Assembly: GCA_030917865.1 (NCBI GenBank)
Contig: JAUPTX010000007.1
Coordinates: forward strand, 1 to 32,217
Direction: 5' to 3'
Length of the DNA stretch: 32,217 nucleotides
Source of the DNA: Patescibacteria group bacterium
GTDB taxonomy: Bacteria > Patescibacteriota > Minisyncoccia > Phycocordibacterales > CSBR16-119
Made by a program: the position numbers and the translations under genes. The notes below the pieces were generated by a model. The model ran no database searches, was not told where the DNA came from, and was given only the letters and a program-made list of their open reading frames with translations. This document shows positions 1-32,217 of this stretch, piece by piece (within the stretch, counting starts at the first letter, position 1; each line of letters starts with the position of its first letter).

Positions 1-467
1 CTGTTGTCTCCCATAACAAAATATTCGTTTTCTCCTATTTGTGCTTTCATTTGATTTTCACTTTCGTTTTTAACATACGGTTCTTCAAGGGTTATTTTTT
101 CTCCGTTTGTTTGAGTGATAGTAACTTTTGATCCAGAGATTTGGACTAATTCTCCTGGCATTCCAATAATTCTCTTAATAAAGAATTTTGATGGATCGTT
201 TGGGTATCGGAAGATAACAACATCTCCTCGTTTTGGTTCTTCAAATCTATAAGAAATTTGGTCCACTATAAGATACTGGCTGTTTTCAAAAGTTGGAACC
301 ATTGATGATCCGCTAACTATAAAAGGTTGAGCAACAAAAGCTCTAATTGGCCAAACGATAATAAATGCAATTATTGCAAATTTTACAGTTTCCCAAAAAC
401 CATTTTTGTTTTTTAATTCTCTAGGAGTTGTTTGTGTTTCATTTTCTTTTAAAAAATCATTTTGCAT
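1..467 (-). CDS. lepB: Signal peptidase I, 3' end cut by window edge
   Basis: Type I leader peptidase, the membrane serine protease that cleaves signal peptides from exported proteins. About 155 residues are visible and the C-terminus lies outside the window. A hydrophobic segment at about residues 28-47 is the single membrane anchor. It is followed by the SGSSMVPT box with the catalytic serine at 55, then FIKRIIGMPGE with the catalytic lysine at 98. The last visible residues, VMGDN, are the start of the conserved GDNR box. The start codon at 467 gives a short cytoplasmic tail of the expected kind. The gene runs away from pth, so the two are divergent across an A+T-rich spacer. The family call is secure; only the extreme C-terminus is unseen. 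Confidence 0.95.
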   Translation of the reverse strand, partial: MQNDFLKENETQTTPRELKNKNGFWETVKFAIIAFIIVWPIRAFVAQPFIVSGSSMVPTFENSQYLIVDQISYRFEEPKRGDVVIFRYPNDPSKFFIKRIIGMPGELVQISGSKVTITQTNGEKITLEEPYVKNESENQMKAQIGENEYFVMGDN

Positions 468-536
468 GTAAGAATTGTAATACAAAAATTAACTTGACGC
501 AACGAAAAGATTGTCGTAATTACAAAATATAATCTG

Positions 537-545
537 TGCTATAAT
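537..545 (+). promoter_or_regulatory. Extended -10 promoter of pth, leaderless
   Basis: A TGC triplet at 537-539 directly precedes TATAAT at 540-545, an extended -10 element. The pth start codon is at 552, so transcription should begin at or next to the ATG. No convincing -35 box sits at the right distance. Confidence 0.6.
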
Positions 546-551
546 ATTTTT

Positions 552-1145
552 ATGTATTTAATAGTCGGACTAGGAAATCCAGGAGAAAAATATTCAAAAA
601 CTAGGCATAATGTTGGCTTTATTTTGCTAGATTTTTTTGTAAATGGTTGGCAAAAAGATAAATACGCAGAAGCTTTGGTGTCCAAAGACTTTATAAACGG
701 CTCTGATGTTATTTATGTTAAACCAGAGACTTTTATGAATGATTCGGGTAGATCTGTTTCTTATTTAAAAGAAAAATTTGAAATCCCAAATGAAAATATT
801 TTTGTTGTTTATGATGATATAGATTTACCTTTTGGGGAAATCAGAATTTCTCACGACAGAGGCGATGGGGGACACAATGGGATAAAATCGATAGTTTCTT
901 GTTTGGAATCAAGAGATTTTACAAGATTGCGTTTTGGAATCGCTCCGTCTTCTGAGGATGGCAGGGCGATAAAGCCAAAAGGTGGATTTTTTACTCCTGC
1001 TTCAAAAGCCGTTTCGAATTTTGTGTTAAAAGATTTTTCTGCGAGTGACTTAGAAAAGATAAAAAATTTATCCGCAAAAGTAGAAGAGATTATTAAAACT
1101 TTTGTAAAAGAGGGAAGAGGTGTAGTGATGAATAAGTTTAATTAA
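552..1145 (+). CDS. pth: Peptidyl-tRNA hydrolase
   Basis: Releases tRNA from peptidyl-tRNAs that drop off ribosomes; cytosolic and normally essential. The 197 residues match the bacterial Pth fold over the full length. The N-terminal GLGNPG contains N9, TRHNVGF contains the catalytic His19, FMNDSG contains N63, YDDIDLPFG contains the partner Asp88, and GDGGHNG contains N109. The -10 box TATAAT ends seven bases before the ATG, which fixes the start and implies a leaderless message. The stop codon lies inside the left arm of the terminator hairpin shared with the convergent rpsA gene. The C-terminal part has a small insertion near residues 135-150, still within normal family variation. Confidence 0.97.
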   Translation: MYLIVGLGNPGEKYSKTRHNVGFILLDFFVNGWQKDKYAEALVSKDFINGSDVIYVKPETFMNDSGRSVSYLKEKFEIPNENIFVVYDDIDLPFGEIRISHDRGDGGHNGIKSIVSCLESRDFTRLRFGIAPSSEDGRAIKPKGGFFTPASKAVSNFVLKDFSASDLEKIKNLSAKVEEIIKTFVKEGRGVVMNKFN

Positions 1146-1186
1146 AAAGAAAGGGCGCGCCGTAGGCGCGCCCTTTCTTTTTAATT
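1140..1186. terminator. Bidirectional terminator between pth and rpsA
   Basis: A perfect 22-base inverted repeat (1140-1161 against 1165-1186) with a GTA loop. A G+C core of GGGCGCGCC is flanked by A-rich and T-rich outer arms, so it can terminate transcripts from either side. The pth stop codon lies within the left arm, and the rpsA stop begins inside the end of the right arm. Confidence 0.93.
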
Positions 1187-2264
1187 ATTTCTCTACGTGT
1201 GTTAGAGTCATTTTTTGATCTTTTGGATCGAATAGGTTGATTTGGAAATTATAAGTTTTTCCAAGTTCAAGATGTTCTCTTAGTTTTTCTTCTCCACCAA
1301 ATGATGAATTGTGAACAAGTCCAGCAACTCCTTCTTTGATAGAAATAAGAGCTCCGTGTTTGTTAAATTTGATAACAACACCAGAAATTATGTCTCCTTT
1401 CTTTAGTTTGCCTTCAAATTCTTTCCAAGGATTTTCTTTGAAAACTTTTAGAGATAGAGAAATCTTTCCATCTTTGATTTCAATAATTCTAGCTTTTACT
1501 TTGTCTCCAACTTTGAACATTTTTCTTGGGTCATCGATAAGTCCCCAATCTATTTCAGAGATGTGTACAAGACCTTCTAGACCTTCTTCTATCTTAAGGA
1601 AGATACCGAAGTCTACAATTCCTGCGATTTCACAATCTAGATCATCTCCTACGTGGTATTTATCTACAACACCCATTCTTTCTTCTTGGTTTGTTGTTTT
1701 TTCAGAGAAAACAAGTTTGTCTTCTTTTGGATTTGCAGAAATTATGTTTACAGACATTTTTTGTCCAACAAATTTCTTCAATTCTCTTAATATTTTATCT
1801 TTGTCTGAATCCTCAACTCTAGGGTAATTTTCTGGTCTTAGTTGAGAAGCTGGCAAGAATCCTTGAATTCCTTTCCATTCTATAATAAGTCCACCTTTGT
1901 TTGCTTCTTTAACCGGAAGTTCGATAACAGCCTTGCTTGCAATAAGATCTTCAGCTTCTTTCCAAACCAAAGCTTGTCTTGCTTCTTTTAGAGAAAGTTC
2001 AGTGTATCCTTCTTCGTTTTGAACTTCTATAATTTTCGCTTTAATAAGATCACCTTTTCTGATTTTCTTGATTACATCTCTTGCGTTGATATATTCTTTT
2101 CCAAAAATTATACCTGTACCAAAAGTTCCAAGATCAACGAAAACCGATGCCTTGTGTGTATCTATAATTTTACCTTCTACTATATCTCCAGCTTTTAGAG
2201 TGAAAATTTTGTCATCTATTAGCTTAGATAGTTCAGGATTTTTTGATTCTGTTTTAATATCCAT
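1185..2264 (-). CDS. rpsA: 30S ribosomal protein S1 (four S1 repeats)
   Basis: RNA-binding ribosomal protein that helps load mRNA on the 30S subunit. It has 359 residues from the ATG at 2264. Four OB-fold S1 repeats are visible: roughly 20-95 (AGDIVEGKII), 110-185 (GGLIIEWKGIQGFLPASQL), 200-275 (VDFGIFLKIEEGLEGLVHIS) and 285-355 (KHGALISIKEGVAGLVHNSS). This is shorter than the six-repeat proteobacterial S1 and close to the length in many Gram-positive and Patescibacteria relatives. The frame is open upstream to an ATG at 2363, but those 33 residues are basic and unlike S1, and they coincide with two leader hairpins, so the start at 2264 is preferred. There is no clear Shine-Dalgarno sequence before it. 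Confidence 0.92.
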   Translation of the reverse strand: MDIKTESKNPELSKLIDDKIFTLKAGDIVEGKIIDTHKASVFVDLGTFGTGIIFGKEYINARDVIKKIRKGDLIKAKIIEVQNEEGYTELSLKEARQALVWKEAEDLIASKAVIELPVKEANKGGLIIEWKGIQGFLPASQLRPENYPRVEDSDKDKILRELKKFVGQKMSVNIISANPKEDKLVFSEKTTNQEERMGVVDKYHVGDDLDCEIAGIVDFGIFLKIEEGLEGLVHISEIDWGLIDDPRKMFKVGDKVKARIIEIKDGKISLSLKVFKENPWKEFEGKLKKGDIISGVVIKFNKHGALISIKEGVAGLVHNSSFGGEEKLREHLELGKTYNFQINLFDPKDQKMTLTHVEK

Positions 2265-2335
2265 AAAAAATATCCGCTTATTAGGCGGATTAACCAATGG
2301 GATTTTAGGTTTTATAAAGTTTTTACGCTTTATAA
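2265..2335 (-). promoter_or_regulatory. Structured rpsA leader with terminator-like hairpin
   Basis: Two inverted repeats lie just upstream of the rpsA start. The proximal one pairs 2272-2277 with 2285-2290 (ATCCGC/GCGGAT, 7-base loop) and on the rpsA strand is followed by a run of T that runs into the ATG. The distal one pairs 2312-2319 with 2328-2335 (TTATAAAG/CTTTATAA). The proximal hairpin plus T tract resembles an intrinsic terminator or a translation-blocking hairpin, so attenuation or S1 autoregulation is plausible. The function is inferred. Confidence 0.45.
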
Positions 2336-2445
2336 GGTTAGCCTTAAACCCGACTAATAACATTGCAATAGTAATATAATTTGACTAAAAAGTAAAGCCT
2401 CGCCGTGATTTCCACATTTTAAAGAAATTTTAACCATTTTTCGTA

Positions 2446-2451
2446 TATAAT
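2446..2451 (+). promoter_or_regulatory. Probable -10 box for the 2481-6161 operon
   Basis: A perfect TATAAT lies 29 bases before the ATG at 2481 in an A+T-rich spacer. No good -35 hexamer is visible, so this is a weak promoter assignment based on the -10 box and its position alone. Confidence 0.4.
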
Positions 2452-2480
2452 AAATGTATTAATAAATTAGTTCTTACTTT

Positions 2481-2855
2481 ATGTCTAAAAATAATTGGTC
2501 AAATTATTACCTTAAGGCAACCCAGAGTATATTTTTGGTTGCCGGAATACTTATGGTGTTCACCTTCCCTTATTTTTTAAAATATTTTAATTTCTCGGGG
2601 ATGGCTTTGATGTTTATTATGGTGCTTCTCGCGGTGCTTGCTGGCTACACTGGCGGTGGAAACAAGCTTATTCTAAAATTCAATGCCTTAGTTGCTATTG
2701 CTGGCTTTGTTATGTCGGCTTATAGAGGAGTCGTGATTTTTTTCAGAGGCGTAGAAGAACCTTTGGCGATATTTTCTTTTTGGACGCATCAGCTTTTAGC
2801 TCTAGTTTTCTTTTTGGCGATTTACTTTGCAGTTAGAGCAATGAGGTCAGCATAA
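2481..2855 (+). CDS. Small four-helix membrane protein, unknown
   Basis: A 124-residue protein that is mostly hydrophobic, with four probable membrane helices at about 14-32, 38-56, 64-88 and 97-118. The loops are short and carry few charges. I do not recognise the family and no catalytic motif is visible. It ends 11 bases before the VirD4-like ATPase and shares its strand, so the two are probably co-transcribed. Membrane coupling of the neighbouring soluble ATPase would be a reasonable role, because that ATPase has no N-terminal membrane helices of its own. This is only inferred from context. Confidence 0.75.
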   Translation: MSKNNWSNYYLKATQSIFLVAGILMVFTFPYFLKYFNFSGMALMFIMVLLAVLAGYTGGGNKLILKFNALVAIAGFVMSAYRGVVIFFRGVEEPLAIFSFWTHQLLALVFFLAIYFAVRAMRSA

Positions 2856-2866
2856 TATTATTTTAA

Positions 2867-4720
2867 ATGTTTGAACCAGACAGGATAACATACTTCGGAG
2901 AAACCGATTTCCGAGGAAAAAAAACACGTTTTGGGATAAAGGCGGAAGATAGATCTCGCCATGTTTATGTTATTGGTAAAACTGGTATGGGTAAATCTAC
3001 CTTGCTTGAAAACATGGCTTCTCAAGATATTAAAAATGGAGAAGGTCTTTGTTTTATTGACCCGCACGGTAGTGCTATAGACACGCTTATAGAATACATT
3101 CCAGAAGAAAGGCTAAACGACGTAATATATTTTGCGCCGTTTGATTCAGAATATCCAATTTCCTTTAATGTCCTCGAAACTGTTCCAGAAGACCAGAGAT
3201 ATTTGGTTGTTCAAGGTCTTATGTCTACATTCGACAAAATTTGGCCAGACACTTTTTCTGAAAGAATGAAATATATTTTAAGTAATACACTTTTAGCACT
3301 ACTTGAGTATCCCGGCTCAACTCTTTTGGGTGTAAACAGGATGTACGCAGACAAGGGCTATAGACAAGAAGTTGTGAAAAATATTTCTGATCCAACAGTT
3401 AAAACTTTTTGGGTTGATGAATTTGAAAAATGGGATGAACGATTTATGCGTGAAGCAACTGCAGCTATTCAAAACAAGATTGGTCAGTTCACAGCGAATC
3501 CTTTAGTTAGAAATATTATCGGTCAAAAGAATTCAAGTTTTGATTTTCGAGAGGTGATGGATAAGAAAAAAATCCTTCTTATAAACCTTTCAAAAGGTAG
3601 AATTGGAGAACAAAACTCTGGGCTTTTGGGTGGAATGCTTATCACAAAAATTTATTTGGCTGCAATGTCGCGCGCCGACGTTTCCAAATCTGATATGGCA
3701 GACCTACCACCGTTTTTCCTTTTTGTGGACGAGTTCCAAAACTTTGCTAACGAATCCTTTGCTGATATTTTGGCTGAAGCGAGAAAGTATAAATTAAATC
3801 TTACTATTGCCCACCAATACGTCGCCCAGATGGAAGACGAAGTTCGTGACGCTGTTTTTGGTAACGTCGGTACGACAATATCTTTTAGAGTTGGACCCTT
3901 GGATGCCGAGCTTTTGGAAAAAGTTTTTGTTCCAACCTTTACTCAAGAAGATATTGTAAATCTGGGGCGCTTCCAAATGTATCTTACTCTTATGATAGAC
4001 GGCGTGGGGTCCAAACCTTTTTCAGCTGTTTCTCTTTCTCCTTTACCTAAAAATCCAATTTCTTTTAGAGACGAAGTTATAGATTATTCTAGAAATAATT
4101 TTGCAAACAAAAGAGAGGTTATCGAACAGTATATTAATGAATGGTATAAGAAAGAATTTTTTACAGAAAAACAAAGAAAAGAAGTTGAGAAAAAAGAGGA
4201 TTATTTAAAAAGCAAATTTGGGCAAGGATATAAACCAAGAGGCGCAAGGCCGGACGATGAATATTCTGGTGCTTTTGTTCCGAGCGAGCCAAAGAAGTCG
4301 GAATTTAAGAAAAAAGATGATCTTAAGAAAGATAGAGATGTTCAAAAGAAGGTTTCAAAAATAGTAATACCTGAAGAGATTAAAAATAAAGTTGTAAACG
4401 GTGCCCCAGAAAAGAAAGAAGAAATATCTTTAAAAGATATGTCTTTAAATCTGCAAAAGCCAAATATTTCTGTAAAAGATCCAAGACCAGAAAGTAAATC
4501 TTTGTTAAAAGACGCGCTTTCAAAAGTTCTAAAAAAGGAAGAGCCTAAAGAGGCTGTAAAAGTTGATCAACCTAAAAATATTGATAATAAAAATAATTTT
4601 CAAAAACCAGAAAAAGAAGAAGAGTCAAATAATTCACAAACCTCAAATAATCCTAATCAAAAAAATAACCAAACAATAAAAGAAGTACCTGAAGATATAT
4701 TAAAAAGAATATTAGAATAA
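2867..4720 (+). CDS. VirD4/TraG-like conjugative-type ATPase
   Basis: A 617-residue P-loop ATPase of the type IV secretion coupling-protein/HerA-like group. The Walker A motif GKTGMGKST is at 37-45, very near the N-terminus. FIDPHGSAID follows at about 62, and Walker B LFVDE is at 285-289 within FFLFVDEFQNFANES. A TraG-like region (ARKYKLNLTIAHQYVAQM) follows. From about residue 430 the protein becomes a Lys/Glu/Asn-rich, low-complexity tail. It lacks the N-terminal transmembrane helices of classical VirD4, so it may act as a peripheral motor. It is followed after one base by a secreted lamin-tail protein. A link to the pilin array at 17143-21520 is inferred. A DNA-processing or secretion role is likely, but no relaxase is in the window. 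Confidence 0.87.
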   Translation: MFEPDRITYFGETDFRGKKTRFGIKAEDRSRHVYVIGKTGMGKSTLLENMASQDIKNGEGLCFIDPHGSAIDTLIEYIPEERLNDVIYFAPFDSEYPISFNVLETVPEDQRYLVVQGLMSTFDKIWPDTFSERMKYILSNTLLALLEYPGSTLLGVNRMYADKGYRQEVVKNISDPTVKTFWVDEFEKWDERFMREATAAIQNKIGQFTANPLVRNIIGQKNSSFDFREVMDKKKILLINLSKGRIGEQNSGLLGGMLITKIYLAAMSRADVSKSDMADLPPFFLFVDEFQNFANESFADILAEARKYKLNLTIAHQYVAQMEDEVRDAVFGNVGTTISFRVGPLDAELLEKVFVPTFTQEDIVNLGRFQMYLTLMIDGVGSKPFSAVSLSPLPKNPISFRDEVIDYSRNNFANKREVIEQYINEWYKKEFFTEKQRKEVEKKEDYLKSKFGQGYKPRGARPDDEYSGAFVPSEPKKSEFKKKDDLKKDRDVQKKVSKIVIPEEIKNKVVNGAPEKKEEISLKDMSLNLQKPNISVKDPRPESKSLLKDALSKVLKKEEPKEAVKVDQPKNIDNKNNFQKPEKEEESNNSQTSNNPNQKNNQTIKEVPEDILKRILE

Positions 4721-4721
4721 A

Positions 4722-6161
4722 ATGTATAAAATTTTATTATTTTTTACCTTATTTTTTGTACCGTTTTTTGCTAAGGCTGAAATTTATTTTTCAGAGATCG
4801 CTTGGATGGGCACTAGTGATTCTGCAAATGAAGAATGGATAGAAATATATAATAGTGGTGAAGAAACCCCTCTTTCTGGTTGGAAAATATTTGAAGCGGG
4901 CGGTGTAACACAAGTTATATCTTTGTCTGGAAGCATTTCTTCTGGTCAGCATCTTTTGGTTTGTAGAACGACACCGAGCGTGCCAAGTCCTTTGTCGGGC
5001 GGTTGTGACGTAAATGGTTCTTTTAGTGGAAGCGGGCTAAATAATGCCGGTGAAAATTTAACACTCGTGAATTCCTCAGGCTCTGTGGTGGACGAAATAA
5101 ACGCTTCTTCTGGTTGGCCGGCTGGAGATTCTTTTACTAAAGAAACTATGCAAAAATCGGGCTCGAGTTGGGTGACAGGATCTCCTACGCCTGGTGCTGC
5201 TAATATAACTTCTTCTAGTGGTGGCGAAAATGGAACCGATGAAGAAGAGGATGAAGAAGATAATAATTCAGAAGATGGAAATGACGAAGAGGGTTCTAAT
5301 ACATCGTCTTCGTCTAATAAGAAAGACACTAAGCCTAGTTATACAAAAAGACTGGTTGATATAAAAGTCGTAGATAATACTGTTCCTGTTGGGTCTCCAG
5401 TTAAATTTTATTTAGATACTAGAGATTTAAATGGTGCTAATATTACACGTGGGCAATTTTTTTGGAACATGGGAGATGGAACAGAAAGGTATTTTAGTAG
5501 GAATGAAAAATTTGAACATATATACGATCATGAAGGCACTTATGTTGTGACTTTAAAATATTACAAAACTTATTTTGAAGGGATTGAGCCTGACGCAACA
5601 GATAAAATAACAGTAACAATAGGAGGTTCCGGAGTTGTTATTTCAAAAATTCATTTAGATGGAAGTGTTGAGATAAAAAACACAACAAGTGGTGAAATAG
5701 ATTTGTCTCGGTGGGTCATGAGAGATAATTTTGGCAACAGCTTTACTATTCCAGATGAAACTTTTATACTAGGAAATAAATCTCTTACTTTAAATTCTAA
5801 AAGAACCCGGTTTACCAACTATTCAAATTCTGTAACTATTTTTAGTCCTAGTGGTAGTTTTGTTTCTTCTAAAAATAAATATGAAAATGATACCACGTCT
5901 TTCAAAGCAGGCACGGTGCGTTCTTCTGGTATTTCTTATGTTAACGAGGTGATGGCTAAAGAATTAGAAGACGCCGATGATACTATCGATTTAAACGAAA
6001 AGCTTGGCGCAAATGTATTAGATTCACAAAAACAAAAACAACCATCTTTTTGGATGATTGCTTTTGTTTTAATGCTCGCAATATCTTCTTTTGCAATTTA
6101 CTTTATTTACAAAAAGGAAGAAAGGGAAGAGGTTAAAGATGATTTTGAGTTGATTGATTAA
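4722..6161 (+). CDS. Secreted lamin-tail/PKD surface protein, C-terminal anchor
   Basis: A 479-residue cell-surface protein. A signal peptide ends at about residue 19 (FFAKA before EIYFSEIAWMG). Residues 20-150 form a lamin-tail domain (EEWIEIYNSGEETPLSGWKI). An acidic, Ser/Asn-rich linker follows at about 165-205. A PKD-like Ig fold spans roughly 215-300 (FFWNMGDGTE, then HEGTYVVTLKYY). A second lamin-tail-like domain covers about 305-390. A hydrophobic helix at about 443-463, followed by a charged tail, anchors the C-terminus. The start is one base after the ATPase stop, so the genes form one operon. Domain assignments rest on motif recognition. The ligand is unknown; adhesion or envelope scaffolding is plausible. 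Its 3' end overlaps the convergent DUF5667 gene by 29 bases. Confidence 0.85.
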   Translation: MYKILLFFTLFFVPFFAKAEIYFSEIAWMGTSDSANEEWIEIYNSGEETPLSGWKIFEAGGVTQVISLSGSISSGQHLLVCRTTPSVPSPLSGGCDVNGSFSGSGLNNAGENLTLVNSSGSVVDEINASSGWPAGDSFTKETMQKSGSSWVTGSPTPGAANITSSSGGENGTDEEEDEEDNNSEDGNDEEGSNTSSSSNKKDTKPSYTKRLVDIKVVDNTVPVGSPVKFYLDTRDLNGANITRGQFFWNMGDGTERYFSRNEKFEHIYDHEGTYVVTLKYYKTYFEGIEPDATDKITVTIGGSGVVISKIHLDGSVEIKNTTSGEIDLSRWVMRDNFGNSFTIPDETFILGNKSLTLNSKRTRFTNYSNSVTIFSPSGSFVSSKNKYENDTTSFKAGTVRSSGISYVNEVMAKELEDADDTIDLNEKLGANVLDSQKQKQPSFWMIAFVLMLAISSFAIYFIYKKEEREEVKDDFELID

Positions 6162-7503
6162 AATTTATTTTCTTTAAAGATTCGTTTGTTTCTTCAAGGG
6201 ATTTAATTGCCGCAGCTTCTAGTTCTTTAATATTTAGCCCAGGATTAATTTCTGTTTTTGTTTCGGTCTTAATGTCGGTCTTTACTTCTACTGATGGTGT
6301 TGTCTCAGCTTCTTTAATTGGATCTGCCACTGTTTCTTTAGGCACCTCCTTTGTTTCTTCGGTTGCTGGAATTATTTCAGCAGACTTTATCTTTTTATAC
6401 TCTTCGATTTGTTGAATTATTTTTTTAGCTTTTTGGGATAGAGTTAAAGATTCTTTAAAATTTCCTACACTTTTTGCTAAGTCAGATTGTTTTATTAAAT
6501 CTTCAGCCTCTTTTATTTTTTGATCAATACTGAATTCTTGAGCCGTCTCTTCTATAAGGATAATCTCTGCTGAAAGAGTACTCATTAGCATTGCGTCTTC
6601 AGGTGCAGTTTTGGCTGTTTTAGCTTCTGTATTATTAAACAATGCTAAATCGTTTTCTACTACTAGGTTTTCTTTAACTTCTTCAATCTTTTGACTAGCT
6701 TCTTCTGTGTTTTTAATAGCGACATCGCTGATTGTTTCGGATTCGTTTTTTACTATTTCATCTATAACTTTTTCTTCAACTTCTTCGACTTTTTTGATTG
6801 CAGCGTCAACACTTTCTATTATTTTGTCGAACTCCTCTTCTGTTTTTTCAGAAGACTCGGTTTCTGGTGTTGAAAATTTTGCCATCATTATCATGCTGTC
6901 AGCTTCTTCTTTTTCTTGTTTGTTTTTTTCAACTAAAACTTCTTTGTGTGCCTCTAGAACAGGAGTTACCATCGCGACCACATCAAGAGCTTTTTCTGTT
7001 TTACCTTCTTCTTTTAGTGTTTCTATTGTTTTTGTTACACTAGAAATATTTTTTTCTAGGTTGTGTTTAACGATCTCTTTCTTTTCCGGTGAAAGCTTTT
7101 TTGTTTCGGCTAGTTTTTGAACTTCTGTTAATCGTCTTTCTACTTTTTGTGTTTGAACAACCACCTTAGCTTCTGTAGTAAAAGCTAATTTCTCTTCTAT
7201 TTTTTCGTTAACGTTTACTTTTACAGTGTAAAGTTTATCTCCTGGAAGAGAGTCTGTTGATGCATAAGAAACTCCTGTACCTCCAACAACTAAAACCGCG
7301 ACTAAAACCATCGCTAAACCTTTTGAAAGGTTTCGTAGAGTAAATACAGAGAAGTAAAAAGATTTTCTAATCGCAGGATTTTTACCTCTGATTGGGTTAA
7401 AAGATACAAATTCAGAAATTCTATATCTTAAAGTCTCTTTCTCTTTTTCAGAAAGTTTTATTTCTTTAGCACCTTTTATTAATCTTTTGAAATTTCTATT
7501 CAT
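6133..7503 (-). CDS. DUF5667 membrane protein, likely anti-sigma partner
   Basis: A 456-residue bitopic membrane protein. The N-terminal 55 residues are basic and probably cytoplasmic. A helix at about 60-80 (GLAMVLVAVLVVGGTGVSYA) crosses the membrane. It is followed by STDSLPGDKLYTVKVNVNEKIEEKLAF, characteristic of DUF5667. The rest is a long Glu/Lys-rich, probably coiled-coil region ending in a Pro/Thr/Glu-rich stretch. The start codon overlaps the end of the ECF sigma gene by eight bases, indicating translational coupling. That arrangement is typical of sigma/anti-sigma pairs, so control of the sigma factor by an envelope signal is inferred. No zinc anti-sigma motif is visible. The 3' end overlaps the convergent surface-protein gene by 29 bases. 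Confidence 0.85.
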   Translation of the reverse strand: MNRNFKRLIKGAKEIKLSEKEKETLRYRISEFVSFNPIRGKNPAIRKSFYFSVFTLRNLSKGLAMVLVAVLVVGGTGVSYASTDSLPGDKLYTVKVNVNEKIEEKLAFTTEAKVVVQTQKVERRLTEVQKLAETKKLSPEKKEIVKHNLEKNISSVTKTIETLKEEGKTEKALDVVAMVTPVLEAHKEVLVEKNKQEKEEADSMIMMAKFSTPETESSEKTEEEFDKIIESVDAAIKKVEEVEEKVIDEIVKNESETISDVAIKNTEEASQKIEEVKENLVVENDLALFNNTEAKTAKTAPEDAMLMSTLSAEIILIEETAQEFSIDQKIKEAEDLIKQSDLAKSVGNFKESLTLSQKAKKIIQQIEEYKKIKSAEIIPATEETKEVPKETVADPIKEAETTPSVEVKTDIKTETKTEINPGLNIKELEAAAIKSLEETNESLKKINFNQSTQNHL

Positions 7504-8017
7504 TGTAATCTTTTAATAATTTCTTTAATTTGTCGACCCCTCTGTGAATCATAACCGATACGTGATTGTCGCTTAGTCCGAGTGTTTCTCCTATTTCTTT
7601 TATACTCATTTCTTCGACGTAACGCATCAATACTATTTCTTTGTATTTTTCGTCTATTTGATCTATTGTCTTTATAACTTTCTGTTTTTCAAATTCTTTT
7701 TGTTTTTCTTCTTCGATATCTTCGTCTGTTTTAAAATCTAGTCCGGTTTCCATTATTTCATCCAAAGAAGAAGACTTTTTCTTTCGTCTGTAGTCTATTA
7801 TTAGGTTTTTGGCAACTCGATAGAGAAAGGCTTTTATGTTTTCAATTTCTTCGCCTTTTTGTAGATATTGCCATGTTTTTATAAAAGTGTCTTGGGCTAT
7901 ATCTAGAGCAACTTCTCTGTTGCTGGTTTGAAAAAAGGCGTACCTAAAAATAGCGTCAGAAAACTCTTCATAGCTTTCCATAAAGACTTTTTCAGTTTTA
8001 TTGTTCATTTCGTTCAT
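7496..8017 (-). CDS. ECF-family RNA polymerase sigma factor
   Basis: A 173-residue sigma-70 family factor with the ECF layout. Region 2 occupies about residues 15-80 (FRYAFFQTSNREVALDIAQDTF, then AFLYRVAKNLIIDYRRKK). A short acidic linker follows, and region 4 covers about 115-170 (YKEIVLMRYVEEMSIKEIGETLGLSDNHVSVMIHRG) with a clear helix-turn-helix. Two in-frame ATGs are possible (8017 and 8008) with no Shine-Dalgarno sequence to choose between them; the first is used here. It is coupled by overlap to the DUF5667 gene. Upstream, the direct repeat AAAACGCTA occurs at 8033-8041 and 8067-8075 on the plus strand, which could be a binding site. Confidence 0.93.
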   Translation of the reverse strand: MNEMNNKTEKVFMESYEEFSDAIFRYAFFQTSNREVALDIAQDTFIKTWQYLQKGEEIENIKAFLYRVAKNLIIDYRRKKKSSSLDEIMETGLDFKTDEDIEEEKQKEFEKQKVIKTIDQIDEKYKEIVLMRYVEEMSIKEIGETLGLSDNHVSVMIHRGVDKLKKLLKDYNE

Positions 8018-8032
8018 AAGATAAGACGTCTA

Positions 8033-8075
8033 AAAACGCTACATATTACAGTAAATATAATACCATAAAACGCTA
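8033..8075 (-). promoter_or_regulatory. Direct repeats upstream of ECF sigma gene
   Basis: The nonamer AAAACGCTA occurs twice, at 8033-8041 and 8067-8075, spaced 34 bases start to start. They bracket the A+T-rich segment where the sigma promoter should lie. Same-face spacing of about three helical turns suits an activator, repressor or autoregulation site, but the function is inferred. Confidence 0.35.
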
Positions 8076-8101
8076 AATCCCCCTTATTTATTCGGGGGAT
8101 T
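8076..8101 (-). terminator. Terminator after the udg transcript
   Basis: AATCCCCC (8076-8083) pairs with GGGGGATT (8094-8101) around a 10-base A+T loop. On the minus strand the hairpin is followed by a short T-rich stretch, fitting a terminator between the udg/small-ORF transcript and the sigma gene. Confidence 0.65.
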
Positions 8102-8116
8102 GAGCAATACGTATTG

Positions 8117-8269
8117 TTATTTCTTTATCAATTTCCAACCTTTCCAGTTATAGCTGCTAACTAGGTAACATAAGGTCATGATTGCCATGGGTCCCAGGGT
8201 TGCTGCAATTTTAAGCATTTTCGTTGGATTTTGGGTTATTGTTCTGTGTCCGTAAATAAAGACGCCCAC
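8117..8269 (-). CDS. Possible 50-residue single-helix membrane peptide
   Basis: Reading from GTG at 8269, a 50-residue peptide contains YGHRTITQNPTKMLKIAATL, then a hydrophobic helix (GPMAIMTLCYLV), then a basic aromatic tail (YNWKGWKLIKK). An internal ATG at 8218 would give 33 residues. The frame is closed just upstream by TAA, so it cannot extend. It begins 12 bases after the udg stop and ends just before a terminator, which supports co-transcription with udg. Its helix resembles that of the 48-residue peptide at 11521-11667 (the IA, Leu, Pro, Met-Ala-Ile and Tyr positions recur). There is no recognised family. It could also be a chance frame. Confidence 0.45.
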   Translation of the reverse strand: MGVFIYGHRTITQNPTKMLKIAATLGPMAIMTLCYLVSSYNWKGWKLIKK

Positions 8270-8281
8270 CCCGGGTTAAAA

Positions 8282-8845
8282 TTACAATTTCTCTAAAATC
8301 TTTGGGATTTTCTTAAAGTCTTTTATTAGGGTTTCTTTCATGCCTACGTTGTATAGTGCTGCGGCTGGGTGATATAGGGCTAAGAAATTTTTTGTATTTA
8401 CCCCTTCTAGATTTTTATGTAAAAGCTTTCCGTGCGATTCACTTATTTTTTCTTTTGGAAAAAATATATTTAAAGAGTGTCGTCCTAAAAAAACTATTAA
8501 CTCCGGGTTTATAAAATTAATTTCTTCAAAAAGCCAATTCATGCATTCTTTTATTTCTTCTGGTTTGGGGTCACGGTTGTTTGGTGGGCGGTATTTTACA
8601 GTGTTGGTTATATAAACATCTTCACGTTTAAGTTTTATAAGAGAGAGCATTTCAGAGAGAAATTTGCCAGATCTGCCAACGAAAGGTTTTCCAGATAAAT
8701 CCTCTTCTTTTCCTGGGGCTTCGCCGATAAAAATTATTTTTGATTTTGAGTTTCCGTCGCCAAAGACCGGCCGTGTCGCAGTTTTCTTAATTTCGCATTT
8801 ATTTGCCTTGTGCCAGTATTTATTTATCTCCTCTAAACTTTTCAT
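8282..8845 (-). CDS. Family-4-like uracil-DNA glycosylase, incomplete Fe-S ligands
   Basis: Removes uracil from DNA to start base-excision repair. The 187 residues contain the family-4 motifs GEAPG (41-45), the KPFVGRSGK loop (53-61), TNTVKYRPPNNRDP (80-93) and the C-terminal ALYHPAA motif. Members of this family usually hold a 4Fe-4S cluster with four cysteines, two near the N-terminus as CxxC, one in the KCRPP segment and one about 16 residues later. Here Cys17 and Cys101 are present, but the other two positions are Ala14 and Tyr85. The cluster is therefore probably lost or altered. Catalytic motifs look intact. The family is certain; cluster loss is inferred from alignment by eye. Confidence 0.9.
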   Translation of the reverse strand: MKSLEEINKYWHKANKCEIKKTATRPVFGDGNSKSKIIFIGEAPGKEEDLSGKPFVGRSGKFLSEMLSLIKLKREDVYITNTVKYRPPNNRDPKPEEIKECMNWLFEEINFINPELIVFLGRHSLNIFFPKEKISESHGKLLHKNLEGVNTKNFLALYHPAAALYNVGMKETLIKDFKKIPKILEKL

Positions 8846-8867
8846 GCTTTTTATTTTCTCATACTTT

Positions 8868-8890
8868 TGTTAGAATGTCGCTATTATAAT
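8868..8890 (+). promoter_or_regulatory. Candidate -10 boxes for 8905 operon
   Basis: Two candidate -10 elements precede the ATG at 8905: an extended element TGT-TAGAAT at 8868-8876 and a perfect TATAAT at 8885-8890. The second would leave only about eight leader bases. Which one is used cannot be decided from sequence. Confidence 0.4.
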
Positions 8891-8904
8891 TAATATCTAA
8901 TACG

Positions 8905-9138
8905 ATGGGAATTAAAGACTTTTTTGTTAAAAAATTATTGAAAAATCAGATGAAGAAAACTGGTCTTCCAGAAGAACAGCAAGACAAGTTGATCGACGCA
9001 ATGCTAAAAAACCCGCAACTTTTTGAAAAGATTGCAAATGAGATAAAAGCTTTAGAAAAACAAGGCAAGAGTCAGATGGTGGCTTCGATGGAAGTGATGA
9101 AAAAATATCAAAATGAATTAAGAGATTTGATGATGTAA
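8905..9138 (+). CDS. Small helical hypothetical protein
   Basis: A 77-residue, charged, probably all-helical protein with no membrane segment or signal peptide. It begins GIKDFFVKKLLKNQMKKTGL and continues with alternating basic and acidic helical stretches. I do not recognise a function. It is the first gene of a two-gene unit, with the next ATG six bases after its stop. It is divergent from the uracil-DNA glycosylase gene, sharing the A+T-rich spacer at 8846-8904. The high Met content near the C-terminus is notable but not diagnostic. Confidence 0.75.
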   Translation: MGIKDFFVKKLLKNQMKKTGLPEEQQDKLIDAMLKNPQLFEKIANEIKALEKQGKSQMVASMEVMKKYQNELRDLMM

Positions 9139-9144
9139 AAAAAT

Positions 9145-9450
9145 ATGGAAAAATTTCCGACCAAAGAAGAAATATTAAATTTTCTTTCTTCTGTTTTGGA
9201 AAATCCTAAAATATCTCGTGAAGAAAAAGATGATAGGGGGCTATATCTTTTAGATGTTAAATCGTCACCAAATGAAAATGGAGAAATTAATTCTTATGAG
9301 TATTTACGAAAAGGTAGATTTGATAATATAAGTTCAGGTGCTATTGAAACAAAGATTGTTTTAGTGGTTTATGGTAGAGATGGTATTCCTGTCGGGGGAG
9401 ATGACTATGCAATATTTGATGAGGTGACTGGTAAATTTAAATTAATTTAG
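9145..9450 (+). CDS. Hypothetical 101-residue protein
   Basis: A soluble protein of 101 residues with a mixed alpha/beta pattern. The N-terminal third is helical (FPTKEEILNFLSSVLENP). The rest looks like beta strands (IETKIVLVVYGRDGIPVGGD, then YAIFDEVTGKFKLI). No cysteines, signal peptide or membrane helices are seen. I do not recognise the family. It starts six bases after the preceding gene and ends just before the 30-base palindromic terminator, so it closes a two-gene operon. Confidence 0.75.
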   Translation: MEKFPTKEEILNFLSSVLENPKISREEKDDRGLYLLDVKSSPNENGEINSYEYLRKGRFDNISSGAIETKIVLVVYGRDGIPVGGDDYAIFDEVTGKFKLI

Positions 9451-9460
9451 TATAAAAGAT

Positions 9461-9490
9461 ACCCCCTGCAAGACATGTCTTGCAGGGGGT
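9461..9490. terminator. Bidirectional terminator, perfect 30-base palindrome
   Basis: ACCCCCTGCAAGACA at 9461-9475 is exactly complementary to the following 15 bases, a perfect palindrome without a spacer. It sits between convergent genes ending at 9450 and 9496. On the minus strand it is followed by ATCTTTTATA. Confidence 0.85.
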
Positions 9491-9495
9491 TGATG

Positions 9496-9963
9496 TTACC
9501 GGAGTCTTCTGAATGCCTGTTGCTGTTCTTGTATTATCTCAGGCATGTTCCACGAATCTTCATCTACAACGTTTAGGTACATTTCTGGTGCCTTGAAATC
9601 TTTCAGGGCGGCCATCGACTCACCTTTAATATACGTGAACTCTGGTTCGTGTGAGGCGAACAATGTCCATAGTCTGTAATCGTTTTCCCATCTGATATTG
9701 AATCCACAACCTATGACACCACAGAGACATTTGGTGACGCAGTATGGATCTCCTCCTATTTTGGCGATTACAAGCGTATCAAAAAATATATGAGGAGTTA
9801 TACCTAAATCTCTTTTGGAAATGTCTCCCACATGAAGTTTTAGAGAATATGACTTATGGGCTCCTGCATATACCACATACGCAGTGTGCTTTTTTGGGTA
9901 ACCAGCTTTTTTGCAGTTTTGGCAAAAAGCTGTACGCGTCATGGAAGGTGCTAGCTTTTGCAT
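9496..9963 (-). CDS. Cysteine-rich hypothetical, possible zinc protein
   Basis: A 155-residue protein of unknown function. A CxxC pair at Cys14 and Cys17 (CQNC) is followed by four more cysteines at 75, 79, 81 and 86 (YCVTKCLCGVIGCG), a pattern suited to binding one or two zinc ions. The C-terminal part is acidic, then rich in Gln and Arg. There is no signal peptide. An alternative start is Met8. The gene has more G+C-ending codons than its neighbours and lies downstream of the 10049-10285 gene on the same strand. It has no obvious promoter of its own, so it may depend on read-through of the terminator at 10012-10043. Confidence 0.7.
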   Translation of the reverse strand: MQKLAPSMTRTAFCQNCKKAGYPKKHTAYVVYAGAHKSYSLKLHVGDISKRDLGITPHIFFDTLVIAKIGGDPYCVTKCLCGVIGCGFNIRWENDYRLWTLFASHEPEFTYIKGESMAALKDFKAPEMYLNVVDEDSWNMPEIIQEQQQAFRRLR

Positions 9964-10000
9964 TTTTACTGGTTTTTTAAAATTAAAACATAAAAATCTT

Positions 10001-10043
10001 AAAACAAAAAGCCCGCCGACGAGCAGGCTTTTGCTCGGGCGGG
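10001..10043 (-). terminator. Terminator after the 10285-10049 gene
   Basis: A two-tier stem pairs CCCGCC (10012-10017) with GGCGGG (10038-10043) and CGAGCA (10020-10025) with TGCTCG (10032-10037) around a GGCTTT loop. On the minus strand it is followed by TTTTTGTTTT, an excellent intrinsic terminator. Confidence 0.9.
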
Positions 10044-10048
10044 ATATC

Positions 10049-10285
10049 TTAGGTGGTTATTGTCCATGTGGCAATGACAGAAGCTTTCCACTCACCGCTT
10101 CCTCCAATTGAAGAGCTTGAAAGTGTGACATGTGTTATGGAATGAGAAATCGAAAATTCGGTGGCTTCTCTACTAAGATTTCCCATATTACGTTCTACCC
10201 ATTCATCTACTTCTTCTACCACTTCTTCGTATTTTTTCTTTCCATTGAAGGTGAATGTCTTCATTTGTTTTTTGCGGATCTTCAT
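10049..10285 (-). CDS. Small hypothetical protein, alpha plus beta
   Basis: Up to 78 residues. The start may instead be Met8 at 10264 (MKTFTFNGKKKYEEVVEEVD), which looks more like a folded beginning. A central acidic helix (YEEVVEEVDEWVERN) is followed by a strand-rich half ending GEWKASVIATWTI. The layout, a helix followed by two strands with a conserved-looking aromatic end, faintly recalls small Cse60-type proteins, but this is not a firm assignment. There is no signal peptide. It is followed by a strong terminator and preceded by an A+T-rich spacer shared divergently with ychF, containing TTGACT at 10327-10332 on the minus strand. It looks like a self-contained unit. Confidence 0.7.
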   Translation of the reverse strand: MKIRKKQMKTFTFNGKKKYEEVVEEVDEWVERNMGNLSREATEFSISHSITHVTLSSSSIGGSGEWKASVIATWTITT

Positions 10286-10337
10286 CGGGTGCTTGTTTTT
10301 GACTAATCTATCATTTTAAATTATATAGTCAATCAAA

Positions 10338-10366
10338 TTGCCGAAACGTGAAAATCCTGGTATATT
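10338..10366 (+). promoter_or_regulatory. ychF promoter, leaderless
   Basis: TTGCCG at 10338-10343, a 17-base spacer ending in TGG, and TATATT at 10361-10366. The ATG follows seven bases later, so the transcript should start at the start codon. Confidence 0.75.
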
Positions 10367-10373
10367 TTAAGTC

Positions 10374-11468
10374 ATGAAAATCGGAATCGTAGGTCTGCCA
10401 AATGTTGGTAAAAGTACACTTTTTAACGCCCTGACAAAAAAGGGTGTTTTAGCTGCTAACTATCCTTTTGCAACTATCGACCCCTCTGTTGGCGTGGTGG
10501 CTGTGCCAGACGAAAGGTTGTATAAACTTGCAGATTTTTCTCAAAGTAAAAAAACTCTTCCAGCTGCGATAGAGTTCGTGGACATTGCCGGGCTTGTGGA
10601 AGGTGCCTCAAAAGGTGAAGGTCTTGGGAACAAATTTCTTTCTCATATTCGAGAAGTTGACGCTATCCTTCAGATGGTGCGTATTTTTCCCTTAGAAGAA
10701 TCTGGAAACGGTATCATGCACGTTTATGGCGATATAAATCCTCTTCGAGATATTAAAGTTATAAATATGGAGCTTGTTTTGGCTGATCTTGAAAGTGTAA
10801 ACAAAAGAATTGGAAATATTTCTCGAGACGTTAAAAGGGGAGACAAAGACGCTGTAAAAGAAAATGAGATTTTGGAAAAAGTTCAAAAGGTTTTAGAAGA
10901 AGAGAAAATGGCAAACACTTTGGCTTTAACAGAAGAAGAATCAAAAATCATAAAAAGTTTAAATCTTCTAACTTCAAAGAAAATAATTTTTGGATTAAAT
11001 AAAAGGGGTGGAGTAAAAAATCTAGACGAATCAGACTCGACTGCTTTTAAAGAATTAACTAACTTTATAGAAAGTTCTGGTTATGAATACGTTGTGCTCG
11101 ATGCAAAGACAGAAGATGATTTGAAAGATTTCGGAGATGAAGAAAAGAAAGAGTTAAGAGGCGGGGAAGAAGATGGTATCGACGAACTGATAAGAAAAAG
11201 CTATAAGCTTTTGGGACTAATGACATATTTCACAACCGGTCCAGAAGAAACGAGAGCTTGGACTGTAAAAGTCGGCTCGACTGGTCCTGAGGCTGGCGCG
11301 GCGATACACACAGATTTCAAGACAAAATACATCAGAGCTCAGGTTATTAACTGGCAAGATTTACTAAACTCTGGATCTTTTGGTGAAGCCAGAGCAAAAG
11401 GTTTAATACGAACAGAAGGTAAAGAATATATTGTAAAAGACGGAGATGTAATTGAGTTTATGGTTTAA
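10374..11468 (+). CDS. ychF: Ribosome-associated ATPase YchF/OLA1
   Basis: Obg-related P-loop NTPase that prefers ATP and associates with ribosomes. The 364 residues match the family's usual length. Walker A GLPNVGKST is at 7-15, the switch segment FVDIAGLVEGASKGEGLGNKF at about 67-87, and a helical coiled-coil insertion at about 130-200. The nucleotide-specificity motif is replaced by NKRG, as expected for a non-GTPase. The C-terminal TGS domain starts at about 283 and contains EARAKGLIRTEGKEYIVKDGDVIEF. The start codon is fixed by a well-formed promoter seven bases upstream, implying a leaderless mRNA. It is monocistronic, ending in a strong hairpin terminator. Confidence 0.97.
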   Translation: MKIGIVGLPNVGKSTLFNALTKKGVLAANYPFATIDPSVGVVAVPDERLYKLADFSQSKKTLPAAIEFVDIAGLVEGASKGEGLGNKFLSHIREVDAILQMVRIFPLEESGNGIMHVYGDINPLRDIKVINMELVLADLESVNKRIGNISRDVKRGDKDAVKENEILEKVQKVLEEEKMANTLALTEEESKIIKSLNLLTSKKIIFGLNKRGGVKNLDESDSTAFKELTNFIESSGYEYVVLDAKTEDDLKDFGDEEKKELRGGEEDGIDELIRKSYKLLGLMTYFTTGPEETRAWTVKVGSTGPEAGAAIHTDFKTKYIRAQVINWQDLLNSGSFGEARAKGLIRTEGKEYIVKDGDVIEFMV

Positions 11469-11474
11469 AAACAG

Positions 11475-11504
11475 AAAGATCCGGCGCCTTGGCGCCGGAT
11501 CTTT
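11475..11504. terminator. Terminator after ychF, usable both ways
   Basis: AAAGATCCGGCGCC (11475-11488) pairs with its exact complement at 11491-11504 around a TT loop. T-rich flanks exist on both strands, so it can also end the minus-strand small gene at 11521. Confidence 0.92.
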
Positions 11505-11520
11505 TCCTTTACCCGAAGGG

Positions 11521-11667
11521 TTAGAATGAGAAGTATCCCCAGATTGCCATCACAGGGGTTGCCAAAAACTTGGCTATCCGCACGGTGTTCCTCCTGACTG
11601 CTGGCCAGTTAACACCATGATATTCTGTGACTTGTGGTTGCGGGAAATCTTCTTTGTTCTTTTTCAT
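11521..11667 (-). CDS. 48-residue small protein with own promoter
   Basis: The frame starts at ATG 11667 and encodes 48 residues: a polar N-terminal half (MKKNKEDFPQPQVTEYHGVN), a basic stretch (VRRNTVR), then a short hydrophobic helix (IAKFLATPVMAIWGYFSF) reaching the C-terminus. It is unlike random sequence because it has a consensus-like promoter upstream (11694-11721) and a terminator directly after the stop. The helix resembles that of the 50-residue peptide at 8117-8269. There is no Shine-Dalgarno site; the leader before the ATG is rich in C and A. I do not recognise a family. A membrane-associated microprotein is the simplest reading. Confidence 0.6.
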   Translation of the reverse strand: MKKNKEDFPQPQVTEYHGVNWPAVRRNTVRIAKFLATPVMAIWGYFSF

Positions 11668-11693
11668 GAAGGTACGGTGGTTTGGTGTTCCAT

Positions 11694-11721
11694 ATATTAC
11701 ATATTAAATTAAAATTGTCAA
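11694..11721 (-). promoter_or_regulatory. Promoter of the 48-residue gene
   Basis: On the minus strand TTGACA (11716-11721) is separated by 16 bases from TAATAT (11694-11699). Predicted transcription starts about 20 bases before the ATG at 11667. Confidence 0.65.
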
Positions 11722-11783
11722 GTTTTGTTTTAATAAAAAACACCAAAAGATATAAAAAAATACAAATAAAATCCCCAAAATTT

Positions 11784-11812
11784 TTGTTTTTTAGCTTAAA
11801 ATTTGGTATAAT
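11784..11812 (+). promoter_or_regulatory. Promoter of the MBL-fold/gyrA cluster, leaderless
   Basis: TTGTTT at 11784-11789, a 17-base spacer ending in TGG (extended -10), then TATAAT at 11807-11812. The ATG is at 11819, so the message should begin at the start codon. Confidence 0.75.
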
Positions 11813-11818
11813 AGACCT

Positions 11819-12445
11819 ATGATAATCACATATTTTGGTAAGCAATTCTTTAAAATCCAGCAAGGAGATACTGTAGTTGCGATAAATCCTATAAGCAAAG
11901 ATTCAAAAGATTTTAATAAAGCAAAGTTTGGTTCAAATGTAGTTATTTCTACTACAAACCATCCTGATTTTAACGGTATTGAGTCAGCTACTTTTGGCGA
12001 CAACGCACCATTTATTATTAGCGGCCCTGGTGAATATGAGGTTGGAAATGTGTTTGTTCGCGGATTTTTATCTTCTGCTGAAATTGATAAGAAAAAATAC
12101 GTAAACACTATTTATTTGATAAAAGTAGAAGATATAAATATTTGTTTCTTGGGTCCGCTCGACAGCAAAGACTCACTCTCAAAAGATTTAGGCGAAGAGA
12201 TAGATGAACCAGATATTATTTTTGTTCCAATAAACGGCACATCGACAATAGACGCGACAACAGCTGTAAAAATCGCAAACTCTTTCAACGCTAAGATGGT
12301 CATACCGATGGATTACGATGCCGGAAGTATAAAAACTTTCATAAAAGAAACGGGTTCCGAAGATGTAAAACCGGTTGAAAAATTAACTCTTAAGAAAAAA
12401 GATTTTACAACTGGAAAGATAACAGTTGCACTTTTAGATTTTTAG
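11819..12445 (+). CDS. MBL-fold protein with degraded metal site
   Basis: A 208-residue protein resembling the small metallo-beta-lactamase-fold hydrolases often placed near gyrA in Patescibacteria. The opening (MIITYFGKQFFKI) and the GPGEYEVGNVFVRG segment at about 70-83 fit this family. The key metal motif HxHxDH is reduced: the aligned segment is TTNHPDF at 45-51, keeping His48 and Asp50 but losing the first and last histidines. The enzyme may be inactive, may bind a single metal, or may have another role. It has a leaderless extended -10 promoter and heads a run followed by a small membrane protein and gyrA. The fold call is by motif resemblance. Confidence 0.75.
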   Translation: MIITYFGKQFFKIQQGDTVVAINPISKDSKDFNKAKFGSNVVISTTNHPDFNGIESATFGDNAPFIISGPGEYEVGNVFVRGFLSSAEIDKKKYVNTIYLIKVEDINICFLGPLDSKDSLSKDLGEEIDEPDIIFVPINGTSTIDATTAVKIANSFNAKMVIPMDYDAGSIKTFIKETGSEDVKPVEKLTLKKKDFTTGKITVALLDF

Positions 12446-12451
12446 TTAACT

Positions 12452-12661
12452 ATGAGCTCTTTTGTAAACAAGTTAAAACAAAAACCAGAAGATGTCAGAA
12501 ATAGAATAGCTATTTTTACCGCTATATCTTTGACTGCAATAATAGTCGGGCTTTGGATGCTTGTTGCTCAAAACAAAAACACACAAGATGAAGTAAAAGA
12601 AAGATCAATGCGAGAAGATTTAAAACCACTTATGATGATTTTTGGAAAATCAAAGGAGTAA
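12452..12661 (+). CDS. Small single-pass membrane protein, unknown
   Basis: A 69-residue protein with a charged N-terminus (FVNKLKQKPEDVRNRIA), one membrane helix at about 20-40 (IFTAISLTAIIVGLWMLVA) and a charged C-terminal half ending in KPLMMIFGKSKE. The layout suggests an N-in, C-out or peripheral small membrane protein, but no family is recognised. It lies six bases after the MBL-fold gene and 24 bases before gyrA, all on the same strand, so it is probably part of one transcript. Confidence 0.75.
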   Translation: MSSFVNKLKQKPEDVRNRIAIFTAISLTAIIVGLWMLVAQNKNTQDEVKERSMREDLKPLMMIFGKSKE

Positions 12662-12685
12662 ATTAAAAGATAATTATTAAATATT

Positions 12686-15142
12686 ATGGCAAAGAAAGAA
12701 GAAAATAATCTAGAAATAAAGAGAGATAAAGTTGTAGCTTCCAATATCGTAAAAGAGATGAAAGACTCTTATCTTTCTTATGCGATGTCTGTGATCACTT
12801 CTCGTGCTCTTCCAGATATTCGCGACGGTCTAAAACCTGTACACCGAAGAATTCTTTTTTCTATGCACAAATTAGGCGTTACTTCTTCTGCGAAATTTGT
12901 TAAATCTGCGAGAATTGTCGGAGACGTGATCGGTAAATATCACCCACACGGAGACTCTTCCGTTTATGATGCCATGGTTAACACAGTTCAAGATTTCTCT
13001 TTTAGATATCCGCTTGTTGTTGGGCAAGGAAACTTCGGTTCTATCGACGGAGACTCTGCAGCTGCGATGCGTTATACCGAGGCAAAAATGTCTAAATTCT
13101 CAGGAGACATGCTTCGAGATATTGAAAAAGACACAGTGGATTTTCGTCCAAACTTCGACGACACTTTAAAAGAGCCATCCGTACTACCAGCTGCTGTTCC
13201 GAATCTTTTATTAAATGGAACTCTTGGTATTGCGGTGGGTATGGCGACAAATATTCCTCCACACAACTTAGGTGAAGTTATAGATGCTACTCTTCATCTT
13301 ATTGATAATCCAAAAGCAACAGTCGAAGATTTGGCAGAATTCGTACAGGCGCCAGATTTTCCAACAGGAGGGCTTATTTACAACAAAAAAGATATTTTAG
13401 CTGCATACTCTACGGGTCGTGGTGGTGTGGTTTGTCGCGGTCAGGCAGAAATAACAGAAACAAAGGTTGGTCAGTCTCAAATAATAATTACTTCTATACC
13501 TTACAGGGTTTTGAAATCAAACCTTATTACTCAAATCGCAGATTTGTTTAGAGACAAAAAACTTCAAGGTCTAAAAGATTTACGAGATGAATCTACAACA
13601 GATATCAGAATCGTTATCGATCTTAAAAGCACGGCTCATCCTCAAAAAGTTTTAAATACTTTGTATAAAAATACTCAACTAGAACAAAATTTCAACTTTA
13701 ACATGGTTGCGTTGGTTGACGGCGTTCCTCAAACTCTTTCTTTGAAAGATTTCTTGTCAGAGTTCGTTTCTCACAGACAAGTTGTTGTAACCAGAAGAAC
13801 TAAATTTGACTTAGCTAAAGCCGAGGCGAGAGCTCATATACTAGAGGGTCTTAAAATGGCGCTCGATCATATTGATGAAGTTATAAAAACAATTAGAGCT
13901 TCAAAAGATAAAGAAGAGGCGAAGGCTAACTTGATGAAGAAATTTAAATTCTCAGATCTTCAAGCTATCGCCATTCTTGATATGCGACTTCAAAAACTTG
14001 CTGGTCTTGAGCGAAAAGAAATCGAAGACGAACTAAAAGAAAAACTTGCTCTTATTAAATATCTAAAAAGCCTTTTGGCTGACCCGAAGAAAATTTTAGC
14101 CGTTATTTCAGAAGAACTCAAAGAGATAAGAGAAAAATATGCAGACGAAAGAAGAACTCGCGTTATAAAAGGCGGAGTCAAATCTATTTCAGAAGAAGAT
14201 TTGATTGAAGAAAAAGATTCTGTCTTGGTCTATACTTTGGGCGGATATGTAAAAAGAACTGATCCAACAGAATATCGAAGTCAAAAACGTGGAGGTGTTG
14301 GTGTGGTAGATCTAGAAACAAAAGAAGAGGACGTTGTGACTCATCTTTTAAACACTTCAACTCATTCAGACTTACTATTCTTTACCAATATGGGTAAGGC
14401 ATACCAAATAAAAATGTTTGAAATCCCAGAAGGTCGTCGTGCAACAAAAGGAAAATCAATCATGAACTTCTTGTCTTTGTCAGCTGAAGAAAAGGTTACA
14501 TCTATCGTTGCGATGGATAAAGACAAAAAGGCAACAAGTGAATTCTTGCTTTTGGTTACAAAAGACGGTGTTGCGAAAAAGGTTTCTGCAGAAAGCTTTA
14601 AAGAAGTTCGCAGAAGTGGTTTGATAGCTATCAAGCTTTCAGCGGGTGACGAACTATATTCTGCAAACTTTATGGAAAAAGGTGACGAAGCTATTATTGC
14701 GACAAAGAAAGGTCAGTCTATAAGATTTAAGGGTACAGATATTCGTGAAATGGGTAGATCTGCTGGGGGGGTTCGTGGTATGAAGCTTTCAAAGGGTGAT
14801 CACGTAGTAGGTGTTGGAATTATCAAAAAAGATTTAAAAGACGCAACACTTCTCGTGATGTCTGAAAATGGTTTCGGAAAGAGAACAGAATTGAAAGAAT
14901 ATAAAACACAAAAAAGAGGTGGAAGCGGAATCAAGACAGCAAAGGTAACTTCAAAAACAGGGGACTTGGTTGTGGCATCACTTGTCACAGATGAGGTTTC
15001 TGAGATAATCGCTATCTCTAAGAAAGGGCAAGTGATAAAAACAGACATAGAATCAATCTCTGTTTTGGGAAGACAAACTCAAGGCGTAAAAATAATGAAG
15101 CCAAGAGCAGGGGATTCTCTAGCATCGCTTACATGTTTATAA
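12686..15142 (+). CDS. gyrA: DNA gyrase subunit A
   Basis: Type IIA topoisomerase subunit that cuts and rejoins DNA for negative supercoiling, working with GyrB (not in this window). The 818 residues cover the breakage-reunion domain with catalytic Tyr130 in [11 protein letters not shown], the coiled coil, and a C-terminal beta-pinwheel beginning at about 510. The pinwheel has the GyrA-box motif QKRGGVG, and a related QKRGGSG appears later, supporting gyrase rather than topoisomerase IV. The quinolone region keeps Ser91 and Asp95 ([10 protein letters not shown]), the residues usually associated with quinolone sensitivity. It follows two small genes on the same strand and ends in a strong palindromic terminator. 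Confidence 0.97.
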
Positions 15143-15178
15143 AATTAAAATCGCGCCAGATGGCGCGATTTTAATTTT
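15141..15178. terminator. gyrA terminator
   Basis: An 18-base perfect inverted repeat (15141-15158 with 15161-15178) and a GA loop: a G+C core TCGCGCCA between A-rich and T-rich arms. It overlaps the final base or two of the gyrA stop codon. Confidence 0.92.
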
Positions 15179-15191
15179 CACATATTTTTTC

Positions 15192-15220
15192 TTGTAAAAC
15201 TTTCTTTTCCGTCATACAAT
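15192..15220 (+). promoter_or_regulatory. Methyltransferase promoter, leaderless
   Basis: TTGTAA at 15192-15197, a 17-base spacer, TACAAT at 15215-15220, then six bases to the ATG at 15227. The spacing implies transcription starts at the start codon. Confidence 0.7.
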
Positions 15221-15226
15221 TATCTT

Positions 15227-15763
15227 ATGTCACTTAACTTTTCAAATCCAAAAGAAAATATTAAACATCTTTATTTAAAAGAAGGAGACGTTGTTGCTGA
15301 TTTTGGTTCTGGTGCCGGACACTACATTGAAGAAGTTTCAAAAATAATTGGACCTTCTGGAAAAGTCTATGCCGTAGATATTCAAAAAGATCTACTGCTA
15401 AAATTATCAAATGATTTTAATAAGAAAAACATTAAAAACTTTGAGATAATTTGGAGCGATCTCGAATCACCAGAAGGTTCTAAATTACAATCAGGTTCTT
15501 TAGATGCGGTTGTATTGTCCAATCTTTTATTTCAGGTAGAAAATAAAATTGCTGTTGTTAAGGAGATTTGGCGTGTTTTAAGGCACGGCGCAAAAGTTCT
15601 TGTAATAGATTGGTCAGATTCTTTTGGCGGCATTGGTCCTATTTTAAAAGATGTTGTTTCAGAAGAAGCGTGTATAAAATTATTTGAACAAAATGGTTTT
15701 TCTATTTTAAAAAGAGCTCCTGCTGGTGCTCATCATTATGGTCTTGTTTTTACTAAGTCTTAG
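15227..15763 (+). CDS. Class I SAM-dependent methyltransferase
   Basis: A 178-residue Rossmann-fold methyltransferase. Motif I is VVADFGSGAGHY at about 22-33, the acidic residue ending strand 2 is in VYAVDIQ at about 48-54, and DAVVLSNLLFQVE (about 88-100) and EIWRVLRHGAKVLVIDW (about 108-124) are the motif IV and V regions. The size and pattern resemble the ubiquinone/menaquinone or arsenite-type branch, but no substrate can be assigned; the cysteine motifs of arsenite methyltransferases are absent. The gene stands alone with its own promoter between gyrA and the pilin-associated cluster. Confidence 0.87.
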   Translation: MSLNFSNPKENIKHLYLKEGDVVADFGSGAGHYIEEVSKIIGPSGKVYAVDIQKDLLLKLSNDFNKKNIKNFEIIWSDLESPEGSKLQSGSLDAVVLSNLLFQVENKIAVVKEIWRVLRHGAKVLVIDWSDSFGGIGPILKDVVSEEACIKLFEQNGFSILKRAPAGAHHYGLVFTKS

Positions 15764-15820
15764 AAATACCCAGTTTTGTTTTTTAATTTTTCATTTTTAC
15801 TTTAAAATATAGTATGTAAT

Positions 15821-17140
15821 ATGAAAAATTTTCAAATTATTCTACTTATTGTTTTTGGTCTTTTTGCTGGACTTGCTTTGGCTTTTTTCTCTGGTGGAAT
15901 AGATCTTCCTCAAAGGGCCGCAGATAGTCCTACTGGAGGTGTGACTGGTTCTGTGACAATGTGGGGAACATTACCATCTTCGACTTTGCGTTCAACGATA
16001 GACTATTTAAATACAACATTTGGCGGTAGTGTCACATTAAGATATATACAAAAAGATCCTCAAACATACGAAGAAGAGCTTTTAAATGCTTTTGCTTTTG
16101 GTGGCGCCCCAGATATTCTTTTATTATCAAACAGCCTCATAAGTTTATACGAAGACAAAATCGTCACTGTTCCATACGCAGCTTTTTCTGAAAGAGCTTT
16201 TTCTGACTCGTATATACAAGCTGCCGATGTTTTTAAAAATGAAACAGGGATACTTGGTTTTCCTGTTTTGGCAGATCCCCTGATTATGTTTTATAACAAA
16301 AGTCATTTTGACTCAAAAGGCATTTCAACCCCTCCTGTTTATTGGAAGGATCTTTCTTTACTCGTACCAACATTCACAGAAAAAAATGAAGTTTTGGAAA
16401 TTAAAAAAAGCGGACTTGCTTTTGGAGAAACAGTAAATGTTCGAAACTTTAAAGAAATAATTTCAGCCTTGAATTTACAACTCGGCAACCCTATAACTCA
16501 AAGAGATTTTAATACTGCTGTTTATAAGTCCGTTTTTTCTAATAATTCACCAATATCTTCAAAGCCAGCAGAAGAAGCGTTGAAATTTTATTTAGAATTT
16601 TCTAATCCATTAAAATCAAATTATTCTTGGAATAAAAGCATGCCAGATTCTTTGCAGGCTTTTGTTGCAGGTGACCTGTCTGTGTATTTTGGTCTTGCAA
16701 GCGAGATACCCCTAATACAAAGGATGAATCCAAACCTAAATTTTGACGTCGCGATAATTCCACAAGTTGAAGGTTCTCCAAGTTTTGTTACTTATGCAAA
16801 CGTTTATGCATTGGCTATACCAAAAACTTCTCAAAATTTTCAAGCCGCATATTATGTTTCTGGTCAAATATCAAACACAGATATAGCCAGTCCTTTTTCT
16901 ATCGCATCTGGACTCACTCCTGTTCGAAGAGATTTATTAAAACCTTCTTCTGCATATTCTAAATATATAGAAGTTGCGTATCGTGCAGCTCTTCAATCTA
17001 AATCTTGGGTTATACCAAACTCCAAAGAAGTTGAAAAAATATTTGCAAGTATGGTTGAAAGTAATATTTCCGGACTTAAAAATATTTCAAAATCTATAAC
17101 AGATGCTTCTGTGGAATTACAAACAATTATGACCAGATAG
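15821..17140 (+). CDS. Membrane-anchored solute-binding-like protein
   Basis: A 439-residue extracytoplasmic protein resembling family 1 (sugar-type) ABC substrate-binding proteins. Residues 5-25 are a hydrophobic signal or anchor without a lipobox cysteine. The mature part shows VTMWGTLPSSTL, then NAFAFGGAPDILLLSNSLI, then ILGFPVLADPLIMFYNKSHF, a typical two-lobe binding-protein pattern. No ABC permease or ATPase gene is nearby. Instead it is followed after two bases by the first pilin-like gene, so it probably belongs to the pilus/secretion operon, perhaps as a surface receptor. A -10-like TATAGT at 15808-15813 lies seven bases before the ATG. Confidence 0.82.
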   Translation: MKNFQIILLIVFGLFAGLALAFFSGGIDLPQRAADSPTGGVTGSVTMWGTLPSSTLRSTIDYLNTTFGGSVTLRYIQKDPQTYEEELLNAFAFGGAPDILLLSNSLISLYEDKIVTVPYAAFSERAFSDSYIQAADVFKNETGILGFPVLADPLIMFYNKSHFDSKGISTPPVYWKDLSLLVPTFTEKNEVLEIKKSGLAFGETVNVRNFKEIISALNLQLGNPITQRDFNTAVYKSVFSNNSPISSKPAEEALKFYLEFSNPLKSNYSWNKSMPDSLQAFVAGDLSVYFGLASEIPLIQRMNPNLNFDVAIIPQVEGSPSFVTYANVYALAIPKTSQNFQAAYYVSGQISNTDIASPFSIASGLTPVRRDLLKPSSAYSKYIEVAYRAALQSKSWVIPNSKEVEKIFASMVESNISGLKNISKSITDASVELQTIMTR

Positions 17141-17142
17141 CT

Positions 17143-18384
17143 ATGAATTTAAATTTTATCAGAAAAATATTTCTAGGATCTTTTGTGGGACTTTTCTTGC
17201 CCTTGTTTGCTTTTGCTCAGTCAGGAACACAAATACAAAACATTTCTTGGAATCTTGATTCTACTAATCCATTCTCTGTTTCTGGTGGTGGCACGATGAC
17301 TTTAAACGGCAATACTTGGCAACAAATATCAAATACATTCAAATGGCAAATACAGTGGGGTTATGCTGGTAATTATACTCCAGAGTCTGGAAGCAATGCG
17401 TCTTTGGGCGGAGAATCTGTGTTTATGGGATATATTCCTAACAACGCAACACCTACAAACCTTTTTACTTCTACTGCCTCACACTTGTCTCAGGTGCCAG
17501 GAACCAACCAATACGTTTTTAATATTCCATCTGTTTTTCAAAATGTTCTTTGGCCTGCTTCAAATTATTATTTTGATATTATTGAATGGGATCAAGCGGG
17601 AACAGATGGAACAAGAAGATTTTTTGAAGGAGTTGTTCAGACCGACAGGCTAAATCCAAGTTCTGTAACCTTAAATGTTAACCAGGGTTCAAACAATGCA
17701 TATCTTATAAACTTTACTGTAAACGGTCCACAAAATATTTTAAACAGCATGCCTGTTTCTTTGTATATTACCAACTCTCAAGCTACTGGTGCTGTAGACA
17801 CTGCGCCTCAAAACCCAATTTGGGCTGGAACTGCAACATTTTCTCAGAATACATTAAATTTCAGCATACCGTCTGGGATACTAAACACCGGAACAAATTA
17901 TTATCTTAGAATTATCAATGCTCAGCCTGGTGCCGGTGGACTTAGTTTGTTGGATCAAGATATTTTGATAAACGTGCCGGCGCCAACCACACCTCCTTCT
18001 GGTGGAGGTTCTCAAAATCCAACCAACCCAAACACTGATCAAGGAGACTTCGCTTCTCCAGACGATTTTTCTAATGGTATCGTTAATTGTGACGGGGTTA
18101 ATGTTGAATGTAATTTTGAAAGATTGCTTGATCTCGTTAACAGGTCAGTTAATTTTGTAATATTCATAATCGGTATTCCTTTAGTTGCCCTGTCTTTTGT
18201 TTATGCTGGATTTTTAATGGCAACAAGTGGCGGAAGTAGTGGAAAAAAAGATCAAGCAAAAGCCGCGATATCAGGTGCTGTAACAGGACTTATAATACTT
18301 TTAGCTGCATGGCTAATTGTCCGAACAGTTCTTCTTGTTTTTGGTTACCAAGGTCCTTTATTAGGAATTTTAGGAGCTAACTAA
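17143..18384 (+). CDS. Pilin-like protein 1, large secreted domain
   Basis: A 413-residue type IV secretion pilin-like protein (VirB2/TrbC type). A signal peptide ends at about residue 24 (LFAFAQ). The exported part of about 260 residues is rich in Ser, Thr, Asn and aromatic residues, looks all-beta, and ends in a Pro/Gly/Asn linker. Two membrane helices follow at about 338-362 (VIFIIGIPLVALSFVYAGFL) and 377-402, separated by the short charged loop GGSSGKKDQAKAAI. That hairpin is the pilin signature shared with the next five genes. It starts two bases after the solute-binding gene. The ectodomain has no recognised family; it may display or bind ligand at the cell surface. Confidence 0.82.
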   Translation: MNLNFIRKIFLGSFVGLFLPLFAFAQSGTQIQNISWNLDSTNPFSVSGGGTMTLNGNTWQQISNTFKWQIQWGYAGNYTPESGSNASLGGESVFMGYIPNNATPTNLFTSTASHLSQVPGTNQYVFNIPSVFQNVLWPASNYYFDIIEWDQAGTDGTRRFFEGVVQTDRLNPSSVTLNVNQGSNNAYLINFTVNGPQNILNSMPVSLYITNSQATGAVDTAPQNPIWAGTATFSQNTLNFSIPSGILNTGTNYYLRIINAQPGAGGLSLLDQDILINVPAPTTPPSGGGSQNPTNPNTDQGDFASPDDFSNGIVNCDGVNVECNFERLLDLVNRSVNFVIFIIGIPLVALSFVYAGFLMATSGGSSGKKDQAKAAISGAVTGLIILLAAWLIVRTVLLVFGYQGPLLGILGAN

Positions 18385-18385
18385 T

Positions 18386-19393
18386 ATGAAAAATTTTTTA
18401 ATCAAAATAATATTTGCACTTTCTATATCGACAACGTCTTTTTTGATTGCTGATATAAAAGAAGCAAGAGCCGAGTGTCAGATATTAAACGCAAGTTTTA
18501 GAACTCTTGGGCAAAACGGTCAACCGATGCAACAAATCTCGTTAACAAACTGGTATTCAGACAGTGTTCGCCCATATGTTTATGTAGACGTTCAAACGCT
18601 GGGATGCAATGGACAAACTATACAGTTTAGTTTGACTGAATTTGATGACGCTCTTTTAAATCCTACAGGTAATTTACAGTTTAATATAAATAGTGATGAT
18701 GTAAACGGTATGGATTTGTCAGACCAGGATTTTATGACCGGTTTTAATTGTACTAATCAATCATATTGCATAGATAATCGTTCTATTCCAATAGGCTCTG
18801 CGGCTTCAGAAAATAATTTTACCGTTGTTCTTCGGTCCGGTGAAGATGAATGTGATCAGATCTCTGATATTGATTGTAGATACTTTGTAAGAATAAATGA
18901 TAATTGGATTCCTTCATCTGCCATAAACATATCTCAGGTTCAAAGGCTTGAATACAACTGCGATAGTCTTTGTGATGAATCTTGGACTTGGATAGATGTT
19001 ATCTCTTACTTACAAACTCATCCAAATGACCCAGCTCTTGCTACGGATGACACATCAAACAACAATACTACCACCACAGCTGTCGGTGTTACAAACGTAC
19101 CGGTAGATATCGAGAACCCAATAGGTGATTCTGATATGACCATAATAGATTTCATAGAAAAAATAATAGACTTTGCAATAACAGTAGGTATACCGATAGT
19201 TGCATTAGCTATAATCTATTCTGGACTTTTGTTTGTGACAGCACGTGGTAATCCAAGTCAAATAGAAACAGCCAAAACTGCTTTTACATATGCTGTTATC
19301 GGTGGAGCACTTCTTTTAGGTGCTTGGATTTTTGCTAGAATTATACGAGACGCGCTTAATAGTTTGGCGATGATTATGAATTATTTTGTTTAG
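18386..19393 (+). CDS. Pilin-like protein 2, cysteine-rich ectodomain
   Basis: A 335-residue pilin-like protein. A signal peptide ends near residue 29 (KEARA before ECQIL). The secreted region of about 215 residues has eight cysteines, including GCNG, FNCT, YCID, DECDQ, DCRY, YNCDS and LCDES, suggesting up to four disulfides outside the membrane. The C-terminal hairpin consists of a helix (IPIVALAIIYSGLLFVTA) at about 270-287, the loop RGNPSQIETAKTAF, and a second helix (AVIGGALLLGAWIFARII) at about 303-322. It starts one base after the previous stop, with an AGGAG sequence inside that gene. Cysteine content distinguishes it from pilin-like protein 1; the function of the domain is unknown. 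Confidence 0.82.
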   Translation: MKNFLIKIIFALSISTTSFLIADIKEARAECQILNASFRTLGQNGQPMQQISLTNWYSDSVRPYVYVDVQTLGCNGQTIQFSLTEFDDALLNPTGNLQFNINSDDVNGMDLSDQDFMTGFNCTNQSYCIDNRSIPIGSAASENNFTVVLRSGEDECDQISDIDCRYFVRINDNWIPSSAINISQVQRLEYNCDSLCDESWTWIDVISYLQTHPNDPALATDDTSNNNTTTTAVGVTNVPVDIENPIGDSDMTIIDFIEKIIDFAITVGIPIVALAIIYSGLLFVTARGNPSQIETAKTAFTYAVIGGALLLGAWIFARIIRDALNSLAMIMNYFV

Positions 19394-19394
19394 T

Positions 19395-20213
19395 ATGAAT
19401 TTTTTAAGAAAAATATTTTTATCGCTTTCTTTATTCATTTTTCCTTCAGTGGTTTTTGCTGGCCCTAGTATTATGTGGGAAAACACACCCACAATAGATC
19501 AGGGTGTAATAACTGGGTATTTAAATATTTCAGGAATAGATTCTCAAACACCACCGCTAACAGTTCTTATTTTTAGTGATTCTGATCCAGAATTTAATCC
19601 ATATACTTCTTATGCAAACCTTAGTTTGGCTCAAAATGGACCATTGACTTTTCAAGCACCAGCTGACGGTGTTCTTACATACTTTTTGCCAGTTTTAGTT
19701 GACGGATCGTTATTGAATGGCCAGCAGCTAAATCCTTTTGCATCCTATACTGTTGGTCAGGTTGCAAATATATCTCCTGCAAATAATAACAATGGTGGTT
19801 TCGGGGGCAACCAGGGAGGTAACCCTACTGGCGGCGGAAACCAAAATCCTAATTCCACAAACCCAAATCCAACCGATAATAATAATCCACAAACTTCATC
19901 TGGCTGGCCAAACGAAGCTATCGACAACCCTCTAGAAGTAGACAACCTAAACAACTTTATAGCAAATGTTTTAAATGCCTTTTTAAAGATAGCGATACCT
20001 ATACTTGCTCTTTTCTTGATTTATTCTGGTCTGAAGTTTGTGATAGCTCGCGGCAACGAAAAAGAGCTCGAGACTGCCAAACAAAACTTGCTTTGGACTG
20101 TGGTTGGTGGGACAATACTTTTAGGTGCTTGGACAATAGTAAAGATACTTAAAGGTACCGTAGAAGAACTTGATATTACGTTAATTAATAGCTTAGTAAA
20201 TTATTTTGTATAA
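19395..20213 (+). CDS. Pilin-like protein 3, short ectodomain
   Basis: A 272-residue pilin-like protein from the ATG at 19395, one base after the previous stop; a TTG three codons earlier is an unlikely start. The signal peptide ends at about residue 20 (PSVVFAG). A beta-type secreted domain of about 110 residues is followed by an Asn/Gly/Pro-rich linker (GGFGGNQGGNPTGGGNQNPN), then the two-helix hairpin: ILALFLIYSGLKFVIA, loop RGNEKELETAKQNL, and LLWTVVGGTILLGAWTIVKIL. The loop and second helix are closest to pilin-like protein 2, suggesting duplication. The linker probably spaces the exposed domain from the membrane hairpin. Confidence 0.82.
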   Translation: MNFLRKIFLSLSLFIFPSVVFAGPSIMWENTPTIDQGVITGYLNISGIDSQTPPLTVLIFSDSDPEFNPYTSYANLSLAQNGPLTFQAPADGVLTYFLPVLVDGSLLNGQQLNPFASYTVGQVANISPANNNNGGFGGNQGGNPTGGGNQNPNSTNPNPTDNNNPQTSSGWPNEAIDNPLEVDNLNNFIANVLNAFLKIAIPILALFLIYSGLKFVIARGNEKELETAKQNLLWTVVGGTILLGAWTIVKILKGTVEELDITLINSLVNYFV

Positions 20214-20215
20214 AT

Positions 20216-20629
20216 ATGAAAAATATAATTATTAAATCCGTTGCATCTTTGTTCCTGACGTTTATGCCCGTGTTTGTTTTTGCACAAGCGCCGAACGTCA
20301 ACATAAACTATAACGCACAATCAACATCCAACAATGTCTGCGACAACGATATCGGTAGCATTTCAGAACTTTTTGATTTAGCAATATGTATACTTCAAAG
20401 ATCTGTTTGGCCATTACTGATATCTTTGTCTGTTATTGTATTTATAATCGGAGTTATAAAATATATTAAAAATGGTGACGACAGTAAAGCTAGAGAAGAG
20501 GGTAGAAATTTCATGATATATGGAATAATTGGACTTTTTGTCATGATATCTGTTTGGGGTTTGGTTGGTGTTTTGCAGGGAACATTTGGACTTGGAAACA
20601 GTGTATTTATTCCACAGCTTCCACAATAA
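20216..20629 (+). CDS. Pilin-like protein 4, minimal form
   Basis: A 137-residue VirB2-like pilin. The signal peptide ends near residue 24 (PVFVFAQ). About 35 polar residues with two cysteines (VCDND and AICIL) are followed by the membrane hairpin: helix PLLISLSVIVFIIGVIKYI, loop KNGDDSKAREEGRN, and helix FMIYGIIGLFVMISVWGLVGVL. A short hydrophobic C-terminus follows. The second helix has the Trp-Gly-Leu pattern shared with pilin-like protein 5 and differs from the LLGAW pattern of proteins 1-3. It begins two bases after the previous gene and probably ends the first pilin transcript, since a new promoter follows. Confidence 0.85.
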   Translation: MKNIIIKSVASLFLTFMPVFVFAQAPNVNINYNAQSTSNNVCDNDIGSISELFDLAICILQRSVWPLLISLSVIVFIIGVIKYIKNGDDSKAREEGRNFMIYGIIGLFVMISVWGLVGVLQGTFGLGNSVFIPQLPQ

Positions 20630-20643
20630 AACTTTGTTTTTGG

Positions 20644-20652
20644 TGGTATAAT
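20644..20652 (+). promoter_or_regulatory. Extended -10 promoter for pilin-like 5
   Basis: TGG at 20644-20646 directly precedes a perfect TATAAT at 20647-20652, just after the stop of pilin-like protein 4. It lacks a clear -35 box. The predicted start at about 20659 lies right before the structured leader. Confidence 0.7.
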
Positions 20653-20661
20653 TTAAAAAGG

Positions 20662-20722
20662 TATAAATTCCGCACTCATGGCGTGGTCACATGTGTGGTC
20701 GCTCCTTGGTTCGGAATTTATA
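20662..20722 (+). ncRNA. Structured 5' leader hairpin of pilin-like 5
   Basis: TATAAATTCCG (20662-20672) pairs exactly with CGGAATTTATA (20712-20722), an 11-base stem closing a 39-base loop. The loop contains an 8-base palindrome CACATGTG and is richer in G and C than the rest of the leader. It starts three bases after the predicted transcription start, so it would form the 5' end of the pilin mRNA. A stabilising or regulatory RNA element is inferred; it matches no riboswitch class I know. Confidence 0.55.
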
Positions 20723-20729
20723 TAAAATA

Positions 20730-20745
20730 TTATTAACGTTAATAA
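20730..20745. repeat. 16-base palindrome before pilin-like 5 start
   Basis: TTATTAACGTTAATAA is a perfect palindrome ending 13 bases before the ATG at 20759, at about the place a ribosome-binding site would occupy. It could be a protein-binding site or a weak RNA hairpin, followed by a short T tract. Confidence 0.5.
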
Positions 20746-20758
20746 ATTTTTTATTCAT

Positions 20759-21184
20759 ATGAATAAACTTTACAAAGTTCTAGGTTTCGCGGCTGTTATG
20801 GGTTCTCCTTTAATGGCTCTTGCTCAACCAGTGGGCGGTACACCAGTTGACGTTGGTGGACCAAATGCATTCAGTATCTTGGCTGTTATTGCCAACATAA
20901 TGAACATTATTATCCCTCTTTTGATTACTGCTGCTGTTATTTATATAATCGCAGGTATTCTAAAATACGTTACAGCTTCTGATGGTGACAAACAAGCAGA
21001 AGGAAGAACAATGATCATCTCTGGTGTTGTTGGTCTTTTCGTTATCGTTTCTATCTGGGGACTTGTTGCGATACTTAACTCAACATTTAGAATTCAACAA
21101 TCAGGTACTGCTACTCAAGTTGAATGTATCCCTGGAACACTTATTGGTTACGAAAACGGTCAACCTATATTCTGTCAAGAATAA
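20759..21184 (+). CDS. Pilin-like protein 5, probable major pilin
   Basis: A 141-residue VirB2-like pilin. The signal peptide ends at about residue 23 (PLMALAQ). After a Gly/Pro/Val-rich segment come helix 1 (IMNIIIPLLITAAVIYIIAGIL), the loop KYVTASDGDKQAEGRT, and helix 2 (MIISGVVGLFVIVSIWGLVAIL). A polar C-terminal tail with two cysteines (VECIPGT and IFCQE) may be exposed and disulfide-linked. It alone among the pilins has its own promoter and a structured leader, which suggests separate, probably higher expression, so it is the best candidate for the main structural subunit. That role is inferred. No strong Shine-Dalgarno site is seen. Confidence 0.87.
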   Translation: MNKLYKVLGFAAVMGSPLMALAQPVGGTPVDVGGPNAFSILAVIANIMNIIIPLLITAAVIYIIAGILKYVTASDGDKQAEGRTMIISGVVGLFVIVSIWGLVAILNSTFRIQQSGTATQVECIPGTLIGYENGQPIFCQE

Positions 21185-21187
21185 TAT

Positions 21188-21520
21188 ATGTGGCCTTTTG
21201 TCTTCACTGCTTATGCGTCGCTTGATAGCACCATAAAAAAAATAAATAAAGCTATAATAAACCCACTGATTGTTCTGATGTTTGCGATAGCGGCAGTATA
21301 TTTCTTATATGGGCTCTATGAGTTTATCAAAGATGCAGACAGTTCAGACGCAAGAGAAACAGGGAAGCGGCATATTATCTGGGGACTAATCGGGATGTTT
21401 ATAATGGTCGCTGTATACTTCATAATGGAGTTAATATTGGGCACGCTCGGTATTGGCACAGATCAGATAAACATAACTCCAGACAGTATTGATGTAAACC
21501 TTCCTCCAATCCAAGAATAA
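21188..21520 (+). CDS. Pilin-like protein 6, no obvious signal peptide
   Basis: A 110-residue protein with the same two-helix hairpin: helix 1 (PLIVLMFAIAAVYFLYGLYEFI), loop KDADSSDARETGKRHI, helix 2 (IWGLIGMFIMVAVYFIMELIL). Unlike its neighbours it has only a short, weakly hydrophobic N-terminus (MWPFVFTAYA) rather than a full signal peptide. The loop is closest to that of pilin-like 4 (DDSKAREEG). It starts three bases after pilin-like 5 and ends at a strong terminator, closing the array. A minor pilin or assembly component is plausible. Confidence 0.82.
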   Translation: MWPFVFTAYASLDSTIKKINKAIINPLIVLMFAIAAVYFLYGLYEFIKDADSSDARETGKRHIIWGLIGMFIMVAVYFIMELILGTLGIGTDQINITPDSIDVNLPPIQE

Positions 21521-21550
21521 ATCAAAATCCGCCGAAAGGCGGATTTTGAT
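21521..21550 (+). terminator. Terminator of the pilin array
   Basis: ATCAAAATCCGCC (21521-21533) pairs exactly with 21538-21550 around a GAAA tetraloop, with a T-rich right arm. It follows the last pilin stop with no gap. Confidence 0.93.
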
Positions 21551-21563
21551 TTATAAAAAGAAA

Positions 21564-21592
21564 GAAGCCCGACCGTATGCCGGTCGGGCTTC
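21564..21592 (-). terminator. Terminator of the SPFH gene pair
   Basis: GAAGCCCGACCG (21564-21575) pairs with 21581-21592 around a TATGC loop. On the minus strand it is followed by TTTCTTTTT, a strong intrinsic terminator. Confidence 0.92.
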
Positions 21593-21621
21593 ATCTTTTC
21601 GCACCGTTGGTGCGGTAGGGT

Positions 21622-22269
21622 TCAGGCTTCAGCTTTCGCTTTCGCCATCTTTTCGAGTTCGTAATCGGTGAACTTGTTCTCGATACGGATCGTACCTGCT
21701 GGCACTTTCCGCATTGCGTTCTCACCGATCTTCACATAGAAACCACCTTGTGTCGGTGGGCTCTGTACTTTGTATGGCGTGACGTCTCCTTCTTTGTCGA
21801 TGAGGGAGTTGCCGTCATTGCCAACACGATACTCCGTGGTGCTACCGTCTACGTTGCGGTAGAGAAGTCTCAGGTCTACGTCCTGGAATGTGTAACCATT
21901 CGCGAGGACTATCTCTTGCTTCTTCTTGTCTTTAGCCACGAAGAGTACGTCGTATCGCTTACCAGCACACAGCTCAGGGAGCGTGTATGTTGTTTCGGCC
22001 ATCACGATGTTCTCCGACTTCATCCATCCTACGATGGAGAAGAAGATCGCCACAGCACCGAAAGCGGCCAAACCGTTCTTCCAGGTGATGTGCCCTGTGA
22101 CGCTTTGGGTTTTACCCCGAAGCGTATTCAACATACCTCCACTCGCCTTACCCTTGTCGGGGGTCGGAGTCTGGCTCTTTTGTTTACTTGCCTTGAACTT
22201 GTTTCCAAGCGTTCCAGCAAGTATTCCGCTGAGAGCCAGTACCACTAGAACTGCTATGAGTACGTTCAT
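21622..22269 (-). CDS. Two-helix membrane protein coupled to SPFH gene
   Basis: A 215-residue protein of unknown function. An N-terminal helix at about 2-22 (NVLIAVLVVLALSGILAG) is followed by a Lys/Ser/Thr/Pro-rich linker, a second helix at about 70-83 (GLAAFGAVAIFFSIVGWM), and a soluble C-terminal domain of about 130 residues with beta character, ending in a Lys/Ala-rich helix. Its ATG overlaps the SPFH stop as ATGA, so translation is coupled. The partnership suggests a membrane complex, much as NfeD-type proteins partner SPFH proteins, but I see no NfeD similarity. Base composition is clearly more G+C-rich than in the pilin genes beside it. Confidence 0.75.
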   Translation of the reverse strand: MNVLIAVLVVLALSGILAGTLGNKFKASKQKSQTPTPDKGKASGGMLNTLRGKTQSVTGHITWKNGLAAFGAVAIFFSIVGWMKSENIVMAETTYTLPELCAGKRYDVLFVAKDKKKQEIVLANGYTFQDVDLRLLYRNVDGSTTEYRVGNDGNSLIDKEGDVTPYKVQSPPTQGGFYVKIGENAMRKVPAGTIRIENKFTDYELEKMAKAKAEA

Positions 22270-23321
22270 TGCTTTTTTGTGTTTCGTTCGTTCTGAAGGG
22301 GGAGTGATGTCAGTACTCCATTTCCGAGTACAAAAGTTGCTCCTGGCTGTAGACCTTTCATGCCCTCTTCGATATGCACGCCGATGTTGCCACGACTCGC
22401 GTCAACAATTGCCTTGCGAACTTCAGCCTGTGCCATTCCTGTTTTCATGGTTCGGTTGACTTCTTGCTCAACCGCAGGAATATCAGCGTCCCTCTTTGCT
22501 TCGTTCAGCTCTTTTTGCCTAACGGCTTCTGCGAGAGCGCCTGTGGGTTGGACAATGGGCAGATTCAGTTCGTGAATCTCACAGCCATATCCGTACCTTT
22601 CTAGCGCTTTGTTGGTCTGGAGGATTATTTCTTGTAGTATCTTATACTGCTCGGCATTGCCCCCAGATTCACTACTCATTTGCTGAACCTCTCCAATGGT
22701 CTTCATTGTTGCGACTTTTGGCCGAAGCATCGACTCAAAGTTATCACCAACAAGTACAGTAGGGTCTCCAGTTCTGTACTGATACCCATGTACGTTAGTG
22801 ATTCTCAGTGTGTATGAGAACGCAAATTCAACCAGGTTGCTACCCTCGATGGGTATACCACTGAGCACCAGGCCTTGCTTAATGAAGATCGGAGGTGCTG
22901 TATGGTAGGTGGCAGGCAGAACTTCGACCGTAGGAGTAATTACCCCAGATGGATCTTTTGAAACTTTTATTGCAGACTCTGTTATTTCAGAGCCAGCAAC
23001 TCCTCCGAACCACGGTAATGGTAACCAGGGGATTCCCGTGTAAACCATACCGAAGTAGCGAAAGAAAAAGTTCTCTCGAAGACCCTTGAGATAATTATTA
23101 TCCTTGTCTTCGTAGATGTTTCCATCTTCGTCAATTCCGTACCCTGGCTCGTTCAAGTAGTACCCAACGATGTTGGCACTACCAGCTTTTCTGTCGAGCC
23201 TTTTCCCAGAAGGTAGTTGGGTGAATGGTCCCCATTCCGTGAATGAGAAGCCGAAGAGGTACACCATCACGCAGATGGCGGTTAAGGCAATACCTACAAA
23301 GATTTCTCCGATGAGTTCCAT
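22266..23321 (-). CDS. SPFH/band-7 domain membrane protein
   Basis: A 351-residue SPFH (stomatin/flotillin) family protein, which forms membrane-associated oligomers and organises membrane microdomains. One N-terminal helix at about 6-26 anchors it. The SPFH domain covers roughly 125-250 (VEFAFSYTLRITNVHGYQYR), followed by a helical region rich in Ala, Glu and Lys (ALAEAVRQKELNEAKRDADI) typical of the coiled-coil extension, then a Gly-rich end. The start is supported by a consensus promoter about 70 bases upstream. It is coupled by overlap to the two-helix gene. A hand count of 22501-22560 gives 34 G+C of 60, against 18 of 60 at 20461-20520 in the pilins, so composition differs sharply. Confidence 0.87.
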   Translation of the reverse strand: MELIGEIFVGIALTAICVMVYLFGFSFTEWGPFTQLPSGKRLDRKAGSANIVGYYLNEPGYGIDEDGNIYEDKDNNYLKGLRENFFFRYFGMVYTGIPWLPLPWFGGVAGSEITESAIKVSKDPSGVITPTVEVLPATYHTAPPIFIKQGLVLSGIPIEGSNLVEFAFSYTLRITNVHGYQYRTGDPTVLVGDNFESMLRPKVATMKTIGEVQQMSSESGGNAEQYKILQEIILQTNKALERYGYGCEIHELNLPIVQPTGALAEAVRQKELNEAKRDADIPAVEQEVNRTMKTGMAQAEVRKAIVDASRGNIGVHIEEGMKGLQPGATFVLGNGVLTSLPLQNERNTKKQ

Positions 23322-23398
23322 GGCGTATGTTGTGTTGTTGGTTTCAATGAACAGGCATCTTTCGTCACTCTTGGTGATTACTCCTAGCCTCTATATGT

Positions 23399-23428
23399 AT
23401 TATATCACAATATATGCTGTTTTGTCAA
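23399..23428 (-). promoter_or_regulatory. Consensus promoter of the SPFH pair
   Basis: On the minus strand TTGACA (23423-23428), an 18-base spacer, and TATAAT (23399-23404), both hexamers perfect. The leader of about 70 bases is rich in A and C near the ATG and lacks a Shine-Dalgarno site. Confidence 0.88.
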
Positions 23429-23508
23429 GCTTAAAAACGGCTTTAAATAAGGGTTTTCACTTATTTAAGAAATAAAATTTAACTAAAAAATAATAAAAAT
23501 CCACAAAC

Positions 23509-23552
23509 TTATATCACAAATAGGTCGATATATCGACCTATTTGTGATATAA
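23509..23552. promoter_or_regulatory. 44-base perfect palindrome over regulator promoter
   Basis: Every base of 23509-23530 pairs with 23531-23552, a perfect palindrome with the centre GGTCGATATATCGACC. The right arm contains an extended -10 element (TGA then TATAAA at 23548-23553), and the ATG is at 23560. The site therefore covers the core promoter, the classical place for an autorepressor operator. The same 26-base core recurs at 23968-23993 and 24481-24506. Confidence 0.75.
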
Positions 23553-23559
23553 ATTATAC

Positions 23560-23973
23560 ATGCCACATCTTTCAAAAAACAAACCAGCAGAAGAAACTGT
23601 TTTAAAGATTAAGAAAAACCTTTCAAAGGTTTTTACAAAACAACTTAAAAACACTTTTGTCTTTGAAGAAATATTTACCGAAACTGAATATTTAATGCTT
23701 GCTAAACGTTTTGCGATAATTGTGTTGCTTTTCAAAGATGTTTCAACTTATAAAATTTCAAGATATTTAAAAGTGAGCAATTCTACTATTTTGAGATTTC
23801 AAAAAAATATATCTTTAGGTAAATATAAAAATATTAAAAAATTGATTGATTCAAAAACAGGTAATGTAAACATTTTTGAGCTACTTGAAAAAGTTCTAAA
23901 TGTAGGTTTTAGGCCTTATTACGGGGAAGGGAGAACTTCTTGGTTAAAAGATCTTTTTGATGATAAAAAATAG
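23560..23973 (+). CDS. TrpR/YerC-like DNA-binding regulator
   Basis: A 137-residue protein of the Trp-repressor-like (YerC/YecD) superfamily. Residues 45-100 hold the helical core with a helix-turn-helix (MLAKRFAIIVLLFKDVSTYK, then ISRYLKVSNSTILRFQKNI), the recognition helix being near VSNSTILRF. A basic N-terminus (about 10-30) and a C-terminal tail with aromatic residues flank it. The gene is bracketed by palindromes: the first covers its promoter and the second contains its TAG stop codon. This suggests self-regulation at the first site. Effector and other targets are unknown; similarity to TrpR does not prove that it senses tryptophan. Confidence 0.8.
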   Translation: MPHLSKNKPAEETVLKIKKNLSKVFTKQLKNTFVFEEIFTETEYLMLAKRFAIIVLLFKDVSTYKISRYLKVSNSTILRFQKNISLGKYKNIKKLIDSKTGNVNIFELLEKVLNVGFRPYYGEGRTSWLKDLFDDKK

Positions 23974-23993
23974 GTCGATATATCGACCTATTT
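23968..23993. repeat. 26-base palindrome, copy 2
   Basis: The core of the 23509 palindrome is repeated exactly, ending the regulator gene: the stop codon TAG at 23971-23973 is inside it. It may serve as terminator, as a second binding site, or both. Confidence 0.85.
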
Positions 23994-24042
23994 AGGATTT
24001 GTCTTTTTAATTTCTTAAAAACGAGACAAAAATAAAAAAGTA

Positions 24043-24051
24043 TGCTAATAT
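24043..24051 (+). promoter_or_regulatory. tRNA operon promoter, extended -10
   Basis: TGC at 24043-24045 followed by TAATAT at 24046-24051, 27 bases before the first tRNA. A -35 box is not evident. Confidence 0.5.
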
Positions 24052-24078
24052 TTCCCTATCTTTTTAAAAGATAAATAA

Positions 24079-24160
24079 GCCCAGGTGGCGTAATTGGTAG
24101 CCGCGTTAGTCTTAGGAACTAATGGAGTAATCCGTGGAGGTTCGAGTCCTCTCCTGGGCA
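24079..24160 (+). tRNA. tRNA-Leu (anticodon TAG)
   Basis: 82 bases. The acceptor stem pairs GCCCAGG with CCTGGGC, the discriminator is A, the anticodon loop is CTTAGGA with TAG at 24113-24115, and there is a long leucine-type variable arm (GGAGTAATCC). The T arm is GAGG-TTCGAGT-CCTC. The 3' CCA is not encoded, so it must be added after transcription. Confidence 0.93.
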
Positions 24161-24179
24161 CATATAAATTTATATATAA

Positions 24180-24252
24180 CCTCTCGTAGCTCAGTTGGTA
24201 GAGCAGCTCCCTCTTAAGGAGACGGTCGTAGGTTCGATTCCTACCGAGAGGA
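24180..24252 (+). tRNA. tRNA-Lys (anticodon CTT)
   Basis: 73 bases. The acceptor stem pairs CCTCTCG with CGAGAGG, the anticodon loop is CTCTTAA with CTT at 24213-24215, and the T arm is GTAGG-TTCGATT-CCTAC. The first pair of the anticodon stem (27-43) is a G-A mismatch. No encoded CCA. Confidence 0.92.
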
Positions 24253-24287
24253 CTAGAGGATGCCCAAAAAGGCGAAATTTAATACAT

Positions 24288-24332
24288 GCCCGGATGGCGC
24301 AAGAATGACTATAGAGGTATACGCGCTGCGAC
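24288..24332 (+). pseudogene. tRNA-Leu 5' fragment with D-loop insertion
   Basis: The first 12 bases (GCCCGGATGGCG) and the segment GGTATACGCGC match the nearby tRNA-Leu(TAA) at 24380, but about ten extra bases separate them, and after 24332 the similarity stops without an anticodon arm, T arm or acceptor partner. It is a truncated duplicate of the tRNA-Leu 5' half. Confidence 0.8.
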
Positions 24333-24379
24333 ATTTTGGTGAGATATAAAAGAAGTGTTTTTTAAAAAATATATAAATT

Positions 24380-24461
24380 GCCCGGATGGCGGAATTGGTA
24401 TACGCGCACGACTTAAAATCGTGTCTCGCAAGGGATGTGGGTTCGACCCCCACTCCGGGCA
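24380..24461 (+). tRNA. tRNA-Leu (anticodon TAA)
   Basis: 82 bases. The acceptor stem pairs GCCCGGA with TCCGGGC, discriminator A, anticodon loop CTTAAAA with TAA at 24414-24416, long variable arm, and T arm GTGGG-TTCGACC-CCCAC. No encoded CCA. Together with the TAG isoacceptor upstream it covers leucine codons of the UUR and CUN boxes. Confidence 0.94.
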
Positions 24462-24474
24462 CACAAAAAATATA

Positions 24475-24512
24475 AAAAGAAAATAGGTCGATATATCGAC
24501 CTATTTTCTTTT
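24475..24512. terminator. 38-base palindrome, copy 3, between tRNAs
   Basis: The same core as at 23509 and 23968, extended by A-rich and T-rich symmetric flanks to a perfect 38-base palindrome. It lies between the converging tRNA-Leu(TAA) and tRNA-Cys genes, and the T runs on both strands make it a good bidirectional terminator. A binding role for the TrpR-like protein is possible. Confidence 0.75.
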
Positions 24513-24586
24513 GAGATTTTAATTATTTGTATTTGATTGTCTTTCATTTTTAATTAAAGCAGTTTGCTTTAAAGCCATCCTCTTTG

Positions 24587-24658
24587 AGGCTGGGACGGGA
24601 ATCGAACCCGTGCGTGGCGGTTTTGCAGACCGCAGCGTTACCACTTCGCCACCCAGCC
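24587..24658 (-). tRNA. tRNA-Cys (anticodon GCA)
   Basis: 72 bases on the minus strand. The acceptor stem pairs GGCTGGG with CCCAGCC, the discriminator is U as usual for tRNA-Cys, the anticodon stem-loop is GCGGT-CTGCAAA-ACCGC with GCA at 24624-24626 (complement), and the T arm is CGGG-TTCGATT-CCCG. No encoded CCA. Confidence 0.94.
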
Positions 24659-24711
24659 GATTATTTAATTCTACACAAACTTCTTAAACTTCCTACCACA
24701 GCGTGGACTTT

Positions 24712-24738
24712 ATCCGCCAAAGCCTTGCGTCGGCGGAT
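24712..24738 (-). terminator. Hairpin after rbfA, weak terminator
   Basis: ATCCGCC (24712-24718) pairs with GGCGGAT (24732-24738) around a 13-base loop, overlapping the rbfA stop codon. On the minus strand it is followed by AAAGTCC rather than a T run, so termination would be inefficient and read-through into tRNA-Cys is possible. Confidence 0.45.
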
Positions 24739-25076
24739 TATTCCTTTCCTAAATCTTCTTGAACAAAAAGTTCGTGAATTCTTTGTCTGTTTTTTTCACC
24801 TTTATCTATTTCTACATCAACAAAAGGAATATTTCGCAAACTCATTCTTTTTTTGATTTCGTGTTTTATATCAGTTCTTTTTCTTTTGCAGAAATCAAGA
24901 GCAGCTTTTTCTTTTGATTCTGGAAGAACTGTAATGTATATTTTAGCATTTTTAAGATCCGGTGACACATCTAAGTGAGTCACTGTTATCAGCGAAGTTT
25001 TGTTACTTTCTACTTCTAAAAAGCGTGCAACAACTTCTTTTAATTCATTATTAATTTTTTCTTGTCTTAGTGTCAT
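24738..25076 (-). CDS. rbfA: Ribosome-binding factor A
   Basis: Small KH-fold protein that binds the 30S subunit and assists 16S rRNA 5'-end maturation. The 112 residues match the family: RQEKINNELKEVVARFL at the N-terminus, LITVTHLDVSPDLKNAKIYI in the central strands, and KKRMSLRNIPFVDVEIDKG near the C-terminus. Its start is two bases below the infB stop on the same strand, the common infB-rbfA order, so the two are co-transcribed. It lacks the longer C-terminal tail of some homologues. Confidence 0.95.
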   Translation of the reverse strand: MTLRQEKINNELKEVVARFLEVESNKTSLITVTHLDVSPDLKNAKIYITVLPESKEKAALDFCKRKRTDIKHEIKKRMSLRNIPFVDVEIDKGEKNRQRIHELFVQEDLGKE

Positions 25077-25077
25077 T

Positions 25078-26604
25078 TTATCTTGTGATTATTTCAAATA
25101 CTTCTACGATGTCTGCTGGAGCTAAATCAAGTTTTGCATCTATTATACATCCAAATTCAAGCCCTTCTTTTACTTCTTTTACTTCACTTCTGTTTTGTTG
25201 CAAGCCTTCGATTTTGCCTTTCATTATTTCTTCATCGTTTCGCATAACTCTGACAACGTTTCCTGTTTTGATAATTCCTTCCAAAACTCTTCCACCAAAA
25301 AGTTGAGAATTTTTGGTTCTTGAAAATACTTTTAGAACTTTAACTTTTCCTTTTATTTCTACGATTTCTTTTTTAGGTTTTCTTATTTCGAATTCTTTAT
25401 TTAACCAATCAGTTAGTTCGTAGATTATGTTAAAGGTCTTTATTGTTGCGCCGATTTGTTCGTTCGCGTCGAGCGCTGTTCTTTCTGTTTTTACATTAAA
25501 GCCGACGATTATAACGTCTTTGTCGGCGTTGGCAAAAGTAAGATCTGATTCTGTTATGTCTCCAACTCCTTTTCTAACTATTTTAAAGCAGGTGTCATCG
25601 CAGATTATTTTCTTTATTTCTTTTTCTATTGCTTCGCCGGTTCCCGCAACGTCTGTTTTAAGTATTACAGGTATCATCTTTTCTCGGACGATTTGTTCTT
25701 CTTCGTTTGTTTCTTTTAACTCCTTCATTTCTTCTATGAATTTTTCTGCTTCTTTTTTTGTTTCGAAAGAATAAAAAGTTTCTCCTATTTTAGGTATTTT
25801 TGTTAAACCAAGAGCTTTTACAGAGGATGAAAACCCAGTGATTCTGATTGGGGTAGAGAAGTGCGCTTCGTCTAGGCTTTTACCGTTTGAGTCTTCAAAT
25901 ATTCTTGTTGCCGCCATTGAATCTTCTACCACGACAAACATTCCTCTTTTTAGTGTTCCATCTTTTATCACCAAAGAAGCAGAGATACCTCTTTTTTCGT
26001 CCATGTCTGATTCGATAACTAAACCTCTTGCTGGTTTTGACAGGTCGCCTTTTAATTCTTCCATTTCAGCAGTTAGAAGTATTGTTTCTAGAAGTTCTTC
26101 TATACCTGTTCCGTTTTTGGCAGAAATTTCGACGCAAGAAATATCTCCACCGTATCCTTCTATGTAGATACCGTTTTCAACTAGTGTGTTTTTGGTTCTA
26201 CCTATATCTGCGCCGTTTTTATCTATTTTGTTTATCGCGACCACAAATGGAGTTTTACTCTCTATTATACTTTGGTAGGCTTCTAGAGTTTGTTTATTGA
26301 CGCCATCGTCTGCGGCAACGATAAGAATTGCGATGTCGGCAGCTTTCGCGCCTCTTTGTCTCATATTTGAGAAGGCCGCGTGACCTGGTGTGTCTAGAAA
26401 AGTGATTTTTTTCATCACACCTTCTCCGTTTTTATGACTTACTTCGTATGCAGAAATGTGCTGAGTGATACCTCCAGCTTCTCCGGCTACAACATTAGAC
26501 TTTCTTATATAGTCTAAAAGCGTCGACTTTCCGTGGTCGACGTGTCCCATAACAGCCACAACAGGTGGACGTTCTATTATGTTTTTAGAGGTGTCTTTTG
26601 ACAT
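25078..26604 (-). CDS. infB: Translation initiation factor IF-2, short form
   Basis: GTPase that places initiator tRNA on the 30S subunit. The G motifs are G1 GHVDHGKST at 20-28, G3 DTPGH at 71-75, G4 NKID at 125-128, and SAKNG (G5) at about 160. The beta-barrel and C-terminal domains follow, up to GLEFGCIIDAKLDLAPADIVEVFEI at the end. The protein has only 508 residues because the G domain begins about 15 residues from the start: the long N-terminal region of many bacterial IF-2 proteins is absent. This reduced form is common in streamlined genomes. A -10-like TATAAA lies seven bases before the ATG. It is followed closely by rbfA. Confidence 0.97.
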   Translation of the reverse strand: MSKDTSKNIIERPPVVAVMGHVDHGKSTLLDYIRKSNVVAGEAGGITQHISAYEVSHKNGEGVMKKITFLDTPGHAAFSNMRQRGAKAADIAILIVAADDGVNKQTLEAYQSIIESKTPFVVAINKIDKNGADIGRTKNTLVENGIYIEGYGGDISCVEISAKNGTGIEELLETILLTAEMEELKGDLSKPARGLVIESDMDEKRGISASLVIKDGTLKRGMFVVVEDSMAATRIFEDSNGKSLDEAHFSTPIRITGFSSSVKALGLTKIPKIGETFYSFETKKEAEKFIEEMKELKETNEEEQIVREKMIPVILKTDVAGTGEAIEKEIKKIICDDTCFKIVRKGVGDITESDLTFANADKDVIIVGFNVKTERTALDANEQIGATIKTFNIIYELTDWLNKEFEIRKPKKEIVEIKGKVKVLKVFSRTKNSQLFGGRVLEGIIKTGNVVRVMRNDEEIMKGKIEGLQQNRSEVKEVKEGLEFGCIIDAKLDLAPADIVEVFEIITR

Positions 26605-26611
26605 AAGACCA

Positions 26612-26617
26612 TTTATA
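26612..26617 (-). promoter_or_regulatory. infB -10 box, leaderless
   Basis: TATAAA on the minus strand at 26617-26612, preceded by CGG, with seven bases to the ATG at 26604. No firm -35 box. Confidence 0.5.
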
Positions 26618-26653
26618 CCGTAAAAAGCAAAAAAAAGCCACTAAATTAAAAGT

Positions 26654-26694
26654 GGGTGGATTTTTAGGTTTTTTAAAAACCTAAAAATCCACCC
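26654..26694 (-). terminator. Terminator after the DUF4446 gene
   Basis: A 20-base inverted repeat (26654-26673 with 26675-26694) around a single T, with the outer arm GGGTGGA. On the minus strand it is followed by ACTTTTAATTT. It lies between the DUF4446 stop and infB. Confidence 0.85.
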
Positions 26695-26701
26695 GACAAT
26701 C

Positions 26702-27151
26702 TTAACTAGCTTGCGCCAAGCTTTCTGCTTCTTCTTTTGTTAATTCAAACTCAGATTTGTATTTTTTGATCGGCTTTGCAAATACGCTCGTTCTTTCTCG
26801 TCCATAAAGTGTTGAGATAATAACGCCGTCACCGTGTTCGTTTAGTAAAGTGATAGCGAAGCTTTGATTTCCACCAGAATTTGTGAATGGGTTGAACCTT
26901 ACTACGCCCACACCTGTGATACTGGTCTTTAGTCTTTTGTTTATATCTTTTATTATTTTGTCATTTTCTACTTCGAGCTGATTCATTCTCTTGATTTCGT
27001 TTATTACATGAAGTAGAGTGTCTTCTAAGGTTTTGGCATTTTTACCCTCTAAAAGTTTTGAAATACGCTTATCAAGCTTTATTATTATAATAATAAGTGA
27101 AATAACGATTAATATAAAAAATCCTGTTAAATAGATAAGGTTTTCTGCCAT
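26702..27151 (-). CDS. DUF4446 family membrane protein
   Basis: A 149-residue single-pass membrane protein. A hydrophobic helix at about 4-24 (LIYLTGFFILIVISLIIIII) is followed by a coiled-coil-like basic/acidic segment, then the family signature VGVVRFNPFTNSGGNQSFAI at about 78-97 and a strand-rich end (DGVIISTLYGRERTSVFAKPI). The ATG at 27151 is preferred over the in-frame TTG three codons earlier. TATAAT at 27160-27165 on the minus strand lies eight bases upstream, suggesting a leaderless message. The function is unknown. It is divergent from the cysteine desulfurase gene. Confidence 0.9.
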   Translation of the reverse strand: MAENLIYLTGFFILIVISLIIIIIKLDKRISKLLEGKNAKTLEDTLLHVINEIKRMNQLEVENDKIIKDINKRLKTSITGVGVVRFNPFTNSGGNQSFAITLLNEHGDGVIISTLYGRERTSVFAKPIKKYKSEFELTKEEAESLAQAS

Positions 27152-27159
27152 GATTGCCA

Positions 27160-27168
27160 ATTATATAA
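27160..27168. promoter_or_regulatory. Overlapping divergent -10 boxes
   Basis: TATAAT on the minus strand (27160-27165) serves the DUF4446 gene, and TATAAC on the plus strand (27163-27168) may serve the cysteine desulfurase gene 20 bases downstream. Only one polymerase could occupy the site at a time. Confidence 0.4.
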
Positions 27169-27187
27169 CAACACTAAAAATTTGTAT

Positions 27188-28417
27188 ATGTTTTCATTGT
27201 TTAAAAATAAAAAAAGAAGGGTGTATCTGGACTATGCTGCCGCGACACCTATAAGAGACGAGGTGGTAAAAGAAATGCAAAAAGCTTTTGCGTTTTTTGC
27301 CAATCCTTCTTCTTTGCATGAAGACGGAGTTTTGGCTCACAAGTTTTTGGAAAGTGAGAGGGTGAAAGTGGCGGGCGCCGTAGGCGCCCGCCCAGATGAA
27401 ATAACTTTTCTTTCATCTGGTACAGAAAGCGACAACCTGGCTATTCGCGGAACAGTCACTGCTTTCTTAGAAAAAAATACAAGTACAAAACCGCACATCG
27501 TCACTTCGACTATCGAGCACTCGGCTGTTTTAGAAGTTGTAAAAGCGTTAGAAAAAGAAGGTTTGTGTGACGCTACTTTTATATCACCAGAAAAAGACGG
27601 AACAATATCTGTTAAAAAAATCAAAGAATCTTTAAGACCAGAAACAGTTTTGGTTTCTATTATTCATGCAAACAACGAAATCGGCACACTGGCAGATATA
27701 AAAGAAATTTCAAAGGCGATAAGACATTTCAAAAAATACGATAAAGGCGATCACGCTTCTATATATCCACTTCTTCACACCGATGCTTCGCAGTCTTTTG
27801 CGTATTGTGATATCAAAATGAATGCTTTCCCAGTAGATATGATGACTTTTAACTCTTCAAAGATTTACGGACCAAAGGGTGTCGCCTTGCTTTATGTTAG
27901 AAAGGGGACGCCTATTAAGCCGATTATTTTCGGTGGAGGACAAGAAAAGGGCCTTCGTCCTGGAACAGAAGATTTGGTTTCTATCTCTGGCTTTGCAAAA
28001 GCTATCGAGATGTCTGTGAAAGAAAGAGAAAGTGAATCAAAAAGATTAAAAGATTTGCAAGAATATTTTTTCAAGAAAATAAAAGAAGAATTGGCTGATA
28101 GGGTGCGGATAAACGGTATTATTAAAAACAGAATCCCAAACAATATAAATATCACCATCTTTGATTTTGAAAGTGAGTTAATGGTTTTTGAACTGGACGC
28201 AAAGGGGATTTCTGTTTCTTCAAAAAGTGCTTGTAATGAAATCGCGGGTGACGAGTCTTCGGTTATCACCGAGCTTTATCCTGACGAAGACGCACGTCTC
28301 GGCGGCCTGCGTATCACCCTCGGCAAAGACACAACAAAATCTGATCTAGACTATCTTCTAAAATCAACAAAAGAAATTTTAGAGAAATACAAAAATTTCC
28401 CGAGACAGACGGTGTAG
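27188..28417 (+). CDS. Cysteine desulfurase (NifS/IscS type)
   Basis: PLP-dependent enzyme that removes sulfur from cysteine for Fe-S cluster and thio-tRNA biosynthesis. From the ATG at 27188 it has 409 residues. Motifs: YLDYAAATPIR near the N-terminus, FLSSGTESDNLAIRG for cofactor binding, HTDASQSF before the catalytic site, the PLP lysine in NSSKIYGPKG at Lys225, and the active-site cysteine in SSKSACNE at Cys349. A TTG two codons upstream is an alternative start. Residues around 60-70 are encoded by a perfect G+C-rich inverted repeat (27370-27392). No scaffold or assembly gene is adjacent, so whether it serves clusters or tRNA thiolation is open. Confidence 0.95.
   Translation: MFSLFKNKKRRVYLDYAAATPIRDEVVKEMQKAFAFFANPSSLHEDGVLAHKFLESERVKVAGAVGARPDEITFLSSGTESDNLAIRGTVTAFLEKNTSTKPHIVTSTIEHSAVLEVVKALEKEGLCDATFISPEKDGTISVKKIKESLRPETVLVSIIHANNEIGTLADIKEISKAIRHFKKYDKGDHASIYPLLHTDASQSFAYCDIKMNAFPVDMMTFNSSKIYGPKGVALLYVRKGTPIKPIIFGGGQEKGLRPGTEDLVSISGFAKAIEMSVKERESESKRLKDLQEYFFKKIKEELADRVRINGIIKNRIPNNINITIFDFESELMVFELDAKGISVSSKSACNEIAGDESSVITELYPDEDARLGGLRITLGKDTTKSDLDYLLKSTKEILEKYKNFPRQTV
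27370..27392 (+). repeat. G+C-rich inverted repeat inside desulfurase gene
   Basis: GGCGGGCGCC (27370-27379) pairs exactly with 27383-27392 around GTA. It resembles terminator hairpins in this genome, including the pth terminator's GTA loop, yet lies within coding sequence and encodes a surface-type segment (AGAVGARP). Confidence 0.7.
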
Positions 28418-28471
28418 TTAGAAAGTAGGTGGTAGTGCGTAGAAAGTAGAATAAAAAAAATAAAAGCAAAA

Positions 28472-28500
28472 GAGCGCCTCTCCCGTTGGGAAAGGCGCTC
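28472..28500 (-). terminator. Terminator of the 28520-28945 gene
   Basis: GAGCGCCT (28472-28479) pairs with AGGCGCTC (28493-28500), with an inner TCCC/GGGA stem and a GTT loop. On the minus strand it is followed by TTTTGCTTTTATTTTTTTT. It also ends near the plus-strand desulfurase. Confidence 0.92.
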
Positions 28501-28519
28501 GTGCGTGTGTTGTGTGGCG

Positions 28520-28945
28520 TTACTTGCGAACGCCGAGACAAAGGTTATTGGCATGGAGGTCATCCTTGATCTGACGCAGCAATATGCCACGTGATGAGAA
28601 GCCACACAACTGGATGTAAGCCGCACAAGGAAGACCATTAACCTTAATCACGGAACCGAGTGCTATGATCGGGTGCTTCAAATCTCTCTCGGGTAGGAGG
28701 ATGGTGCCATAAGCAAGCAATTCCTCGATCTTAGCTGGACGGAACCCATCCTTATCCATCTCCTTGATCGCATTCTCATAAGAGATATTGCGATCGAAGT
28801 GGAAGAGCTTGGGTTCGAAGGCTACCTTGCCGGTGCCTGTCAACGGGAATTGCTTACTGTTGATATAGATGTCCGACCAGATATACTTGCCAGCGGCAGT
28901 CATCTGAGTGAATGTCATACTGTAGTCAACGACCATGTTCTCCAT
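28520..28945 (-). CDS. Hypothetical protein, G+C-rich cassette gene
   Basis: A 141-residue soluble protein with no recognised domain. The N-terminal half is strand-rich (VDYSMTFTQMTAAGKYIWSD, then FPLTGTGKVAFEPKLFHF), then a helical stretch follows (YENAIKEMDKDGFRPAKIEE), and the C-terminal half has two cysteines near each other (PCAAYIQLCGFSS). There is no signal peptide or membrane segment. An alternative start is Met4, preceded by GGAG. It has its own consensus promoter and terminator. A hand count of 28681-28740 gives 30 G+C of 60, above the surrounding housekeeping genes. The function is unknown. Confidence 0.7.
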   Translation of the reverse strand: MENMVVDYSMTFTQMTAAGKYIWSDIYINSKQFPLTGTGKVAFEPKLFHFDRNISYENAIKEMDKDGFRPAKIEELLAYGTILLPERDLKHPIIALGSVIKVNGLPCAAYIQLCGFSSRGILLRQIKDDLHANNLCLGVRK

Positions 28946-29005
28946 TGTTTGAATGTGTTGTGCCTGGTTTTGTAGGCAGGTTGATGTCCAAGGTTCTTTC
29001 TTTTA

Positions 29006-29034
29006 ATTGTAGCATATACTAATATATTTGTCAA
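29006..29034 (-). promoter_or_regulatory. Consensus promoter of 28945 gene
   Basis: On the minus strand TTGACA (29029-29034), a 17-base spacer and TACAAT (29006-29011). The leader of about 54 bases is C/A-rich just before the ATG. Confidence 0.85.
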
Positions 29035-29097
29035 GCATTAAAAACTCTTATTTTTCAATGCTTTTTGCACTTAAAACTAGGATCTTTCAACCGTTTT

Positions 29098-29239
29098 AAA
29101 TATTGCGACTCAAAAATAATAGTATTTTGCCTTAGAAAATGATGCTGTTTGAAGTCAGAAAAAGAAGTGTATAGACACTTCTTTTTCTGACGAGTTCATC
29201 ATTTTCTTGGCTTAAAATCTATTATTTTAAGCAATATTT
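29098..29239. repeat. 142-base imperfect inverted repeat
   Basis: The outer arms AAATATTGC (29098-29106) and GCAATATTT (29231-29239) pair, the inner 17-base arms 29154-29170 and 29175-29191 pair perfectly around ATAG, and in between the blocks AATAATAG and GAAAATGATG have matching partners with small mismatches and a bulge of about eight bases. As RNA it would form one long rod. It could be a non-coding RNA or a degenerated palindromic element. Confidence 0.75.
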
Positions 29240-29259
29240 AATTAGGTCTTGAATTTTTG

Positions 29260-29285
29260 TTACTTTTGCTTCAAGGCAAAAGTAA
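29260..29285. repeat. 10-base stem-loop
   Basis: TTACTTTTGC (29260-29269) pairs with GCAAAAGTAA (29276-29285) around TTCAAG. It is close to the long inverted repeat and may be part of the same structured element. Confidence 0.55.
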
Positions 29286-29388
29286 ATATTTGTTTTCGGT
29301 AATGAAAAAGTAGTAAACATTAATTTTTCACAAAACACTATTTCGCAAATGCTTTGCTGTATACAAGCACCACCCCGCCCTTCAGGCA

Positions 29389-29409
29389 CCCCTCCTCAGT
29401 GAAGAGGGG
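29389..29409. repeat. C-rich hairpin in clpB upstream region
   Basis: CCCCTC (29389-29394) pairs with GAGGGG (29404-29409). The surrounding stretch from 29368 is C-rich and unlike the A+T-rich neighbours, suggesting a dispersed intergenic repeat. Confidence 0.45.
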
Positions 29410-29465
29410 AAATAAAATTTTTATAAAATATGCTAAAATAATTATCTATCAGAAAATCCCATAAT

Positions 29466-29494
29466 TTGACCGAAAAGCTGTTTCGTGGTATTAT
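29466..29494 (+). promoter_or_regulatory. clpB promoter
   Basis: TTGACC (29466-29471), 17-base spacer, TATTAT (29489-29494), and a leader of about 18 bases to the ATG. The heptad TTTGACC at 29465-29471 matches half of a CtsR-type heat-shock operator, but a second half is not seen. Confidence 0.82.
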
Positions 29495-29519
29495 CAGTTC
29501 GTAATAATTTATTTCACAT

Positions 29520-32216
29520 ATGCAACAACCTCCATTTCATAATTTCACAACAAAGGCAAAAGACGCTATAAGAAGAGCGCACGAATTGGCTGTGGAGCGT
29601 GGTCAAAACCATGTTAATTCTTCGCACCTTTTTGCTGCTCTTATATTGCAAGATGAATCTATGGTTATTTCTATTTTAGAAAAATTAAACATAGACACTA
29701 TATTGCTTAGCTCTCATATTATTGAAAGTATCGATCCGGCAGAAACTTCATCTACAGTTTCTCCTTCATTTCAGCTTTATTTAACTCCAGATTTAGCTGG
29801 CGTGATCGAAAACGCGAGCAAAATTGCAAAAGTAATGAAAGACGAATTTGTTTCTACTGAACACTTGTTCATCGCAATACTCGATGTTGCTGGCGATGTT
29901 AGAAATATTTTAAATCAATTCAAAATTGATAAAAAAGAAGTTTTAAAAGCTCTGGAAGAACTTCGAACAGAAAACGGTAGAGGAAATAATTTAAAATCAA
30001 ACTTTAGGCTTTTGGCAAAATACACTAGAAATCTAACAGCTCTTGCCAGAGAAGATAAACTCGATCCTGTTATAGGTCGTGACTCTGAGATTATGAGAAT
30101 AATGCAGATTCTTTCTCGGAGAACAAAAAATAATCCAATACTGATTGGTGAACCAGGAGTTGGAAAAACTGCTGTTGTTGAAGGTTTGGCTTCGCGTATC
30201 GCAAAAGGCGACGTTACTGATTCTTTGAAGGATAAAGACTTGGTGTCACTTGATCTTGGTTCCCTTATTGCCGGAACAAAATACCGAGGAGAGTTCGAAG
30301 AAAGATTAAAAGGCATAATGAAAGAAATCGAAAAGTCAGAAGGCAAAGTTATTCTTTTCATAGACGAAATACATATGATAGTTGGAGCGGGGAGCTCTGA
30401 TGGTTCTATGGATGCAGCACAACTTCTAAAGCCGGCACTTGCTCGTGGGGAATTGCGTGCTATTGGTGCGACAACAATCAAAGAATATCAAAAGCATATT
30501 GAAAAAGATGCTGCGCTCGCGCGACGTTTCCAACCTGTCTACGTAGAAGAACCAAGTAAAGAAGATGCTGTGGCGATACTTCGAGGTCTAAAAGAAAAAT
30601 ACGAACTGTATCACGGCGTGCGAATCACAGATGACGCAATACTTTCTGCGGTGGATTTGAGTACTAGATATTTAACAAGCAGATATTTGCCAGACAAAGC
30701 CGTGGATTTGATCGACGAGGCTTCTTCGGCACTGCGTATGGAGCTTGAAAACAAGCCAGAAATTCTCGAGGATGCGCACAGAAAAATCATGCGATTGGAA
30801 ATAGAAAAAGAAGCTTTGAATAAAGATTTGGAAAACAAAACTTCTTCTTCGGGAAATGCAAAAGAGCGAATGAAAGAAATCTCAAAAGAAATAGCTGAAC
30901 TTCGCGAAAAAACAAAAGAGCTCGAGCTAAAGTGGAAAAACGAAAAAGAAACTTTAGGTGAGATAAAAGAAATAAAATCAAAATTAGAAACTTTACGTTT
31001 CGAAGCTGAGACAGCAGAAGCTCAGGCCGATCTTGGGCGTGCGGCTGAGATTAGATATGGAAAGATTCCATTTTTACAAAAAGAATTAGAGAAGAAACTT
31101 GCTCGATTGAAAAAACTTCAAAAGTCTCGAAGAGTTTTGCGAGAAGAAATCAGCGAAGAAGATATTGCAAGTGTCGTGGCGCGATGGACTGGTATTCCTG
31201 TTTCTAGAATGCTTGAAGAAGAAAGAAAGAAACTTGCTCGCATGGAAGAGGAGCTAGAAAAAAGAGTTGTCGGGCAAAGAGAAGCTATAGTGAAAGTTTC
31301 TGACACAATACGCCGAAACAGAGCTGGTATTTCAGATCCAAACAGACCTATTGGTTCGTTTATTTTGCTTGGTCCAACAGGAGTTGGTAAGACAGAGCTG
31401 ACAAAGTCTTTGGCAGAATTTATGTTCAACGATGAAAAAGCTTTGATACGAGTAGACATGTCTGAATACATGGAAAGACACTCAGTTTCTAAACTTATCG
31501 GTTCGCCTCCAGGATATGTTGGTCACGAAGAATCAGGGCAGTTAACAGAAGCAGTACGACACAAACCGTATTCTGTAATTTTATTCGACGAGGTTGAAAA
31601 GGCTCACCCGGAAGTTTTCAATATCTTGCTACAAGTTTTAGACGACGGACGTCTGACAGATGCGAAGGGAAGAGTTGTAAACTTTAAAAACTCGGTGATA
31701 ATCCTGACTTCAAATATTGGTTCGCAATACATCGACAAGATGGAAAAAATCGGATTCTCTGCAAACTCTGACGTGGATGAATATCAAAACACGAAAGAAA
31801 AAGTTATGGAATCTTTGAAAAATCACTTCAGGCCAGAGTTCATAAACAGACTTGATGAAATAATCGTCTTTGATGTTCTGTCGCCAGAAGTTATCGCCGA
31901 TATCGTAAAGATCCGAGTAGAAAAAGTTCGCGAAAGACTGGCAGAAAAGGGAATAGTATTGAATGTTTCTCCGAAAGCTTTAGTTTATCTTGGAAAAGAA
32001 GGATATGATCCAAAATACGGAGCACGTCCGCTAAACAGACTTATCCAAACTAAAATTCTAAACCCTGTCGCAGGAAAAATTATCAGCGAAGGTGTCGGCG
32101 CGGGAGATAAAGTTATGGTAGACGAAAAGGGAGGAGAGCTGACTGTCGTGATAATGAAAGGTTCTAAAAGAGATAAAAAAGTAAATTCAAAAGAAGGGAA
32201 TAAAACTTTTGCTTAA
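29520..32216 (+). CDS. clpB: ATP-dependent chaperone ClpB-type AAA+ protein
   Basis: Hexameric disaggregase that threads aggregated proteins through its pore. The 898 residues hold two N-terminal Clp repeats (1-150), a first AAA+ module with Walker A GEPGVGKT at 210-217 and Walker B VILFIDEIHMI, a middle coiled-coil region from about 415 to 545 containing AEIRYGKIP, and a second AAA+ module with Walker A GPTGVGKT at 618-625 and Walker B VILFDEVEKAHPEVFN. The full coiled-coil domain and the RYGKIP motif favour ClpB over ClpC or ClpA. It has a strong promoter and no clear CIRCE site. The stop codon is complete two bases before the window end, after a Lys-rich tail. Confidence 0.96.
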   Translation: MQQPPFHNFTTKAKDAIRRAHELAVERGQNHVNSSHLFAALILQDESMVISILEKLNIDTILLSSHIIESIDPAETSSTVSPSFQLYLTPDLAGVIENASKIAKVMKDEFVSTEHLFIAILDVAGDVRNILNQFKIDKKEVLKALEELRTENGRGNNLKSNFRLLAKYTRNLTALAREDKLDPVIGRDSEIMRIMQILSRRTKNNPILIGEPGVGKTAVVEGLASRIAKGDVTDSLKDKDLVSLDLGSLIAGTKYRGEFEERLKGIMKEIEKSEGKVILFIDEIHMIVGAGSSDGSMDAAQLLKPALARGELRAIGATTIKEYQKHIEKDAALARRFQPVYVEEPSKEDAVAILRGLKEKYELYHGVRITDDAILSAVDLSTRYLTSRYLPDKAVDLIDEASSALRMELENKPEILEDAHRKIMRLEIEKEALNKDLENKTSSSGNAKERMKEISKEIAELREKTKELELKWKNEKETLGEIKEIKSKLETLRFEAETAEAQADLGRAAEIRYGKIPFLQKELEKKLARLKKLQKSRRVLREEISEEDIASVVARWTGIPVSRMLEEERKKLARMEEELEKRVVGQREAIVKVSDTIRRNRAGISDPNRPIGSFILLGPTGVGKTELTKSLAEFMFNDEKALIRVDMSEYMERHSVSKLIGSPPGYVGHEESGQLTEAVRHKPYSVILFDEVEKAHPEVFNILLQVLDDGRLTDAKGRVVNFKNSVIILTSNIGSQYIDKMEKIGFSANSDVDEYQNTKEKVMESLKNHFRPEFINRLDEIIVFDVLSPEVIADIVKIRVEKVRERLAEKGIVLNVSPKALVYLGKEGYDPKYGARPLNRLIQTKILNPVAGKIISEGVGAGDKVMVDEKGGELTVVIMKGSKRDKKVNSKEGNKTFA

Positions 32217-32217
32217 T

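Follow-up and report, generated by a model that had tools for sequence, protein, structure and literature searches.

A six-gene array of type IV secretion system-like pilins, three of them with distinct ectodomains, downstream of gyrA

Six open reading frames lie head to tail on the + strand of the window (the whole stretch of DNA analysed, 32,217 nucleotides) at 17143-21520, all of them where a preliminary description had placed them. They are moderately likely to encode pilins of a chromosomal type IV secretion system (T4SS) that build a hetero-pilin surface structure, with P5 as the polymer and P1, P2 and P3 as minor, receptor-like subunits. The source organism is a patescibacterium (Paceibacteria), ultra-small and probably episymbiotic, and is represented by a genome of 463 kb that is 76% complete and was covered here apart from contigs C1, C2 and C10. 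The array bears on how the Patescibacteria, ultra-small organisms that form a very large group and for the most part depend on hosts, recognise those hosts and feed on them; in the only species tested so far, the T4SS is essential. Where earlier work saw a "variable array of pilins", the present analysis gives a list of parts that can be tested, comprising a main pilin, receptor-bearing pilins and a conserved partner protein that is not named in the papers searched. If this reading is true, the ectodomains at the first position would be candidate determinants of host specificity that could be read directly from genomes.

The array, its limits and the pilin hairpin

The array is preceded by gyrA, a methyltransferase-like gene and a gene for a solute-binding-protein-like (SBP-like) protein, and this order, continuing into the pilins, recurs in most relatives of the locus, the named ones being Nomurabacteria, Kaiserbacteria, Campbellbacteria and similar groups. 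Hairpins after gyrA and after P6 delimit the unit (Table 1), and an Rfam search of the window returned tRNAs only. The array had been described as closed by one terminator, which agrees with the strong hairpin at its 3' end but not with its interior, where a gap of 129 nt, holding a promoter-like site, lies before P5 and leaves the array not fully closed. Behind the array is a convergent gene pair (21622-23321, - strand), read by eye as encoding a 215-aa protein and a 351-aa SPFH/prohibitin-like protein; convergent pairs of similar size recur behind the arrays at loci L076, L079 and L071.

Table 1. Coordinates of the pilin array and associated features in the window
Feature	Position	Strand	Basis or remark
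Terminator-like hairpin 3' of gyrA, marking the upstream end of the unit	15143..15176	+	RNA fold z -6.45
SBP-like protein, 439 aa, membrane-anchored, extracellular, no lipobox; head gene of the array	15821..17140	+	Alignment A1, profile search
P1 (class F1): signal peptide, beta-rich ectodomain nt 17221-18057, two-cysteine junction, hairpin nt 18136-18333	17143..18384	+	PF18895, AF2, tree
P2 (class F2): eight-cysteine ectodomain, hairpin nt 19151-19354	18386..19393	+	PF18895, tree
P2 cysteine ectodomain, family A2	18461..19024	+	Common to domain-hairpin proteins of virB4 operons
P3 (second class-F2 copy): ectodomain of about 110 aa, Asn/Gly/Pro-rich linker, hairpin nt 19956-20162	19395..20213	+	PF18895, PF04956, tree
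P4 (class M): minimal, hairpin nt 20399-20587	20216..20629	+	PF18895, tree
Extended -10 promoter-like site TGGTATAAT, 115 nt before P5	20644..20652	+	Only such site on this strand within 15001-22000
Long imperfect hairpin in predicted P5 leader	20660..20722	+	RNA fold z -3.6
P5 (class L2, penultimate): predicted major pilin, hairpin nt 20888-21088	20759..21184	+	PF18895, codon usage
P6 (class L1, last): minimal, hairpin nt 21245-21448	21188..21520	+	PF18895, tree
Terminator hairpin closing the array after P6, 17-bp stem	21517..21554	+	RNA fold z -8.65

All six proteins pass the gathering cutoff (26.6 bits) of the T4SS_pilin family PF18895, scoring 36.8, 27.3, 42.4, 35.8, 29.1 and 29.4 bits from P1 to P6, which, together with hydropathy, bears out the earlier claim that the six genes share a two-helix hairpin. 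The TrbC/VirB2 family PF04956 is reached by P3 alone (28.5 bits, cutoff 27.9), P2 falling below it at 21.1 bits and the other four giving no match, and the proteins are therefore best labelled "VirB2-like" and not taken as six members of PF04956; in this form the VirB2-like identity first proposed is backed by Pfam. The matches to PF18895 above cutoff in all six, with P3 also passing PF04956, argue that the hairpin family is not a chance resemblance. Matches to the Mbov_0395 family of pilin-like conjugal transfer proteins (NF045849) are weak for all six and each is below the curated cutoff (best 34.3 bits, cutoff 40). By hydropathy, every protein has a helix-loop-helix and P1-P5 also have a hydrophobic signal segment at the N terminus, P6 being without a full signal peptide; with this exception the proteins have the traits of TrbC/VirB2 conjugative pilins, namely a signal peptide and two membrane helices around a short polar loop. 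The loop had been described as charged throughout, which does not hold for P1, where it is weakly charged.

AF2 models contain two long helices in P5 (37-72 and 76-109, pLDDT about 90) and helices 325-360 and 366-399 in P1. A fold search with the single P5 chain gave no match at 0.001 and no VirB2 pilin, a bare two-helix hairpin being hardly diagnostic, and a PDB profile search with the P5 class gave nothing convincing. Translation of P3 may begin at ATG 19395 or at TTG 19386. Identity with a type IV pilus (PilA) was considered and rejected, since the proteins match T4SS_pilin and genes resembling those for a T4P-type ATPase and a prepilin peptidase are found, on by-eye reading, elsewhere in the genome.

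Gene order in relatives and the penultimate pilin

Across 85 arrays of at least four pilins from order-level relatives (448 hairpins), 80% of hairpins have a best match in another genome that carries an identical position label, compared with 21% (maximum 26%) when labels are shuffled within arrays. On a tree of the hairpins the position labels need 82 changes as opposed to 271 after shuffling, and class L1, the last pilin, needs 11 as opposed to 78.5. The tree divides an upstream superclass, F1 plus F2 (support 99), from the remaining pilins. In order, the window pilins belong to classes F1, F2, F2, M, L2 and L1, and the placement of P3 suggests that it is a duplicated F2 with an ectodomain of its own, although single placements are uncertain in a tree that has few columns and many unresolved forks. 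Array size varies between 1 and 9 genes across the relatives. The preliminary description held that a joint machine would become unlikely if homologues lacked the hairpin or if gene order were random among close relatives; the hairpin is in fact retained in homologues, and the genes keep their order. Two hairpin matches are present in 16.5% of third pilins, and middle pilins of 227-270 aa (the third or a nearby one) at L139, L153, L165, L170, L173, L182 and L186 resemble two fused hairpins.

Three independent features, namely spacing, promoter motif and codon usage, set the penultimate pilin apart. A gap of more than 100 bp lies before it in 66% of arrays, while first, second and last pilins have such a gap in 6-7%, and the motif TGnTATAAT occurs no further than 200 nt upstream of 27% of penultimate pilins, as against 1% (maximum 6%) in shuffles. 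Codon usage of P5 lies at the 97.9th percentile of ribosomal-protein likeness and that of the other five pilins between 9 and 67, relative to a small reference set of seven genes. Over the 85 arrays the penultimate pilin has an excess of C-ending (NNC) codons over every other position (p 3e-5 to 2e-11), and this excess persists after correction for amino-acid make-up. With codon bias and promoter-like motif taken as proxies for expression, the site before P5 and its ribosomal-protein-like codon usage lead to the prediction that P5 is the major pilin. In metatranscriptomes of Paceibacterales enrichments, T4SS pilins are among the most expressed genes with signal peptides (PMC10936435). The hairpin in the predicted P5 leader was rejected as a general feature, the median z in relatives being -0.27.

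Ectodomains and the link to the T4SS core

Classical VirB2 proteins are small major pilins without large N-terminal domains, whereas P1, P2 and P3 carry about 330, 255 and 190 residues, respectively, before the hairpin, signal peptide and linker counted. The three ectodomains do not match one another and the one on P2 has eight cysteines, both in line with the earlier claim. Of 106 untruncated arrays, 19 contain at least one pilin in which the hairpin is preceded by more than 150 residues, three contain two or more such pilins, and the window array alone contains three, all lengths being taken from a simple ORF caller with signal peptides included. Where arrays hold at least four pilins, such domains are carried by 20% of first pilins, 3.5% of second pilins, about 1% of third and last pilins and 0% of penultimate pilins. 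The "graded" set that had been proposed does not hold as a general trait, most relatives having small pilins throughout and large ectodomains being almost confined to first pilins. The array at L073, which belongs to the same family, likewise consists of six pilins whose N-domains shrink from one to the next; its P1 and P2 align with those of the window over the hairpin region alone, suggesting that turnover of ectodomains is faster than that of hairpins. Locus L078 encodes two orphan pilin-hairpin proteins outside any array (1234-3438 and 13391-18274; N-domains of about 660 and 1550 residues), the first of which sits among type IV pilin-like genes.

Replacement of the P1 ectodomain within a family, together with the range of array sizes, would suit a cassette of interchangeable paralogues for antigenic or host-range variation, as proposed for the VirB2 arrays of Bartonella and Anaplasma and put forward in the published analysis (PMC12102498). 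However, positional orthology that is fixed across the order is the opposite of interchangeable copies, and variation is concentrated in the ectodomain and not in the choice of copy, which leaves such a cassette improbable. A search of 397 genomes with the P1 ectodomain found only itself; the AF2 model is beta-rich and of low confidence (mean pLDDT 56.7), and a fold search gave weak matches only (TapA, Ig and FN3-like; best E 0.0065). Since the P1 ectodomain has no recognised relative, the binding role given here to the ectodomains of P1-P3 is assumed.

Contig C7 (L039) of the same genome encodes PrgI (PF12666, E 6e-10) and VirB4 (PF19044, E 6e-27), both above cutoff, and so holds the combination of VirB4 with PrgI/VirB3 expected of a patescibacterial (MPF-FATA-like) T4SS. 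It also holds a TrsD-like gene, a homologue of Sec320, whose gene follows virB4 in relatives, and a polytopic VirB6-like fragment of 500 aa that is homologous to genes in the same place in relatives, with no Pfam VirB6 match. The array is on contig C4 and is not close to virB4, and in relatives too it follows gyrA; closeness of pilin arrays to virB4 is common in the literature and is not defining. Sec320 (a secreted protein of 236-392 aa with a weak Ig-like match) and C521 (a membrane protein of 440-550 aa) are recurrent parts of T4SS core operons in this order, with sites downstream of virB4 at L215-L218 and L234-L241 and at L039 6017-6466. At 2481-6161 of the window, genes for a small membrane protein and a secreted protein flank one for a TraD/VirD4-like ATPase of 617 aa that scores below the NCBIfam cutoffs, away from both the array and the virB4 contig, and two differing SecA-like proteins of 845 aa were read by eye elsewhere in the genome (L037 1082-3619 and L053 5262-7799).

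As a single query the P2 ectodomain matched four other genomes, and the profile of its family, A2, reached 12 of the 397, the window genome included. Outside the window genome, A2 stands at the N terminus of proteins that also carry a pilin-like hairpin; their C-terminal domain, where Pfam identifies one, is an M15 or NlpC/P60 peptidoglycan hydrolase; further C-terminal domains resemble such enzymes by eye. These genes adjoin those for VirB6-like proteins, PrgI, TrsD and VirB4, with the exception of one of two copies in genome G054, which is on a contig without a labelled core gene. Among the genomes matched, the domain is carried by an array pilin in the window genome only, and the virB4 contig of that genome ends just before the expected place of the domain-hairpin gene. 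A PDB profile search with the P2 ectodomain gave nothing convincing. The shared domain ties the gyrA-side array to the T4SS core by a route that does not depend on the hairpin. At L241 (7555-12062), two very similar adjacent cysteine-domain/hairpin genes (739 and 745 aa) are present in the virB4 operon.

Generic two-helix membrane proteins unrelated to T4SS might be suspected from hairpins that are simple and low in information and from an array that adjoins gyrA and not virB4, but matches to PF18895 and PF04956, a T4SS core in the genome and an ectodomain common to virB4-operon proteins make this highly improbable. It is conceivable, though somewhat unlikely, that no filament is made and that the hairpins form a membrane ring or channel or are plain two-helix anchors, the ectodomain pilins being surface adhesins on a pilin-like anchor. 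The virB4 operons do use the same hairpin to anchor large proteins in which an ectodomain precedes it and an M15, NlpC/P60 or lytic-transglycosylase-like domain follows, and these are hardly filament subunits; very large N-domains, such as the longest at L078, would crowd a pilus, and pilins are absent from the Gram-positive T4SS known so far (PMC12102498, PMC12857230). Nevertheless, five or six conserved positional classes with one highly expressed minimal member resemble a polymer with minor subunits, and P4-P6 have no ectodomain in need of an anchor.

The hetero-pilin reading retains much of the earlier claim of one multi-subunit device, in favour of which stand the conserved order, the persistence of the hairpin, the core genes in the genome and the link between P2 and virB4-operon proteins; filament formation and contact with a host are inferred. 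In a hetero-pilin structure the hairpins would insert in the membrane with N and C termini outside, as VirB2 does, and P5, made in excess, would polymerise on a VirB4/VirB6/PrgI core. P1, P2 and P3 would be minor subunits, made at low level, that display variable binding domains outward. They would be confined to the tip or the base, since domains of 260 residues would clash if each subunit of a helical pilus bore one, and may perform the contact job done elsewhere by VirB5 and adhesins. P4 and P6 would be structural or nucleating subunits, and the anchored SBP-like protein might act at the same site, as a receptor or an assembly factor. The likely task would be host contact for an episymbiont and transport through the T4SS. 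More tentatively, and with some doubt, labour in a hetero-polymeric T4SS pilus may be divided by gene order, between a promoter-boosted major L2, conserved minor pilins, lineage-specific receptor-binding domains at the first position (some common to core peptidoglycan-hydrolase proteins) and a standing SBP, a device that would join the recognition of a host to uptake or delivery and take the place of VirB5.

Published arrays and the SBP-like head gene

Tandem VirB2 arrays in Patescibacteria have already been published (Quinonero-Coronel et al. 2025, PMC12102498). These hold 2-11 pilins each, with the emphasis on variability, and resemble the window array in their tandem, mutually divergent PF18895/VirB2-like pilins and in belonging to genomes with MPF-FATA-like VirB4. 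The passages covered mention neither fixed positional classes nor a predicted major pilin, and in term searches of the paper's text solute-binding proteins, gyrA and extracellular domains did not come up. Southlakia epibionticum ML1 is described, in PMC12857230, as having six sequence-divergent VirB2-like pilins in an essential array (Wang et al. 2023, as cited there), its T4SS and pilin array being essential for epibiotic growth. The likeness lies in the six divergent VirB2-like pilins and in a T4SS of an episymbiont; on that account the S. epibionticum array is inside the T4SS locus, whereas the window array follows gyrA and an SBP-like gene and has three pilins with ectodomains. A literature search for the combination of SBP, array and ectodomains found nothing among open-licence papers. 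New in relation to the published arrays are the fixed order, the SBP-like head gene, the ectodomains on first pilins, the predicted major pilin and the domain link between P2 and the core.

Profile A1, made from 16 homologues of the SBP-like protein, matched 484 distinct sequences of solved structures at 1e-3 or better, the best being a maltose-type SBP (4r9f, 2e-19). By profile, the protein has the fold of the maltose-type ABC solute-binding proteins, but it differs from them in its N-terminal membrane anchor, its linkage to pilins and the lack of an adjoining ABC permease gene in the window, where its neighbours are gyrA, the methyltransferase gene and the pilins. No match to the SBP query was found in G001, one of two genomes covered from the same family, and the head gene is thus either not universal or too diverged there. 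A pilin lies 3' of the SBP-like gene at 71 of the 73 loci fetched by the SBP-like protein that had enough DNA, and the gene is upstream of 48 of 53 pilin clusters (at least three genes, with enough upstream DNA). In a sample of 287 genomes from the phylum, 213 encode relatives of the SBP-like protein, and at 13 of 18 phylum-wide loci inspected the gene is followed by pilins, some with large N-domains.
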